A stretch of 64,000 nt of DNA from Parasphingopyxis algicola (GTDB taxonomy: Bacteria > Pseudomonadota > Alphaproteobacteria > Sphingomonadales > Sphingomonadaceae). The translations under genes were made by a program, and so were the position numbers. Shown one piece after another: positions 1 to 64,000 of the stretch (position 1 is the first letter of the stretch; every line of letters begins with the position of its first letter). The notes under the pieces are model-generated. The model did not search any database. It saw only the letters and a list, made by a program, of their open reading frames with translations, and was not told the DNA's origin. Location of the stretch: NCBI RefSeq assembly GCF_013378075.1, contig NZ_CP051131.1, forward strand, positions 868,001 to 932,000, written 5' to 3'.

Positions 1-268
1 CCGTCACCAACAGCCGTCGGAAGCCGCCGTCGGGATGGCGCAGGGTGAGGATCAGGCCGTCGCTGCTCCGCGTGCGTTCGATCCGGCAGTCGGGCCGGAA
101 ACTGGCGGCCCCGTTGACCGCGCAATAGACCATACCGCTTTCGGCCAGTTCGGCCCGGGCTTCGGTTTCCGCCTCAATCAGCGGATCGGCTTCGGCGGTC
201 TGTTCGTCCGCCGCCGATCCGCAGGCGGACAGGGCGAGCGCAACAGAGCAGAAAATGAGAGGGCGCAA
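1..268 (-). CDS. Putative lipoprotein, partial (C-terminus outside window)
   Basis: Only the first ~89 residues are inside the window; the gene reads leftwards off the edge. I place the start at a TTG (268), followed by a short hydrophobic stretch and a lipobox (LSAC, Cys near residue 16), so the product should be an outer-membrane or periplasmic lipoprotein. After an acidic linker comes a small conserved-looking region with two Cys (YCAVNG and PDCRIE) and the motif LRHPDGGFRRLL. I know this only as an uncharacterised protein type and assign no function. No ATG is available in frame near the signal sequence, so the TTG start is inferred from the signal peptide. The gene lies downstream of ilvD in the same direction, separated by a repeat-bearing gap. 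Confidence 0.6.
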   Translation of the reverse strand, partial: MRPLIFCSVALALSACGSAADEQTAEADPLIEAETEARAELAESGMVYCAVNGAASFRPDCRIERTRSSDGLILTLRHPDGGFRRLLVT

Positions 269-296
269 TACCGGAGCCCGCCCAATTCCGCTGAGG

Positions 297-358
297 CTGA
301 GCTTTTCGAAGCCCTGCCCTTCTTGTTGAAGAAAAGGACGACCCTTAGACAGGCTCAG
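297..358. repeat. Degenerate palindromic repeat between ilvD and the lipoprotein gene
   Basis: The arms CTGAGCTTTTCGAAGCCC (297-314) and, on the other strand, CTGAGCCTGTCTAAGGG (342-358) are imperfect inverted copies. A small hairpin lies between them (CTTCTT-GTTG-AAGAA). It resembles dispersed intergenic repeats with a CTGAGC...TCGAAGG core that I associate with sphingomonad-type genomes. It could fold in the RNA downstream of ilvD and act as a weak terminator or mRNA-stabilising hairpin. Confidence 0.45.
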
Positions 359-392
359 GGTGCGCGGAGGGAGTTTCGGTCGCACGGCGATC

Positions 393-2114
393 CTAAATAT
401 CCGCATAGACATGGGTCTCGGCCCTGGCGCCCGGATGGGTGACGGCACCCTCATGGGCCGGGCCGACATTCTGGGCGTAGCGCCAGAGCGTGCCCGATTG
501 ATAATCGTTCCGACGCGACTTCCATGCCGCGCGCCGCTGTTCGAGCACCGCTTCTTCGACATCGAGGTCGATCTTCCCGGCCTCGGCGTCGATCCGGATC
601 GTATCGCCGTCCTCGATCAGCGCGATCGGCCCGCAATCGGCGGCTTCGGGGCCGACATGGCCGATGCAGAAACCCCGCGTCGCGCCGGAGAAGCGGCCGT
701 CCGTGATCAGCGCGACCTTCTCGCCCATCCCCCGGCCGTAGAGCGCCGCGGTCGTCGACAGCATCTCGCGCATGCCGGGGCCGCCCTTGGGCCCCTCATA
801 GCGGATGACGATGACCGAGCCCTCGGCGATATCGCGCTCCTCGACCGCCTTGAAACACTCCTCCTCACTGTCGAAACAGCGGGCCGGACCCGTGAATTGC
901 AGCCGCTCCATCCCGGCGACCTTGACGATCGCGCCATCGGGGGCGAGCGAGCCCTTGAGGCCGACGACCCCGCCGGTCGGCGTGATCGGATCGTCGACAG
1001 CGTAAATGACCTTCTGGTCGGGGTTCCACGTCACTTCATCAATGTTTTCGCCCAACGTCCTGCCGGTCACGGTCAGGCAATCGCCATCGAGCAGGCCTTC
1101 GGACAGCAAGGTCTTCATCAGCATATAGACGCCGCCCGCCTCATACATGTCCTTCGCGACATATTTGCCGCCGGGCTTGAGGTCGGCGAGATAGGGCGTC
1201 GATTTGAACGTCTCGGCGACGTCGAACAGGTCGAAATCGATCCCGCATTCGTTCGCCATCGCCGGCAGGTGGAGCGCCGCATTGGTCGAGCCGCCCGTCG
1301 CCGCGACGACGCGGGCCGCATTCTGGAACGCCTCTTTCGTGCAGAGGTCGCGCGGACGGATATTGTTCGCGAGCAGCTCCATCACCTGCTCGCCCGCCGC
1401 GCGCGCGATATCGTCGTTGGACTCATACGGCGCGGGCACCATGTTGCTGTTGGGCAGCGAGAGGCCGATCGCTTCGCCGACACAGGCCATGGTGTTGGCG
1501 GTGAACTGCCCGCCGCACGCGCCATGTCCGGGGCAAGCGACTTTCTCCAGCTCGATCAGCTCCTGCAGCGGGCAGGCTTCGGCCTCATACTGGCCGACCG
1601 CCTCGAACACGTCGACGACGGTGACGTCCTTGTCGTGGAACCGCCCGGGCAGGATCGAGCCGCCATAGACGAAGATCGAGGGCACGTTGAGGCGCAGCAT
1701 CGCCATCATCATGCCGGGCAGCGACTTGTCGCATCCGGCAAAGCCGACCAGCGCGTCATAGCAATGGCCGCGCACCGAAAGCTCGACGGAATCGGCGATC
1801 ACCTCGCGGCTGACGAGCGAGCTTTTCATCCCCTGATGGCCCATCGCGATGCCGTCGGTCACCGTGATCGTGTTGAACCGGCGCGGCAGCCCGCCGCCCG
1901 TGATCACGCCCTCACGGCAGACATTTGCCTGATGGTCGAGCCGGGTATTGCAGGGCGCGCTGTCATTGCCCGCGCTCGCGACCGCGACGAAGGGCTGCTC
2001 GATCTCTTCCTCGGTAATGCCCATCGCGTAATAATAGCTGCGATGCGGCGCGCGCGAGGGGCCGACCGAGACATGGCGGCTCGGCAGTTGCGACTTGTCG
2101 AAACGGTTGGACAT
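393..2114 (-). CDS. ilvD: Dihydroxy-acid dehydratase
   Basis: Catalyses dehydration of 2,3-dihydroxy-isovalerate and 2,3-dihydroxy-3-methylvalerate to the 2-oxo acids, the third common step of valine and isoleucine synthesis, in the cytosol. At 573 aa it matches the short IlvD form. Three Cys at the expected Fe-S positions are visible: C55 (SAPCN), C128 (GCDKS) and C200 (PGHGACGGQ), the pattern of the [2Fe-2S] group. The C-terminus ends VYADI. It starts 19 bp after the N-formylglutamate amidohydrolase family gene and is probably co-transcribed with it. Confidence in the assignment is very high. Confidence 0.97.
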
Positions 2115-2132
2115 GGAACTTTCCTGATCGGT

Positions 2133-2876
2133 CTATTTGAGCGCGTCGCGCGTCTCGGCGATGACGGGCACGAGCAATTCGGCCCATTTCCTTGCGCCTT
2201 CTGCGTCCGCGATCAAGTCATTCCGCACCTCGATCGCGAGATAGGGCAGGCCGCGGGCCTCCGCGTGCAGGTCCATCGTCGCATTGAGCTCCTGCCCCGA
2301 ATAGGGCTCGTTGTCGCCGACATGGAGGCCCAGCGCCTCAAGCTTGGGGATGGCGATACGCGCCGCGCGGTCGTCCCGGTTGTAGAGGATACCCGCATGC
2401 CAGGGGCGCGTCTCGTGGGTGCGCGTCTCGAGCCGCGGCGTAAAGCTGTGCAGGGTGAAGAGCATGTCAGGTTCATGCGTGTCGACAAGCTCCGCCGCGC
2501 GACCATGATAGGGATGCCAGAAGCGCTCGATCCGCTCCCGCCGCGCCGCTTCGTCGAGCGCGGCATTGGCCGGGATATGGTGGCCGTCGCTATGGACGGG
2601 CGTCGCTACCGGATTGTCATGCTCGCGATGGAGATCGACGACGAGGCGCGAAATGTTCGCGATGATCGCCGGGCAGCCCAGCGCCCCGGACACCAGCATC
2701 GCCAGCCGGTCGACGCCGATATCGACCGCGACATGCTTGTCGAGCACCGACGGGTGGACGCCGAGATCGATATCCTCGGGCACCCGGTTCGAGGCATGGT
2801 CGGCGATCAGGACAAGTCCGGACTCCGAACGCCCCTCGATCTCGATAAAGACGTCCGTCATGCCGCGCTTTCCCAT
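2133..2876 (-). CDS. N-formylglutamate amidohydrolase family protein
   Basis: Cytosolic Zn-type hydrolase of the FGase family (PF05013), whose known members release formate from N-formylglutamate in histidine breakdown. Here 247 aa with the family landmarks: ADHASNRVPE near the N-terminus, NISRLVVDLHR, FTLHSFTP, and a C-terminal LAIEVRNDLI. No other hut gene is nearby and the next gene downstream is ilvD, so a role in histidine catabolism cannot be inferred from context. Many alphaproteobacteria carry such stand-alone paralogues with unknown substrates. Two in-frame ATGs (2876 and 2861) are possible starts; neither has a convincing ribosome binding site. Confidence 0.88.
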   Translation of the reverse strand: MGKRGMTDVFIEIEGRSESGLVLIADHASNRVPEDIDLGVHPSVLDKHVAVDIGVDRLAMLVSGALGCPAIIANISRLVVDLHREHDNPVATPVHSDGHHIPANAALDEAARRERIERFWHPYHGRAAELVDTHEPDMLFTLHSFTPRLETRTHETRPWHAGILYNRDDRAARIAIPKLEALGLHVGDNEPYSGQELNATMDLHAEARGLPYLAIEVRNDLIADAEGARKWAELLVPVIAETRDALK

Positions 2877-2962
2877 AGGGATTTTCTATTCGATACCCGC
2901 ATGCGGTCCTAGTTGCCGTGCCGCGCGCGCTATGTCACCAAAGAAGAAAACGGGAGTCGCAA

Positions 2963-4813
2963 ATGGGTTTCGAATTGACACGCCGCGAGGCCATGACCGG
3001 GCTCGCCGCCGGGACGATATTGGGTGTCGGCGGATGCGCCTCTTTGCCCGCCCAAGGCGCGCAAAGTTGCGACGCCGGGATGGCGCTGGCGATGGAGGCC
3101 GACCGGCTGCTCGCGCTGCTGCCCGAGGTCGCCACCTATAACGGCACCGAGGCGGCGCTCGACGGAGGCCCGCTCGCGCGCCGCCTCAACGATTACTCGC
3201 CCGCCGGCGAACAGGCGCTGCGCGAGGGCACGGCGGCGAGCCGGGCGCGCATCGCCGCGCTCGACTGCCCGCGCGGCTCGCGCGATGCGCTGCATGCGGC
3301 GGTGTCCGAAGCGGTGCTCGCCAATGCCCAGCGCTCGGCGAGCATCCCCTATGGCCGGATCAACCCGTTCAGCTACGTTAACCACCTCCCCTATCTGGTC
3401 TCGCAGATCAGCGGACCGCATATCGATTCCCAGGCGGTGATGACGACCCAGCAATCGGTACGGACGCCCGAGGCGATCGACGCCTGGCTCGAAAAGCTCG
3501 ATGGCTTCGAGCAGGCGTTCGCCGGCGTCCTCGAAAAAGTCCGCGCCGACGAGGCCGCCGGCTGCCGCCCGCCCCGGGCGCTGCTCGCCAAAACGCTTCC
3601 CGTGCTCGACGCCTTTCTCGAAGGCCCGGCCGAAGCGCATCCGCTGATCGAGGCGTTCGATGCCGGGATGGCGGCCGCCGTGACCGACACGACCCTGCGC
3701 GCGACCGCCCTGCATTTCGCGATCACCTCGCTGGAAACCAGGGCGCGCCCGGCCATTGCGCGGCTGCGCGACCAGATCGCCGCCATGCTGCCGCGCGGCC
3801 AGGAGATGGCCGGCGTCTGGGCCCAGCCCGAGGGCGAAGCGCTCTATGCCGCCAATGTGCTGGCGCTCGGCGACACCGAACAGTCGCCCGACGAGATCCA
3901 CGATATCGGCCTCGACGAGGTGCGCCGGATTACCGCCGAGATGGATGCGCTGCTCATCGCCAACGGCGAGACCGGTGGCAGTGTCGGCGAACGGATGCTG
4001 CGGCTGGCGGGCGACGAGCGTTTCCTGTTCGCGGACAGCGATGCCGGGCGGCGGGAACTGCTCGACTATGTCGGCGAACTCGCCGGGCAGGCCGAAGCCA
4101 ATTATGGCGACATGCTACCGCCCGAGATCATTCCCCAGCAACAGCTGGTCATTCGCCGTGTACCGGTTGCGACACAAGACAGCGCACCTGGAGGCTATTA
4201 CGACGCCCCCTCGCTCGATGGCACCCGGCCCGGCACCTACTGGATCAACCTGCGCGACATGCGCGCCGTGCCGCGCTTCCGCCTCCCGACGCTCACCTAT
4301 CACGAGGGCGTGCCCGGCCATCACACCCAGGTCGCGATCGCCAGCGGCCTCGGCGAAGCGCCGCTGATCATCCGGATCGCGAGCTTCAACGGCTATCAGG
4401 AAGGCTGGGCGCTCTATGCCGAGCGGCTCGCCAAGGAACTCGGCTATTACGAGGACGATCCGTTCGGCGATCTCGGCCGCCTGCAGGACGAGCTGTTCCG
4501 CGCCGTCCGCCTCGTCGTCGACACCGGTCTCCATCACAAGCGCTGGACGCGCGAACAGGCGATCCGCTTCATGCAGGGCGCGACGGGCATCGCCGAAAGC
4601 CGCGTCACCGCCGAGATCGAGCGCTATATGGCCTGGCCGGGCCAGGCGCTCGGTTACAAGCTCGGCCAGCTGCGGCTGATCGAACTGCGCGACCGGATGC
4701 GCGCGGCGCGGGGCGACGCGTTCGACGTCCGGAATTTCAATGCGATCGTGCTGAACCAGGGGGCGATGCCGATCGGCCTCGTCGCCGATCGTGTGGCCGC
4801 CGCCAGCCGCTGA
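2963..4813 (+). CDS. DUF885 family lipoprotein, putative metal-dependent peptidase
   Basis: Protein of about 616 aa belonging to the DUF885 family (PF05960). The chosen ATG at 2963 follows a purine-rich site (GGGAGTCGCAA) and gives a clear export signal: twin arginines (TRREAMTG), a hydrophobic stretch and a lipobox (GVGGC), suggesting a lipoprotein possibly exported through Tat. A GTG at 2918 would extend it but buries the signal. The family's zinc-site motif HEGVPGHH starts at about residue 447, followed by EGWALYAERL, consistent with an M32-like metallopeptidase fold. The substrate is unknown. It is divergent from the FGase/ilvD pair and shares no operon. Confidence 0.88.
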   Translation: MGFELTRREAMTGLAAGTILGVGGCASLPAQGAQSCDAGMALAMEADRLLALLPEVATYNGTEAALDGGPLARRLNDYSPAGEQALREGTAASRARIAALDCPRGSRDALHAAVSEAVLANAQRSASIPYGRINPFSYVNHLPYLVSQISGPHIDSQAVMTTQQSVRTPEAIDAWLEKLDGFEQAFAGVLEKVRADEAAGCRPPRALLAKTLPVLDAFLEGPAEAHPLIEAFDAGMAAAVTDTTLRATALHFAITSLETRARPAIARLRDQIAAMLPRGQEMAGVWAQPEGEALYAANVLALGDTEQSPDEIHDIGLDEVRRITAEMDALLIANGETGGSVGERMLRLAGDERFLFADSDAGRRELLDYVGELAGQAEANYGDMLPPEIIPQQQLVIRRVPVATQDSAPGGYYDAPSLDGTRPGTYWINLRDMRAVPRFRLPTLTYHEGVPGHHTQVAIASGLGEAPLIIRIASFNGYQEGWALYAERLAKELGYYEDDPFGDLGRLQDELFRAVRLVVDTGLHHKRWTREQAIRFMQGATGIAESRVTAEIERYMAWPGQALGYKLGQLRLIELRDRMRAARGDAFDVRNFNAIVLNQGAMPIGLVADRVAAASR

Positions 4814-5010
4814 ACCGAAACGGGCAGCGCCGCCCGAGGGCGTGCTACCCGTTTCAATGACGTGCGGGCTTTGGAGAACACGCAGATCATTGGCGGACGT
4901 CGCCCGCAAGGGGCTCGATCCGTTCGTGCCCCAATATTAGGCCGATTGCTTTAGAAATGGCGGAAAAAGAGGGTTAACGGGCGGAATTGGCTCGTTGGGT
5001 CGTTTTCGAG

Positions 5011-5097
5011 CGTCATTGCGAGGAGCCGTAAGGCGACGCGGCAATCCAGAGCGTCTCGCGCTCGGCTCTGGATTGCTTCGCTATGCTCGCAATGACG
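5011..5097. repeat. Palindromic REP/MITE-like element in a 307-bp intergenic gap
   Basis: The gap 4814-5120 holds no gene that I can support. It contains a two-tier palindrome: outer arms CGTCATTGCGAG (5011-5022) and CTCGCAATGACG (5086-5097), and inner arms GCAATCCAGAGC (5041-5052) and GCTCTGGATTGC (5065-5076) around a 12-nt loop. Both arm pairs are perfect. The TCATTGCGAG...GCAATCCAGA pattern is a widespread dispersed repeat in GC-rich alphaproteobacteria. It lies between the convergent ends of the DUF885 gene and ispE, so it could act as a bidirectional terminator or RNA-end protector. Confidence 0.8.
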
Positions 5098-5120
5098 AAC
5101 CGAATTGAAAGAGTACGCCG

Positions 5121-5975
5121 TTACAGCAGCCGTGATCGCAGCATCCACCAGCCCGGATGGCCGCGGGCGATCGTCTCTGCCGCCGCATCGCGATCGGCAT
5201 CACCGTCGAACAGCGCGAAACAGGTGGCCCCCGAACCCGACATGCGGACGAAGCGCGCGGCCGACCGGGCCTCAAGCGCGGTCAGCACATCGCCGATCGC
5301 CGGGTAAGCGGCGCGGGCGGGTGCCGCGAGATCGTTGCGCCACGCGGAATCGAGGCGCGGCGGATCGTCAAGCGAGAGCCCGCCCCGGTCCTGCCCGTCC
5401 CAGCCTGCGAAGACCGGGCCGGTCGGCACGGCGACGCCCGGATTGACGAGAAGGACCGCGCTTCCGGCGGTATCGGCGAGCTCGACCGGCACCAGGTCGT
5501 CGCCCTTCCCGTCGCCCCGGCAGGTCCGCGAAAGCAGGCACGCGGGCACATCCGCGCCGAGCCTCGCTGCAATTGCCGCAAGCGAGGGATCGTCCGCCGG
5601 CAGGTCCCAAAGCCTTGTGAGCAGACGCAGTGTCGCGGCCGCGTCGGCCGATCCGCCACCGATTCCCGAGGCGATCGGCAGATTCTTCGTCAACCGGATG
5701 CGAGCGCCAGCCTCCGGCGCCCGTTCGGCGCGCAGCCGTTCGGCGGCCTGTATCACCAGATTGCCGTCGCCGGCCGAGAGACCGTCGGCAAACGGCCCGT
5801 CGATGGTCAGGCCGAGACCGTCGGCAGGCTCGGCTTCCAGCACGTCGCCGTCCTCGCAAAAGGCAAACAGGGTTTCGATCCGGTGATAGCCGTCGGGCAG
5901 GCGTTCGCGGACGTGCAGCGCAAGGTTGATCTTGGCATGGGCGGTTTCGCGCAATGCCCGCGGGCGGTCCGCCAT
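5121..5975 (-). CDS. ispE: 4-diphosphocytidyl-2-C-methyl-D-erythritol kinase
   Basis: GHMP-family kinase that phosphorylates CDP-methylerythritol with ATP in the non-mevalonate isoprenoid pathway; cytosolic. The 284-aa length is typical. Visible landmarks are the N-terminal AKINLALHV with DGYHRIETLF, the ATP-binding loop LPIASGIGGGSADAAATL, and a C-terminal RMSGSGATCFALF. The start codon overlaps the stop of the upstream TPR gene, so the two are probably translationally coupled and belong to an ETF-QO / TPR / ispE unit. Confidence 0.96.
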   Translation of the reverse strand: MADRPRALRETAHAKINLALHVRERLPDGYHRIETLFAFCEDGDVLEAEPADGLGLTIDGPFADGLSAGDGNLVIQAAERLRAERAPEAGARIRLTKNLPIASGIGGGSADAAATLRLLTRLWDLPADDPSLAAIAARLGADVPACLLSRTCRGDGKGDDLVPVELADTAGSAVLLVNPGVAVPTGPVFAGWDGQDRGGLSLDDPPRLDSAWRNDLAAPARAAYPAIGDVLTALEARSAARFVRMSGSGATCFALFDGDADRDAAAETIARGHPGWWMLRSRLL

Positions 5976-7573
5976 CAGGGCGAGGCGGTCTCGGCGGTGA
6001 GGCCTATGTCAAGCTTCCGGCGGATCCGCTCGGCGGCCTCGTCTTCGGCCGACACCAGTGCCGCCTGCCAGGCGAAGCGTGCGTCGCGCCGCCGGCCCGC
6101 GCTCCAATAGGCATCGCCCAGATGCTCGTTGATCGTCGGTTCGGCCGGCTCGCCGACGGACGCGCGTTCGAGTATCGGGATCGCCCGATCGAAATCGCCG
6201 CGGACATAATAGACCCAGCCGAGGGAATCGGTGATCGAGGGACTGTCGGGGCTAAGCTCGCTCGCCCGCCGGATCAGCTCCTCGGCATAGTCGAGATCCT
6301 CGCGCCGCTCGAGCAGCGCATAGCCGAGATAATTGAGCGCCACGGCCTGGTCGGGGGCAAGTGCGACCGCCTGTTCCAGCGCCGGCCGGGATTCCCCCCA
6401 GCGTCCGGCATCGAGCAGCGCGCCGCCATAGAGCAGCCAGGCACTCCACGGCGCCTCGTCGTCGCCCGCCAGAGTCACCGCGCGTCCATAGGATTCCGCG
6501 GCCTCGTCATACTGTTCGAGCGCCGCATAGCGCTCGCCATAGCGTTGCCAGTCTGCCGCCGTCGCATCGCGCGATTCGGCACGGCCGCGCGCCAGTTCAA
6601 GCGCCGCCTCGGGCTCGTCGGTTTCGGCGAGCAGCTGGACCCGCATGTCCTGCACGTCGGCGTAGAAAGGGTCGCGCGATCCGACCCCGTCGAGCGCGGC
6701 AAGCGCCGCATCCTCCTGCTGGGCCTGGTTCAGGATACCGCTGGTCACGAACCAGCCGACCGAATTGTCGGGCGCAAGGAAGGTCGCGAAACGGCTGATC
6801 GTCAGCGCGAGCGAAGACGCGTTCTGCCGGTTGATCTCGGTGGCGAGCCGGACGAACATTTCCGCAATACCATCCGACGCGCTGTCGACGGCGCCGGGGA
6901 TCGACCGCCGGCGCTCGATATTATCGCGGGCCGCGCTTTCCGCGCGGCTGTCGCCCGGCAGAAGGGCCAGCGCTTCTTCGCGCTTGCGCGCCTGGACAAG
7001 CCGCGCCGCGGCCGCAAGACGCAGCCGCAGGAAACGGGGCGGGCCGAGCTCGCTCAGCGCAAGCGTTTCGGCGACCCCTTCGTCGTAATGGCGCATTGCG
7101 AGCAGCAGCAGCGCCCGATGCTCGCGCGCATAGTTTGCCGCGATGGCGTCCTGCTCGCCCGACGCCAATATTTCGAGCGGATCGGCATCGCCCGCGCCGT
7201 ACGCGATCCAGGCCCGCATCACGGTCGCGAGCGAGGCGAACAGCCCCTGCTCCTCGATCCGGTCGACGACGCGCCGCGCCTCGGCCCAGTCGCCGTCCTC
7301 GAGCGCCTCGATAAGGAACAGGAATTCGCCGTCGGGCGGCAGCGCGGAAGCGCTGCGCAGCGATTGCGCCGCGCGCAGCGCCAGTCCGCGATCTCCGGCC
7401 GCAACGGCCCGGCGATAGGCGCGGGCCGCCAGCGTTTCGTCGAACGGCGCATCGGACAGCGCCGAGGCATAACCGCGGGCCGCAAGCCCGATCTGCCCCG
7501 AAGCGTCCGCCACCCGGGCACGGGCATAATCGGCGAGCGGATTGCTCGCCTGCGCCGCACCCGAAAGGGCCAT
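5975..7573 (-). CDS. Secreted tetratricopeptide-repeat protein
   Basis: Periplasmic or membrane-associated TPR scaffold, about 532 aa from the first usual start codon. The C-terminal third has clear TPR units (LNYLGYALLERREDLDYAEEL, then DSLGWVYYVRGDFDRAIPIL, then EHLGDAYWSAGRRRDARFAW); the N-terminal part looks like more diverged helical repeats. The start is uncertain. The ATG at 7573 falls inside an obvious signal peptide whose basic N-terminus and hydrophobic core (RRFIGRTALVLASAMALSG, cleavage after AQA) extend upstream to about 7627. No ATG, GTG or TTG exists there, but ATT (7630) and ATC (7627) sit 4 and 7 nt after a GGAGGA. The gene follows ETF-QO closely and overlaps ispE. The role in the cell is unknown. 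Confidence 0.82.
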   Translation of the reverse strand: MALSGAAQASNPLADYARARVADASGQIGLAARGYASALSDAPFDETLAARAYRRAVAAGDRGLALRAAQSLRSASALPPDGEFLFLIEALEDGDWAEARRVVDRIEEQGLFASLATVMRAWIAYGAGDADPLEILASGEQDAIAANYAREHRALLLLAMRHYDEGVAETLALSELGPPRFLRLRLAAAARLVQARKREEALALLPGDSRAESAARDNIERRRSIPGAVDSASDGIAEMFVRLATEINRQNASSLALTISRFATFLAPDNSVGWFVTSGILNQAQQEDAALAALDGVGSRDPFYADVQDMRVQLLAETDEPEAALELARGRAESRDATAADWQRYGERYAALEQYDEAAESYGRAVTLAGDDEAPWSAWLLYGGALLDAGRWGESRPALEQAVALAPDQAVALNYLGYALLERREDLDYAEELIRRASELSPDSPSITDSLGWVYYVRGDFDRAIPILERASVGEPAEPTINEHLGDAYWSAGRRRDARFAWQAALVSAEDEAAERIRRKLDIGLTAETASP

Positions 7574-7613
7574 CGCCGAGGCGAGAACGAGTGCCGTACG
7601 GCCGATGAAACGC

Positions 7614-9266
7614 CTACATATTGGGATAATTCGGTCCTCCGCCGCCTTCGGGAACGACCCAGTTGATATTCTGGGTCGGGTCCTTGATGTCGCAGGTTTT
7701 GCAGTGAACGCAGTTTTGCGCATTGATCTGGAACTTGGGATTTCCGTTTTCGTCCTCGACGAACTCGTACACGCCCGCCGGGCAATAGCGCTGCGAGGGC
7801 CCGGCATAGAGCGGCAGGTTGTGCTCGACCGGCACGTCCGGATCCTTGAGCGTCAGGTGGACCGGCTGGTCTTCCTCGTGATTGGTGTTGGAGAGGAAGA
7901 CCGAAGACAGGCGATCGAAGCTGATCACGCCGTCGGGCTTCGGATAGTCGATCTTCTTGACCTGGTCGGCGCGCCACAGGCTTTCATTGTCGGGGTGATG
8001 ACCCATGGTGAACGGCATGCGGATGCCGAGATGCTCGGCCCACATGGTCATGCCCGACAGGATCGTACCCATGAAATTCCCGTATTTCTCGACCAGCGGC
8101 AGCGTGTTGCGGACCTTGCGCAGCTCCTTGTAGACCCAGCTCTGCTCATAGGCCTGCTCATAGGCGGTCAGTTCGTCGCCCGCGCGCTCCGCCTGGACCG
8201 CCTCGAACGCGGCTTCGGCGGCCATCATGCCGGTCTTCATCGCGGTGTGGCTACCCTTGATCCGCGGGACGTTCACGAAACCCGCCGAACAGCCGATCAG
8301 TGCGCCGCCCGGGAAAGCGAGCTTGGGCACCGACTGCCAGCCGCCGTCGTTGATCGCGCGCGCGCCGTAGGACACGCGCTTGCCGCCTTCGAGGATCTCG
8401 CGGATCGCCGGATGTTGTTTCCAGCGCTGCATCTCCTCGAACGGCGAAAGCCAGGGATTGGAATAGTTGAGCCAGGTGACGAAACCGAGCGCGACCTGCC
8501 CGTTCTCCTGATGATAGAGGAAACCGCCGCCATTGGCCTCGTCCAGCGGCCAGCCCTGGGTGTGGATCACGCGGCCCGGCACATGTTTGTCGGGCTCGAT
8601 ATCCCACAGCTCTTTGATACCCAGTCCATAGACTTGCGGCTCGGAGTTCGCATCGAGTGCGAACTGCTTGATCAGCATTTTGGAGAGATGTCCGCGCACG
8701 CCTTCGGCGAAGAAGGTGTATTTGGCGTGGAGTTCCATGCCCGGCATGTAGTCGGGCTTTTTCTCGCCGTTGCGCGCGATGCCCATATCGCCGGTCGCGA
8801 CGCCTTTGACCGAACCGTCCTCGTTGTAGAGGATTTCGGCGGCGGCGAAGCCGGGGAAAATCTCGATCCCCATGGCTTCCGCGCGGCTGGCGAGCCAGCG
8901 GCAGAAATTGCCCAGGCTGACCGTGTATGTTCCCTTGTTGTTCATGAAAGTTGGCATCATGAAGTGCGGGAATTCCCGCTTTTTCGTCGCCGAGAGGATC
9001 CAGTGATGGTTTTCGGTGACCGGAACCGTCAGCGGATTATCGTCGAAATCGCGCCAATCCGGGAAAAGTTCGTCCAGCGCCTTCGGATCGACCACCGCGC
9101 CGGACAGGATATGCGCGCCAACTTCGCTACCTTTTTCGAGGATACAGACCGAAATCTCCTTCCCCGTCTCCTCGGCGAGCTGTTTGAGCCGGATCGCTGC
9201 GGCAAGCCCCGCGGGGCCGGCACCGACAATCACGACGTCATAGGGCATGGATTCCCGTTCGGACAT
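7614..9266 (-). CDS. Electron transfer flavoprotein-ubiquinone oxidoreductase
   Basis: Membrane-associated flavo-iron-sulfur enzyme that passes electrons from ETF (acyl-CoA dehydrogenases and others) to ubiquinone. The N-terminal FAD-binding motif is VVIVGAGPAGLAAAIRL. The C-terminal ferredoxin-like part has the four expected Cys (RYCPAG and CVHCKTC), followed by DPTQNINWVVPEGGGGPNY, the family's usual ending. I start it at the ATG at 9266, which follows GAAGGAG by ~11 nt; upstream ATGs at 9305 and 9326 lack a ribosome binding site. The product is about 550 aa, the family size. The ETF subunits are not in the window. Confidence 0.96.
   Translation of the reverse strand: MSERESMPYDVVIVGAGPAGLAAAIRLKQLAEETGKEISVCILEKGSEVGAHILSGAVVDPKALDELFPDWRDFDDNPLTVPVTENHHWILSATKKREFPHFMMPTFMNNKGTYTVSLGNFCRWLASRAEAMGIEIFPGFAAAEILYNEDGSVKGVATGDMGIARNGEKKPDYMPGMELHAKYTFFAEGVRGHLSKMLIKQFALDANSEPQVYGLGIKELWDIEPDKHVPGRVIHTQGWPLDEANGGGFLYHQENGQVALGFVTWLNYSNPWLSPFEEMQRWKQHPAIREILEGGKRVSYGARAINDGGWQSVPKLAFPGGALIGCSAGFVNVPRIKGSHTAMKTGMMAAEAAFEAVQAERAGDELTAYEQAYEQSWVYKELRKVRNTLPLVEKYGNFMGTILSGMTMWAEHLGIRMPFTMGHHPDNESLWRADQVKKIDYPKPDGVISFDRLSSVFLSNTNHEEDQPVHLTLKDPDVPVEHNLPLYAGPSQRYCPAGVYEFVEDENGNPKFQINAQNCVHCKTCDIKDPTQNINWVVPEGGGGPNYPNM
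7635..7640 (-). promoter_or_regulatory. Strong ribosome binding site without a usual start codon
   Basis: GGAGGA on the minus strand, inside the 3' end of the ETF-QO gene. It lies 4 nt before an ATT and 7 nt before an ATC that are in frame with the TPR protein and would supply its complete signal peptide. The purine run also encodes glycines of ETF-QO, so it could be coincidental, but its spacing fits initiation of the TPR gene at a rare start codon. Confidence 0.4.
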
Positions 9267-9402
9267 GTTCGCGCTTTCTCCTTCAGCGGACCGCGTTTCG
9301 CTCATATCGTCGCGGCCAGCAACCAATCTATCAGATAGTCACTGCCCGGCGATTGACCACGCCGTCAACCTTCGACTCTATGGAAAACCAAGCAAAGCGG
9401 GG

Positions 9403-10128
9403 GTGCGGACGATCAACAACGATATCGAACACACGATCGGCTGGTGGCGGGAAGCCGGTGTCGACGTGATCGTCGGCGACGAACCGCGCAGCTGGCTCGA
9501 AGACGCCAAACCGCCGGAAAAGGATCCCAAAGCGGGAAAAAGCCCAAAGACCGCCGATATGCCGGCCAAACCACTACAAATGCCCGCCGATCTCGCCGCT
9601 TTTCGCGCATGGCTATTATCGACCGAGGCATTGGGCGCACCGGCCGCCGACAGCCTGGACGCCATCGGCGATCCAGCAAGCGGGCTGATGATTCTGGTCG
9701 ACATGCCGGAAAAGGACGATCGGCAGGGCGGCCAGCTGCTTTCCGGCGACACCGGCCGGCTGTTCGATCGCATGCTCGCGGCCATCGGACGGGATCGCGC
9801 CTCGGCCTATATCGCGCCGCTTGCACCGATGCGTGTCGCTGGCGGCACGATCGACGACAATGGTTTCGATATCCTGGCCCGCGCCGCCCGGCATCATGTA
9901 GCTCTCGCCCGGCCCGACCGTCTGCTGCTCATGGGCGACACGCCGAGCCGTGTTTTTTGCGGGGCCAGCCTCAATGAAAGCCGCGGAAAGAAACACATTT
10001 TTAACCATGATGGCGGCACTGTGTCGGTAACGGCAACTTTCCATCCGCGGTTCCTGCTCCGGCAGCCGCGCCTCAAGGCGCAAAGCTGGAAGGACCTGCA
10101 GATGATGATCGAAGGAATGACTGCGTGA
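9403..10128 (+). CDS. Uracil-DNA glycosylase superfamily protein
   Basis: About 241 aa from a GTG (9403) preceded by a G-rich site; the typical family opening (GWWREAGVDVIVGDEP) begins a few residues later. The UDG fold is shown by the first motif region (LILVDMPEKDDRQGGQLLSG, followed by GRLFDRMLAAIG) and the C-terminal TFHPRFLLRQP, equivalent to the HPS/HPA-x-LLR loop. The only Cys is in RVFCGAS, so the 4Fe-4S cluster of family-4 enzymes cannot be formed in the usual way. DNA repair is likely but enzyme activity is not certain. Its stop overlaps the GTG start of the transglycosylase gene. A longer frame reaches back to 9247 but would overlap the ETF-QO gene. Confidence 0.78.
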   Translation: MRTINNDIEHTIGWWREAGVDVIVGDEPRSWLEDAKPPEKDPKAGKSPKTADMPAKPLQMPADLAAFRAWLLSTEALGAPAADSLDAIGDPASGLMILVDMPEKDDRQGGQLLSGDTGRLFDRMLAAIGRDRASAYIAPLAPMRVAGGTIDDNGFDILARAARHHVALARPDRLLLMGDTPSRVFCGASLNESRGKKHIFNHDGGTVSVTATFHPRFLLRQPRLKAQSWKDLQMMIEGMTA

Positions 10129-11885
10129 AACCGAAGCTTCTGGTCGCTACCGCCCTGATCGTCTCCGCCGGCAGCCCGGCCTTGGCCGACAGCGCCAGCA
10201 TCCCTTCGCCCGATGTCGACGCGTCGTACGCGGATCTGGATTCGGTGCTCGATCGCAGCGAGCGCGAAGCCTATCGCGCAATCTTCGCCGATATCCGGAA
10301 CCGCAACTGGGAAAGCGCCGAAGGCCGCCTCGCCCGGGCGCCGCGCGGGATATTGCATCCCGTCGCCCGTGCCGAACTCTACCTGGCCGCGGGATCGCCG
10401 CGCGTCGAACTCGTGCCGCTCCGGTCGTTGCTCAACGATGCGCCGGACCTTCCTGACGCATCGCGGATCGCCCGGCTCGCCGAACGCCGCGGCCTGGATC
10501 GCGTTCCACGCCTTCCGGAAGCACAGACCCTGCGCCGCCTGCCCGGCCCGTCCCGCCGCGGCGTCGCCCGCCCCGTCCGCGACGATAGCGCCGCCCGCGC
10601 ACTCGTCCGGCAAATCCGGCCATTGATCGTCGACGACAGCCCGCGCGAGGCGGAAAATCTGCTCAACGAACATGGCGGCGATCTGTCGCCGGCGGGGCTG
10701 ACCGAAGTGCGCCAGCGGGTGGCCTGGTCCTATTATCTGACGGGCGACGATCGCAATGCACAACGGCTCGCAAGACAGGCCCGCACGGGCACCGGCGACT
10801 GGGCCGTCCACGCCGATTGGGTGGATGGACTTGCTTCCTGGCGCGCAGGCGATTTCGACGCGGCGGCCGATGCTTTCGCTTCGGTCGGACGCCGCGCATC
10901 GGACGCCGAAAAACGGACGGCCGGTCTTTACTGGGCCGCCCGCGCCGAAATGGCCCGCGGCCGTCCGGAAAACGTCCAGAGTCTGCTGCGAACGGCGGCG
11001 CAAATGGACGAGACTTTCTATGGCCTGCTGGCCGCGCAGACGCTCGGCATTGCCGAAGCGCCGGCCCATAGCGACATACTCTCGCCCGGTTGGGATTCAG
11101 TGGCGACCGAGGCGAATGCCCGGCGCGCCATGGCGCTGGTCGAGATCGGCGAACGCGATCTGGCCGATCAATATGTCCGGCATGGCGCGACGATCGGTAA
11201 CCCGCACCATCATGATGCATGGCTCGACCTCGCCAATCGATTGAGCCTACCGAATGCCGAATTGTGGATCGCGCGCAATGCGCCGGTCGCCCATCATCCC
11301 TCGGCGCGCGACCGGTTTCCCGCACCTGGATACGAGCCGGTCGGCGGCTGGCGGGTCGATCGCTCGCTCGTATATGCCCATGCGCTGCAGGAATCGAATT
11401 TCCGGCCCGAAGTCGTCAGCCATGCCGGCGCCCGCGGCCTGTTGCAGCTGATGCCGGGAACGGCTCGCGATATCGCTCGCCAGCGCGGCGAAACCGTTAA
11501 TGCCGCGCGGCTCAACGTGCCCGAGGTCAATATCGAATACGGCCAACACTATATGGAACAGATGCGCGATTTTCCGGGCACCCAGGGCCTGCTGCCCAAG
11601 GTCATCGCTTCCTACAATGCCGGCCCCGGCGCCGTGGTGAGCTGGGAAGGCCGGCTGCGCGACCGCGGCGATCCCCTGCTCTATATCGAGAGCATCCCCT
11701 TTTACGAAACCCGCGGTTATGTGCCGATCATCCTCCGCAACTACTGGATGTACCAGCGCAATTCGGGTGAAGAGACGAGCAGTCTCGGCGCACTGGCCCA
11801 AGGCATGTGGCCCCGTTTTCCGGGCACGCCCGGCGCGGTCGCGGTTCGGCTTTCGGGCCAGGGAGGCACGCGCGTTGCCGATTGA
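10125..11885 (+). CDS. Soluble lytic murein transglycosylase
   Basis: Periplasmic enzyme cleaving the MurNAc-GlcNAc bond of peptidoglycan. It has an N-terminal Sec signal (MKPKLLVATALIVSAGSPALA), a long all-helical superhelical region, and a C-terminal SLT domain. The catalytic Glu is in HALQESNF (about E423), followed by GARGLLQLMPGTA, NIEYGQHYM and ASYNAGPGA, the standard SLT motifs. At 586 aa the length fits Slt70-type proteins. The GTG start overlaps the TGA of the UDG-like gene, and its end overlaps the moaB start, so three genes form one tight operon. Confidence 0.95.
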   Translation: MKPKLLVATALIVSAGSPALADSASIPSPDVDASYADLDSVLDRSEREAYRAIFADIRNRNWESAEGRLARAPRGILHPVARAELYLAAGSPRVELVPLRSLLNDAPDLPDASRIARLAERRGLDRVPRLPEAQTLRRLPGPSRRGVARPVRDDSAARALVRQIRPLIVDDSPREAENLLNEHGGDLSPAGLTEVRQRVAWSYYLTGDDRNAQRLARQARTGTGDWAVHADWVDGLASWRAGDFDAAADAFASVGRRASDAEKRTAGLYWAARAEMARGRPENVQSLLRTAAQMDETFYGLLAAQTLGIAEAPAHSDILSPGWDSVATEANARRAMALVEIGERDLADQYVRHGATIGNPHHHDAWLDLANRLSLPNAELWIARNAPVAHHPSARDRFPAPGYEPVGGWRVDRSLVYAHALQESNFRPEVVSHAGARGLLQLMPGTARDIARQRGETVNAARLNVPEVNIEYGQHYMEQMRDFPGTQGLLPKVIASYNAGPGAVVSWEGRLRDRGDPLLYIESIPFYETRGYVPIILRNYWMYQRNSGEETSSLGALAQGMWPRFPGTPGAVAVRLSGQGGTRVAD

Positions 11886-12402
11886 CGAAAGCGCCGAGTT
11901 CAAGCCGGTCAGGATCGCCCTCCTGACGGTTTCGGACACCCGTAATCTGGAACAGGACAGCTCGGGCGACATTCTCGAGCAAAGATTGACCGATGCCGGG
12001 CATGAGCTCGCCGCGCGCCAGATCGTGCGCGACGAATTGGACGATATCGTCTCCAGGCTGCACGCCTGGATCGACGACCCCGAGGTCGATTGCGTGATCA
12101 CAACGGGCGGAACCGGTCTCACCGGCCGCGACATCACGCCCGAAGCACTCAAGCGCGTGCAGGACAAGCCGATACCGGGATTTGGGGAGCTATTCCGGAC
12201 CCTCAGCTATGAAAAGATCGGGACTTCGACGATCCAGTCGCGGGCCTGCGGCTGCGTCACGCGGGGCACATATATATTTGCGCTCCCGGGCTCGAACGGC
12301 GCGGTGAAGGACGGTTGGGACGGCATTCTCGCGACCCAGCTCGACAGCCGCTACCGGCCCTGCAATTTCGTCGAGCTGATGCCGCGCCTTACAGAGGCGT
12401 AG
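11875..12402 (+). CDS. moaB: Molybdenum cofactor biosynthesis protein B
   Basis: MoaB/MogA-type protein of molybdenum-cofactor synthesis (adenylation of molybdopterin in homologues); cytosolic, 175 aa. The motif set is ALLTVSDTR, the dinucleotide-binding TTGGTGLTGRDIT, and the C-terminal ALPGSNGAVKDGWDGIL. The start is a TTG at 11875 that lies within the last codons of the transglycosylase gene and follows AGGGAGG with 7-nt spacing, a strong site. There is no closer ATG. moaC and moeA lie some 30 kb away in the window, so the pathway genes are dispersed. Confidence 0.93.
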   Translation: MPIDESAEFKPVRIALLTVSDTRNLEQDSSGDILEQRLTDAGHELAARQIVRDELDDIVSRLHAWIDDPEVDCVITTGGTGLTGRDITPEALKRVQDKPIPGFGELFRTLSYEKIGTSTIQSRACGCVTRGTYIFALPGSNGAVKDGWDGILATQLDSRYRPCNFVELMPRLTEA

Positions 12403-13153
12403 AGATCCAGATTTCCCAGAGCCGCGCATCGGGATGCGCTACATTCGTCTCGAAATAGCTGTCGCCTTCGATACCCGCATAATTGCCGCCATGGGACCCT
12501 GACGGGCGGTTATCGGCGCCTTCCATTGCATCGGCCGTCTCGGATTCAGCGCGGAAGCTGTAAGCGTCCGGCGCTTCGGCGAAGGACACATATTCGCGGG
12601 CCTCATTCTCATAGCTGAACCCGAAACGCGCTTCGCCATAAGCGTCCACTGCGTCGGCAATGCTGGAGCCCGGACCGACCCCCTCGGCGGTACGACACCG
12701 ATCCGCATAAACGCCCATCGCGATGACTTCGATATCAGGGCGATAGGCTTCCACGTCATAGCTTTCGAAAATCGCGCACAGGGCATCCTCTCCATCGGAC
12801 CGCGTACATAGCGAACCGAAATCCACCATATAAACAGGCTCGAAGCTCAGCGTCGTGCCGGCCGGGAAGGCTTCGACGAAGTCGCCCAGCGTTGCCGGGT
12901 TCTCGATCCCGGCCATGCCGGTTTCGGTGATCCGGCAATCGGGATCGAAACTGTCGGCGCCGCCCTCCGACCGGACGAGCGTCGCGCCTTCCGCTGCCTC
13001 TGCGTCAAACGTTAACTCCGCAGAATCGCCTTGCGATGCCTCGAGCGTCGCGCTGACACTATCCTCCGGCTCGGGCTCCGCCGCAGGTTGCGACGTGCAA
13101 CCGGCCAGTGCGATCACCGGCGTCAGCAATGCCGGGCCAATCCTTTTCCTCAT
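12389..13153 (-). CDS. Putative lipoprotein of unknown function
   Basis: 254-aa protein with a lipoprotein signal (MRKRIGPALLTPVIALAGC, lipobox LAGC) and a low-complexity acidic segment rich in Glu, Ser and Ala up to about residue 60. The rest is a folded domain with several Cys (PDCRIT, SLCTRSDG, ALCAIF, DRCRTAEG) and aromatic-rich strands. I do not recognise a family. Its end overlaps the end of moaB by 14 bp on the opposite strand. The phrase F-x-PDCRI also occurs in the lipoprotein at the left edge of the window, but the similarity is too short to claim a relationship. Confidence 0.75.
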   Translation of the reverse strand: MRKRIGPALLTPVIALAGCTSQPAAEPEPEDSVSATLEASQGDSAELTFDAEAAEGATLVRSEGGADSFDPDCRITETGMAGIENPATLGDFVEAFPAGTTLSFEPVYMVDFGSLCTRSDGEDALCAIFESYDVEAYRPDIEVIAMGVYADRCRTAEGVGPGSSIADAVDAYGEARFGFSYENEAREYVSFAEAPDAYSFRAESETADAMEGADNRPSGSHGGNYAGIEGDSYFETNVAHPDARLWEIWISTPL

Positions 13154-13221
13154 CGCGCCTCTCCCTTTTTTCGCGGACGACCATTGCGCAGTGCACCCGC
13201 ATATGGCAAGTTGTTCCTGTC

Positions 13222-14295
13222 ATGTTCTCGTCGAAAACCAAAGGCCGCGGCGCGACGATCAATACGCCGTCCGGCCGGTTCAAGCTGCCCGGGCGGGAAG
13301 TGGACGGCGACTGGCTCGACGCGCGCGAGACGATCGACGGGGCACCGGCTCCGGTCCGGACGCAGGTCACGATCGAGCGCCCCAAGACCATATTGTCGCG
13401 CAACCGCTCCCCCGATGTTCCGTTCGACCGCTCGATCAACGCCTATCGCGGCTGCGAACATGGCTGCATCTACTGCTTCGCCCGTCCGACCCATGCCTTT
13501 CACGATCTCTCCCCGGGGCTCGACTTCGAGACGAAACTCTTCGCCAAGCCCGAAGCGCCCGAGCTGCTACGGGCGGCGCTGTCCAAGCCCGGCTATCGCG
13601 CTTCGCCGATCGCCATGGGTACCAATACCGATCCCTATCAGCCGATCGAGCAACGATACCGGATCACGCGGGATTGCATCGCGATCCTTGCCGAGACCCG
13701 GCATCCGTTGACGGTCACGACCAAGTCCGATCGGGTCGTGCGCGATATCGACCTGCTGGCCGACATGGCAAAAGACGGGCTGGCGGCGGTCGCGATTTCC
13801 GTGACATCGCTCGATCCGAAGGTGCACCGCACGCTGGAACCCCGGGCCCCGTCCGCCAGGAAAAGACTGGCGGCGATCACGGCGCTCAGCGAGGCCGGTA
13901 TCCCGACCTATGCGTCCATGTCTCCGGTCGTCCCGGCAATCACCGATCACGAGATCGAGCGTCTCGTCGAGGCGGCAGCCGAAGCCGGCGCGAGGGCCGC
14001 CTTCTTCATCCCGCTGCGCCTGCCGCACGAGATCGCGCCGCTGTTTCGCGCCTGGCTCGACGAATATTATCCCGATCGCGCCGGGAAGGTAATGAGCATC
14101 GTCCGGTCGATCCGGAACGGGCGCGACAATGATCCGAACTTCTTTACCCGGATGCGCGGATATGGTCCCTGGGCCGAGCTCATCCGGACGCGCTTCGCCA
14201 AGGCCTGCCGCAAACACGGTCTCAACCAGGAACGGATCGCGCTGCGCTCCGACCTGTTCCGCCCGCCCGCCGGGCCACAGGGCGAGCTGTTCTAG
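13222..14295 (+). CDS. PA0069-type radical SAM protein
   Basis: Radical S-adenosylmethionine enzyme of the Rv2578c/PA0069 group, 357 aa. The cluster motif is C78-x3-C82-x2-C85 in INAYRGCEHGCIYCFARPTH, within a TIM-barrel-like sequence (MGTNTDPYQPIE, TTKSDRVVRDIDLL, ISVTSLD). Group members share sequence features with spore photoproduct lyase, but their substrate is not established. The ATG at 13222 has no clear ribosome binding site. It is divergent from the lipoprotein gene, and its last 4 bp overlap the end of the acyl-CoA synthetase gene on the other strand. Confidence 0.9.
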   Translation: MFSSKTKGRGATINTPSGRFKLPGREVDGDWLDARETIDGAPAPVRTQVTIERPKTILSRNRSPDVPFDRSINAYRGCEHGCIYCFARPTHAFHDLSPGLDFETKLFAKPEAPELLRAALSKPGYRASPIAMGTNTDPYQPIEQRYRITRDCIAILAETRHPLTVTTKSDRVVRDIDLLADMAKDGLAAVAISVTSLDPKVHRTLEPRAPSARKRLAAITALSEAGIPTYASMSPVVPAITDHEIERLVEAAAEAGARAAFFIPLRLPHEIAPLFRAWLDEYYPDRAGKVMSIVRSIRNGRDNDPNFFTRMRGYGPWAELIRTRFAKACRKHGLNQERIALRSDLFRPPAGPQGELF

Positions 14296-15890
14296 GCCGT
14301 TTCGAGCCGGTAGTCCTTATATTCGTCGCGCAGCGCGCGTTTCAGGATTTTGCCGGTCGCGGTGTGCGGCAGTTCGCCGACGAACTTCACCTCGTCCGGA
14401 AGCCACCATTTGGCGACCTTGTCCTTAAGATAGTCGACGACATCCTCGCCGCTGAGATCCGCGCCGTCCTTCTTGACGATCAGCAGCAGTGGCCGTTCGT
14501 CCCATTTCGGATGATAGACGCCGACCGCCGCCGCTTCCGCCACGCCCGGACAGCCGACCGCGGCATTTTCGAGTTCGATCGAGCTGATCCACTCGCCACC
14601 GGACTTGATGACGTCCTTGGCACGGTCGGTGATCTGCATCGTGCCGTCGGGGTGGATAACCGCGACATCGCCGGTATCGAACCAGTTGTCGTCGCCGACG
14701 CACTTGCCGCTTTCGTCCTGGAAATATTGGTCTAGCACCCAGGGCCCGCGAACATGCAGGCTGCCCGAACTCTCGCCGTCGCGGGGCAATTCGTTGCCGT
14801 CATCGTCGACGACGCGAATCTCGATGCCGAACGGCGTGCGGCCTTGCTTGCAGATGATGTCGACCTTCTGGTCGAAGCTCAGATCGTCCCAGTTGGGCGG
14901 CCGCATCCCGATCGTACCGATCGGGGAGGTTTCGGTCATGCCCCAGGCGTGGAGGACGTAGACGCCGGCCTTCATGAGCCGTTCGATCATCGCGCGCGGC
15001 GCGGCCGATCCGCCAATTACGACCATTTCCAGCTTGCCGTAATCGACCGTGTTCGCGTCCATATGCTGGAACATGGCGAGCCAGACGGTCGGCACACCCG
15101 CTGAATGGGTAACGCCTTCGTCGAGCACCAGATTGTGCAAAACCTCGCCGTCGTTGACGGCCGAGAACACCATTTTCGAGCCCGTCACGGCGCAGGCGAA
15201 CGGAAGGCCCCAGGCATTGGCATGGAACATCGGAACGATCGGCAGCATCACCGAGCTCTGCGAGAGGTTCATGGCATCGGGCTGACCCTCGGTGATCGCA
15301 TGGATGACGTTCGACCGGTGCTCGTAAAGCACGCCCTTGGGATTGCCGGTCGTGCCGCTCGTATAACAGAGACCGCATGGCTCCCGCTCGTCGCCCTCGA
15401 CCCAATCAAAATTGCCATCCTCGGCATCGGTCAGTTCGCGGAATGTGGGATAGTCGCCCTCGCCGTCGAACAAAATGTAATGCTCGACCGTTTTGAGCTG
15501 GTCTTTCAGGCCGGCGATGATCGGCTCGAACGCCTTATCGAACAGGAGGACCCGGTCCTCGGCATGGTTCATGATATAGACGAGCTGTTCCTCGAAAAGC
15601 CGCGGATTGATCGTGTGGACGACGCCGCCCATCCCGCTGATCCCGTACCAGGCGGCGAGATGGTGGCCATGGTTCATCGCGAATGTCGCGATCCTGTCGC
15701 CCTTCTTCATGCCGAGCTTTTCGAGCGCCTGGGAAAATTTGCGGGCGTCCCCGGCAATTCCCGCCCAGTTCGAGCGCGTCGTGCTCCCATCAGCCCAGCG
15801 CGTAACGATTTCGCGCGCGCCGTGCTCGCGCGCGGCATGGTCGATGATGTTACTGATGCGCAGCGGCGCGTCCTGCATTCCTCCAAGCAT
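14292..15890 (-). CDS. Medium/long-chain acyl-CoA synthetase
   Basis: Adenylate-forming enzyme (ANL superfamily) that activates a fatty acid with ATP and CoA; cytosolic or membrane-peripheral. The P-loop motif is [14 protein letters not shown], followed by [13 protein letters not shown] (A5), WFDTGDVA (A7), KSGGEWISS (A8) and the catalytic Lys in [12 protein letters not shown] (A10). Of three possible ATGs (15896, 15890, 15878), 15890 follows GAGAGG with 6-nt spacing and gives 532 aa, matching the usual MLG-MQD-PLRI opening of this group. The exact chain-length preference cannot be read from sequence. With the ETF-QO in the same region it could feed beta-oxidation. Confidence 0.92.
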
Positions 15891-15979
15891 GGTCATCCTC
15901 TCGGCTGTCTGATTTTTTGCTTACCTTAACCGCAAGTGGGCGGTCGTCCAGTACCTAATGGCCGTGCAAGCGCAGAAAA

Positions 15980-18900
15980 TCAGGAAACGAGGGCGAGCTT
16001 TGGCCGCCGCTCGTCGACCGAGCCATTGTCAACCGAGAGCCGTGCCTCGATCACGCCGGGAAGCTGGCGGATCGTCTCGGCCCGCTCAGCGTCGAGGACG
16101 AAATTGCGGCCGAGCACGACGCGCGCCGAACCGCCTTCCGGCAGGGCCGCCTCGAATATCACGGTTCCGCGTCCTTCGCCATTTACGCCGAGCTGCTCGG
16201 CAAGCTGTTCCAGAACCGCCGGCTCGGCGAGCGACACCGTCATCATCATCCGCTTGCTGTTCGACAACGTCTCGAGCGGCTGGAACTGGCGCACCGTCAC
16301 GCGCGGCAGGTCCTCGCCGGGTTGCCAGTCGAGTTCGACATGGAGCAGGCCGCAACTGCCGGTCTTCGCCGCGTCTTCCAGCTCGAGCCGCGGCCCTTCG
16401 TCGAACGCGCTGGCGAAGAACTGCCCCGAACTGTCGGACAGGGTCGCGGTGACGAACGGGTTGCCCCGCCGCGACGTGCGCTTGCGGACATTCTCCACCA
16501 TCCCGGCCATAACGGCAGCGATCCGTCCGCCCTCGGCGGGCGCCGGCATGGTGGACAGCGCTCCATAGCTTTGCGCCCCGAACGCGTCTGTCAGATGCTT
16601 GTAATTGTCGACCGGATGGCCGGAAAAATAGAAACCGAACGCTTCCTTTTCCTGCGCCATGCGTTCGGCGAGCGGCCATTGGATGGCCTCAGACAGCCGA
16701 ATATGCGCGATATCCGCTTCGCCGCCGTCGGCGAACAGGCCGCCCTGCCCCGTCTCCCGCGCATCAGCCGCGCTCGACGCGATCGCGAGGATGGTTTCCG
16801 CCGCAGCGAACACCGCCGGGCGGTTCTGTTCGAGATCATCGAACGCTCCCGCGCCTGCCAGGCTTTCGAGCTGTCGCTTGTTCAGAAGATGCGGGTCGAC
16901 GCGGGCGGCGAAATCGTCGAGGCTCGCAAACGCCCCCTCGGCTTCGCGCTCGGCGACCAGCTGCTCCATCGCCTTTTGGCCGACACCTTTAAGCGCGGCA
17001 AGCGCATATCGGACTGCGTGCCCGTCGCCCCGTTCCTCGACCGAGAATACCGCCTCGCTGGCATTCACACAGGGCGGCAGGCAGGCGATGTCGGCGCGGC
17101 GCATATCTTCGAGAAAGACACCGAGCTTGTCCGTATTGCCCATGTCGTAGCACATCGAAGCCGCGTAGAATTCGTGCGAATAATGGGTTTTGAGCCACGC
17201 GGTCTGATAGGCGATCAGCGCATAGGCGGCGGCATGGCTCTTGTTGAAACCATAGCCGGCGAATTTAGCGATCAAGTCGAACAGTTCGTTCGCTTTGCCC
17301 GAGGTGATATCGTTGCGCGCGCACCCCGATACGAACCGATCGCGCTGGGCATCCATTTCCGCCTGGATCTTCTTGCCCATCGCGCGACGCAGCAGATCGG
17401 CATCGCCGAGCGAATAGCCGGCGAGCACCTTGGCCGCTTCCATCACCTGTTCCTGGTAGACGAAGATGCCGTAGGTTTCCTTGAGGATCGGTTCGAGCTG
17501 GGGATGCGGATATTCGATTCTCTCAGCGCCGTTCTTCCGCGCGCCGAACATCGGGATATTGTCCATCGGGCCCGGCCGGTAGAGCGAGACGAGCGCGATG
17601 ATATCCTCGAAACAGGTCGGCTTCACGGCCGCCAGCGTACGCCGCATGCCTTCCGATTCCAGCTGGAACACGCCGACCGTGTCGCCGCTCTGCAGCAATT
17701 CATAGACCTGTTCGTCGTCCCAGCCGAGCCGGTCGAGATCGACACCGATCCCGCGCTGCGTCAGCAGCTGAACGGCCTTCTTAAGGACCGAAAGCGTTTT
17801 GAGACCCAGAAAGTCGAATTTGACGAGGCCGGCATTTTCGACATTCTTCATGTCGAACTGGGTGACCGGAATGTCCGACCGCGGATCGCGATACAGCGGG
17901 ACGAGCTTGTCGAGCCGCCGGTCTCCGATCACCACGCCGGCCGCATGGGTCGAGCTGTGCCGCGGCAGGCCTTCGAGCTTCATCGCGAGATCGATCAGCT
18001 TCTTGACGTCAGCATCGGTTTTATATTCAGCCTCAAACTCCGCCACACCGTTGAGCGCACGCTCGAGGCTCCACGGATCAGTCGGATGGTTGGGCACCAT
18101 CTTGGTCAGCCGGTCGACCTGGCCATAGGGCATTTGCAGCACGCGGCCGACATCGCGCAGCACGGCGCGCGACTTCATCGTTCCGAAGGTGATGATCTGG
18201 GCAACCTGATCGCGGCCGTATTTCTGTTGGACATAGCGAATGACTTCGCCACGCCGCGTTTCGCAGAAGTCGATATCGAAATCGGGCATCGACACACGTT
18301 CGGGATTGAGGAAGCGTTCGAACAGCAGACCGAGCTGCAATGGATCGAGATCGGTGATCGTCAGCGCCCAGGCGACGACCGAACCCGCGCCCGAACCACG
18401 GCCGGGGCCGACCGGTATCCCCTCGCCTTTCGCCCATTTGATGAAATCGGCAACGATCAGGAAGTAGCCGGGAAAGCCCATCTCGATGATGATGTCGAGC
18501 TCATATTCGAGCCGCTCCAGATAAGGCTTGCGGATTTCATCGGTGAGATTGTCGCCATGGATCGCAACCAGTCGCACTTCGAGCCCGGCCCGGGCATCCT
18601 CGCGCAACTGAGAAGATTCGCCCTCGAGATCGCCCGCAACGCTGGGTAGGATGGGGTCGCGTGTCGGCGCAGCAAAAGCGCAGCGCTCGGCGATTACGAG
18701 CGTGTTGGCCAGCGCTTCCGGGAGGTCCGAGAACCGCGCCTCCATCGCCTCGTAGGAAACGAGCCAGCCCTCTTCGGGGCTATGCCGCCGGTCGTCACTT
18801 TCGACATAATTGCTGTCGGCTATGCACAGCATTGCGTCATGCGCGGCGTGGAAATCCTCGCGCTGAAAGAAGGCGGGATTGGTCGCAACGAGCGGCAGGT

Positions 18901-19489
18901 CGCGCGCATAGGCGAGATCGAGCAACGCTGCCTCGCTCGCCTCCTCGACCGGATCGCCGCGCCGGCTGATCTCGACATAGAGCCGCGCCGGAAACAGGGC
19001 GATCAGCCGGTCGGCATAGGCCAGCGCTGCCTCGGTCTGCTCGCCTTCGAAGAGGCGGGCAAGCGCGCCCTCTCCGCCCCCGGTCAGCGCGATCAGCCCG
19101 TCCGTCCTTCCCTCCAAGGTCTCGAACGGTACATGCGGCGCGTCCTCGAGCGGCCGATCGAGATGCGCTTCGGAAACCAGTGCGCAGAGATTTTCATAGC
19201 CCGTCTCGTCTTGGGCGAGCAGCGGCAGCCAGTCGATGATGGGGTCCTCGCCCTCCGCACGGCCCGGCCGGGAAACGGCAAGCAAGGTGCCGATAATGGG
19301 TTGGACACCCTTGTCGAAGGCAGCGCTGCAAAATGGCATTGCGGCATAGAGGCCGTTGCGATCGACCAGCGCCGCAGCCGGGAAGCCGAGTTCGCGGGCG
19401 CGCGCGGCGATTTCCTTAGGCTGGATCGCACCCTCAAGCATCGTGTAGGCTGAGAATATTCGCAAAGGGACGAAGGGCACGGATTGCAT
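15980..19489 (-). CDS. dnaE: DNA polymerase III alpha subunit
   Basis: Replicative polymerase (C-family), 1169 aa. Order of domains: N-terminal PHP (1-~280); palm with the catalytic Asp pair in MPDFDIDF (D403, D405); the finger/palm motif GPGRGSGAGSVVAWAL (361-376); beta-binding region; and a C-terminal OB fold (from about 985). The PHP domain has lost its first metal-site motif: the HxD/S-type sequence is RIFSAYTMLEG (residues 10-20), with Phe where His is normal. The PHP is therefore unlikely to be a nuclease and proofreading would depend on DnaQ. It lies downstream of proS-lolCE-lolD-gpx in the same direction. Confidence 0.98.
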   Translation of the reverse strand: MQSVPFVPLRIFSAYTMLEGAIQPKEIAARARELGFPAAALVDRNGLYAAMPFCSAAFDKGVQPIIGTLLAVSRPGRAEGEDPIIDWLPLLAQDETGYENLCALVSEAHLDRPLEDAPHVPFETLEGRTDGLIALTGGGEGALARLFEGEQTEAALAYADRLIALFPARLYVEISRRGDPVEEASEAALLDLAYARDLPLVATNPAFFQREDFHAAHDAMLCIADSNYVESDDRRHSPEEGWLVSYEAMEARFSDLPEALANTLVIAERCAFAAPTRDPILPSVAGDLEGESSQLREDARAGLEVRLVAIHGDNLTDEIRKPYLERLEYELDIIIEMGFPGYFLIVADFIKWAKGEGIPVGPGRGSGAGSVVAWALTITDLDPLQLGLLFERFLNPERVSMPDFDIDFCETRRGEVIRYVQQKYGRDQVAQIITFGTMKSRAVLRDVGRVLQMPYGQVDRLTKMVPNHPTDPWSLERALNGVAEFEAEYKTDADVKKLIDLAMKLEGLPRHSSTHAAGVVIGDRRLDKLVPLYRDPRSDIPVTQFDMKNVENAGLVKFDFLGLKTLSVLKKAVQLLTQRGIGVDLDRLGWDDEQVYELLQSGDTVGVFQLESEGMRRTLAAVKPTCFEDIIALVSLYRPGPMDNIPMFGARKNGAERIEYPHPQLEPILKETYGIFVYQEQVMEAAKVLAGYSLGDADLLRRAMGKKIQAEMDAQRDRFVSGCARNDITSGKANELFDLIAKFAGYGFNKSHAAAYALIAYQTAWLKTHYSHEFYAASMCYDMGNTDKLGVFLEDMRRADIACLPPCVNASEAVFSVEERGDGHAVRYALAALKGVGQKAMEQLVAEREAEGAFASLDDFAARVDPHLLNKRQLESLAGAGAFDDLEQNRPAVFAAAETILAIASSAADARETGQGGLFADGGEADIAHIRLSEAIQWPLAERMAQEKEAFGFYFSGHPVDNYKHLTDAFGAQSYGALSTMPAPAEGGRIAAVMAGMVENVRKRTSRRGNPFVTATLSDSSGQFFASAFDEGPRLELEDAAKTGSCGLLHVELDWQPGEDLPRVTVRQFQPLETLSNSKRMMMTVSLAEPAVLEQLAEQLGVNGEGRGTVIFEAALPEGGSARVVLGRNFVLDAERAETIRQLPGVIEARLSVDNGSVDERRPKLALVS

Positions 19490-19557
19490 GGCCCGGTTAT
19501 GGGGAGACGTTTCGATTCGTCAAAGCGGATTGTCGCGCAGGCGTGTGGATAGTGACG

Positions 19558-20034
19558 CTAGCCGAGCAGCGCGACGATATCCTTCTCGATCTGATAGGGC
19601 TTGGTGGTCGGCGCATAGCGCTGCACGACATTGCCGTTGGGATCGACGAGAAATTTGGTGAAGTTCCACTTAATCCTGTCGCCCACCAGCCCGCGTTTCT
19701 GCGCCCGCAGATGTTTGAAGAGCGGATCGGCATCGGCGCCGTTCACATCGATCTTGGCGAAAAGCGGAAAGGTGACATCGTAGGTCAAGTTGCAGAAGTT
19801 GGCGATCTCTTCGGCATCGCCCGGTTCCTGCGCGCCGAACTGGTTGCAGGGGAAAGCCAGAATCTCGAACCCGCGATCCTTGTATTTCCGATACAGTTCT
19901 TCGAGCCCCGCATATTGCGGCGTAAATCCGCATTTCGACGCCACGTTGACGATCAGCACGGTCTTGCCGGCGTAGTCGGCCAACGCCTGCTCCGCACCGT
20001 CCGGCAGTCTTACGGCAAAATCGAACACGCTCAT
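19558..20034 (-). CDS. Glutathione peroxidase family protein
   Basis: 158-aa thiol peroxidase of the GPx family, reducing hydrogen peroxide or lipid hydroperoxides. The catalytic Cys is C35 in [11 protein letters not shown] (Cys, not selenocysteine), with [12 protein letters not shown] supplying Gln and a second Cys, and [10 protein letters not shown] supplying the Trp/Asn. That is the full catalytic tetrad, and the extra Cys suggests the thioredoxin-dependent type. Its ATG overlaps the TGA of lolD (ATGA), so it is translated with the Lol operon, an unexpected partner. It ends 68 bp before dnaE. Confidence 0.95.
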
Positions 20035-20717
20035 GCGGCGCTCCTTTCAAGGTGGCCCTCATGCAGACGATACACCTGATCGGTCTTTTTCGCGAGCCGC
20101 TCGTTATGCGTCGCAATCAGCGCTGCGCTGCCCTCCTCGCGCACGAGCGCAAGAAACTCGGCCAGCACGATATCGGCGGTGGCTTCGTCGAGATTGCCGG
20201 TCGGCTCGTCCGCGAGTACCAGCGAGGGCCGGTTCGCCAAGGCGCGGCCGACGGCCACACGCTGTTGCTCGCCGCCCGAAAGCTGCGAAGGGCGATGATC
20301 GAGACGATGGCCAAGCCCGAGCCGGTCGAGCAAAGATGCCGCCCGCGCTTCCGCCTCGTCCGGCATCGCGCCGCGGATCAGCTGGGGGATGATCACATTC
20401 TCCTTGGCCGAGAAATCGGGCAGGAGATGATGAAACTGGTAGACAAAGCCCAGATGGTCGCGCCGGAGCCTGGTTCGCGCGTCATTTTCCAGGTTAGCCG
20501 CCTGCTCGCCGTCGATGGATATCGATCCGCTGAAACCGCCCTCGAGCAGCCCGACCGCCTGCAGCATCGTCGACTTGCCCGAACCCGACGGACCGAGAAG
20601 CGCGACAATCTCGCCCTTGCCGATGCGGATATCGACGCCCCTCAGCACTTCGATCGTCACCCCGCCCTGCTGGAAGCTGCGCGCGAGATTGCGGACTTCG
20701 AGAACCGCCTCATTCAT
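20031..20717 (-). CDS. lolD: Lipoprotein-releasing system ATP-binding protein
   Basis: ABC ATPase of the LolCDE complex, which releases outer-membrane-directed lipoproteins from the inner membrane to LolA. About 228 aa with Walker A (GPSGSGKST), signature ([15 protein letters not shown]), Walker B ([12 protein letters not shown]) and the switch His ([10 protein letters not shown]). The ATG at 20717 lies inside the end of the lolC/E gene (stop at 20710), so the genes overlap by a few bases. Upstream extension of the frame to 20804 has no supporting start. Confidence 0.96.
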
Positions 20718-21960
20718 AACGCAGCACCTGCACCGGATCGGTGCTCGCGGCCTTGAATGCGGGATATAGCGTGAAGACAAAGGCCGAACCCAGCGCGAGG
20801 CCAACGATCGCCAAGATCTCGAACGGATCGGTGCGTGCCGGAAGCTCGGTGATAAAACGCACTGACGGGTCCCAGAGATTCTGTCCCGTCACTGTCTGCA
20901 CGAAATTGACGACATTCTGCCGGAAGTGAAGCAGCAGGAAGCCGAGGCCGAGCCCGGCCAGCGTTCCGAGCGTGCTCGTCGTCATCCCGATCGTGAGAAA
21001 GATCTTCATCATCGAGCGCCGGGTCGCGCCCATTGTCCGCAGGATCGCGATGTCGCGTTTCTTGGCCCGGACAAGCATGATGAGCGAGGAGAGAATGTTA
21101 AAAACGGCGACGAGGATGATCAGTGAAAGTACCCAGAACATGACAACGCGTTCAACTGCCAAGGCATCGAACAACTGGCTGTTCATCTCACGCCAGTCGG
21201 TCAGCACGCCCTGCCCCGCGTAGTTGACCGCAATAGGCTCCAGGATCTCGCCGACATTCTCCGGATCGGTGGTATCGAATTCGATCATGCCGACCGCATC
21301 ATCGAGCAGGAGCAAGGTCTGGGCATCCTCCATCGGCATCAGGACGAACGCCTTGTCGAAATCATAGACACCGACCTCGAAGATCGCCGCGACGTCATAG
21401 GAAACGATGCGCGGCACGGTTCCGAACGGAGTCGTCCGGCCCTGGGGCGAGATCAGACTGATCTGCCCGCCGGTGACCGCGCCCAGCGCTGTCGCCAGCC
21501 GCGAGCCGATCGCCACTCGGTTGCTCCCGGGGGTCAGCAGCGCCATGTCGCCGGCGACGATATTCGAATTGATCGTCTCGTTGATACGAATATCCTCGAC
21601 CCGCATGCCGCGGGCGAGCACGCCTTCGACCCGGCCGTCATAGCTCGCCATCAGCGGTTGCTCGATCAGCGGCGTGGCCGAAACGACGCCCTCGATATCT
21701 CGCGATTCCTCGAGAATCTCACGCCAGTCGGGCAAACGCCCGCTATAGCCCTGCATCACCGCATGGCCGTTCAGCCCGACGATCTTGTCGAACAGGTCCG
21801 CGCGAAAACCGTTCATCACGCTCATCACGACGACCAGCGCCATCACGCCGAGCATCACCGCGACGAAACTGATCGAAGCGACGACGAAGATGAAACGCTC
21901 TCCCTTACCGGGCAGCAGATAGCGTTTCGCGATCATCCGCTCATGGCGGGACAGGATCAT
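20710..21960 (-). CDS. Lipoprotein-releasing system transmembrane protein (LolC/LolE family)
   Basis: Inner-membrane subunit of the lipoprotein exporter, 416 aa. One membrane segment near residues 23-48 is followed by a periplasmic MacB-PCD-like domain and three C-terminal segments (about 270-400). The cytoplasmic coupling region has the family sequence [24 protein letters not shown], which contacts LolD. A single LolC/E-type gene is present here, as in many alphaproteobacteria that use one LolF-like homodimer. Whether a second copy exists elsewhere cannot be seen. The start overlaps the proS stop. Confidence 0.95.
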
Positions 21961-23276
21961 GCAAGTTTCTCCAGGGCGGTTTCGGGACTCACCTCTTCGC
22001 GCTCTCCGGTTGAACGGCGCTTTAACTCGACCACCCCGTTCTTCAGCCCGCGCGGCCCGACGACCAGCTGCCAGGGCAGCCCGATCAGATCCATGGTCGC
22101 GAATTTGGCGCCGCCGCGTTCGTCGCGGTCGTCATACAGAACCTCTACGCCCGCCGCCTGAAGCTTAGCGTACAGGTCGTCCGCAACCGACGCACAGGCA
22201 TCGTCATCGGCGCGCATGTTGATCAGACCGACTTTGTACGGAGCGACCGGTTCCGGCCAGATAATGCCGTCATCGTCATGGCTCGCCTCGATGATCGCGC
22301 CGACAAGCCGCGAGACGCCTATCCCGTAACTGCCGCCGACCGGCGTCACCATCTCGCCGTCCCGTCCGGGCACCTTGAAATCGAGCGGCGCCGAATATTT
22401 GTCGCCGAAGTAGAAGATATGTCCGACCTCGATACCGCGGGAGCGAAGCAGATCATCGCCCATCTCCGCTTCCCGCGCCTCGTCGCGCTTCTCGTCGGTC
22501 GCGGCATAGTCGGCTGTCATCGAATCGACGAATGCCTGCAGCGCCTCGGTATCGCGGGCATCGACCTCGAACTGATCGGCCGAACGCAGCTCCTCCCAGT
22601 TCTTGTGGAAGAACACCTCGCTCTCGCCAGAAGGCGCGAGAATGATGAATTCATGGCTGAGATCGCCGCCGATCGGCCCGGTATCGGCCTGCATCGGAAT
22701 TGCCCGCAGGCCCATCCGCGCGAAGGTCCGCAGATAGGCGATGAACATCTTGTTATAGCTGTTGCGCGCGCCCGCCTCGTCGAGATCGAAGCTATAGGCA
22801 TCCTTCATCAGGAATTCGCGGCCGCGCATCACACCGAAACGCGGACGGATCTCGTCGCGGAACTTCCATTGGATATGATAGAGAATGCGCGGCAGATCGC
22901 GATAGCTGTTCATGCCGCCCTTCATGATCGCGGTCAGCATGTCCTCATTGGTCGGCCCGTAAAGCAGGTCGCGTCCCTGGCGATCCTCGATCCGCAGCAT
23001 CTCGGGCCCGTATGCGTCATAGCGGCCGGTATCGCGCCAGTAATCGGCCGACTGGATGGTGGGCATCAGCATCTCGACCGCTCCGACGCGATCCTGCTCC
23101 TCACGCACGATCTGTTCGATCTTCTTCAACACGCGATGGCCGAGCGGCAGCCAGGCATAGATGCCGGAAGACGTCTGGCGGACGAGACCGGCGCGCAGCA
23201 TCAGCTTGTGGCTGACAATCTCCGCATCGGTGGGGGTTTCTTTGGTGACGGGCAGAAAATAGCGGGAAAGACGCAT
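21957..23276 (-). CDS. proS: Prolyl-tRNA synthetase (short, no editing insert)
   Basis: Class II synthetase charging tRNA-Pro. At about 439 aa it lacks the ~180-residue INS editing domain of the E. coli type, as is usual for alphaproteobacteria and mitochondria. Class II motifs are visible: MLMPTIQ.. motif 1, [19 protein letters not shown] motif 2, and [11 protein letters not shown] motif 3; the anticodon-binding domain follows from about residue 345. The ATG at 23276 begins [15 protein letters not shown], the family opening; an in-frame extension to 23381 is not supported. Free-standing editing factors would be needed to clear Ala-tRNA-Pro; none is in the window. Confidence 0.97.
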
Positions 23277-23469
23277 GGTTAAGGGGTCCGGAAATGGGCC
23301 GTTGGTGAGCCGAGTCTCTAGGCGGGCCACAGGTTCGCCGCAAGCGTCATGGCGGTTGCGCGGCTGTTGCGCTGACGTCACAGGCGCAAACTTATTGTTG
23401 CCTGAATCCCTCTACCCCCATGACAAGCGCCGATCGGATGGCTTAGCAATCTGTCTTACGTCACGCGCC

Positions 23470-23613
23470 GAACGGCCGTGGTTCAGGGAGGTTCCCCGCT
23501 GCACACCTCGAGGGGAAGGGATGTGCGCGAACCGGGAGCCGACAAAAAAGGGGGCGAACAGGTGTTCGTCACGTTTGTGCCCGGGCCTCACGGTCCGGGC
23601 ACTTTCGTTTTTT
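23470..23613 (+). ncRNA. Candidate structured RNA (small RNA or leader)
   Basis: A run of complementary segments ends in a strong terminator. GGTTC (23480-23484) can pair with GAACC (23529-23533). TTCCCC (23492-23497) can pair with GGGGAA (23512-23517). GCACA (23501-23505) can pair with TGTGC (23522-23526). The last two interleave as A-B-A'-B', which allows an H-type pseudoknot. A further hairpin is CGAAC-AGGT-GTTCG (23555-23568). The 5' end is a guess. I tried to match SRP RNA, RNase P, tmRNA, 6S and SAM/SAH riboswitch signatures from memory and recognised none. It could be a trans-acting sRNA or an attenuating leader of the transporter gene that starts 123 nt after the terminator. Confidence 0.5.
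23577..23613 (+). terminator. Intrinsic terminator
   Basis: Stem GTGCCCGGGCC (23577-23587) pairs with GGTCCGGGCAC (23592-23602) over 11 pairs including one G-T, closed by a TCAC tetraloop and followed by TTTCGTTTTTT. It is the strongest intrinsic-terminator signature I found, although no protein gene ends just upstream of it on this strand, which is why I propose an RNA gene or attenuator. Confidence 0.85.
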
Positions 23614-23736
23614 CCTCATGCAAAAGCGGCACTATCCGATTGGTGATCGCACGATCATGCGTCAGTGCGGGACGATTTGCCACGCGCGATCATTCGCTTC
23701 ATAACAAAAAGAAAAGCCGCCCGAGAGGTAGTCTGT

Positions 23737-25248
23737 ATGAAGGAACCGCCCGCCTCGGGCCAGCTGGCCCAGGAACGCGAACTGCTGCAATCGGCCCCGG
23801 CAGCGGGCGGCGCACCCCAGAAACTATCGACCGCAACGAAACTCGCTTATGGTTTCGGGTCGGTCGCCTATGGCGTCAAGGACGGCGGGCTCAAATATTT
23901 CCTGCTCTTGTTCTACGCACAGGTCATCGGCGTCGATGCGAGGCTGGTCAGCCTGGCGATATTGATCGCGCTCATTTCCGACGCGTTCAGCGACCCGATC
24001 GTCGGTTACTGGTCGGACAATTTCCGGTCCCGATGGGGCCGACGTCATCCCTTCATGTACATCGCCGCGGTTCCCATATCGGTCAGCTATTACTTTATCT
24101 GGAACCCGCCGACAGGTTGGAGCGAAAACGCTTTGTTCTGGTACATCGTGGTCCTCGCGATCATCATCCGGACTTTCATCACCTTCTTTGAAACGCCCAA
24201 TACGGCGCTCACACCTGAACTCACACAGGATTATGACGAGCGCAGTTCGCTGCTCGGATTCCGTTACTATTTCGGCTGGACCGGCGGCAATGCGATGACG
24301 GTCATCAACTTCGCGATGATCTTTCCGGCCTTCGCCACACTCGCGATACCCAACGGCCAGTTCAATCCCGAGGCCTATTCGCTCTACGGCATGATCGCGG
24401 CGGGCGTCATCTTCACGGCCATCATGATATCCGCCATCGGCACCCATTCCCGAATTCCCCATCTCCAAGCCCCGCCGCCAAAACGCGAATTGACGCTCGG
24501 TCGCATATTTCGCGAGATTTTCGAAACGCTGTCGAGCCGGTCCTTTCTCGCGCTTTTCATTGCTGCGCTTCTCGCCTTCACGGCAAGTGGCCTCGCCGCC
24601 GGCCTCGTATTCTACTTCGGTACCTATTTCTGGGGTTTCAGTCCCGAGCAGCTCGGCATGATCACATTGGGCGTATTTCTTTCGGCTATCATCGGTTCGA
24701 CACTGGCGCCGATCGTCACCCGCAAAATCGGCAAGAAGCGTGGCGCGATCATCATAGGTCTCATCGCCTTTCTGGGTGCGCCCATGCCGATTTTCCTGCG
24801 GCTGATCGGTGTGCTGCCAGGCAATGAATCGCCGTTCATCTTCTGGTTCTACCTGGTAGCCAACACGATCGATGTCGGCCTGATCATCTGCTATCAGATC
24901 CTCGCCGCCTCGATGATCGCCGACCTTGTGGAGCAGGCCGAAGTGAAAACCGGGCGGCGGTCCGAAGGCCTGTTTTTCGCGGCCTCCACCTTCATGCGCA
25001 AATGGGGCGAAGGTCTTGGCATCGTCGTAGCGGGCTTCGTCATCACCGGGGTCGGCCTCGCGACGGGCGCGGTGCAGGGCGAAGTGCCCGAAGACACCCT
25101 GTGGTATCTCGGCGCCGTCTATGTTCCGACGATCCTTGCGCTCTGGATGGCGATGATCGGCTTTATCAGCTTTTACAGCCTCGACCGGAGCGGACATGAG
25201 GACAATCTTCGCGAGCTCGCCAGACGGCGCGGCGCCCCGGCAGACTGA
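23737..25248 (+). CDS. MFS transporter, GPH (glycoside-pentoside-hexuronide:cation symporter) type
   Basis: About 503-aa inner-membrane transporter with roughly 12 hydrophobic segments. The early loop DAFSDPIVGYWSDNFRSRWGRRHPFMY is the GPH/MelB family signature, followed by FFETPNTALTPELTQDYDERSSLLGFR, also typical. It probably moves a sugar, glycoside or related solute with a cation; the substrate cannot be told. The ATG at 23737 follows GAGAGG; an in-frame ATG-like start at 23665 would add 24 residues without a ribosome binding site. The gene lies downstream of the terminator/structured region and 12 bp before the GST-like gene. Confidence 0.93.
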   Translation: MKEPPASGQLAQERELLQSAPAAGGAPQKLSTATKLAYGFGSVAYGVKDGGLKYFLLLFYAQVIGVDARLVSLAILIALISDAFSDPIVGYWSDNFRSRWGRRHPFMYIAAVPISVSYYFIWNPPTGWSENALFWYIVVLAIIIRTFITFFETPNTALTPELTQDYDERSSLLGFRYYFGWTGGNAMTVINFAMIFPAFATLAIPNGQFNPEAYSLYGMIAAGVIFTAIMISAIGTHSRIPHLQAPPPKRELTLGRIFREIFETLSSRSFLALFIAALLAFTASGLAAGLVFYFGTYFWGFSPEQLGMITLGVFLSAIIGSTLAPIVTRKIGKKRGAIIIGLIAFLGAPMPIFLRLIGVLPGNESPFIFWFYLVANTIDVGLIICYQILAASMIADLVEQAEVKTGRRSEGLFFAASTFMRKWGEGLGIVVAGFVITGVGLATGAVQGEVPEDTLWYLGAVYVPTILALWMAMIGFISFYSLDRSGHEDNLRELARRRGAPAD

Positions 25249-25260
25249 CGGATATTTCCG

Positions 25261-26301
25261 ATGACGGCCCCTGAGATCCCCGACCGCATCGAACTGATGG
25301 GTGCTCCCGGATCGCCCTATACGCGCAAGATGATCGCCTATCTGCGCTATCGGCGTATTCCGTATTCGCTGCACTTGGGTGGCGTTCGTGGCGCTCCGGA
25401 AGGCTACCCCGAACCGAAGGTCAGATTGCTGCCGACTTTCTATTTTCGCGGGGTCGATGGCGAGATCGAGGCGATGGTGGATTCCACGCCGATCATCCGG
25501 CGGCTCGAGGCCGAATTTGACGGCCGCTCGGCCATTCCCTCCGATCCGGTGCTCGCCTTTCTCAACCATCTGATCGAGGATTATGGCGATGAATGGCTGA
25601 CCAAGGCGATGTTTCATTATCGCTGGGCGCATGCCGCGGACGCCAAGAATGCAGCCCCGCTTCTCGTCTACTGGTCGCATCCGACGATGCCGAAGGACGA
25701 GGCCGACAAGATGGCGGACATGTTTTCCAGTCGGCAGATCGACCGGCTATACGTGGTGGGCTCGAACGAAACGACCGCCAAAACGATCGAGGCCAGCTAT
25801 CAACGACTGTTGAACATCTTGGACACGCTGATTGAAGAGCAGGGTTTTGTTCTCGGGGCCCGCCCCTCTTCGGCCGATTTTGCGATCTATGGCCAGCTCA
25901 CCCAGCTAGCGGTCGTCGAACCCACTTCGGGTACGTTCGTCAATACGCATCACCCGCGTGTCCGCGCTTGGATCGATCGCCTCGAGGATTTGTCGGGACT
26001 CGAACCGGAACCGGGCCATTGGCTGGATCCCGATGCTGCAATCCTGCCGCTCAAGCCGCTTCTGACCGAAATCGGGCGTGTTTACACACCGTTCCTACTG
26101 GCCAACGCCGCGGCCGTCATGGCCGGTGAGGAGGATGTCGAGACCGAAATCGACGGCCGCACTTGGTCGCAACCGGCTTTCCCCTATCAGGCCAAGTGCC
26201 TGCACTGGATACGCGAGGCCTTTGGCGGCCTGTCGGCGGACGACAAGGCACGGGTCCAGGCTGTGCTGGACGGCACCGGGTGCGAACCGCTGCTCGGTTA
26301 G
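25261..26301 (+). CDS. Glutathione S-transferase family protein
   Basis: 346 aa, longer than canonical GSTs (~200-230). An N-terminal thioredoxin-like domain has the active-site region GAPGSPYTRKM (Ser/Tyr type), a cis-Pro in RLLPTF and the glutathione-binding DSTPII. The helical C-terminal domain includes RPSSADFAIYGQL, and a ~90-residue tail follows. It lies 12 bp after the transporter gene, so the two are likely one operon. The substrate is unknown; the long C-terminal half resembles alphaproteobacterial GSTs of unassigned function. Confidence 0.88.
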   Translation: MTAPEIPDRIELMGAPGSPYTRKMIAYLRYRRIPYSLHLGGVRGAPEGYPEPKVRLLPTFYFRGVDGEIEAMVDSTPIIRRLEAEFDGRSAIPSDPVLAFLNHLIEDYGDEWLTKAMFHYRWAHAADAKNAAPLLVYWSHPTMPKDEADKMADMFSSRQIDRLYVVGSNETTAKTIEASYQRLLNILDTLIEEQGFVLGARPSSADFAIYGQLTQLAVVEPTSGTFVNTHHPRVRAWIDRLEDLSGLEPEPGHWLDPDAAILPLKPLLTEIGRVYTPFLLANAAAVMAGEEDVETEIDGRTWSQPAFPYQAKCLHWIREAFGGLSADDKARVQAVLDGTGCEPLLG

Positions 26302-26307
26302 GGCGCG

Positions 26308-27387
26308 CTAGAGCGACAGAATGAAGCCGTCGCGCGGGCTGGCCTTGCCGGAAAGCAGTGTCGCATAAGTCTCGCCGACAGCGTCCCCGCCCTCGCGGCG
26401 GATCACATCGACCCAGCCTTTCGCATCGCCGATAAAACCGGCCCAGGCCTTGCCGACTTCGGCCGCAAAGCCGTCCGGTCCCAATTCGTCGGTCATCGCC
26501 ACGACATGATCGGGCGCGAAAAACAGGATCGGCGCCGGGCCGGCGATATCGTCCGCGAGGCCGCGGGCGTCCCAATGGGTTGCACCGACAAGACAGCTAT
26601 ATTTGAGATTGCCGGCGAAATGATTGTGGATCGCGGAAAGGGTTTGGCCGTTGCCAGCGAAATCCACGACGACCGACGGCGTGGCCGCATCGAGATCGCC
26701 GACGGCGTCGTAAGCGACCACCCGGTCATACAAACCCAGACCCTCGACAAATTCGACATTGCCCGCGCTGGTCAGCCCGATCCTCTCGATCTCCGGGCTG
26801 CGCGCCTTGGCGACCTGTGCCAGCGCCATGCCGGTTTTCGAGGAAGCACTTGTCATCAGGAGCGACTTCGCGCCGAAATAGTCCTGGCGTCGCGTGAATG
26901 CCTCGATGAGGAAAGAGGTCATGAACAACGGCTCGAACAGCGCCCGATATTCTTCGAGATCCGGGTTATGCGCGGGATCGGCGGCGAGACGGCGATAGTT
27001 GTTGTAAACCCGGTTCATCGGCTGGCGATGGGCCGCCATGTCGAGAAAGGCGCCGTCGGTGACCTTGCCGGGCTGGACGACCAGATGCGAGGACATCGGC
27101 AGATAGCCGTAGACGCGCTCGCCTTCTGCGATATCGGGGTTGCGCGACGCGGCGACGGTCGCGAAACCCCAGACCGGAATGCGGCCCCAGCCCCCTTCCG
27201 TCGGGAAGAAATTCCAATAGGCCATCTGTTCGCCGACCACTGCATAGGTGATGTTGTTCGCCGTCAGCGCGAATTTCTCGATCTCGAGCAGAATCTCCCC
27301 TTCGACGAGCTCGCCAAGATCGGTTTCGGCGAGCCGCGTTTGATTGAGGTCAGACTTGCTGACGAGAAAATCCGTCGAAATGGTCAT
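26308..27387 (-). CDS. DUF2855 family protein
   Basis: 359-aa cytosolic protein of the DUF2855 family, which looks like a divergent medium-chain dehydrogenase/reductase: an N-terminal GroES-like part (LTANNITYAVVG, GWGRIPVWGFATV, EGERVYGYLPM) and a Rossmann-like part (LMTSASSKTGMALAQVAK, VVDFAGNGQTL). The usual zinc ligands of alcohol dehydrogenases are absent. The reaction is unknown. Convergent with the GST gene (7 bp between ends) and 28 bp after the crp-like gene in the same direction. Confidence 0.85.
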   Translation of the reverse strand: MTISTDFLVSKSDLNQTRLAETDLGELVEGEILLEIEKFALTANNITYAVVGEQMAYWNFFPTEGGWGRIPVWGFATVAASRNPDIAEGERVYGYLPMSSHLVVQPGKVTDGAFLDMAAHRQPMNRVYNNYRRLAADPAHNPDLEEYRALFEPLFMTSFLIEAFTRRQDYFGAKSLLMTSASSKTGMALAQVAKARSPEIERIGLTSAGNVEFVEGLGLYDRVVAYDAVGDLDAATPSVVVDFAGNGQTLSAIHNHFAGNLKYSCLVGATHWDARGLADDIAGPAPILFFAPDHVVAMTDELGPDGFAAEVGKAWAGFIGDAKGWVDVIRREGGDAVGETYATLLSGKASPRDGFILSL

Positions 27388-27415
27388 CGATCATCCTTTT
27401 CTAGAATCCTGGGGT

Positions 27416-28117
27416 TCAATCGCCGAGCGCTGCGATCTCCCAAAGCGCATTGCAATCAATAATCCGGATCTTCCCCTGATCCAGCTCGATCAGTCCGGAA
27501 TCGGCCCAGGCCGACAGCTGGCGATTGATGTTTTCGCGACTGATTCCGACGAAATTGCCGAGTTCGCTCTGGCTGACATCGATCTTCAGCTTCTGGCTCA
27601 CCGCTTCCTCATCGGTCAGCCGCTGCAGATAACGAGCAAGCCGGGGCCCGGCGGAAAAAGCCCTGTCGCTTTCGACCGTCAGGTTCATCTGGCGCAGCCG
27701 CCTCGCCATTTCCTGCAGCATCCGCAGCGCCACAGTCGGATTGTTCGCGATGAAATCCTCGCATTCGGATCGCGACAGCCGCATGACGCTGCCGTCCTCG
27801 ACCATCGTCACCGTTGCGGTCCGCTCGCCACCGTCAAGCAGTGCAATCTCGCCGATCACCGTCCCCGGCTCGAGATAATCGAGCACGATTTCCCGGCCAT
27901 TGGCAGACACCATGTTCACCCGCGCGGTGCCGGTTACGAGAATGATTGCCGAATCGCCAGGATCACCTTGGTGGATCAGTGTTTCCCGCTTCGGCGCGAA
28001 CTCGACCTTCGATCGCGAAAGAAGGTCATTGAGCTGGTCGGTATCGCACGCAGCGAGCAGCGATCCTTCCGGCAAAATCCGGAGCAGGTCTTGCGCGTTC
28101 ATGCTTTCGACAGCCAT
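27416..28117 (-). CDS. Crp/Fnr family transcriptional regulator
   Basis: 233-aa regulator: a cyclic-nucleotide-binding-like beta-barrel (about 20-120, with EPGTVIGEIALLDGGERTATV) and a C-terminal winged helix-turn-helix (SQSELGNFVGISRENINRQLSAW). The phosphate-binding cassette RTATV resembles the cAMP-binding RSA-x-V arrangement, but binding cannot be assumed. No Fnr-type N-terminal Cys cluster is present. The ATG at 28117 follows GGGGAGGG; a second Met at 28102 is possible. Targets are unknown; the DUF2855 gene directly downstream may be in the same transcript. Confidence 0.92.
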   Translation of the reverse strand: MAVESMNAQDLLRILPEGSLLAACDTDQLNDLLSRSKVEFAPKRETLIHQGDPGDSAIILVTGTARVNMVSANGREIVLDYLEPGTVIGEIALLDGGERTATVTMVEDGSVMRLSRSECEDFIANNPTVALRMLQEMARRLRQMNLTVESDRAFSAGPRLARYLQRLTDEEAVSQKLKIDVSQSELGNFVGISRENINRQLSAWADSGLIELDQGKIRIIDCNALWEIAALGD

Positions 28118-28168
28118 TCAACCCTCCCCTTGAAAAGGCGTGTGGCCGGTATGCCGTATTGCCGCGCT

Positions 28169-29806
28169 TTAGACCAGACGCGACTGTCTGACCGCCGCCT
28201 CGATAAAGCTGGCGAACAGCGGGTGCGGGTCGAACGGACGGGACTTGAGCTCCGGGTGGAACTGGACGCCGACGAACCATTCATGATCGGGACGTTCGAC
28301 GATTTCCGGCAGTTCGCCGTCGGGCGACATGCCGGAGAAGATCAGCCCGCCCTTTTCGAGCGGTTCGACATAAGCCGTATTGACCTCATAGCGATGCCGA
28401 TGGCGTTCGCTGATACAGTCCGCGCCATCATAGATGGCCGACACGTGACTGTTGCCATCGAGCTTTGCGTCGTACGCACCCAGCCGCATCGTGCCGCCGA
28501 GATCGCCGCCTTCTTCACGCTTTTGCAGCCCTTCTTCGGACATCCATTCGGATATCAGGCCAACGACCGGCTCGGGCGTGTCGCCAAATTCGGTCGAGGA
28601 GGCACTTTCGACGCCCGCGAGGTTTCGCGCGCCTTCGATGCAAGCCATCTGCATGCCGAAACAGATGCCGAAATACGGCACGTTGCGTTCCCGCGCGAAA
28701 CGGACCGAGGAAATCTTGCCCTCGGCGCCGCGTTCGCCGAACGCGCCAGGCACGAGGATTCCGTGCAGCGGCTCGAGCTGGGCGGCGATATCGCTGTCTT
28801 CCTCTTCGAACAGTTCGGCATCGATCCAGCGGATATTGACCTTCACGCGGTTGGCGATCCCGCCATGGACGAGCGCTTCGTTGAGCGATTTATAGGCGTC
28901 CTGCAGGCCGACATATTTGCCGACCACGCCGATCGTGACCTCGCCTTCGGGATTCTGCAGCCGGTCGTTGATATCGACCCATTTGGAGAGTTCCGGCTCG
29001 GGCGCGTCTTCGATGCCAAAGGCGCGCAAAACCTCATCGTCGAGCCCGGCCTCGTGATAGGTGAGCGGCACAGCATAGATGCTCGGCGCATCGAGCGCCG
29101 GGATGACCGCGCTTTTGCGGACATTGCAAAAGGCAGCGATCTTCGCGCGCTCGCTGTCCGGCAGCGGCTGTTCGCAGCGACACACCAGCACTTCGGGCTG
29201 AATACCCAGCGAAGTCAGTTCGCGCACACTGTGCTGGGTCGGCTTGGTCTTCAGTTCGCCGGCCGCCGCGATAAACGGAACGAGGGTCGTATGGATCGAC
29301 ACCGACTGACCACGACCGAGTTCATTTCTGAGCTGCCGAATCGCCTCCATGAACGGCAGGCTCTCTATATCGCCCACAGTGCCGCCAATCTCGCAAATCA
29401 CGAAATCGAGATCGCCGAGATCGGCCTTCGCGAAATCCTTGATTGCGTCGGTGACGTGGGGGATCACCTGAACGGTGGCGCCCAGATAGTCGCCGCGCCG
29501 TTCCTTGGTGATGATCGTCTGATAGATGCGGCCCGAGGTCACATTGTCGGACTGACGCGCCGAAACGCCGGTAAAGCGTTCATAATGGCCGAGATCGAGA
29601 TCCGTCTCGGCGCCGTCGTCCGTCACATAGACTTCGCCGTGCTGATAGGGCGACATGGTTCCCGGATCGACGTTCAGATAGGGATCGAACTTGCGTATGC
29701 GAACCTTGTAGCCGCGCGCCTGCAGCAACGCTGCGAGGCTTGCCGCCATGAGACCCTTGCCGAGCGAGGAAACCACGCCGCCGGTGACAAAAATGAACCG
29801 CGCCAT
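28169..29806 (-). CDS. pyrG: CTP synthase
   Basis: Makes CTP from UTP, ATP and glutamine; cytosolic, filament-forming in many bacteria. 545 aa: an N-terminal synthase domain ([20 protein letters not shown]-loop) and a C-terminal class I glutamine amidotransferase domain with the nucleophile in [10 protein letters not shown], and the His/Glu pair in [15 protein letters not shown]. Preceded on the same strand by tpiA and secG; the three may be co-transcribed, with a 103-bp gap before pyrG. Confidence 0.98.
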
Positions 29807-29909
29807 GGGAGGAAAGGCTTACGCAGGGTTGGCGGTAAAGCGCAAGACGACGAATCCGACTTTCGCGATTTTTTGTGAGTAAGCGGTGGGTAAGCGAGCG
29901 CTTTGACGA

Positions 29910-30308
29910 TTATTCGGCCGGCGTGTCTTCCTCGTCCGTTCCGCTGCTCTCGGCCTGGCCGGCAATCGTGCTCAATATGTCGCTGTCGACCGGTTCGGAC
30001 GCCGGCGCATCGCCGCCAAGCGGGGCGATCGGGGTAACCGGCTCGGCCTGACGCGTCAGGCTGGTATCGATGCTCGTGTCGGACTGGCGCGTGGTAGCAA
30101 GGCCGGCCAGCAGGATGCTCAGGCCGACGAAAGCGACCGCAGTCACCGCGGTTGCACGCGTCAGAAAGTCCGCCTGTCCGCGCGCCGTCATCAGTCCCGA
30201 CGACGATCCGCCGACACCGAGCCCACCGCCTTCGGAGCGCTGCATGAGAATCAGCGTAACAAGCAGGGCGGCGATAACGGCCTGAACGACAAGCAGGAAG
30301 GTGAACAT
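29910..30308 (-). CDS. secG: Preprotein translocase subunit SecG
   Basis: Small SecYEG subunit that assists protein export. 132 aa with two hydrophobic segments (about 3-22 and 52-72) separated by the conserved cytoplasmic loop LILMQRSEGGGLGVGGSSSG. The C-terminal tail, rich in Thr, Ala, Pro and acidic residues, is longer than in E. coli, as is common in alphaproteobacteria. It sits between tpiA and pyrG, the usual neighbours. Confidence 0.96.
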   Translation of the reverse strand: MFTFLLVVQAVIAALLVTLILMQRSEGGGLGVGGSSSGLMTARGQADFLTRATAVTAVAFVGLSILLAGLATTRQSDTSIDTSLTRQAEPVTPIAPLGGDAPASEPVDSDILSTIAGQAESSGTDEEDTPAE

Positions 30309-30384
30309 CGATACTCTCTATCTGATCGGGTCGGCCGATGATCGGCCCCGTTGCCGCGCGAAATAGGCGTTTCCGCGCCAAGGT

Positions 30385-31134
30385 TCAAGCGAGGGCTGCG
30401 CCGGCCTCGACGATAGGTATGAATTTGTCGGCGCTGAGGCTCGCGCCGCCGACCAGCCCGCCATCCACATTGTCGACGGCCAACAGGTCGGCCGCGTTGT
30501 CACCGTTCATCGAGCCGCCATAGAGAATGCGTACATTTTCCGCCTCATCGCCGATCATTTCCGTCAGCTTCGCGCGGATTGCGGCGTGCATCGCGGCCAC
30601 GTCCTCCAGGGTAGGAACGCGGCCCGTCCCGATCGCCCAGACCGGCTCATAGGCGATCACCAGCCAGTCGGCGGTCGCGCCGGACGGTACAGAACCCGCC
30701 ACCTGAGACGTTACCACGACCTCGGCGTCACCTGCATCGCGCTCTACTTCGGTCTCACCAACGCAGACGATCGCCGTCAGCCCGTGCCGGTGCGCGGCTT
30801 CCGCCTTGCCGCGGACGTCCGCGTCGGTTTCGCCCTGATCGGCGCGGCGTTCGCTGTGGCCGACGATCACATGATGCGCGCCGGCCTCCTTCAGCATCGC
30901 CGCCGACAGACATCCGGTATGCGCGCCCTTGTCCGCGCCGTGGCAATCCTGCGCACCGATCGCGAGCCCCGGCACACGCGCAACGGCGGGAGCAATCAGC
31001 GTCGCCGGCGGGCAGATCGCCACGTCGACCTGCGGATGGGCTTTGGCCGCCTTGTCGATCCCGTGCAACTCGCGAAGATGATCGAGATGACCGTTCATTT
31101 TCCAGTTGCCCGCAATCAGTTTGCGTCGCGCCAT
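30385..31134 (-). CDS. tpiA: Triosephosphate isomerase
   Basis: Interconverts dihydroxyacetone phosphate and glyceraldehyde-3-phosphate. 249 aa, with the N-terminal NWKMNG (catalytic Asn and Lys), the catalytic His in GHSERR, the catalytic Glu in AYEPVWAIGTG, and the phosphate-binding LYGGSMN near the C-terminus. Divergent from ppiD, with a 147-bp shared upstream region, and followed by secG and pyrG. Confidence 0.98.
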   Translation of the reverse strand: MARRKLIAGNWKMNGHLDHLRELHGIDKAAKAHPQVDVAICPPATLIAPAVARVPGLAIGAQDCHGADKGAHTGCLSAAMLKEAGAHHVIVGHSERRADQGETDADVRGKAEAAHRHGLTAIVCVGETEVERDAGDAEVVVTSQVAGSVPSGATADWLVIAYEPVWAIGTGRVPTLEDVAAMHAAIRAKLTEMIGDEAENVRILYGGSMNGDNAADLLAVDNVDGGLVGGASLSADKFIPIVEAGAALA

Positions 31135-31281
31135 GATGTCCTGCTTCCCCTGTTGATGTCAGGCGGGCCTGATAGCCGCCCGACCGGCGTCTGCCAATCG
31201 CGCGACAATGCTTGAAGCGGTGCGAGCACATCCGTAAAGCACGGAGCGAATAGCCCCTCTTCACGCAAAGTTGTAGAAACC

Positions 31282-33228
31282 ATGATCACCTTTTTCCGCA
31301 GACTGTTTTCGTCGAAACTCGGCCTGCTGTTCGCAATGGCTTTCGTCGCCCTGATCGGTCTGGCCTTCGCACTGGCCGATGTCAGCGCGCCGGGCGGCGG
31401 TTTTCTGGGCGGCGGCGGGACTACCGTGGCCTCGGTCGACGGCACCGAAGTCGACGACGAACGCATGTTCCAGCTGATGACGCGGGCGCTGCAGAATGCG
31501 CGCGAGGAACAGCCGGGCCTCGACATGACGGCGCTGATCGAAGGTGGCGGGCTCGACCAGGCGATCGATCAATACATGCAGGGCGAGGCGCTGAGCGCCT
31601 TTGCCAGCGACAACGGCCTGTTAATCAGCAAAAGACTCATCGACGCGGCGATCGCTGAGGTACCGGCCTTTCAGGGACTGACCGGAAATTTCGACGAAGC
31701 GTCGTTTCGCCAGGTTCTCGCCCAGCAGGGCCTGACCGAGGACGAGGTCCGGGCAGATCTCACGCGACAGACTCTGGTCGGCCTGCTGCTCGGCCCGGTG
31801 ACCGCCGGAGCCCAGGTTCCGGAGGCCATTGCGCGTCCCTATGCCGGACTGCTGCTCGAAGAACGCAGCGGTCAGGTCGCGGCGATTCCGTCAAGCGCGA
31901 TGCCGCAGGGCAGTCCTCCGACCGCGGAACAACTCGACAGCTTCTACCAGGAGAATATCCGGCGCTACACGCTGCCCGAGCGGCGGTCCGTGCGCTACGC
32001 GGTCTTCACGCTCGACCAGCTCAACGTACCGGCGCCGACCGATGAGCAGATTCGCGAATATTACGAGGCCAACAGCGATACCTATGGCGGCAGCCAGACA
32101 CGCACTTTCCAGCAGATCATTCTCGCCGACGAGGCCGACGCCGAGGCTTTTTACGCGGCGGTGAACGGTGGAGCCGATTTCGGCGAGCAGGCGGCCCAGC
32201 GCGGCTTTTCGATCCCGTCGACCCAGATAAGCGGCGCGACGCCCGAAAGCTTCGAGCGCACGACGTCCGAGCGGATCGCGGCAGCCGCTTTCGCCGCCGA
32301 CGAGGGGACGTTGCTCGAGCCGATGCGGTCCGGCCTCGGCTGGCATGTCATCCGCGTCGCCGATATCGTCAACCGCAACGCGACGCCGCTGGGCAGCGTC
32401 CGCCCCGAAATCGTGCAAACGCTGCGCGAGCAGGCGGGCAATGAAGCGCTCGCGCAATTCTATCTCGATATCGAAAACGCCATCGAGGACGGCGCCTCGT
32501 TCGAGGAAGTCGTCGACGACAAGGGACTCACGATCGTTTCGACGCCGCTTCTGGCGCCCAACGGCCTCGCCCCGCAGCAGCCCGATTATCGGCCTTCCGC
32601 GGATCTCCCGCCTATCCTGGAACTCGCTTTCACGCTCGACGACGACGAGGACCCGGTGCTCGTGCCGGTCATCGAGAACCAGCGCTATGCGATGGTCGAC
32701 GTGACCGAGATTGCACGCACCGCGCCGCAGCCGCTCGACTCGATCCGGCAATTCGTGACCCGTGACTATATGTTTGACCGCGCCGCCCGCCGGGCCCGCG
32801 CCATCGCCACCGAGATCGCCGCCAAGGTGAATGACGGGATGGCGTTGTCCGAAGCGATAGCGGAGGCCGATGTCCCGCTGCCGCCGCCGCAGCCGGCGCG
32901 CGCCACACGCCAGGCGATCTCGCAGGCCGGCGCCAACGTGCCGGAGCCGGTCCGGCTCATGTTCCGGATGGCGGCCAACACCGCGAAGCTCGTCCGCCTG
33001 CCGCAGGATCAGGGCTGGTATGTCGTCGTACTCGACGCCATCGAAAGCGATCCCGACGATGTGACGCCGGATCTCGTCCAGGCGACGCGTCGCGAATTCG
33101 CGAACGTGACAGCGAACGAATATGCCGAGCAGTTCGTCAACGCGGTACTGGGCGACTATCCGATCGAGCGGAACGAGGAAGCTGTCGAAGCGCTGTCGGA
33201 ACGGCTGACGACCGGCCGCCGGAACTGA
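31282..33228 (+). CDS. SurA/PpiD-type peptidylprolyl isomerase
   Basis: 648-aa periplasmic folding factor anchored by an N-terminal membrane helix (about residues 13-33). A SurA_N-3-like chaperone region follows, then a parvulin-type domain around residues 245-365 (RSVRYAVFTLDQ..., TFQQIILADEADAEAF, GLGWHVIRVADI) that looks diverged, and a helical C-terminal domain. PpiD-like proteins act near SecYEG on newly exported proteins. The final TGA overlaps the ATG of trpE (TGATG), an arrangement I know from related genomes. Confidence 0.92.
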   Translation: MITFFRRLFSSKLGLLFAMAFVALIGLAFALADVSAPGGGFLGGGGTTVASVDGTEVDDERMFQLMTRALQNAREEQPGLDMTALIEGGGLDQAIDQYMQGEALSAFASDNGLLISKRLIDAAIAEVPAFQGLTGNFDEASFRQVLAQQGLTEDEVRADLTRQTLVGLLLGPVTAGAQVPEAIARPYAGLLLEERSGQVAAIPSSAMPQGSPPTAEQLDSFYQENIRRYTLPERRSVRYAVFTLDQLNVPAPTDEQIREYYEANSDTYGGSQTRTFQQIILADEADAEAFYAAVNGGADFGEQAAQRGFSIPSTQISGATPESFERTTSERIAAAAFAADEGTLLEPMRSGLGWHVIRVADIVNRNATPLGSVRPEIVQTLREQAGNEALAQFYLDIENAIEDGASFEEVVDDKGLTIVSTPLLAPNGLAPQQPDYRPSADLPPILELAFTLDDDEDPVLVPVIENQRYAMVDVTEIARTAPQPLDSIRQFVTRDYMFDRAARRARAIATEIAAKVNDGMALSEAIAEADVPLPPPQPARATRQAISQAGANVPEPVRLMFRMAANTAKLVRLPQDQGWYVVVLDAIESDPDDVTPDLVQATRREFANVTANEYAEQFVNAVLGDYPIERNEEAVEALSERLTTGRRN

Positions 33229-34733
33229 TGGACGCGCGCGCCGACGCGATAGCGGCGCTCGAAGCCGGCCGGCCTGCGCTGATCTGGCGGCAGCAGCTGG
33301 CCGATCTCGATACCCCGATCGGCGCCGCACTCAAGCTGATCGAGCCGGGCCGTGGCGATTTCATCCTCGAGTCCGTGGAGGGTGGCAATGTGCGCGGCCG
33401 CTATACCTATATCGGACTTGCGCCCGATCTCGTCTTCCGCGCCGAGGGCGCGAAAGCGGCAATCAACCGGAACTGGCTGACCGATCGCGACGCCTTTGCC
33501 GAAACCGATGGCGACAGCGTTACGGCGCTCCGCTCGCTCGTCGAAGAATGCCGGATGGATGTGCCGGACGGGCTGCCCGACTCCCTGGCCTGTCTCGTCG
33601 GCTATTTCGGCTATGAGACGATCGGCCTGATCGAGCAGCTGTCGCGCCCGGCCGAAAACCCGCTCGCCCTGCCCGACATGCTGTTCGTCCGGCCGACACT
33701 CATACTCATTTTCGACCGGCTCGAGGACCGGCTGCACCTCGTTGCGCCGATCTGGTCGCCCGGGGAGGAAACTGCGAACAAGTCTGTGGACAAGGCTGTG
33801 GAGCGGATCGAGACGGCGGCCGCCCGACTGAACGCGCCCTATCTGCCGCGTCATAGAAAAGTCGAGCAGTTGCCGGAAGTTGCACCGCAAGCCGAGCTGG
33901 ATCCGGCCGAATATCGGCGCATGGTCGAAACCGCGAAGGAATATATCGCCGCCGGCGACATATTCCAGGTGGTGCTGGCGCAGCGCTTCACTCAACCGTT
34001 TCCGTTGCCGCCCGTCGATCTCTATCGCGCGCTACGCCGGATCAACCCCTCCCCGTTTCTCTATTATCTCGATCTCCCGGGCTTCGCGCTGATCGGCTCA
34101 AGCCCCGAAATCCTGGTGCGCGCGCGCGACGGCGAGGTCACGATCCGGCCGATCGCGGGAACGCGCCCGCGGGGCAAGACGGCGAGCGAGGATGCCGCCA
34201 ATCGCGAAAGCCTGCTCGCCGACCCCAAGGAACGCGCCGAGCATCTGATGCTGCTCGATCTGGGGCGCAACGATGTGGGCCACGTCGCCAAGGCGGGAAC
34301 GGTCACGGTGACCGACAGCTATGGCGTCGAATTCTACAGCCATGTCATGCACATCGTCTCGAACGTGACCGGAGAACTGGCCGACGATCACGACGCGATC
34401 GACGCTCTGTTCGCAGGCTTTCCGGCGGGCACGGTATCGGGCGCCCCCAAGGTCCGCGCCTGCGAGATCATCGCCGAGCTCGAGCCCGAGACGCGCGGCG
34501 CCTATGCCGGCGGCGTCGGCTATTTCTCGCCCGATGGCGGCATGGACAGCTGCATCGTGCTCCGGACGGCGGTCGTGAAGGACGGGGTCATGCATATCCA
34601 GGCCGGCGCCGGCATCGTCGCCGACAGCGACCCCGATTACGAGCAGCGGGAGTGCGAGGCCAAGGCCGGCGCGCTGTTCGCTGCGGCCAAGGAAGCGGTG
34701 GAGCGGGCCGACGAGCCGGGGTTCGGTCAGTAG
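33228..34733 (+). CDS. trpE: Anthranilate synthase component I
   Basis: Converts chorismate and ammonia (or glutamine with TrpG) to anthranilate, the first step of tryptophan synthesis. 501 aa. The chorismate-binding domain carries LIGSSPEILVRARDGEVTIRPIAGTRPRG, ERAEHLMLLDLGRNDVG, FPAGTVSGAPKVRACEII and YAGGVGYFSPDGGMDSCIVLR. The N-terminal regulatory part keeps LLESVEG-like FILESVEGGN, so Trp feedback is plausible. It is translationally coupled to ppiD but separated from trpG by a 3.7-kb stretch holding three genes on the opposite strand. Confidence 0.97.
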   Translation: MDARADAIAALEAGRPALIWRQQLADLDTPIGAALKLIEPGRGDFILESVEGGNVRGRYTYIGLAPDLVFRAEGAKAAINRNWLTDRDAFAETDGDSVTALRSLVEECRMDVPDGLPDSLACLVGYFGYETIGLIEQLSRPAENPLALPDMLFVRPTLILIFDRLEDRLHLVAPIWSPGEETANKSVDKAVERIETAAARLNAPYLPRHRKVEQLPEVAPQAELDPAEYRRMVETAKEYIAAGDIFQVVLAQRFTQPFPLPPVDLYRALRRINPSPFLYYLDLPGFALIGSSPEILVRARDGEVTIRPIAGTRPRGKTASEDAANRESLLADPKERAEHLMLLDLGRNDVGHVAKAGTVTVTDSYGVEFYSHVMHIVSNVTGELADDHDAIDALFAGFPAGTVSGAPKVRACEIIAELEPETRGAYAGGVGYFSPDGGMDSCIVLRTAVVKDGVMHIQAGAGIVADSDPDYEQRECEAKAGALFAAAKEAVERADEPGFGQ

Positions 34734-34834
34734 TAACTAGGGCAACAGCTCACCCGATCAACGCGCACCCTCACGGAATTGGCATGCTGTCTTGAACGAA
34801 TTGCGCAACCTATCGTCGCAATGCAGGTTGGTTT

Positions 34835-35788
34835 TCAGGGCATCACATTGTCGCTCACAAAAGCCATTACATCCCGCTCGTACTGTTGAAGCACGCCATC
34901 GCCCGCGCCTTGATAGGCCGTAAAGGAACCGGCGCTGCCCCTATCAACGGTCACTTGGCGGAGCGGGCCTTCAAACAACAAGTGACCGGCATTCTCGTAG
35001 AAAATGAACTCGGTCGGTCGCCCACTTTCCTGAAGCGATTCCACCCAGGCAGCTATCGATATCGGCGAATTCGGATAGGTTCTGGTCCATACGTAATCGG
35101 TCTCGGATCGGCCGGCCCAGTTGTCCATTGCACCGAACGGGATGATGGTTGGGATGGAGAGATCGCCAAGTGCGAATCCGGTGACCGCGGGGGCTTCGGA
35201 GATGATTCCCCTGATCCGGTCATTGTTGAGCTCGGTCCCGGCATACAGCACGACCCGGCCGCCATTCGAGCCGCCATACAGGAAAATGTTGCGGTTATCC
35301 CAGCGATCATCATCCGCCGCATACCCGACCGCCCCCCTGAAGACGCCCCAGATCATGTTCTGCTTACCGCCGTTCGTCACCCTGCGGGTAACGAAATTCC
35401 AGTCGGCAAACCCGTTCATCTCATAGGAATCGAACGATATGGTGGCGAACCCGTTTCGGCGGAACATCTCGACCCGGGCGCGGTCATCCTCCCGATATCC
35501 AGCACCGCCATGCGCATATACTATCACGGGAACCCTGCCCCCTTCGTCGGGGATCCAGATTTCAACCGAAGGATGCTCCGGATCGAATTCGGCAAACGGC
35601 CCGGTTAGGGAAAAGAAGCCTCTTGAACCGACTGCTCTGAGTTCCGGGATAATTCCCGAGACTTCCGGCCGAACGTCCTGACCCCGCCTCGGTTCTTGAG
35701 GCTCGGCGGCTGGCACGCTTGAAGCGACGCTAATCCCTGCGCCGGTGAGTATCGATACAATGAACAACATCGCGTAGACATTTCGCAT
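34835..35788 (-). CDS. Secreted alpha/beta-hydrolase-like protein
   Basis: About 317 aa from the ATG at 35788, which follows AAGGAG by 7 nt. The N-terminus is a Sec signal (MRNVYAMLFIVSILTGAGIS...). The fold is suggested by VIVYAHGGAGYRED (oxyanion HGG), the nucleophile elbow YGGSNGGRV (Ser in GxSxG-like GGSNGG), an Asp-containing strand, and a late His in YENAGHLLFEG. It resembles dienelactone-hydrolase or acyl-peptidase-like enzymes; the substrate is unknown. Codon use is visibly less GC-biased than in neighbours, and it sits in the block that separates trpE from trpG, so it may be a later arrival. Confidence 0.8.
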   Translation of the reverse strand: MRNVYAMLFIVSILTGAGISVASSVPAAEPQEPRRGQDVRPEVSGIIPELRAVGSRGFFSLTGPFAEFDPEHPSVEIWIPDEGGRVPVIVYAHGGAGYREDDRARVEMFRRNGFATISFDSYEMNGFADWNFVTRRVTNGGKQNMIWGVFRGAVGYAADDDRWDNRNIFLYGGSNGGRVVLYAGTELNNDRIRGIISEAPAVTGFALGDLSIPTIIPFGAMDNWAGRSETDYVWTRTYPNSPISIAAWVESLQESGRPTEFIFYENAGHLLFEGPLRQVTVDRGSAGSFTAYQGAGDGVLQQYERDVMAFVSDNVMP

Positions 35789-35901
35789 TCCGATACTCCT
35801 TACGCCTGTCGATCCGCCCATCAACGATCCGCCAATCGTCGAAACATCCAGATTTGCGAATCTCCCGCGTGATCTATCCGATCACGTGAATCACCGCCAA
35901 A

Positions 35902-36204
35902 TTACCTCAAAAGTTTCGGCCCATATTCCTCGAGTTTCCGCCGGATCGCCCCCGCAAATGGCCCAAGCAGCGCCGGCAGCTCGAAGGTCGCGATCACGGC
36001 GTCTTCGGTCACGTCGAGGCGGCAGGCCAGTCTTTGGCCCAGCGCCTCGATCGTAAAGAAAGCGGTGTCCTGCTCCCAGCGCTTTTCGGTCACCGCGCCG
36101 CCGGGGATGGCATCGGCAAAGCCGTCCATTCCCTCGGCGATCCGGCGGCGCGCTTCCTCGCGCCCCAGCTGATGGGGAATATTGGCGGTTATAGTCTCGC
36201 TCAC
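35902..36204 (-). CDS. Polyhydroxyalkanoic acid system family protein
   Basis: 100-aa protein matching the PHA-system family (PF09650): short, starting with an amphipathic beta/helix (TITANIPHQLGREEARRRI), with central KRWEQDTAFFTIEALGQRL and C-terminal RRKLEEYGPKLL. Family members are linked by name to PHA granules, but the role is poorly defined. The start is a GTG at 36204 preceded by GGAG. It lies 13 bp after the M13 peptidase gene, so both are likely on one transcript. No PHA synthase is in the window. Confidence 0.85.
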   Translation of the reverse strand: MSETITANIPHQLGREEARRRIAEGMDGFADAIPGGAVTEKRWEQDTAFFTIEALGQRLACRLDVTEDAVIATFELPALLGPFAGAIRRKLEEYGPKLLR

Positions 36205-36217
36205 CGCCCTTGCTCCT

Positions 36218-38290
36218 CTACCAGATCTTCACGCGCTGTTCGGGCGGGATGTACATCGCGTTGTCCGGGCCGACATCGAACGCCTCGTACCAGGCGTCGA
36301 TATTGGGAACGACGCCGTTGGTGCGATATTCGGCCGGGCTGTGCGGATCGGTCAGCAGCCGTTCGCGCAACGCATTCTCCCGGATCAGGCCGCGCCAGAC
36401 CTGCGCCCAGCTGAGGAAGAAGCGCTGATCGCCGGTCAGTCCGTCGATCACCGGCGGCTCGCCATGTTCGGCGACGTACCGGCGATAGGCCGAATAGGCC
36501 ATTTCGAGCCCGCCGAGATCGCCGATATTCTCGCCCATGGTCAGCGCGCCGTTGACGTTAACGCCCTCGATCGGTTCGAACGCGCCATATTGCGTGCCGA
36601 GCCGGCCCGAGCGTTCCTCGAACGCCGCAGCGGTTTCTTCGCTCCACCAGTCGCGGATGCGGCCAGTACCGTCGAACTGACGGCCCTGATCGTCGAACCC
36701 GTGACCGATCTCGTGGCCGATCACGCCGCCGATCGCGCCGTAATTGACGGCGGGATCGGCATTCGGATCGAAGAAAGGCGGCTGCAGGATCGCCGCCGGG
36801 AAGGTGATCTGATTGAGCAGCGGATTGTAATAGGCGTTCACCGTTTGCGGGTTCATCGCCCAGAGCGAACGGTCGACCGGATGCGGCAGCCGTTCGAGAT
36901 CGAGATCGAAATCGAACTGCTGCGCCCGGATCACATTGCCGAGCAGATCGTCGCGGCGCACTTCGAGGCCCGAATAGTCGATCCAGTTTTCCGGATGGCC
37001 GATGCGCGGCTCGAACGCGGCGAGCTTGGACAATGCCTCGGCGCGCGTCGGCTCGTCCATCCAGTCGCTATTCTCGATCCGCTCCTGCAGCGCGGCGCGC
37101 AGATTGACGATCAATTCGTCCATCTGGCGCTGGCTTTCGGCCGGATAATGACGATCAACATACACCTGCCCGATCGCTTCGCCGATATGGTTGTTGACGA
37201 GTGCAACGCCGCGTTTCCAGCGTTCGCGCTGCTCGGGCGTATCGCGCAGCGTCCGGCCGAAGAAATTGAAGCGGGCCTCGTCGAAATCCTCCGGGAGATA
37301 GGGCGCATAGTCGCTGATGAAGTGGAAGGTCAGATATTCCTTCCAGGTATCGAGCGGCACGCTGTCGATCAGCTCGCCGGCGGCGGTAATCGCCGTCGTC
37401 TCGGCGGCGACCACGGTGTCGATGCTGGCGAAGCCCATCCCGTCGAGCCAGTTCGGCCAGTCGAACTGCGGCGCCAGTTCGGCCAGCTGCTCGCGGTTCA
37501 TCGGATTATAGATTTGCTGGATATCACGCTGGCGAGCGGGCTCCCACTGGCTCTCGGCGAGCTGCGTTTCGAGGGCGATGATGCGGTCGGCCCGGCCTTC
37601 GCCGTCTGGAAGCCCGGCCAGTTCGTGCAGCTGGATGATGTAATCGCGATAGGCGGCGCGGAACGCGTCATATTCCTCACCCTCCTCGAGATAATAGTCG
37701 CGATTTGGCATGCCGAGACCGTCTTGCCCCGCGGCGGCAATATACCGTGTTGGATTGGCTGGATCGGGCAAGGTACCAACGCCGACAGGCGACGCGTAAC
37801 CGACCGAGCCGAACACTTCGAGCAATCCGGCGCGATCCTCAATCGCATCGATACGCGCCATATAGGGTTCGAGCGGCGCCGTACCGCGCGCTTCGATGGC
37901 GTCCTCGTCCATCCAGGCGCCGTAGAAATCGCCGACCATCTGACCGGTCGGGCCTGCGGCTTCGGGATTGGCCGCTAGGTCGTTGAGAATGGCGTGAACC
38001 TGCTGTTCGGCGCGCTCGCGCAGGATATCGAATGAGCCGTAGCGCGAGCGATCGCCCGGCATTTCGGTTTCTTCCATCCAGGTGCCGCCGGCATGTTGAT
38101 AGAAGTCGTCGCCCGGATCGACGTCGAGATTGCGCGCCTCGAGATCGATGCCCCAAGGGCCGATCTCCGCAGAACCGGCGGTAGAAGCAGCGACCTCGGC
38201 CGCTTCTTCATGATGTTCGGCAAGCGCCGGCTGGGCAGCGGTGATAGCCAACAGCGAGGCGGCAGCGAGAACGAGAGAACGAGACAGCAT
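36218..38290 (-). CDS. M13 family zinc metallopeptidase
   Basis: 690-aa neprilysin-like peptidase. A Sec signal (MLSRSLVLAAASLLAITAAQPALA) sends it to the periplasm. The zinc motif is in GGVIGHEIGHGFDDQG, the third ligand in ENIGDLGGLEMAYSAY, and the substrate-binding NAYYNPLLNQITFPAAILQPPFF is the family's NAYY motif. The C-terminus ends PPEQRVKIW, close to the usual CxxW end but without the Cys. It starts after AGGAG, is followed by the PHA-system gene, and is divergent from trpG. Confidence 0.95.
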   Translation of the reverse strand: MLSRSLVLAAASLLAITAAQPALAEHHEEAAEVAASTAGSAEIGPWGIDLEARNLDVDPGDDFYQHAGGTWMEETEMPGDRSRYGSFDILRERAEQQVHAILNDLAANPEAAGPTGQMVGDFYGAWMDEDAIEARGTAPLEPYMARIDAIEDRAGLLEVFGSVGYASPVGVGTLPDPANPTRYIAAAGQDGLGMPNRDYYLEEGEEYDAFRAAYRDYIIQLHELAGLPDGEGRADRIIALETQLAESQWEPARQRDIQQIYNPMNREQLAELAPQFDWPNWLDGMGFASIDTVVAAETTAITAAGELIDSVPLDTWKEYLTFHFISDYAPYLPEDFDEARFNFFGRTLRDTPEQRERWKRGVALVNNHIGEAIGQVYVDRHYPAESQRQMDELIVNLRAALQERIENSDWMDEPTRAEALSKLAAFEPRIGHPENWIDYSGLEVRRDDLLGNVIRAQQFDFDLDLERLPHPVDRSLWAMNPQTVNAYYNPLLNQITFPAAILQPPFFDPNADPAVNYGAIGGVIGHEIGHGFDDQGRQFDGTGRIRDWWSEETAAAFEERSGRLGTQYGAFEPIEGVNVNGALTMGENIGDLGGLEMAYSAYRRYVAEHGEPPVIDGLTGDQRFFLSWAQVWRGLIRENALRERLLTDPHSPAEYRTNGVVPNIDAWYEAFDVGPDNAMYIPPEQRVKIW

Positions 38291-38443
38291 CGGGGACTCC
38301 TGGACAAGAATGGATCGACGGCGCGCATCGGCGCTGAATGATGTGCATTACTAAACTAAAACAGTTCGTACCTGCAAGCGGCTTGGGTGGTCTGCGCGCA
38401 ATCGCGCTTGGCGGCGAGCCGCGGAGCCGATAGGCAGGTGCGC

Positions 38444-39034
38444 ATGATCCTCGTCATCGACAATTATGACAGCTTTACATGGAACCTCGTCCATTATCTG
38501 CGCGAACTGGGCGCGGAGATCGATGTCGTCCGCAATGACGCGATTTCCGCCGGACAGGCTATTTCATCGGGCGCATCGGCCTTCCTGATCTCACCGGGGC
38601 CCTGCACGCCCAACGAGGCCGGCATCAGTCTCGATCTGGTCGCGGCCTGCGCCGATGCGGAGAAGCCACTGCTTGGAGTATGTCTGGGCCATCAATCCAT
38701 CGGCCAGCATTTTGGCGGACGGGTGATCCAGGGCGGCCTCATGCACGGCAAGACATCGCCGGTCGAGCATGACGGAACCGGGGTGTTCGCCCATCTCCCT
38801 TCACCTTTCACGGCCACCCGCTATCACTCGCTGATCGTGCCCGAGGAAGGACTGCCGGAAAGCTTGATTATCAACGCGCGCGGCCCGGACGGCACGGTGA
38901 TGGGCTTCCACCACGCCGAGCTGCCGATCCACGGCGTCCAGTTCCACCCCGAAAGCATCGCCACCGAGCATGGCCATGCGTTGCTCGCCAATTTCATGCG
39001 GCTGTCCGGGATGGACGTCCGCGAGCCCGCCTGA
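38444..39034 (+). CDS. trpG: Anthranilate/aminodeoxychorismate synthase glutamine amidotransferase
   Basis: Class I glutamine amidotransferase supplying ammonia to TrpE (and possibly PabB). 196 aa: ILVIDNYDSFTWNLVHYL at the N-terminus, the nucleophile in LLGVCLGHQSIGQ, and the His/Glu pair in HGVQFHPESIATEHG. The ATG at 38444 is chosen because it gives the conserved opening MILVIDNYDSFT. First gene of trpG-trpD-trpC-moaC on this strand. Confidence 0.96.
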   Translation: MILVIDNYDSFTWNLVHYLRELGAEIDVVRNDAISAGQAISSGASAFLISPGPCTPNEAGISLDLVAACADAEKPLLGVCLGHQSIGQHFGGRVIQGGLMHGKTSPVEHDGTGVFAHLPSPFTATRYHSLIVPEEGLPESLIINARGPDGTVMGFHHAELPIHGVQFHPESIATEHGHALLANFMRLSGMDVREPA

Positions 39035-39095
39035 ACCGCGGGCCAAACAATTCTTTCTGGCCTTTGCCGCTGCCGCATGCTTTGACGCGCGGCCT

Positions 39096-40082
39096 ATGAC
39101 CCAATTGCCCGATCCCTCCTCGCCGCTCGACGAAGCGACCGCCTATCAGGCCTTTGCCGACATGCTCGACGGCAAGCCGAGCGAAGAGGATATCGAACAT
39201 TTCCTGACCGTGATGACCGAACGCGACGAGACGGCAGTGGAGATCGCCGCCGCGGCCTCGGCGATGCGCGAGCGGCTGATCGCGATCGAAGCGCCCGAGG
39301 GCGCGATAGACGTCTGCGGCACGGGCGGAGACGGACAGCATACGCTGAACGTTTCGACGGCGGTGTCGATCGTCGTCGCATCGCTGGGCGTGCCGGTAGC
39401 CAAACACGGCAATCGCGCCGCCTCGAGCAAGGCGGGCGCGTCCGACACGCTCGAGGCTTTGGGCCTCGATCTCGATCATGCGGGCGAGATCGCCGAGCGC
39501 AGCCTTGCCGATCTCGGCATCTGTTTCCTCCACGCCGCCAATCATCATCCGGCGATGAAGCGGATCACGCCGATCCGGAAGCGCATCGGCAAGCGTACGA
39601 TCTTCAACCTGATGGGGCCGATCTCCAACCCGGCCGGCGTCAAGCGGCAGCTCATCGGCATCGCCCGTCCGGATTATGTGCCGGTGTACGCCGAGGCACT
39701 GAAGCAGCTCGGCGCCGAAGCCGCTATGGTCGTTTCGGGCGAGGAAGGTCTCGACGAACTGTCGATATCGGGTCCGAGCCGGATCGGCAGCTTCGGCAAT
39801 GTCGATGTTGGCGAAAGTGTCGCGCCCGGCGATGCCGGGCTGGAGAGCTTTCCGATCGACGCCATTCGCGGCGGCGATCCGCATTTCAACGCGACCGCGC
39901 TCACGCGTTTGTTCGAAGGCGAAACGGGCGGCTATCGCAACGCCGTGGTGCTGAACGCGGCGGGCGCATTGATCGTGGCGGGAAAGGCCGGCGGCTGGGA
40001 AAATGGCGCGTCGCAGGCGGCCGGGGCAATTGACGACGGCCGCGCGAAGGATCTGCTCAACCGCTGGATCGACTATCGGTGA
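39096..40082 (+). CDS. trpD: Anthranilate phosphoribosyltransferase
   Basis: Second step of tryptophan synthesis: anthranilate plus PRPP to phosphoribosylanthranilate. 328 aa with the PRPP-binding GTGGDGQHTLNVSTA, KHGNRAASSKAGASD, the metal-binding EEGLDELS and NLMGPISNPAG. The start at 39096 gives MTQLPDPSSP. Its stop lies in the first unit of a 14-bp tandem repeat that fills the gap to trpC. Confidence 0.97.
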   Translation: MTQLPDPSSPLDEATAYQAFADMLDGKPSEEDIEHFLTVMTERDETAVEIAAAASAMRERLIAIEAPEGAIDVCGTGGDGQHTLNVSTAVSIVVASLGVPVAKHGNRAASSKAGASDTLEALGLDLDHAGEIAERSLADLGICFLHAANHHPAMKRITPIRKRIGKRTIFNLMGPISNPAGVKRQLIGIARPDYVPVYAEALKQLGAEAAMVVSGEEGLDELSISGPSRIGSFGNVDVGESVAPGDAGLESFPIDAIRGGDPHFNATALTRLFEGETGGYRNAVVLNAAGALIVAGKAGGWENGASQAAGAIDDGRAKDLLNRWIDYR

Positions 40083-40133
40083 AGGTCTGGCGGTGAAGGT
40101 CTGGCGGTGAAGGATTGGCGGTGAAGGATTGGC
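40078..40133 (+). repeat. Four tandem 14-bp units between trpD and trpC
   Basis: Units GGTGAAGGTCTGGC (40078-40091 and 40092-40105) and GGTGAAGGATTGGC (40106-40119 and 40120-40133) run from the trpD stop to just before the trpC ATG. Each unit carries GAAGG, a Shine-Dalgarno-like motif, and a TGA; only the last GAAGG (40122-40126) is properly spaced (8 nt) to ATG 40135. The pattern suggests recent slippage duplication of the original trpC ribosome binding site. Confidence 0.9.
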
Positions 40134-40134
40134 G

Positions 40135-40929
40135 ATGAGCGACAAGCTCGCGGAAATCTGCGCGGCAAAGCGCAAGGAAGTGGCCCGGCGCAAGGCTGCG
40201 ACCACGCTCGCCATGCTGGAAGAGCGCGCGAACGCTCAGGAAGCGCCACGCGGCTTCCTCGACGCGCTCAAGGCAAAGACCGAAAAGGGCTATGCGCTGA
40301 TCGCGGAGATCAAGAAGGCGAGCCCGTCCAAGGGCCTGATCCGCGAGGATTTCGACCCGCCGGCGCATGCAAAGGCCTATGAAGCGGGCGGCGCGGCCTG
40401 CCTCTCCGTGTTGACCGACAAGCCCTATTTCCAGGGATCCGACGACTATCTTGTCGCTGCCCGGAACGCCTGCGCCCTCCCCGTCCTGCGCAAGGATTTC
40501 ATGGTCGATCCATGGCAGGTCGCCGAGGCGCGCGCGCTCGGCGCCGATGCGATCCTCATCATCGTTGCCGCGCTCGACGACGACGAAATCGCCAATATCG
40601 AGGCGGCCGCCATCGACCATCGCATGGACGTGCTGGTCGAGGTCCATGACGAGGCCGAACTCGATCGTGCGCTCGCCCTCAAATCGCCGCTGATCGGCAT
40701 CAACAATCGCAATCTCAAGACCTTTGAAACCGATCTCACTGTCACCGAACGGCTCGCTGCGCGCGTGCCCGAAACGCATTTTCTCGTTTCGGAGAGTGGC
40801 ATCGCGACCAAGGCGGATTGCGACCGGCTGGCCGGAAGCGGCGTACGCGCCTTCCTTGTCGGAGAATCGCTGATGCGGCAGGCCGATGTCGAAAGCGCCA
40901 CGCGCATGCTATTGACCGGCCATGGCTGA
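40135..40929 (+). CDS. trpC: Indole-3-glycerol phosphate synthase
   Basis: Fourth step of tryptophan synthesis, forming the indole ring; TIM barrel, 264 aa, mono-functional (no TrpF fusion). The motifs are [15 protein letters not shown] (catalytic Lys/Glu), [26 protein letters not shown] and [15 protein letters not shown] use ATG 40135 ([12 protein letters not shown]) rather than the in-frame TTG at 40129, since GAAGG in the last tandem repeat unit is 8 nt upstream. It overlaps moaC by 8 bp. Confidence 0.97.
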
Positions 40930-41392
40930 GCTTACCCATATCGACGAAAGCGGCGCCGCGCGCATGGTCGATGTCTCCGACAAGGCGGAGACCATGCGGG
41001 AGGCGACCGCGACGGGAAGAATCACGATGTCGCGCGAAGCAGCCACCGCAATCCGCGAGGGCAATGTTAAAAAGGGCGATGTGCTCGGCGCCGCGCGGAT
41101 CGCGGGCATCATGGCGGCGAAAAGGACCAGCGACCTGATCCCGCTCTGCCACCCGCTGCCGCTGACCGGCGTGACGCTTGACCTCGAACCGGACGATAGT
41201 GGAGTCACCGTCACCGCCACGGTGCGCACGTCCAACAAAACCGGGGTCGAGATGGAAGCGCTGACCGCCGTCTCGATCGCGCTGCTCACCGTCTACGACA
41301 TGGCCAAGGCGCTCGATCGCGGCATGGCGATCGGCGAGATTCGCCTGCTCGCCAAATCCGGAGGGCGGTCGGGCGACTGGACCGCCGGATGA
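40922..41392 (+). CDS. moaC: Cyclic pyranopterin monophosphate synthase
   Basis: Converts the MoaA product to cyclic pyranopterin monophosphate, the first stable intermediate of molybdenum cofactor. 156 aa with the conserved [49 protein letters not shown] (active-site Lys and His), and the C-terminal [12 protein letters not shown]. The ATG lies inside the end of trpC, coupling the two. Confidence 0.97.
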
Positions 41393-41415
41393 ATGTCTGT
41401 TTCACCACCGGCACC

Positions 41416-41485
41416 CCGAACTTGATCCGGGATCCAGAGCCAAGGGCGACACCGTCTGCCGCCCTGGATTCCGGATCAAGTCCGG
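41416..41485. repeat. Palindromic repeat upstream of moeA
   Basis: Arms of 22 nt at 41416-41437 and 41464-41485 are inverted copies with 20 of 22 matching positions, around a 26-nt spacer. The core CTTGATCCGG / CCGGATCAAG with adjoining ATCCAG / CTGGAT is a dispersed repeat type common in alphaproteobacteria. It ends 19 nt before the moeA ATG and would form a hairpin in any moaC-moeA transcript. Confidence 0.8.
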
Positions 41486-41504
41486 AATGAGGGAGAAGCA
41501 AGAG

Positions 41505-42692
41505 ATGCCCGGCTTGCTGCCGGTCGAGCAAGCGCAAGAGCGGCTCCTCGCCCTGGCTTCGCCCGTAGAGCCCGAAACGCTTCCGATTGAAGAGGCGGCC
41601 GGTCGCTGGCTTGCGGAAGACGTCGCCGCGCGGCGCACCCAGCCGGCAGCCGACCTCTCGGCCATGGACGGTTATGCGATCCGTTTTGCCGAATGCCCGG
41701 GCCCATGGACGGTGGTCGGCGAGAGCGCGGCCGGATCGCCGCTCGAACGGTACGTCGAACCGGGAGAGGCCGCGCGCATCTTCACCGGCGCGCCCATGCC
41801 TGAAGGCGCCGACACGGTCATGGTGCAGGAAGAAGCCGCGCGCGATGGCGATACGCTGCGGATGGATGGTAAAGGGCCGTCCGGCGTCGGCGGCAATGTC
41901 CGGCGCAAGGGACGCGATTTTGCAGAAAGGGACGTCCTGCTCGCCGCTGGAACGAAGCTCACGCCGCCCGCGCTCGCGCTGGCGATCGCCGGCGGGCATG
42001 GCGCTCTGCCCGTGGGCCGCGCCATCCGTGTGGCGCTGATCTCCACCGGCGACGAGTTGGTGCCGCCAGGTCAGCCGACCGATACCGCGCAGCTGCCGGC
42101 ATCCAACGGCCCGATGCTGGCCGCGCAGCTGGACGGTCTACCGGTCAAAATCGACGATATCGGCATCGTGCCCGACACGCGCGAAGCGCTGGCCAAGGCG
42201 CTCGACGCGGCGTCCGATGCCGATATCATCGTCACGATCGGCGGCGCATCGGTCGGCGACCACGATCTTGTTCGCCCCGCATTGCGAGCGGCAGGCGCCG
42301 ATATCGATTTCTGGCGAATTGCGATGAAGCCCGGCAAGCCGCTGATGGGCGGCCGGCTCGGCGAGGCAATCGTGCTCGGCCTGCCCGGCAATCCGGCGTC
42401 GGCCTTCGTCACGGCCAAACTCTTCCTCGAACCGCTGATCGCGCATCTCTCCGGCGCTGGCGATCCCCTGTCCCGGTTCCGACCGGCGCCGCTCGCCGCG
42501 GATCTGCCTGCGATCGGCAAACGCGCCGAATATCTGCGCGGCCGCTGGCGCGACGGCGCCGTCGAAGCGCTTACGCAGCAAAGCAGCGCGTCGCTCGCCG
42601 CGCTGGCGGAAGCCGAGCTGCTGATCCACCGCCCGGCCGGAAGCGCGGCAGCCCGCGCCGGAGACACGGTCGATATCCTGCCCCTCGCTTGA
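41505..42692 (+). CDS. moeA: Molybdopterin molybdenumtransferase
   Basis: Inserts molybdate into adenylated molybdopterin. About 395 aa, with the MoeA domain I-II motifs AADLSAMDGYAIRF and GEAARIFTGAPMPEGADTVV-like sequence, the MPT-binding domain ISTGDELVPPGQPTD, and GKPLMGGRLGEAIVLGLPGNPASAFV. I start at ATG 41505, after GGGAGAAGC; an upstream in-frame ATG (41487) touches the palindromic repeat. Its TGA (42690-42692) lies inside the proposed -35 box of lexA. Confidence 0.96.
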   Translation: MPGLLPVEQAQERLLALASPVEPETLPIEEAAGRWLAEDVAARRTQPAADLSAMDGYAIRFAECPGPWTVVGESAAGSPLERYVEPGEAARIFTGAPMPEGADTVMVQEEAARDGDTLRMDGKGPSGVGGNVRRKGRDFAERDVLLAAGTKLTPPALALAIAGGHGALPVGRAIRVALISTGDELVPPGQPTDTAQLPASNGPMLAAQLDGLPVKIDDIGIVPDTREALAKALDAASDADIIVTIGGASVGDHDLVRPALRAAGADIDFWRIAMKPGKPLMGGRLGEAIVLGLPGNPASAFVTAKLFLEPLIAHLSGAGDPLSRFRPAPLAADLPAIGKRAEYLRGRWRDGAVEALTQQSSASLAALAEAELLIHRPAGSAAARAGDTVDILPLA

Positions 42693-42717
42693 CAGCGAAT
42701 CTTTTGTTTCCTACACG
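42689..42717 (+). promoter_or_regulatory. Probable lexA promoter
   Basis: A perfect TTGACA (42689-42694) is followed after 17 nt by TACACG (42712-42717), a plausible sigma-70-type -35/-10 pair. The -35 overlaps the last codon and stop of moeA; the -10 abuts the SOS box, so LexA binding would block the promoter. Confidence 0.65.
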
Positions 42718-42731
42718 TTCCCCGTTCGTTC
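42717..42731 (+). promoter_or_regulatory. SOS box (LexA operator)
   Basis: GTTC-CCCGTTC-GTTC is an exact match to the alphaproteobacterial GTTC-N7-GTTC direct-repeat operator. It sits 33 nt before the chosen lexA start and just at the -10 region, as expected for autoregulation. A further GGAACGGAAC follows. Confidence 0.88.
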
Positions 42732-42764
42732 CGGAACGGAACAGCCATGAAGGAGGCGAAGGCA

Positions 42765-43421
42765 ATGCTGACCAAGAAACAGCATGAGCTGCTGATGTTC
42801 ATCCACGACCGACTGGCCGATACCGGCATCTCTCCTTCCTTTGAGGAAATGAAGGATGCGCTCGATCTCAAATCGAAATCGGGCGTCCACCGGCTGATCT
42901 CGGCGCTGGAAGAGCGTCAGTTCATCCGCCGTCTGCCCAATCGCGCCCGCGCGCTCGAAATTCTCCGCATGCCCGAACAGACAGGCGCGAAATCCTCGCC
43001 GGTGACGACCGCGCCGAAGATGATGCCGGTTGCCGCCAATGACGTGCTCGATCTCCCCCTGCACGGCCGGATTGCCGCGGGCCAGCCGATCGAGGCGATC
43101 GAAGGCCAGGAATCGCTGAGCGTGCCTGCCGCCTTTCTCGGCAGCGGCGAACATTATGCGCTTGAGGTCGCCGGGGACTCGATGGTCGAGGAAGGCATTC
43201 TCGACGGCGATTACGCGCTGATCCGCAAGGCCGACACGGCGCGCGAAGGCGAGATCGTCGTCGCGCTGATCGACCGGAACGAAGCGACGCTCAAGACCTT
43301 CCGCCGCGAAGGCTCGATGGTCCGTCTCGATCCCGCCAACCGCAATTACGAACCCCAGCGTTATGCGCCCGAACAGGTCGCGATCCAGGGGACATTGGCC
43401 GGCCTGTTGCGGCGCTACTGA
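42765..43421 (+). CDS. lexA: LexA repressor
   Basis: SOS repressor, 218 aa. The N-terminal winged helix (residues 1-65: [12 protein letters not shown]..., [20 protein letters not shown]) binds the operator; the C-terminal S24 domain self-cleaves when RecA is activated. The cleavage site A105-G106 (GRIAAGQP) and catalytic S139 (AGDSMVE) and K177 (EATLKTF) are all present. ATG 42765 follows AGGAGG by 8 nt and is preferred over the in-frame ATG at 42747. Autoregulation is indicated by the upstream SOS box. Confidence 0.97.
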
Positions 43422-45553
43422 GCTACCCGTCGCCAGGGGTGATCGTCGCCCGGTTCCAGTACGGTGCGGATGCCGGGCGGTGACAAGGTAATTGCCAGTC
43501 CGCCGGTTTCCCGCAGCAATGTCCGGTCGGCCAGCAGCCAGCGTGGCGTGCACCCCTCCGGCATGCGGCGGTCGCTGACGACAATATCGGCGGCGGCGCA
43601 TTCTTCGACCAGCGCCGGATAGGGCAGATAGTAGCGGCTGCGTGTCGCAAAGACGCGCCATTGCCTGTCGCCGCGCCATATGGTCGTTCGGCAACTGTCT
43701 GCGCTGCACCAGGCTGCCGGCAGATCTTCGAGTGCGCCGGCCTCCGCTTCGGTCCCAGAGGTTTCGTTGAACATGTCGCGTACATAGTCGCCGGCACGGG
43801 GCCGGAGCAGTGCTAACCGCCCATCACTTTCGCGGACCGCCATATGGCGGCCGTCGCCGGTAACGAGAACATCCGCCGCCGGCGTTACCAGCGCCCAGAT
43901 CGCGCCCGCCGCAATCGGCGCGAAACCCCAGAATCGCCATTCGGTCTTCCAAAGGCAGAACCAGAGCCCGCCGACGATCATCAGCGCATAGGCGGCGATC
44001 GGCATTGCCGGAAGGAGCGCAACGGCACCCGGTGTTCCCGATACGCCATGAGCCAGATCGAGCAGCAGCCCGAGCGTCTGGCCGACGAGCCACCAGACCG
44101 GCGCGCCGAGCCCGAAAATATCGAGAAACAGCGCCAGCGCCTCGAGCGGGATGATGATGAACGTCGTCAGCGGGATCGCGACGATGTTGGCGAGCGCGCC
44201 GTAGAGCCCGGCCTTGTTAAAATGGAAGAGAGCGATCGGCATCAGCGCGATTTCGACGACCAGCCCGGTGAGGAGAAGCCCGAGCGTGAAACGGCCGATC
44301 TTCGCCGTCCAGGGTTCGTCGCGGCGCGAGAGCAGCTTCTTCGCGCGCGGATGCTCGTGCAAGGCGATGATCGCGGTGACGGCCGCAAAGCTCAGCTGGA
44401 AGCTCGGCCCGACCAGCGTTTCGGGCCAGAACAGCAATATGACCAGCGCTCCGGCGGCCACCAGCCGCAAGGTAATCGCATCCCGCCCCATCGCCACACC
44501 GACGAGCACGAGCATTGCCGCGACGCAGGCGCGCACGGTTGGCACCTGGGCGCCGGTAAAAAGGGTGTAGGAGAGCCCGGCCAGAGCCCCGGCCCCCGCC
44601 GCGATCAGGATCAGGGGCGCATTGAGCGCGAGTCTCGGGCTCAGCGCCAGCAACTTGAGGACCAGCAGCATCGCCACGCCGATCACGGCCGTAACATGCA
44701 ACCCGCTGATCGCGAGCAGATGGGCAAGCCCGCTGCGCCGCATCGCCTCGGCATCCTCTTCCGCAATCCGTCCGCGATCGCCGGTCGCCAGTGTTGCAGC
44801 AATTGCACCTTCTCCGCCGCCGACCCGCTCGGCGACATGCGCGGCTAACCGCGCTCGGCGCGTTTCGAGCCAGCCGCGCCAGCTGTCGCCGCTCGCCGGG
44901 CGGACGATCTCGATATCGCCCCATGCCCGGCCCGTCGCCCCGATTCCCGAAAACCAAGCGCGCTGGGAAAAATCATAGCCGCCGGGTACCGCCGCGCGCG
45001 GCGGTGGCATCAGCCGCGCGCGCAACGATATCCAGGCACCGGCGCGCAATCCGCCAGGCGCTACGTCTTCGTCGATATTGACGCGGAATTGCCTCGGCAG
45101 CGCCGGATCGGTCGGCGAGCGCAACATCAGGCGCACGCTTTCCCGCGCGGGCATGTGCTCGACCGAGACTATCTCCGCGGCAAAGCGGCTTACGACCGGC
45201 CGTTCGAGCGTCTCGGTGTCGACCCATTCGGCGCGGACCCAGATGAGCACACAACCGATCCCGGCGACCAGGGCGAAGATGCCGATACCGCGCGCCAGGC
45301 GCATGGTGCGCGCGAGGGTTAGCGCCGCGAGGCCCAGTCCCGCGCCGGTCAGCAGGAATGCGATCCAGCTGTTACGGTCTGTCAGCGCGAACCAGCTGGC
45401 GATCCCGAACCCCAGTGCCACGGGCAGCCAGAGCGGCAACTGGTCCCGTTCGCGTTCCAGCCGGTTTTCGATTGCCGAGAAGAAGCCGGACAGTCGCGAT
45501 TGTCGCCCGCCGGGCGCTATGCTAGTTCGCGCTCCCAATATTCCCCGCATCAT
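43415..45553 (-). CDS. ComEC/Rec2-type DNA uptake channel protein
   Basis: About 712-aa polytopic membrane protein. A cluster of N-terminal membrane segments and the OB-like DUF4131 region are followed by the Competence domain ([48 protein letters not shown]). The C-terminal ~150 residues, where a metallo-beta-lactamase domain usually lies, show no HxHxDH motif. In natural transformation ComEC carries single-stranded DNA across the inner membrane; other com genes are not in the window. Tail-to-tail with lexA (7-bp overlap) and divergent from gltX with 23 bp between starts. ATG 45553 is chosen over 45586, which would overlap gltX. Confidence 0.92.
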
Positions 45554-45576
45554 TTGCAGTCTTGGAGATCGCGCGC

Positions 45577-47010
45577 ATGGGCGCAACCGAAAAAGCCGAC
45601 GGTAATGAACGCGTTGTCACGCGTTTCGCACCCTCACCCACCGGATTCCTGCATATCGGCGGCGCCCGCACGGCGTTGTTCAACTGGCTGTTCGCGCGGC
45701 ATCACGGCGGCGAATTCAAGCTGCGCATCGAGGATACCGACCGCGCGCGGTCGACTGACGAGGCGATCGAGAAGATCCTCGACGGCATGCGCTGGCTGGG
45801 TCTCGATTGGGATGGCGAGGAAGTCTATCAGTTCGCCCGCGCCGATCGCCATGTCGAAGTCGCCAATGCATTGCTCGACCAGGGCAAGGCCTATCGCTGT
45901 TATGCGACGCCCGACGAACTGGCCGAGATGCGCGAGCAACAGCGCGCGGCGAAGCAACCGATCCGCTATGACGGTCGCTGGCGCGACCGCGACCCCGCCG
46001 AAGCGCCCGAAGGCGCGCCCTTCGTGATACGGCTGAAAACCGAAACCGACGGCGAAACCGTCATCGAAGATGCAGTGCAGGGCCGGGTCGTCGTCCGCAA
46101 CGAGGAAATCGACGATTTCGTGATGCTGCGCGGCGATGGCACGCCCACCTATATGCTCGCCGTTGCGGTCGACGATCACGATATGGGCGTCACGCACGTC
46201 ATTCGCGGCGACGATCATCTGAACAACGCGTTTCGCCAGCGCGCGCTGATCGACGCGATGGGCTGGCCGCAGCCGGTCTATGCCCATGTTCCGCTGATCC
46301 ATGGCCCCGATGGCGCGAAACTTTCGAAGCGCCATGGTGCGCTCGGCGTCGAAGCCTATCGGGACGAAATGGGCATGCTGCCCGAAGCGGTGATCAACTA
46401 TCTGTTGCGGCTCGGCTGGGGGCATGGCGACGACGAGATCATCAGCCGCGACCAGGCGGTCGAATGGTTCGATCTCGACGGTGTCGGCAAATCGGCAGCT
46501 CGCTTCGATCTCAAAAAGCTCGAAAATCTCAACGGACACTATATCCGCGAGGCGGACAATGGCCGCCTCGCGGATTTGGCGGCCCCGCTTATCGCTGCCG
46601 ATCTGGGTCGCGAACTGACCGAAGAAGACCGGAAATTGCTGCAGCGCGGTATGGAGAGTATCAAGCCGCGAGCCAAGTCTCTCGGCGAGTTGGCGGAAGG
46701 CGCCGGATTTTTATTTCGCACCCGCCCCCTGAATCTGGACGAGAAGGCGGCAAAGCTGCTACAGGATGGCGCGCCAGCGTTGCTTGCCCATCTCGTACCG
46801 CTCCTTGAGGGACTGCCGGACTGGACGGAAGAGGCGCTAGACACCGCCGTAAGGGAATTTGCCGACGCCCGCGATCTCAAGCTGGGTAAAGTTGCTCAAC
46901 CCCTACGTGCGGCGCTTACCGGCCGTGCGACATCGCCGGGAATATTCGATGTGCTGCTGCTCCTCGGTCGCGAGGAGTCGCTGGCGCGGATCGCCGATCA
47001 GGCAGGATAG
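45577..47010 (+). CDS. gltX: Glutamyl-tRNA synthetase
   Basis: Class I synthetase charging tRNA-Glu; 477 aa. HIGH motif in [23 protein letters not shown]-like N-terminus (FLHIGG), KMSKS equivalent KLSKRHG, and DTDRAR for substrate binding. The C-terminal anticodon-binding helical domain follows from about residue 310. ATG 45577 follows GGAG; a TTG at 45562 is in frame but less likely. Followed by gltA 13 bp later. Confidence 0.97.
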
Positions 47011-47023
47011 CAGGAGCAAATAT

Positions 47024-48310
47024 ATGGGCGACAACAGCGCCAAAATCTCGGTCAACGAAAATGATTATGATTACGCGGTGGAGTCCGGCTCGTGCGGTCC
47101 CGACGTAATCGACATCCGCAAGCTCTATTCCGAGACGGGCCTGTTCACCTTCGATCCCGGCTTCAAGTCGACCGCGAGCTGCGAATCCGGCTTGACCTAC
47201 ATCGACGGCGGCAAGGGCATATTGCTCCATCGCGGTTATCCGATCGACCAGCTCGCCGAACAGTCGAACTTCATGGAAGTCGCCTATCTGCTGCTCAACG
47301 GCGAATTGCCCGGCCGCCAGGAATTCGTCGATTTCGAACGCACGATCACCTTGCACACCATGGTCCATGAGCAGCTGAAACAGCTCTACAGCGGCTTCCG
47401 TCGCGACGCCCACCCGATGGCTATCATGTGCGGCGTGGTGGGCGCACTGTCGGCTTTCTATCACGACTCGACCGACATCTCCGATCCCGAGCAGCGCAAG
47501 ATCGCCTCGCACCGGATGATCGCGAAGATGCCGACGATCGCCGCGATGGCCTATAAATATGCGATCGGCCAGCCCTTCCTCTATCCGGACAACGATCTCT
47601 CCTACACCGGCAATTTCCTGCGCATGACCTTCGGCGTTCCCGCCGAGGATTACGAGGTGAATCCGGTCATCGAAAAGGCGATGGACCGGATCTTCATCCT
47701 CCACGCCGATCATGAGCAGAATGCCTCGACGTCGACCGTGCGCCTCGCCGGCTCGTCGGGCGCCAATCCGTTTGCCTGCATCGCCGCCGGCATCGCCTGT
47801 CTCTGGGGTCCGGCGCATGGCGGCGCCAACGAGGCGGCGCTCAATATGCTGCGCGAAATCGGCACGCCGGACCGGATCGGCGAGTATATCGACCGCGCCA
47901 AGGACAAGGACGATCCGTTCCGCCTGATGGGTTTCGGGCATCGCGTCTACAAGAATTTCGATCCCCGCGCGAAGGTGATGAAGGAAACGGCGGCCGACGT
48001 GCTGAATACCCTGGGTGTCGACGATCCGATCTTCGATGTTGCGCGCGAACTCGAGCAGATCGCACTCAGCGACGAATATTTCATCGAGAAGAAGCTCTAC
48101 CCGAATGTCGACTTCTATTCAGGCGTGATCCTCTCGGCGATCGGATTCCCGACGACGATGTTTACGGTTCTCTTTGCCCTGGCCCGCACCGTGGGCTGGG
48201 TCGCCCAGTGGAACGAGATGATCTCGGACCCTGGTCAGACCATCGGCCGGCCGCGTCAGCTCTATACCGGCCCCGAACAGCGCGATTACGTACCGATCGG
48301 CAGCCGCTAG
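47024..48310 (+). CDS. gltA: Citrate synthase
   Basis: Condenses acetyl-CoA and oxaloacetate, the entry of the TCA cycle. 428 aa, the hexameric NADH-sensitive length class of Gram-negative bacteria. The catalytic residues are visible: His in [12 protein letters not shown], His in [15 protein letters not shown], and Asp in [12 protein letters not shown]. The ATG at 47024 follows CAGGAG; an upstream extension of the frame overlaps gltX and is not used. It ends 3 bp from the end of the histidine kinase gene on the other strand. Confidence 0.98.
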
Positions 48311-48313
48311 AAG

Positions 48314-49687
48314 CTAATCGCCGACCGGCAGGGTCAGCACGAAACGGGCGCCCTGCCCCGGTGCGCTGTCCACATCGATATCCCCGCCCATCGCCCGTGC
48401 CAGACGCCGGGCGATGTAGAGGCCGAGGCCCGTGCCCGGTTCGTCGGCCGAAAGACGTTCGAATTTTTCGAAAATGCGCGGCTGGTCTTCGGGCGCAATC
48501 CCGCGCCCCTGATCCGCTACGATGACGGCGGCCAGATCGCCTTCTGTTTCGCAGCGAATCCAGATCTGGCTATCCTCGGGCGAAAAACGCACGGCGTTAC
48601 CGACCAGATTTACTAGGATTTGCAGCACGCGCTTATAATCGGCGCGGGCGGGCAGGCTTTCGTCATCGGCCGGGCGGTCGATCCGGATCTTCTTCTCGCT
48701 CGCGCGCACCGACAGCAGGCCCGCGGCGTCGCGTGCGATATCGGCCAGATCGATGTCCTGGATCTCGGGCTCGAAATCGTCGCGCTCGACCGCCTGGAGA
48801 TCGGCCAGATCGTCGATAAGGCCGAGCAAGTGGCGCCCGGCGCGCGCGATGTCACCCGCATATTCGGCATAATCTCCTCGGATCGGCCCATCGATCTGCG
48901 CCTCGATACTGTGGGCGCTCGCCACGATCCGGTCGAGCGGAGCCCGCAACGCCCGGTTGATCTGCCGCCCGAAGGCATTGGGAACCTCGGTCTCGCCGTG
49001 CAGAACGCCGGGTCGGTCCGGCTTCGCCTCGACGGCTACCGCCGTGCCGCGAAACCCGGCAAAACGGCCACTGCCGTCGATCAATGGAACCGCGGTCAGT
49101 TCGACGCGCTGCGCTCCTTCCGGACGAAGCACTGCTTCCTGCCGCTCGAAGCGACGATGTTCGGCCAAGGCGTTCAGAATGGGGAGGGTACCGTCATCGC
49201 GCTCGACGAACCGGAACAGGCCGGTAAGCGGTTGACCGACAAAAGAATCGGCGGCGCCCAGCATCTTGTCGGCATCGGGCGAGAGCGCCGTCAGCCGCAA
49301 CGTATGGTCGGTTTCCCAAAGCCAGTCGGCATCGGCCCGCAGGAAATCATGTTCGCGCAGTTCGGGATCCCGGCCAGCCGGAGAAGCGGGATCTCGGGAT
49401 ACCCAACCGCCCACTGCCAGCTTCACGCCGTCACTATCCGGCTCGGCCTGGATATGCAGTTCCACGTCACGATCTCCGTCGGCGGCAATGACCGAGCGCG
49501 AGACAGCAATGCCGAGTCGGCTGGCCAGCTTCGCAAGCGCGGCGATTTGCGGGATCGCCAGGCTCCCCCCCGGAACCCCGCCCGCACGCATGTGCAATTC
49601 TTCAAGCGCCGCATCGGCGGCAACCAGAGAGCCCTTCTCGTCCAGCCGTCCGAAGGACTGACCGGCAGAGCTTGCCATGCCGTTCAT
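48314..49687 (-). CDS. PAS-histidine-kinase-like protein lacking the phospho-acceptor His
   Basis: 457-aa cytosolic protein without membrane segments. A PAS-like domain (about 112-220) is followed by a dimerisation region (about 236-300) and a HATPase_c domain (about 350-457). The ATPase is intact by motif: N box ILVNLVGNAVRFSPE (N360, N364), G1 ADQGRGI, F box IFEKFERL, G2 GTGLGL. In the H-box, FGRQINRALRAPL aligns position by position with the usual F-x-x-N-[MI]-S-H-E-L-R-T-P-L, placing R245 at the His and A246 at the Glu. Autophosphorylation at the normal site is therefore not possible. The ATG overlaps the DUF2336 stop (ATGA). It may be an ATP-binding sensor, allosteric partner or scaffold. 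Confidence 0.88.
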   Translation of the reverse strand: MNGMASSAGQSFGRLDEKGSLVAADAALEELHMRAGGVPGGSLAIPQIAALAKLASRLGIAVSRSVIAADGDRDVELHIQAEPDSDGVKLAVGGWVSRDPASPAGRDPELREHDFLRADADWLWETDHTLRLTALSPDADKMLGAADSFVGQPLTGLFRFVERDDGTLPILNALAEHRRFERQEAVLRPEGAQRVELTAVPLIDGSGRFAGFRGTAVAVEAKPDRPGVLHGETEVPNAFGRQINRALRAPLDRIVASAHSIEAQIDGPIRGDYAEYAGDIARAGRHLLGLIDDLADLQAVERDDFEPEIQDIDLADIARDAAGLLSVRASEKKIRIDRPADDESLPARADYKRVLQILVNLVGNAVRFSPEDSQIWIRCETEGDLAAVIVADQGRGIAPEDQPRIFEKFERLSADEPGTGLGLYIARRLARAMGGDIDVDSAPGQGARFVLTLPVGD

Positions 49688-50808
49688 CGCAGGGCTCCGC
49701 TATCGGCCGCCGCCAGTTGGGCGACCACGGAACGGTAGACGGGATCGAGCCGCCAGGGCCGCATCGCAGCCTCGGTATCTTCAGGGCGCAGCGTATCGTA
49801 CAGCTCGACCCACTCGGCCGCGACTTCATCGGCCTTGCCATTCTCGGCCAAAACGGCGTGCAGCATCGCCATCAGCGACTGCGACGCCACATCGCGTTCG
49901 ACGCCAATCGACTTGAGCAGGACCATATGGCTTGGCACATCGGGCATGGTTGCCATGTCCCAGGCTATCTCGAAAGAAATTCCGGCACGAACCGCCAGCA
50001 TTGCGGCATAGAATATCGGTCGCGCGCCGTTCAATGCCTCGACGAGCAGCGGATCGTCGATCAATCCCGCATCATACAGCTTCTCTGCAAGTCTCATCGC
50101 CACTGCATCGACAGGTGGTTCGTCGCCGCGATCCTCGAGCATCCGCCGGGCGACATTCGTAACGACCCGGTCCAGCGCCACCCCGTCCATCCGATGAACA
50201 TGTGCGCCATAATCGCGCAAGGCCGCGGCCACGGTCCAGACGAGCCGATGATCCACTGTCTCGGGCAAATCGCTCCTGCCGAGACGCGGGTCATCGAACC
50301 GTTCGTTGATCCGGCTTTCAGCGATCAGCAGTTTCATGGCGTGAGCGGCAATGTCACGATCACCATGTTGTGTCAGCACGTCGAGCCGCCCGTTTTCATC
50401 GGTCACGCCGGTCCGGCGCAATTGCCGGATGATGTGATAGGACTTGCCCCGCCGCTCGAGGATGTTCGCAAGCTCGTCATCCTCGAGAAAGCCCGCGCGG
50501 GCAAGTATCGGCCAAGCGATCGCGACATGCGCGGCGCCGAGCGAGGCCGCGAATTCCGGCTTATCGGGCAGTTCGGGCTCCGTCAGCAGACGGGCGCGCA
50601 TTTCGTCTTCGATACCGCCGACAAGCCCCACGAACATGCGGCGGATTGCAACGCGTTCGATTTCGCTCAAGCGGTACCGTTCGGGCTCTACGAGCTCCGC
50701 CAGCGTGAAGCCGGTGCCGCTCCTGTGCGCCGCACGCGCCGCCGCAACGAGCAACGCCGAGATGCGCTCTTCGGCAGCTTCCGAGCGGGAATTGGCCGGA
50801 TCAGACAT
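49684..50808 (-). CDS. DUF2336 domain protein
   Basis: 374-aa, all-helical, soluble protein of the DUF2336 family, known mainly from alphaproteobacteria and of undefined function. The helical repeat-like body includes LTQHGDRDIAAHAMKLLIAES and VTNVARRMLEDRGDEPP, and the C-terminal half has MATMPDVPSHMVLLKSIGVERDVASQ. It is translationally coupled to the degenerate histidine kinase gene (ATGA overlap), which is the best hint to its role: a partner or receiver in the same signalling process. Confidence 0.82.
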   Translation of the reverse strand: MSDPANSRSEAAEERISALLVAAARAAHRSGTGFTLAELVEPERYRLSEIERVAIRRMFVGLVGGIEDEMRARLLTEPELPDKPEFAASLGAAHVAIAWPILARAGFLEDDELANILERRGKSYHIIRQLRRTGVTDENGRLDVLTQHGDRDIAAHAMKLLIAESRINERFDDPRLGRSDLPETVDHRLVWTVAAALRDYGAHVHRMDGVALDRVVTNVARRMLEDRGDEPPVDAVAMRLAEKLYDAGLIDDPLLVEALNGARPIFYAAMLAVRAGISFEIAWDMATMPDVPSHMVLLKSIGVERDVASQSLMAMLHAVLAENGKADEVAAEWVELYDTLRPEDTEAAMRPWRLDPVYRSVVAQLAAADSGALR

Positions 50809-50862
50809 GGCCGCGACATAGCCGAAACGTCGTTAAGACCATGCTAATCCTGTTTATTTCGG

Positions 50863-52101
50863 TCAGCCTCGCTGCCGGACCGCCTCTTTCAACATATTCT
50901 GTTGCAAAAACAGTGTGATATAGGCGTATATCGCCACTGCGATCGGCCAATGGAACCAGTAACCGGTCACGGCGAAGGGCAGGATGAGCCATATCGCCGC
51001 ATTTCCGTCGGCCAGCCAAGGCAGATATCGATTGTCCGAGCCGGTCAGTTTGCGGAGATGCTGGACGCCACGGCGGGCCAACACCAGAAGCAAAACGGCG
51101 GTCGCTGCGAGCGCGAGATAGACGATCTCTCCAGTGGTGGTCATGGCCAGCCAACCGATGGCCAGGATCGCCAGTCCCTGCAGCAATCCCTTGAGAAAGC
51201 GGATTTCCCATCCGCCTTCGTGATTGCGCAACTGCGCGAGATCGATACGGCCTGCGATGGCATCGACCGGACCGGCGATCAGCACAAGCGCGAGCCCCGT
51301 CCACAGCCAGCCCCACCAGAACGCAGCCGCGCCGGCAAATGCGAGGACCAGCGCCGCAATCCGCAGCCAGATCGCCTCGATACCACGATCGAGCAACATC
51401 GGCGCGATCCGGGTCACGACCGGCGCATATAGAAAGCGATCCGGCCAACTGTCCGACTGAACGCTGTTGCGGCGCAGCATGGTGCGCCCGGCGTCGCGGC
51501 TCTTGTCGCTGCGTTCCGCAAGGAGCACGGCGTCGCTGGCATCGACAACGACGCCCGCTTCGCCGTCGACGGGCAGGAAATCGGCCCCGGCCTGGACGAC
51601 CCGCCGCATCAGCGTCGATTGCAGGTCCCAATCGCCCAGCATCGCGGCCGTAGCGGCTACGGTATCGACCGTCGTCAGCGCCAGTCCGGCCCAGCGGTGG
51701 TTCGCATCGACCCGCTCGAAATCCTCATTCTCCGGCGTATCGGCCAAGACGAGCAGCGCCGGCGCCGTGCGAACCGCCATCGCCTCGAAACAATCGGGCG
51801 CGGCAACCAGGCCGTCGGCGATGAGCAGAACATGTTCTTCCGGATGAAAACGGTCGGCGGCATCGATCGGATCGCGCGCCAGCTTCACCGCTATCCCGTC
51901 GCGCCGCAACCGGTCGAGCGCGGCGCTCAGCGCTGCCGGTACCCGCTCGACGAGAATGACGGCGTGGCTCGCTCCCGCCGCCACCGCCCGGCGAACCTGA
52001 TGTTCCAGGAGGCTGCGGCCGGCCATGGGCAACAGGGCCCGCAGACCCGCTTCGCCCTCTTCGGCTTCCTGATAGGCAGCGATCAGTGCCGCAAAAGCCA
52101 C
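50863..52101 (-). CDS. Nucleotidyltransferase-like / polytopic membrane (CDP-alcohol phosphatidyltransferase-like) fusion
   Basis: 412 aa from a GTG at 52101. Residues 1-~230 look like a GT-A nucleotidyltransferase domain (ALIAAY..., LLPMAGRSLLEHQVRRAVAAGA, VLLIADGLVA), but the nucleotide-binding G-rich loop is degenerate. Residues ~240-400 hold about five membrane segments in the manner of CDP-alcohol phosphatidyltransferases; where the D-G-x2-A-R...D-x3-D signature is expected there is VDAIAGRIDLAQLR (279-292), which keeps only fragments. The architecture resembles bifunctional IPCT/DIPP synthases of compatible-solute synthesis, but the active-site losses argue against that reaction. Function unknown. 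Confidence 0.72.
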   Translation of the reverse strand: MAFAALIAAYQEAEEGEAGLRALLPMAGRSLLEHQVRRAVAAGASHAVILVERVPAALSAALDRLRRDGIAVKLARDPIDAADRFHPEEHVLLIADGLVAAPDCFEAMAVRTAPALLVLADTPENEDFERVDANHRWAGLALTTVDTVAATAAMLGDWDLQSTLMRRVVQAGADFLPVDGEAGVVVDASDAVLLAERSDKSRDAGRTMLRRNSVQSDSWPDRFLYAPVVTRIAPMLLDRGIEAIWLRIAALVLAFAGAAAFWWGWLWTGLALVLIAGPVDAIAGRIDLAQLRNHEGGWEIRFLKGLLQGLAILAIGWLAMTTTGEIVYLALAATAVLLLVLARRGVQHLRKLTGSDNRYLPWLADGNAAIWLILPFAVTGYWFHWPIAVAIYAYITLFLQQNMLKEAVRQRG

Positions 52102-52206
52102 AACATGCGTCCCAAAACCATCCGGCTTTGGGGATACGCGCAGAACGGAGGCCTTGCAAAGCCGCTCGTCCGGAAAAACCGGGGATTTCCCGGATTTCGA
52201 AGGGCG

Positions 52207-52539
52207 CTACTGCATGCTGTTGTCGCTGTTGAAATCCAGGCTGCTCGAAAAGCTCGCGAGCGACTTGTCGATCCGTTCGAGCAAGGTATTGTCGAATGGG
52301 ACTCCCTCCGCTGCCTGATTGGCCAGCGTCATGAGATCCATTACGCCGAAGCTCGCCGCAAGCCCCTTGAGCCGCCACGCTGCGACCTGCCATTCCTGGT
52401 CGTTGACGGCGTTGTGAAGCGCGGAAACCTGCCGCTGTGCGCTCTGGATGAACGCCGACCGCAGCTCCGCGATCAGCGACGGATCGTCGCCCACGGCGGC
52501 GGCCAACGTCTTGTCCAGCGCTCCGGGATCATAAGCCAT
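52207..52539 (-). CDS. Hpt-like protein with Trp at the phosphorylated His position
   Basis: 110-aa helical protein with the organisation of a histidine phosphotransfer domain: DPSLIAELRSAFIQSAQRQV, then AAWRLKGLAASFGVMDLMTLA. The canonical motif is A-H-x-L-K-G-x-A/S; here residues 54-59 read A-W-R-L-K-G, so W55 replaces the phosphorylated His. The only His in the protein is H42, outside the motif. It cannot relay phosphate in the normal way and may act by binding a response regulator or another partner. It lies upstream of the nucleotidyltransferase fusion on the same strand and is divergent from the coiled-coil gene. Confidence 0.85.
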   Translation of the reverse strand: MAYDPGALDKTLAAAVGDDPSLIAELRSAFIQSAQRQVSALHNAVNDQEWQVAAWRLKGLAASFGVMDLMTLANQAAEGVPFDNTLLERIDKSLASFSSSLDFNSDNSMQ

Positions 52540-52638
52540 GGTGTGGCCCTAACGCATCGCCGTTAACGCTCCGTTGCCGCGCGAGGCTTTCGATAGCCCG
52601 AAAACATGGTAAACACGGCCAGTTGAGAGGGAAATGCG

Positions 52639-54930
52639 ATGGCCGAACCAGCGAACGACATAGTCGAGCTCGAAACTCCGGGGGGAGCCGATTCCCGGGC
52701 TGCCGAGTCAGCATCAGGCCATGCCGAATGGATCGAAGAGGACGAAACGGCATTCGGCCTCGAAGAACCGACCCTGGCCGAGCGTTTTCCAACCATTGCT
52801 ATCATATTGCTCGCGCTCGGCTGGACCGGATTTGTCGGCTGGACCGCCTATTCGAGCATCGCCGCGGAAGCGCCCACGCTCACGCAGATTGCCAACTGGA
52901 TCGCCATTGCCAGCGTCCCGCTTGCCCTGCTTGGCGTGATATGGCTGCTTACCCAGCGCACCAGCCGTCGCGAAGCTGCACGCTTCGGCCGGACATCCGA
53001 AGCGATGCGCGCCGAAGCCCGGCGCCTCGACAACAGCATCGCGATCGTCGCGAGCCAGCTCGCCGAAATCCGCGAGGGGGTCTCGGCCGAGACCGACCGG
53101 TTGCTCGCCTTGGGCGACGAGGCGGCCGGCCGTTTGCGCGCGGTGAGCGACATGATGCGCGAAGCGAGCGCGTCGATCGAACAGAAATCGGGCGTCCTCG
53201 ACCGCGCCACCAAATCCGCGCGCGAGGATGTCGATGTCCTGATGGCCGATCTGCCACGCGCGGAACAACAGGCACGGGCAGTCAGCACCGGCCTGCGCGA
53301 AGCCGGGATCAACGCCCATGAACAGGCTGCGGCGCTCGATACCCAGCTCCTCACCCTCAAATCGCGGGGCGAACAGGCCAGGGACGTCGCCAGCGGCGCG
53401 GCCCAGTCGCTGGCCGCCAATCTTGCCCGGATCGAAGGGGTCGCCGAAGTCGCGGCGGCGAAGCTCAATTCGACCGGCAACGAGATCAACGCCACCGTCG
53501 ACGCTGTCCTCGACCGGTCGAGCGCTGCGGTGGACGATACGCGCAAGGTCGTCGACGAGATCGGCGTCGCGCTGACCGCGATGATCGAAAATGCGCGCAC
53601 GAATTTCAGCCAGGAAGGCGAGGAAGCGGCTGCCGCCCTCGACGCGCGCATTTCAGCCACCGATGCGGCGCTGGAGGCGTTCGACGAACGGCTGACCGAA
53701 CAACGCGCGGCGACGACCGCCACATTGGGCGATCTCGATACCGGGCTCGGCGATATCGAGAGTCGGCTCGTCAATCTCTCCGAAGACGGTGCCGCCCATG
53801 CCCGCGCTCTCGGCGAAGAAATCGCGGCGCTGAGCGCCGACATGTCGGCGCTTGGCGAGAGCATCGGCGGCAACGACGAAGCCACGGAACGGCTGATCGC
53901 GCGTGCCGCGGAAGTGAAGGCGGCTCTCGATTTGAGCGCGGCATCGCTGGGCGAGGCCCTTCCCCAGGCTTTTGCGGAAACCGAAGCCCGGGCGGCGGAA
54001 CTCAAAACCGCCGTCACGAATATCGAACCTGACCTCGAAGCGCTGCAGAAGATGGCGGACGATATGCGCAGCTTCATCGGCGTCAGTGGCGAAAGCCTCG
54101 AGGAACAACGGGTCGCGATCGCGGCGTTCATCGACCAGGTCGGCGATCGGATATCGACCATGCGATCGGATATCGACGGCATCGAGAGCGCCCTCACCCA
54201 TTCGGCCGAACAGGCGGAGAGCATCGCTGACGGCGCGGCACCGCGCCTGATCGAAACACTGATGGAGGTGCGCGAGATCGCGGCTCAGGCAGCGGAGAAG
54301 GCGCGCGCGGCCTTCGGCGAAGTGATCCCCCACAGCGCCGCCGCGCTCAGCGACGCGACCCAGCAGGCTATGACCGAGGCGCTCGGCGAGAATGTCGAGG
54401 AGCGCATCGCTAGGCTGACGTCTGCGTCGGAACGCGCCGCTGAAACGGCCCAGACGGCGATCGCGAACCTTGATGCGAAGATGGAGGAAATCGAAAGCCG
54501 CAGCACGGCGCTCGAAAACCAGCTCCGCGAAGTCGAAACGGAAACGGAAGAGGCGAGCCTCGACGGCTTCGCACGGCGCGTCACGCTGCTGATCGAATCG
54601 CTCAATTCGACCGCGATCGACGTCAGCAAGATATTGTCCAACGAAGTCACCGACACGGCTTGGGCCGCCTATCTCAAGGGGGATCGGGGCATCTTCTCGC
54701 GCCGGGCCGTGAGATTGCTCGACACCGGCGAGGCGCGCGAAATCGTGGCGCAATATGAAAATAACAGCGAGTTCCGCGAGCAGGTGAACCGCTATGTCCA
54801 CGATTTCGAGGCGATGCTCCGGAGGGTTTTGACCGCGCGGGACGGCGCGCCGCTAGCCGTGACCTTGCTCTCTTCCGACAACGGCAAGCTCTACGTCGCC
54901 CTGGCTCAGGCGATCGAGCGGCTGCGCTAG
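52639..54930 (+). CDS. Large membrane-anchored coiled-coil protein, TipN-like architecture
   Basis: 763 aa. An acidic cytosolic N-terminus (1-50) is followed by two membrane segments (about 52-72 and 84-105), then some 530 residues of Ala/Glu/Arg-rich heptad sequence predicted as coiled coil. A compact C-terminal segment has a different composition: SNEVTDTAWAAYLKGD and RGIFSRRAVRLLD. Two N-terminal membrane helices and a long cytoplasmic coiled coil are the arrangement of the Caulobacter polarity protein TipN, so a role in polarity or division-site marking is possible; I cannot confirm homology. The ATG follows AGAGGG. Divergent from the Hpt-like gene, with 99 bp between. Confidence 0.8.
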   Translation: MAEPANDIVELETPGGADSRAAESASGHAEWIEEDETAFGLEEPTLAERFPTIAIILLALGWTGFVGWTAYSSIAAEAPTLTQIANWIAIASVPLALLGVIWLLTQRTSRREAARFGRTSEAMRAEARRLDNSIAIVASQLAEIREGVSAETDRLLALGDEAAGRLRAVSDMMREASASIEQKSGVLDRATKSAREDVDVLMADLPRAEQQARAVSTGLREAGINAHEQAAALDTQLLTLKSRGEQARDVASGAAQSLAANLARIEGVAEVAAAKLNSTGNEINATVDAVLDRSSAAVDDTRKVVDEIGVALTAMIENARTNFSQEGEEAAAALDARISATDAALEAFDERLTEQRAATTATLGDLDTGLGDIESRLVNLSEDGAAHARALGEEIAALSADMSALGESIGGNDEATERLIARAAEVKAALDLSAASLGEALPQAFAETEARAAELKTAVTNIEPDLEALQKMADDMRSFIGVSGESLEEQRVAIAAFIDQVGDRISTMRSDIDGIESALTHSAEQAESIADGAAPRLIETLMEVREIAAQAAEKARAAFGEVIPHSAAALSDATQQAMTEALGENVEERIARLTSASERAAETAQTAIANLDAKMEEIESRSTALENQLREVETETEEASLDGFARRVTLLIESLNSTAIDVSKILSNEVTDTAWAAYLKGDRGIFSRRAVRLLDTGEAREIVAQYENNSEFREQVNRYVHDFEAMLRRVLTARDGAPLAVTLLSSDNGKLYVALAQAIERLR

Positions 54931-54933
54931 CGC

Positions 54934-55218
54934 CTAGCCCGCGTTCCGCATCGATTCCGGCTTGAGGAAATCGAGGAAATCCGACCCGATCCAGCCATAG
55001 CTGTAATTGGCGTAGAATAGCGCAAAGAAGATCGTCGCCAGGATCGTCGTGCGGATGACGATCCGCAGCGCGCGGAACTGGTGCGGCGCGCTTTCGGCAT
55101 GGCCCGGCTTCGGCTCGACGCCCATTTCGCGGTCTGTTCTCACGCCAAAAGGCAGCACCATGAACAGGCAGAGGAACCAGAACAGGAAGAATATTGCGAC
55201 CGCTGAAATCGGCTGCAT
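54934..55218 (-). CDS. DUF1467 family membrane protein
   Basis: 94-aa inner-membrane protein with two hydrophobic segments (about 4-24 and 52-75) separated by LPFGVRTDREMG. The DUF1467 family is usual between rnj and its neighbours in alphaproteobacteria; function unknown. ATG 55218 follows GGAGGTGTAACC, a strong site, and overlaps the end of the RNase J gene. An extended frame to 55269 would lie inside rnj and is not used. Convergent with the coiled-coil gene, 3 bp apart. Confidence 0.9.
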   Translation of the reverse strand: MQPISAVAIFFLFWFLCLFMVLPFGVRTDREMGVEPKPGHAESAPHQFRALRIVIRTTILATIFFALFYANYSYGWIGSDFLDFLKPESMRNAG

Positions 55219-55220
55219 GG

Positions 55221-56858
55221 TTACACCTCCATCAGCGACACATTGACCACGGGTTTCTTGCCCGTCCAATGGGTTGCTGTCCGGCGAACGGCCAGACGGA
55301 TCGCCTCGCGCAACTTTTCAGGGTCCTTCGCACCCTTGCGCGCAGCATCGGCGGCGGCCCCAACCGCATCGTCGATAAACTCTTCCCGTTCGTCTTCGAT
55401 CGGGATGCCGGCCATCGAAAAGGACGGCTTGCCGACGAGTTTGTCACTCCCGTTCAACGCGACGGTCACCGCGATGATGCCGCGCTGCGCGATGCGGCGG
55501 CGTTCATTCATCGCCTCGCCATCGGCCGCAATGATCGTGTCGCCATCGAGCACGAGCCGCCCTACACGCTCATGGCCGATCACGGACGGACCATCGGGCG
55601 CGAGGCGGACGACATCGCCATTTTGCTGGACGATCGTTTTGGGAATGCCCTGCGCCGCGCCGAACCGGGCCTGCTCGGCCATATGCCGCAGCTCGCCGTG
55701 CACGGGGACGAGGATTTCAGGCCGAATCCAGCCATACATGTCGGTCAACTCCGGTCGGCCCGGATGACCCGAGACATGCACATGGGCCTGCCGGTCGGTG
55801 ATCATCGGGATCTGGCGCGCCGCGAGCGCATTCTGGACGCGACCGATCGCCAGCTCGTTGCCCGGAATCTGCTTCGAGCTGAATATGACGAGATCGCCAC
55901 TGTCGAGGGTGAGCGGATGATTGTCTTCGGCGATTCGCGAGAGCGCGGCGCGGGATTCGCCCTGCCCGCCCGTCGCGATAATCAGCAATTCGCGCGGCGG
56001 GACGCGCATCGCCTCGTCGAAATCGACCGTGGGCGGGAAATCTTTCAGATAGCCGACCGCTTGGGCCGTATCGATGATCCGGTCGAGCGAACGCCCTGCG
56101 ACGCAGACCTTGCGTCCGGTTTCCTTCGCAATCCGGCCGAGGGTCTGGAGCCGGGCGGCATTGGAGGCGAACGTCGTAACGAGCACGCGACCGGTCGCTT
56201 CGCCGATGACCTTGGCCAACCCTTCTTTCACCGCGCCCTCGCTGCCCGAGGCTTTTTCGTTGAACACATTGGTGGAATCGCAGACCAGCGCGAGCACGCC
56301 CTCATCGCCGATTGCGGTCAGGTCCGCGGCCGGTGTCGGCGTTCCGGTCTGGGGATCTTCGTCCAGTTTCCAGTCGCCGGTATGGAAGACGCGGCCATAC
56401 TCGGTTTCGATGACGAGCGCATTGCCCTCGAGAATCGAATGCGCGAGCGGTATATAGCGAAAGCCGAAGGGACCGAGATCGAAACTGTCGCCATTATCGA
56501 TGACGTTGAGTTCGATTTCCTCCGTCAGCCCCGCTTCCTCGAGCTTCTTGGTGATCAGCCCGGCGGTGAAGGGCGTCGCATAGAGCGGGACGCCCAGATC
56601 GCCCGCAAGATAGGGCAGCGCGCCGATATGGTCCTCATGGCCATGGGTCAGGACGATGCCGAGCAGGTCGTCGACGCGATCCTCGATGAATTCGAGATCG
56701 GGAAGCACGAGTTCTATCCCCGGATAATAGGGATCGCCGAAGGTCATGCCGCAATCGACCATCACCCATTTGCCCTGGGTGCCGTAGAGATTGACGTTCA
56801 TGCCGATCTCGCCCGACCCGCCGAGCGCGAGAAAAAGCAGTTCGTTTTTGGGAGTCAT
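55221..56858 (-). CDS. rnj: Ribonuclease J
   Basis: Metallo-beta-lactamase-fold RNase with endo- and 5'-exonuclease activity in RNA maturation and decay. 545 aa: FLALGGSGEIGMN opening; zinc motif H72-x-H74-x-D76-H77 in VLTHGHEDHIGALPYL; beta-CASP domain with IIATGGQGESRAAL and HVSGHPGRPEL; and an incomplete-looking C-terminal domain. Single RNase J of the alphaproteobacterial type. Followed by DUF1467 and preceded by coaX on the same strand. Confidence 0.97.
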   Translation of the reverse strand: MTPKNELLFLALGGSGEIGMNVNLYGTQGKWVMVDCGMTFGDPYYPGIELVLPDLEFIEDRVDDLLGIVLTHGHEDHIGALPYLAGDLGVPLYATPFTAGLITKKLEEAGLTEEIELNVIDNGDSFDLGPFGFRYIPLAHSILEGNALVIETEYGRVFHTGDWKLDEDPQTGTPTPAADLTAIGDEGVLALVCDSTNVFNEKASGSEGAVKEGLAKVIGEATGRVLVTTFASNAARLQTLGRIAKETGRKVCVAGRSLDRIIDTAQAVGYLKDFPPTVDFDEAMRVPPRELLIIATGGQGESRAALSRIAEDNHPLTLDSGDLVIFSSKQIPGNELAIGRVQNALAARQIPMITDRQAHVHVSGHPGRPELTDMYGWIRPEILVPVHGELRHMAEQARFGAAQGIPKTIVQQNGDVVRLAPDGPSVIGHERVGRLVLDGDTIIAADGEAMNERRRIAQRGIIAVTVALNGSDKLVGKPSFSMAGIPIEDEREEFIDDAVGAAADAARKGAKDPEKLREAIRLAVRRTATHWTGKKPVVNVSLMEV

Positions 56859-56864
56859 GCGGGC

Positions 56865-57641
56865 CTATCTAGACCTTTGGTAGAGCATGGCCAGCCCCTG
56901 AATGGTGAGGTCCGGCTCGATCACGTCGAATATGTCCGTATTCTCATCGAAAAGCTCGGCCAACCCGCCTGTGGAGACGACCTTGGCCGGGCGGCCGATC
57001 TCGGCCTTCATCCGGGCGACCAGGCCTTCGATCATCGCGACATAGCCCCAGAAAACCCCGATATGCATCTGGTCTTCGGTCGTCACGCCGATCACCGATT
57101 TCGTGTCTGTCGGCGCCTCGATCGCGATCCGAGGTAATTTGGCCGCGGCGCTGACCAGTGCATCGAGCGACAGGTTGATGCCCGGCGCGATGATCCCGCC
57201 CTTGTAGCTGCCCTCATAATCGACGACGTCGAAGGTCGTCGCCGTCCCGAAATCGACGACGATCAGGTCCTCGGGATGCAGGCTGTGGGCGGCGATCGCA
57301 TTGACGACGCGGTCCGCGCCTACGGTATGCGGTTCGGGCACGTCGAGACGGATACCCCATTCGACCGGCGGCTGACCGGCGATGAGGGTCTCGGCATCGA
57401 AATATTTGGACGCCAGCACCTCGAGATTGTGCAGCGCGCGCGGAACGACGGTAGCGATGATGACCGTATCGACCGCCTTGGCGTCGAAACCCTCAAGCGT
57501 AATCAGATTGTGGAGCCAAACCGCATATTCGTCGCCCGTGCGGCGCGGATCGGTGGCGATACGCCAGCGGGCAACGATCTCGCCGTCCTTGACGAGCGCG
57601 AAGACGACGTTGGTGTTTCCGGCGTCGATGGCGAGCAGCAT
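56865..57641 (-). CDS. coaX: Type III pantothenate kinase
   Basis: First step of coenzyme A synthesis: ATP-dependent phosphorylation of pantothenate, requiring a monovalent cation. 258 aa with the phosphate-binding [27 protein letters not shown] and [13 protein letters not shown] motifs, and the late [12 protein letters not shown] 57641 is chosen because it gives the family opening [11 protein letters not shown]; the frame remains open upstream into birA but without homology. Lies between birA (12-bp gap) and rnj. Confidence 0.97.
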
Positions 57642-57652
57642 CCGGTCGGTCC

Positions 57653-58372
57653 TCACATCAGGAATACATCGCCGGCATGCATGACACGGACGGCCCCGTC
57701 CGCCAAGCGCAGACGCAACGCTCCGTCGTCGGTCAGGCCGTCGAAAATGCCCTCCAGCACATCGCTGGCGGGATCGTGAACGGTCAGCGCACTGCCGATG
57801 GCGTGGGCGTTGGCCAGCCAGCAATCGCGGATGGACGCCATGCCCTCGGTGCGCCACCGTGTCAGCCAAACCGCAAACCGTTCGGCGAGATCGCGCAGAA
57901 AGATGTCGGGCGCCGGCGCCATCGCATGGGCGGCAAGGCTGGTCACCGGCCGGTCGAGACCCGTGGGATGCTGCGCGAGATTGACACCGATCCCGACGAC
58001 CACTGCATCGCCTTCGCGTTCGAGAAGAATCCCGGAGAGTTTCGCTCCATCGAGCAGCAGATCGTTCGGCCATTTGAGGAAGACGGCGTCCCGAAGGTCA
58101 TCGGGCAAAAAGGCGCGCACCGCGTCGATCAGAGCAAGGGAGGCGACGAGCGCCAGGCCGGCAGGCGGTGGATCGTCCTGCCCCAAACGGACGAATGTGC
58201 TGGTGAACAGATTGCCCGACACCGAGTCCCAGGCCCGACCCTGGCGGCCACGTCCGGAATTCTGACGCTCGGCACGCAGCCAGAAACCTTCCGCCTCACC
58301 CTTCCGGGCGAGCGCCATCACATCGTCATTCGTCGAGCCGGTCTCGGCAACGGTCTGGATGCGAATGGTCAC
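57653..58372 (-). CDS. birA: Biotin--[acetyl-CoA-carboxylase] ligase
   Basis: Attaches biotin to the carboxyl carrier protein. 239 aa, consisting of the catalytic and C-terminal domains only: no N-terminal helix-turn-helix, so it is the non-repressor type. Motifs: [13 protein letters not shown], the biotinyl-AMP loop [27 protein letters not shown], and [13 protein letters not shown]. Starts 4 bp after nuoN and probably belongs to the nuo transcript, a common arrangement in alphaproteobacteria. Confidence 0.96.
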
Positions 58373-58375
58373 ATT

Positions 58376-59818
58376 CTAGAAAAGCGCTGCCGCTGCGTTA
58401 CCGGCCGTCAGCGCCAGAAACGGCACGAGCAGATAACCGAGCGGCGACACTGCTGCCGCGGTGACTGCGATCAACCCGTTCTCGACGACCGAATTGGCAG
58501 GCGCATAGGCGGGTGCGGCATCGTCGAAATAGATCGTCTTGATGATCCGCAGATAATAATAGGCGCCGATCACCGAGAGCGCGATGCCGATCACCGCGAG
58601 CGGGAACAGTCCGGCGGCCACGGCCGCATCGAAAACCAGGAACTTGCCCCAGAAACCGAGCAGCGGCGGAATGCCGGCCAGGCTGAACATGAAGATCGCG
58701 AAAGCCGCAGCGAGCGCCGGCTGTGACTTGGACAACCCCGAAAGGCTCGCAATATCCTCGACCGGGCGTCCTGTCCCATCCCGCATCTGCAGAACACACA
58801 GGAAGCTGCCGAGCGTCATAACGAGATAGATGGCCATGTAGGACATGGTCGCCGCGACGCCCGCTTCGGTGCCGGCGGCGAGACCGATCAGCGCGAAGCC
58901 GATATTGTTGATCGAGCTGTAGGCAAGCAGGCGCTTGATATTGGATTGGCCGATCGCGGCAACCGCGCCGAGCGCGATCGAGGCCAACGCAACAAAGATC
59001 ACGATCTGCTGCCAGGCATCGGTCGCCGGAGCGAGCGCGTCGAACATCACGCGGATCGACAGGGCGACGGCGGCGATCTTGGGGGCCGAGGCGAAAAAGG
59101 CGGTGACCGGCGTCGGCGCGCCTTCGTAGACGTCCGGCGTCCACATGTGGAACGGGACGGCACTGATCTTGAACGCAAGGCCCGCAAGCACGAAGACGAG
59201 ACCGAACAACTCGCCGGTCGACATGCCGGCCGCGACGGCCGTCGCTATCCCGGCATAGCTGGTCGTCCCGGTAAAGCCGTAAAGCAGCGACACGCCGTAG
59301 AGCAGGATGCCGCTCGCCAGCGCGCCGAGGACGAAATATTTAAGGCCCGCCTCGGCCGAGCGCGTGTCCTGCCGCATGAAGCTCGCGAGCACATAGGCGG
59401 CGAGGCTCTGCATCTCGAGGCCGATATAGAGCATCATCAGATCGCCCGACGACACCATGAAGCCCATGCCGAGCGCGGAAAACAGGATCAGTACCGGATA
59501 TTCGGCGCGCATCTCGTTGCGATGATCGAAGAAGCGCGGCGCCATCAGAATGGCGATCGCCGCGGCCGCGTAGATCAGCACCTTCGAGAAGGTCGAAAAT
59601 GCGTCGGCGACATAGAGACCGCCGAACACCGCGCCCGCATTGCCGGCCGGGCCGAGCAGGGACAGACCGCAGGCGATCAGCATCAGCACTGCATAGATGC
59701 TAACCCGGCGGGCCACGTCGGGCTTCTTGCTGAAGGCGGCAACGAGCAGCAGGTCGGTCGCGCCGAGCGTCAGGATCAGCTCGGGCAGGACTACGAGGAG
59801 ACTTTGCCAAATGGTCAT
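58376..59818 (-). CDS. nuoN: NADH-quinone oxidoreductase subunit N
   Basis: Proton-pumping antiporter-like membrane subunit of complex I. 480 aa with about 14 hydrophobic segments; the conserved Glu/Lys-containing segments include YIGLEMQSLAAYVLASF and RLLAYSSINNIGFALIGL, with KISAVPFHMWTPDVYEGAPTPVTAF. Last nuo gene of the block. Its ATG overlaps the TGA of nuoM (TGATG). Confidence 0.97.
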   Translation of the reverse strand: MTIWQSLLVVLPELILTLGATDLLLVAAFSKKPDVARRVSIYAVLMLIACGLSLLGPAGNAGAVFGGLYVADAFSTFSKVLIYAAAAIAILMAPRFFDHRNEMRAEYPVLILFSALGMGFMVSSGDLMMLYIGLEMQSLAAYVLASFMRQDTRSAEAGLKYFVLGALASGILLYGVSLLYGFTGTTSYAGIATAVAAGMSTGELFGLVFVLAGLAFKISAVPFHMWTPDVYEGAPTPVTAFFASAPKIAAVALSIRVMFDALAPATDAWQQIVIFVALASIALGAVAAIGQSNIKRLLAYSSINNIGFALIGLAAGTEAGVAATMSYMAIYLVMTLGSFLCVLQMRDGTGRPVEDIASLSGLSKSQPALAAAFAIFMFSLAGIPPLLGFWGKFLVFDAAVAAGLFPLAVIGIALSVIGAYYYLRIIKTIYFDDAAPAYAPANSVVENGLIAVTAAAVSPLGYLLVPFLALTAGNAAAALF

Positions 59819-61398
59819 CAGTGCGCCCCCTCCGCTGCATGGCCGCTGCCATGGCCGTCACCATGCTCCGCCTCGATCGGCATGCCCGCGCCCATGGCGA
59901 GCTGCGCGTCACCCGGCGGGTTGGCGCGTTCGATCCGGGCGAGCAAAGTGCCGACATCGTCGCGGATCGGTGCGAGGAAGCTTTCCGGGTAGACACCCAT
60001 CCAGAGAACGACGGCGGCGATCGGCCCGAGCGTCGCCAGCTCGCGCACCGAGAGGTCGGGCATCGCCTTCACATCTTCCTTTTCGAGCTCGCCGTAGCAG
60101 ATGCGCCAGTAGAGATAGAGCATATAGGCCGCGCCGAGGATGATGCCTGTCGTGCAGACGAACGCGACCCAGCTGTTCGCCTCATAGGCCCCGACCAGAC
60201 TCAGAAATTCCCCGACGAACCCGCTCGTGCCCGGCAGCCCGACCGAGGCCATGGTGAACAGCATGAAGAGCAGCGCATATTTGGGCATATTGTCGCTGAG
60301 GCCCCCGTAACGCTCGATCTCGCGGGTATGGAGCCGATCGTAGATGACGCCGACGCAGAGGAAGAGCGCGCCCGAGACGAGGCCGTGCGACAGCATCACG
60401 ATCATCGCGCCTTCGATGCCCTGCCGATTGAAGGCGAACAAACCGATCGTGACGAACGCCATGTGCGCGACCGATGAATAGGCGATCAGTTTCTTCATGT
60501 CCTGCTGCACGAGCGCGACGAGCGAGGTGTAGACGACCGCGACCATCGACAGGCCGAAAATCACCCAGACGAGTTCGGCCGAGGCTTCCGGGAACATCGG
60601 CAGCGAGAAACGGATAAAGCCGTAACCGCCCATCTTCAGCAGCACGCCGGCGAGAATCACCGAGCCGGCGGTCGGCGCCTGGACGTGGGCATCGGGCAGC
60701 CAGGTATGAACCGGCCACATCGGCATCTTCACCGCGAAGCTCGCGAAGAAAGCCAACCAGAGCCAGTTCTGCGCACCGCCCGGGAAATCATATTCCATGA
60801 GCGCCGGGATGTAGGATGTGCCCGCTTCCTGCACCATCCACAGCATCGCGATCAGCATCAGCACCGAGCCGAGCAGTGTGTAGAGGAAGAATTTATAGCT
60901 GGCGTAGATCCGGTCCTTGCCGCCCCAGATGCCGATGATGAGGTACATCGGAATGAGGCCCGCCTCGAAGAAGATATAGAAGAGGAACAGGTCCTGCGCG
61001 GTGAACACGCCGATCATCAGCGATTCCATGAGCAGGAACGCCGCCATATATTCGGGCACACGCGTCTTGATCGCCTGCCAGCTCGCGAGGATGCAGATCG
61101 GCATGAGGAATACCGAGAGCATGATCAGCATCAGCGCGATGCCGTCGATGCCCATCGCCCATGAGAAACGCCCGAAAATCGGATAGTTCTCGACGAATTG
61201 CCATTGCGGCCCGCCAATCTCGTACGTCACCCAGAGCAGGATGCCGAGCGCAAAGGTCAGCAGGGTCGTGCCGAGCGCCACGATGCGCGCCATCTCGGCC
61301 TTGCGATCGCCCTCGCCCGGCCAGATCAGGCAGAGCAAGGCGCCTGCCAGCGGCAGGCCGATCATCATCGACAGGACAGGAAAATCGAGCTGGTTCAT
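59818..61398 (-). CDS. nuoM: NADH-quinone oxidoreductase subunit M
   Basis: Antiporter-like membrane subunit of complex I, 526 aa from ATG 61398. The pumping-channel motifs are visible: [18 protein letters not shown] (key Glu), [27 protein letters not shown], and [15 protein letters not shown]. The C-terminus carries a His/Gly-rich tail ([18 protein letters not shown]). A TTG at 61410 is in frame but not needed. A 217-bp repeat-rich gap separates it from nuoL upstream. Confidence 0.97.
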
Positions 61399-61411
61399 GC
61401 CACCCCGCAAA

Positions 61412-61600
61412 TGTCGAGCGAAGTCGAGACACGTGTCCGAGCGTAGCCGATGTACAGCGCGACGCAGCTGACAATATCAGCAACGGCCCGTTTATGCTGA
61501 GCGAAGTCGAAGCACTGTATCGAGCGCAGTCGAGATACTGTTAGGGTACGCGTTCTCGGCTCCGCTCGAACGTGTCCCTCGACTACGCTCGGGATAATCG
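61412..61600. repeat. Cluster of GAGCGAAGTCGAG-type repeats between nuoL and nuoM
   Basis: The 217-bp gap 61399-61615 contains several copies of a short repeat in both orientations: GAGCGAAGTCGAG (61416-61428), GAGCGAAGTCGAA (61499-61511), a variant GAGCGCAGTCGAG and the inverted form CTCGACTACGCTCGG near 61578. Pairing of inverted copies would give stable hairpins within the nuo transcript. No coding capacity is seen here. Confidence 0.75.
61491..61560 (+). repeat. 70-bp dispersed repeat, copy 1
   Basis: This segment starts ATGCTGAGCGAAGTCGAAG after 3 nt and ends TTCTCGGC. It aligns without gaps, with scattered differences, to 63931-64000 at the other side of nuoL-nuoK, in the same orientation. 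The two copies are 2.4 kb apart. Confidence 0.75.
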
Positions 61601-61615
61601 GAGAAAAACGCACCC

Positions 61616-63607
61616 TCATCGTGTGATCGCCCAGGTTGCGGCCGCCGCCAGGCCGATCAGCATGACGAGCGCATAGGTGTAGAGATATCCGGACTGGAAG
61701 CGCCGCGTGACGCCACTGCCGCTGGCGACGAGCGCCGAGACGCCGTCAGGCCCGAACCGGTCGATGAAACCCTTGTCGCCGCGCTTCCACAGGAAACGGC
61801 CGATGGCAAAGGCGGGCCTGACGAAGATCAGATCATAAAGCTCGTCGATATACCATTTGTTGTAGAGGAAGGCATGCAGCAGCCGGAACTGGTCGACGAA
61901 TTTCTGCGGCCAGTCGGTGTAGCGGATATAGGCGAGCCAGGCGATGGCGAGGCCGACCAGCATCACGGCGCCCGGCGCATATTTCACCCAGGTCGGGACC
62001 TCGTGGATCGCGTGCAGCAGATGCGTGTCGAGCGCGATGCTGCCGGCCCAGAAGATCTCGCCCTGCTCGGCATAGCCGAACGGATAATAGAAGAGATAAC
62101 CGGCCAGGATCGCGCCGAGCGACAGCACGCCGAGCGGGATCAGCATCGACCAGGGGCTTTCATGCGGATGATAGCCGCCGGTTGCGTCTTCGGCGGTTTC
62201 CGGCGTCTTGTGCACGCTATGCTGGATATGCTCGCTGGTGATCCAGCGCGGCTTGCCGAAGAAGGTCAGGAAGATCAGCCGCCAGCTGTAGAAGCTCGTC
62301 AATAACGCGGCGAAGACAAGCGTGAAGAAGGCGATGCCGCCCATTTCCGTGGCGCTCGCGAACGCTGCCTCGATAATCAGGTCCTTCGAATAAAAGCCGG
62401 CAAAACCGAATATGCCGACGATACCGACACCGGTGATCGAGAGCGTGCCAATGATCATCGCCCAGAAGGTCAGCGGAATTTCCTTCCGCAGCGCGCCATA
62501 GTGCCGCATGTCCTGCTCGTGATGCATGGCGTGGATGACCGAGCCTGCGCCAAGGAACAGCAGCGCCTTGAAGAAGGCGTGGGTGAACAGGTGGAACATC
62601 GCGATGCCGTATGCGCCGACGCCGGCCGCAACGAACATGTAACCGAGCTGCGAACAGGTCGAATAGGCGATGACGCGCTTGATATCCATCTGCGCCGTAC
62701 CGACCGTCGCGGCAAAAAACGCGGTGAGCAGGCCGAAGAATGTGACGACGGCCAGCGCCATGTCACTGGTCTCGAACATCGGCGAAAGGCGGCAGACCAT
62801 GAACACGCCGGCGGTCACCATCGTCGCCGCATGGATCAGCGCGGAGACCGGCGTCGGGCCCTCCATCGCATCCGGCAGCCAGGTATGCAGACCGAACTGG
62901 GCCGATTTGCCCATCGCGCCGATGAAGAGGAGCAGGCAGAGCAGGGTCATCGTGTCGACGCGATAGCCGAGAAAGCCGATCGTCGATCCGGCCATGGCGG
63001 GCGCGGCCTCGAGAATCTCGGGAATCGAGACCGTACCGAAGACGAGGAATGTTCCGAAAATCCCGAGCGAAAAACCGAAATCGCCGACGCGGTTGACGAC
63101 GAATGCCTTGATCGCGGCGGCATTGGCGCTGGGCTTGTGATACCAGAAACCGATGAGGAGATAGGAAGCGAGGCCCACCCCCTCCCAGCCGAAGAACATC
63201 TGCACCAGATTGTTCGACGTTACGAGCATCAGCATCGCGAAGGTGAACAGCGAGAGATAGGCGAAGAAGCGCGGCTGGTCCGGGTCGTCCTCCATATAGC
63301 CCCAGCTATAGAGGTGGACGAGCGCCGAAACCGTCGTGACGACGACGAGCATGACGGCGGTCAGCGTATCGACGCGCAGGCTCCAGGCGACGTCCATGTC
63401 GCCCGAGCGGATCCAGTCGAACACCGGCGCGACATAGGCCTGCTGCCCGCCGATCATGAAGTCGAGGAAGATCGGCCAGCTGAGCGCACATGCCACGAAA
63501 AGCGCGCCCGTCGTCAGCAGCTTGGCAACGAAATTGCCGAGCATCCGGTTGCCCAGACCCGCGACGATAGCCGCGAGCAGCGGCAGGAAGACGATGAGCT
63601 GGATCAT
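61616..63607 (-). CDS. nuoL: NADH-quinone oxidoreductase subunit L
   Basis: Largest antiporter-like membrane subunit of complex I, 663 aa, with the distal position and the long amphipathic lateral helix near the C-terminus. Conserved channel segments are [20 protein letters not shown] (Glu), [29 protein letters not shown] (Lys region and His), and [19 protein letters not shown]. Starts 6 bp after nuoK. Confidence 0.97.
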
Positions 63608-63613
63608 GCTAGG

Positions 63614-63919
63614 TCAGCCCTTCATCCGGTTGACATCGTCGACGGCGATGGTGCCGCGGCCGCGGAAATAGATGACGAGGATGGCGAGCCCGATCGCCGC
63701 CTCGCCGGCAGCCACGGTCAGCACGAACATCGCGAACACCTGGCCGACGATATCGCCCAGAAACGCGCTGAACGCGACGAGATTGATGTTCACGGCCAGC
63801 AGGATCAGCTCGATCGCCATCAGGATGATGATGATGTTCTTCCGGTTGAGGAAGATGCCGAGTACGCCCATCACGAACAGGATCGCGCCGACGACGAGAT
63901 AATGGCCGAGACCAATCAT
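63614..63919 (-). CDS. nuoK: NADH-quinone oxidoreductase subunit K
   Basis: Small membrane subunit of complex I, 101 aa, three membrane segments. The conserved Glu residues are in [16 protein letters not shown] and [13 protein letters not shown], part of the proton path between the quinone site and the antiporter subunits. nuoJ would be expected just beyond the right edge; it is not within the window. Confidence 0.97.
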
Positions 63920-63930
63920 GCGACACTCCG

Positions 63931-64000
63931 CTCATGCTGAGCGAAGTCGAAGCACAACATCGAGCGAAGTCGAGATGTACTGTCACCGAGAGTTCTCGGC
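63931..64000 (+). repeat. 70-bp dispersed repeat, copy 2 (reaches window edge)
   Basis: Same-orientation copy of the repeat at 61491-61560, with internal GAGCGAAGTCGAA (63939-63951) and GAGCGAAGTCGAG (63962-63974). It lies upstream of nuoK on the coding strand and may continue outside the window. Such gene-order-neutral insertions inside an operon suggest a mobile or slippage-prone dispersed element. Confidence 0.7.

Follow-up and report, generated by a model that had tools for sequence, protein, structure and literature searches.

Histidine kinases are taught as self-phosphorylating homodimers. GacS is a complete kinase, and ChpT is made of a DHp domain and a degenerate CA domain.

Several described systems depart from the homodimer scheme. 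In Rhodobacter sphaeroides, CheA3 and CheA4 form a pair in which one half binds ATP, has no phosphoacceptor and phosphorylates the other half, which bears the His but has no kinase domain (PMC3591291). In group A Streptococcus, the kinase-like proteins FasB and FasC form a heterodimer in which one partner needs its DHp His but not its kinase domain (PMC12675982). Finally, plant pseudo-HPt proteins are Hpt homologues whose His is replaced and which are kept by selection. Split kinases are thus already known; what would be new in the case described below is a pair of the HisKA type with reciprocal residue losses.

The window (i.e., the whole stretch of 64,000 nucleotides of Parasphingopyxis DNA that was analysed) contains the following features:

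46859..48310, plus strand: citrate synthase, convergent neighbour kept in synteny
48314..49687, minus strand: HKA, PAS-DHp-CA histidine kinase homologue of 457 aa without the phosphoacceptor His, ATP-binding domain intact
48419..48436, minus strand: G2 box of HKA (GTGLGL), three Gly kept in 69/69 genomes
48512..48514, minus strand: Asp392 codon in the G1 box of HKA (DQGRG), kept in 69/69
48596..48610, minus strand: N-box of HKA, Asn360 to Asn364, both Asn present in the 69/69 genomes read
48953..48955, minus strand: Arg245 codon (CGG), H-box His position of HKA
49684..50808, minus strand: DUF2336 protein, 374 aa, gene overlapping the HKA gene by 4 bases
50863..52101, minus strand: NTC, degenerate relative of the cytidylyltransferase/CDP-alcohol phosphotransferase fusion 4mnd, 412 aa
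52207..52539, minus strand: HPT, His-less Hpt homologue, 110 aa
52375..52377, minus strand: Trp55 codon (TGG), Hpt His position of HPT
52562..52575, no strand assigned: GTTAA-N6-GTT element, CtrA-like, in the divergent intergenic region (a lead only)
52639..54930, plus strand: COIL, coiled-coil protein of 763 aa, divergent neighbour kept in synteny

The reading frames of HKA, the DUF2336 protein, NTC and HPT are intact and all lie on the minus strand. Frames, codons and domain scores bear out the initial annotation, which had described a four-gene locus with a His-less kinase and a His-less Hpt. The family match of citrate synthase starts at residue 58 and, in consequence, the listed TTG probably lies upstream of its true start. 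Across Sphingomonadaceae the gene order is conserved, being complete in 49/85 loci examined and in 43/80 of a second set (the two genome sets overlap, and counts from each are kept apart, not summed). The further suggestion of a candidate undescribed module holds in part: the neighbourhood is conserved and the literature searched contained no mention of such a module, but the four genes are not always together, as in one genome (G205) that retains HPT, NTC and the coiled-coil gene and has lost HKA, DUF2336 and the unlinked HKB gene described below, or in the 61/282 genomes with HKA where HPT was undetected. In a PHROGs search, the matches of HKA were of the kinase type only, and the DUF2336 protein, NTC and HPT had none.

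HKA matches HATPase_c with 103.9 bits (cut-off 26.4) and HisKA with 15.6 bits, below the cut-off of 26.9. Its H-box reads FGRQINRALRAPLDRIV, with Arg245 where His is expected, as previously claimed; compared with an autophosphorylating HisKA kinase, it has the N, G1 and G2 boxes and lacks the H-box His. This state is kept in relatives: position 245 is His in only 2/69 genomes (1/57 in the second set) and otherwise varies among P, R, A, Q, T, K, S, V and N, as well as D and E. All eight ATP-site residues checked are present in 69/69 genomes. Like HKA, DivL of Caulobacter (solved as 4q20; PMC4211667) has its H-box His replaced and retains its CA domain; DivL, however, has Tyr at that site and is rich in PAS domains, whereas in HKA the site is occupied by Arg, Pro and others and the gene lies next to that of DUF2336. 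The identification of HKA as DivL is ruled out by its Arg and by the presence of a separate Tyr-bearing gene of 780 aa (SYELRTPL, PAS domains), which is presumably the DivL of the window genome.

HPT reaches 22.8 bits against the Pfam family Hpt, just below the cut-off of 24.6. The predicted Trp55 is indeed there, within AAWRLKG, and the protein lacks the phosphoacceptor His of an Hpt phosphotransfer protein. Here too the His-less state is shared by relatives (His in 1/63 genomes and 0/72 in the second set), and six of the weaker, early-branching matches carry His. No solved relatives of HPT were found by sequence at E<=0.1. While plant pseudo-HPt proteins belong to the cytokinin relay, HPT is bacterial, mostly has a bulky hydrophobic residue at the site and shares one locus with a His-less kinase.

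The DUF2336 protein scores 77.1 bits against PF10098 (cut-off 34.6), of which it is the sole match in the window genome, and 40.7 against SpbR (NF052659), below the cut-off of 400. NTC has no Pfam family over its cut-off. The profile of its family matches 4mnd, a fusion enzyme of solved structure (E 1.7e-7); despite this match, both motifs of the IPCT-DIPPS bifunctional enzyme are missing, and a regular-expression scan of the window NTC and its syntenic copies found neither the NTP-transferase signature nor the CDP-alcohol phosphotransferase motif. The earlier description of a nucleotidyltransferase/membrane fusion with degenerate motifs is therefore right. In COIL, the C-terminal domain is strongly conserved and hydrophobic segments lie near the N-terminus (by eye). 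An identification of COIL as TipN was set aside: no result supports the name, which stays a lead only, and the C-terminal domain is present in 70/190 genomes of the class.

The His-less states are not a product of decay. Between two congeners (L028, L029; dS near 1), dN/dS is 0.069 for HKA, 0.031 for HPT and 0.056 for NTC. Because the residue states and gene order recur in relatives and dN/dS is low, the pattern of the locus is beyond chance and strain-specific decay is ruled out; the previous argument against decay is upheld by the intact frames, shared states, conserved neighbourhood and purifying selection. It had been proposed that close relatives with His at both sites would indicate such decay. 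Only at a distance, in G065, G081 and G109 (the last within the same syntenic locus), do HKA and HPT both carry the canonical His, which makes its absence the derived state. HPT of genus g6 has its His (G123, G232) and the candidate HKA does not; on the residues read, the two losses are not strictly concerted. In the phylogenetic tree, which carries long branches, His-less HKA forms a single clade (100/99), sister to His-bearing HKA (joint 98/97); in one row grouped as His-less (L207), that column does hold a His, though its context is non-canonical.

Outside the window, the same genome encodes a second kinase homologue, HKB (L131:5887-7602, minus strand), at about 715 kb on HKA's contig and some 200 kb from HKA, the two genes being unlinked. 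HKB retains a PAS-like segment and a DHp domain with His-Glu (HELRTP), and its CA domain is without the N-box Asn and the G1 Gly. According to column counts that depend on a single profile alignment, and that omit a spurious second L110 row and duplicate HKB rows (REF = L131; L096 = L155), the His is kept in 71/71 rows, the N-box Asn in 0/71 and the first G1 Gly in 0/71. Since two G2 Gly are kept in most rows (69/71 and 66/71) and Asp stands at the G1 position in 18/71, loss of ATP binding by HKB is likely, and no more than that. The DHp domains of HKB and HKA align by profile without gaps (probability 98.0, E 1.5e-13), with His348 opposite Arg245; the CA domains score 96.1 and the PAS segments 94.2. 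A DUF2336 domain at the N-terminus of HKB was dismissed (profile comparison probability 0.7). In the tree, HKB is separate (96/91) from HKA and the other kinases of the genome, by which HKA and HKB are not mutual nearest relatives. The HKB gene adjoins HPT and COIL in three genomes of g57.

Where both proteins were read (65 genomes), 63 combine an HKA without His and with ATP-site residues and an HKB with His and without ATP-site residues, the complementary states expected of a split kinase in one genome; in the remaining two (G016, G021) HKA has both His and ATP-site residues. HKB is ATP-degenerate in these two genomes as well, in 2/3 family f4 proteins read and in G215 (L160), which has no detected HKA.

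Among 347 family genomes, both HKA and HKB occur in 277, neither in 49, HKA only in five and HKB only in 16, HKB being scored absent above E 1e-30, a line set after viewing the values, in the gap from 5.0e-33 to 5.8e-24. These lists were compiled by hand; those of HKA (65 absent) and HPT (229 matches) were script-checked against the tallies, the 229 including a few non-credible matches such as L247 (part of a 580 aa frame that encodes another protein) and L246 (36 residues). All five HKA-only assemblies are fragmentary (140-540 contigs, 69-95% complete). Joint absence in a genus that otherwise has both proteins is seen in G061 (g51), G205 (g58), G078 and G153 (g68) and G319 and G348 (g83), all of them 99-100% complete. 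Genus-wide absences are non-independent events. Outside g6, seven HKB-only genomes are at least 99% complete (G052, G053, G071, G194, G215, G224, G307); the HKA search gave no match even at 1e-34 in G052, G053 and G215, and the match in G071 (L230) is an ordinary His-bearing kinase. A mirror-tree test with 20 genomes did not discriminate between pairs, all those without citrate synthase correlating at 0.80 or more.

From these comparisons of sequence, the leading reading, tentative and somewhat short of probable, is that HKA and HKB together make up a histidine kinase naturally split in two, with HPT as a non-phosphorylatable binder. HKA and HKB would heterodimerise via their DHp helices; His348 of HKB would be phosphorylated in trans by the CA domain of HKA, and the phosphate would go on from HKB to a response regulator. 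The DUF2336 protein, whose gene overlaps that of HKA, could be an adaptor or input of HKA; NTC and COIL may tie the system to the membrane. HPT, whose early-branching relatives have the His, would contact a receiver or kinase through the bulky residue at the old His site and gate phosphotransfer. As for the order of events, canonical HKA and HPT would have come first, ATP binding by HKB would have been lost early and the His of HKA would then have been lost once, in one clade. The initial annotation had argued for a non-phosphorylating role of the kinase, which is unsupported as stated: given a complementary and co-occurring HKB, HKA more likely still transfers phosphate, to the HKB His. Points against the split kinase are the 16/347 genomes with HKB and no detected HKA, the degeneration of HKB before the His loss in HKA, the position of HKB apart in the tree and the lack of linkage.

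As in CheA3/CheA4, an ATP-binding half without a phosphoacceptor is paired with a His-bearing half; but that pair belongs to the CheA family, is encoded in a chemotaxis cluster and misses whole domains, whereas HKA and HKB are of the HisKA type and keep their domains, key residues being what differs. FasB/FasC come from a different lineage and one gene locus, in contrast to the unlinked genes of the window genome, and, unlike HKA (no H-box His in 67/69 genomes), His residues remain in the putative DHp domain of FasB (PMC12675982).

Other explanations were weighed. HKA might be an ATP-binding pseudokinase of the DivL kind, whose shape is switched by ATP and a bound regulator and which controls another kinase or a response regulator by contact, without phosphate transfer, HKB being independent. 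A DivL-like kinase with Tyr in its H-box is the best other match of HKA in the window genome (E 2.7e-24), 4q20 is among its solved matches, the tree places HKA nearer such kinases than HKB, and DivL has been published as a repurposed kinase (PMC4211667). The explanation is nevertheless unlikely, because it does not account for HKB, with its mirror-image loss and its co-distribution with HKA, and because HKA keeps its ATP-site residues throughout, whereas the ATPase domain of DivL is dispensable (as cited in PMC9491836).

It is rather doubtful, in turn, that HKB acts like ChpT, as a phosphotransferase that obtains its phosphate from a receiver domain, with a separate role for HKA and a co-distribution due to membership of one larger regulon. 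This would suit the early ATP degeneration of HKB and the 16/347 genomes with HKB and no detected HKA, seven of them complete and outside g6; on the other hand, HKB has a PAS-like segment and aligns throughout with a kinase, none of its 33 solved matches (E<=0.001; sequence matches only) is named ChpT, and both proteins are jointly absent from members of four genera.

The sequences solved that are closest to HKB are the RetS kinase regions 6dk8 and 6dk7, and 7n0e, a RetS:GacS complex. RetS-GacS heterodimers, a precedent for kinase-kinase pairing, are described in PMC12675982 and PMC9491836, and HKA and HKB might likewise form a regulatory heterodimer in which one inhibits or stimulates the other without receiving phosphate, the His of HKB serving phosphatase activity or another donor. 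Unlike GacS, however, neither protein is complete: with HKA lacking the phosphoacceptor and HKB the ATP-site residues, neither can be the autophosphorylating GacS-like member, which makes this explanation quite improbable. Relaxed decay of a dispensable pathway, compatible with the drift of HKA residue 245 and the lack of the locus genes in some genera, is very unlikely in view of the low dN/dS of HKA and HPT, the invariant HKA ATP site and the full gene order of so many loci.

If the split-kinase reading is true, a family-wide pair in which each protein lacks what its partner kept amounts to a natural complementation experiment; trans-phosphorylation, heterodimer specificity and order of loss become directly testable, and a pseudokinase and a pseudo-Hpt would have been fixed through partner dependence, not loss of function. 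A broader proposal, speculative and on present sequence comparisons unlikely to hold as a whole, is that of an obligate heterodimeric kinase which arose by reciprocal loss between unlinked HisKA-type kinases, is used in much of the family, has a former Hpt as its gate and is under CtrA-type control beside citrate synthase, so that polarity or motility would be linked to metabolism.

Regarding CtrA, the consensus TTAA-N7-TTAA is found in 1/62 intergenic regions, and the related TTAA-N7-TT[TG], picked after viewing those same sequences, in 49/62 (mean of 100 shuffles 0.7, at most 4). In G189, the motif in a strict form gives two matches and its reversed control one, so that no regulon can be claimed.

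Six-frame reading and Pfam searches bear out the four minus-strand genes where the initial annotation had placed them: (i) the kinase HKA, reported as His-less, carries Arg245 in its H-box, with HATPase_c far over and HisKA under the curated Pfam cut-off; (ii) the DUF2336 gene is indeed coupled to it, by a four-base overlap with the kinase gene; (iii) NTC, described as a nucleotidyltransferase/membrane fusion with degenerate motifs, has no Pfam match above cut-off, among solved proteins its family profile hits 4mnd, a cytidylyltransferase/phosphotransferase fusion, and a pattern scan finds neither enzyme signature in syntenic copies; and (iv) the likewise His-less HPT carries Trp55, its Hpt score lying slightly under the Pfam cut-off.

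The neighbourhood and the His-less state at both residues, which the initial annotation had singled out for comparison, are shared by many relatives. HPT matches (E<=0.001, including a few weak ones that are not credible) occur in 229 of 347 family genomes and 69 of 96 genera. The full order citrate synthase(+), HKA(-), DUF2336(-), NTC(-), HPT(-), COIL(+), the latter encoding a coiled-coil protein, is found in 49 of 85 loci (the window plus 84 fetched stretches; 83 carry any of these genes), those lacking it including contig ends and other families. In a second set, of named records, it is found in 43 of 80 loci, among them Sphingobium xenophagum NBRC 107872, Sphingomonas colocasiae, Parasphingorhabdus marina and Novosphingobium sp. 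Chol11. Two features accompany this order:

Window 46859-48310, plus strand: citrate synthase, the kept convergent neighbour of HKA.
Window 52562-52575, HPT-COIL intergenic region: conserved CtrA-like element, present in most loci.

HKA position 245 is mainly P or R (also A, Q, T, K, N, S and V), and His in 2/69 genomes and 1/57 of the second set (L313). HPT position 55 is W in 21, M in 18, L in 13, Q in 8, and S, A and H in one each (n=63); the second set (n=72) has W40, L16, A4, S3, F2, Y2, five singletons and no H. A comparison of two congeners, with dS near 1, yields dN/dS values of 0.069 (HKA), 0.031 (HPT), 0.056 (NTC), 0.138 (DUF2336) and 0.071 (COIL). By analogy with plant pseudo-HPts, position 55 of HPT, where most residues are bulky, may be a contact site.

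HKA used as query against the genome of the window gives 19 matches (E<=0.001), HKA itself included. One, with SNISYELRTPL and PAS domains, is probably DivL. The related kinase HKB has the H-box HELRTPLNAI; of the Pfam families, HisKA scores over cut-off and HATPase gives nothing at E<=0.1. Across 71 genomes, counting that of the window, His is always kept, the N-box Asn is always T, A, S, I or K, and the first G1 Gly is always Pro or Thr; the G1-position Asp occurs in 18, and two of the G2 Gly are retained in 69 and 66. Profile comparison with HKA gives probabilities of 94.2 (PAS), 98.0 (DHp) and 96.1 (CA), and the gapless DHp alignment sets His348 of HKB opposite Arg245. Both proteins show complementary states in 63 of the 65 genomes where both were read, the exceptions (G016, G021) having an HKA with His and ATP site. 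HKB adjoins an Lrp-type gene in 67 of 70 loci and the following gene in 53:

L131:4818-5855, minus strand: gene of about 345 aa, next after HKB and kept beside it.

The frame holding this gene matches no Pfam family; the gene is reminiscent of a WalW-type polysaccharide deacetylase.

Among the 347 genomes, HKA (E<=1e-50) is present in 282 and HKB (E<1e-30) in 293: both in 277, HKA only in 5, HKB only in 16, neither in 49. Fisher's test gives 1e-39, a figure not to be taken as a probability, since relatedness makes the genomes non-independent. Six genomes of four genera whose other members have both genes lack both; one of these genera, g83, also includes G215, with HKB only. All five HKA-only genomes are fragmented assemblies. 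The HKB-only genomes comprise (i) four of genus g6, three of which (G014, G123, G232) have a diverged HKA candidate beside DUF2336 or HPT, none being found in G184; (ii) five that are 66-87% complete; and (iii) seven that are 99-100% complete (G052, G053, G071, G194, G215, G224, G307), five of them with a weak HKB match (1e-50 to 1e-67).

The observed residue pattern, homology, constraint and co-occurrence are most simply read as one heterodimeric kinase: HKA and HKB would heterodimerise, the catalytic domain of HKA would phosphorylate the phosphoacceptor of HKB, a response regulator would act downstream, and DUF2336 may have a role in the system. Split kinases as such are already known: CheA3/CheA4 (PMC3591291, where 1556 of 42417 HisKA proteins are counted as lacking HATPase) and FasB/FasC (PMC12675982); the ChrS pseudokinase (PMC9491836) and DivL (PMC4211667) are related cases. 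The literature matches listed, outside which most subscription papers lie, hold no name for the HKA/HKB system. In a 37-sequence tree, the His-less HKA sequences make up a single clade (100/99), with which the His-bearing ones group (98/97), and HKB stands as a group of its own (96/91), separate from HKA and other kinases; in consequence, HKA and HKB are not a recent duplicate pair. This and the seven complete HKB-only genomes make the heterodimer a slightly less likely reading, somewhat short of an even chance, and a ChpT-like role of HKB a slightly more likely one, though still improbable. Two points speak against the heterodimer and would fit a ChpT-like or a RetS-like role as well: some complete genomes have HKB but no HKA, and HKB was the first to lose its ATP residues. 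RetS regions are the best solved-structure matches of HKB.

Regarding the order of events, the gene order in G109 is unchanged apart from roughly 3.4 kb of extra sequence separating DUF2336 from NTC, and both His are kept (HKA MSHELRTPLN, HPT AAAHRLKGAAQ). G065 and G081 also keep both, with HKA and HPT on separate contigs and HPT beside COIL. In g6, the HPT of both genomes read has His, which the candidate HKA lacks; hence, His was not lost from the two proteins at strictly the same time. In family f5, DUF2336 adjoins a His-bearing HKA, which is itself the best HKB-profile match in the two genomes read (G027, G386). Of three HKB-like proteins read in family f4, two show neither a G1 nor a G2 pattern, and the third (G026) has a G1-like one. 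In three g57 genomes, HKB is found near HPT and COIL; in one (G067), the genes between and beside them resemble by eye the HKB surroundings of the window genome (Lrp-type regulator, TPR-like protein, ~345 aa gene).

Some minor observations concern single genes. Two HKA orthologues have His at the H-box position in a non-canonical context, DHALRAP (L313, uncultured bacterium) and DHSFKPS (L207, G049), unlike SHELRTP of early-branching relatives. The sole His-bearing HPT among the 63 of the main clade is that of L064 (G202; AAHRLKG), its congener L107 (G341) having Leu. NTC is split over two frames in L035 (G006, assembly 66% complete), by assembly error or a true break. In L256, L038, L041, L042 and L047, covering one early-branching locus and other genomes, NTC relatives have in their vicinity frames of roughly 300-390 aa whose CDP-alcohol phosphotransferase motif is intact; these frames may hint at the ancestral NTC pathway. 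COIL (window 52639-54930) matches no Pfam or NCBIfam family over cut-off; its C-terminal domain, 98% identical to that of a Parasphingopyxis MAG (L267), occurs across the class in 70 of 190 genomes, in frames of greatly differing length. The 98% identity places the window in Parasphingopyxis or close to this genus.

The citrate synthase neighbour and the CtrA-like element are suggestive leads only. A Caulobacter study that started from tipN mutants (PMC7083601) reports control of CtrA and of the G1-S transition by a citrate synthase, independently of its enzymatic activity. In G189 (L348), the strict CtrA-like form occurs twice: in the HPT-COIL region and between frames named by eye as CheR-like and GGDEF-EAL-like.
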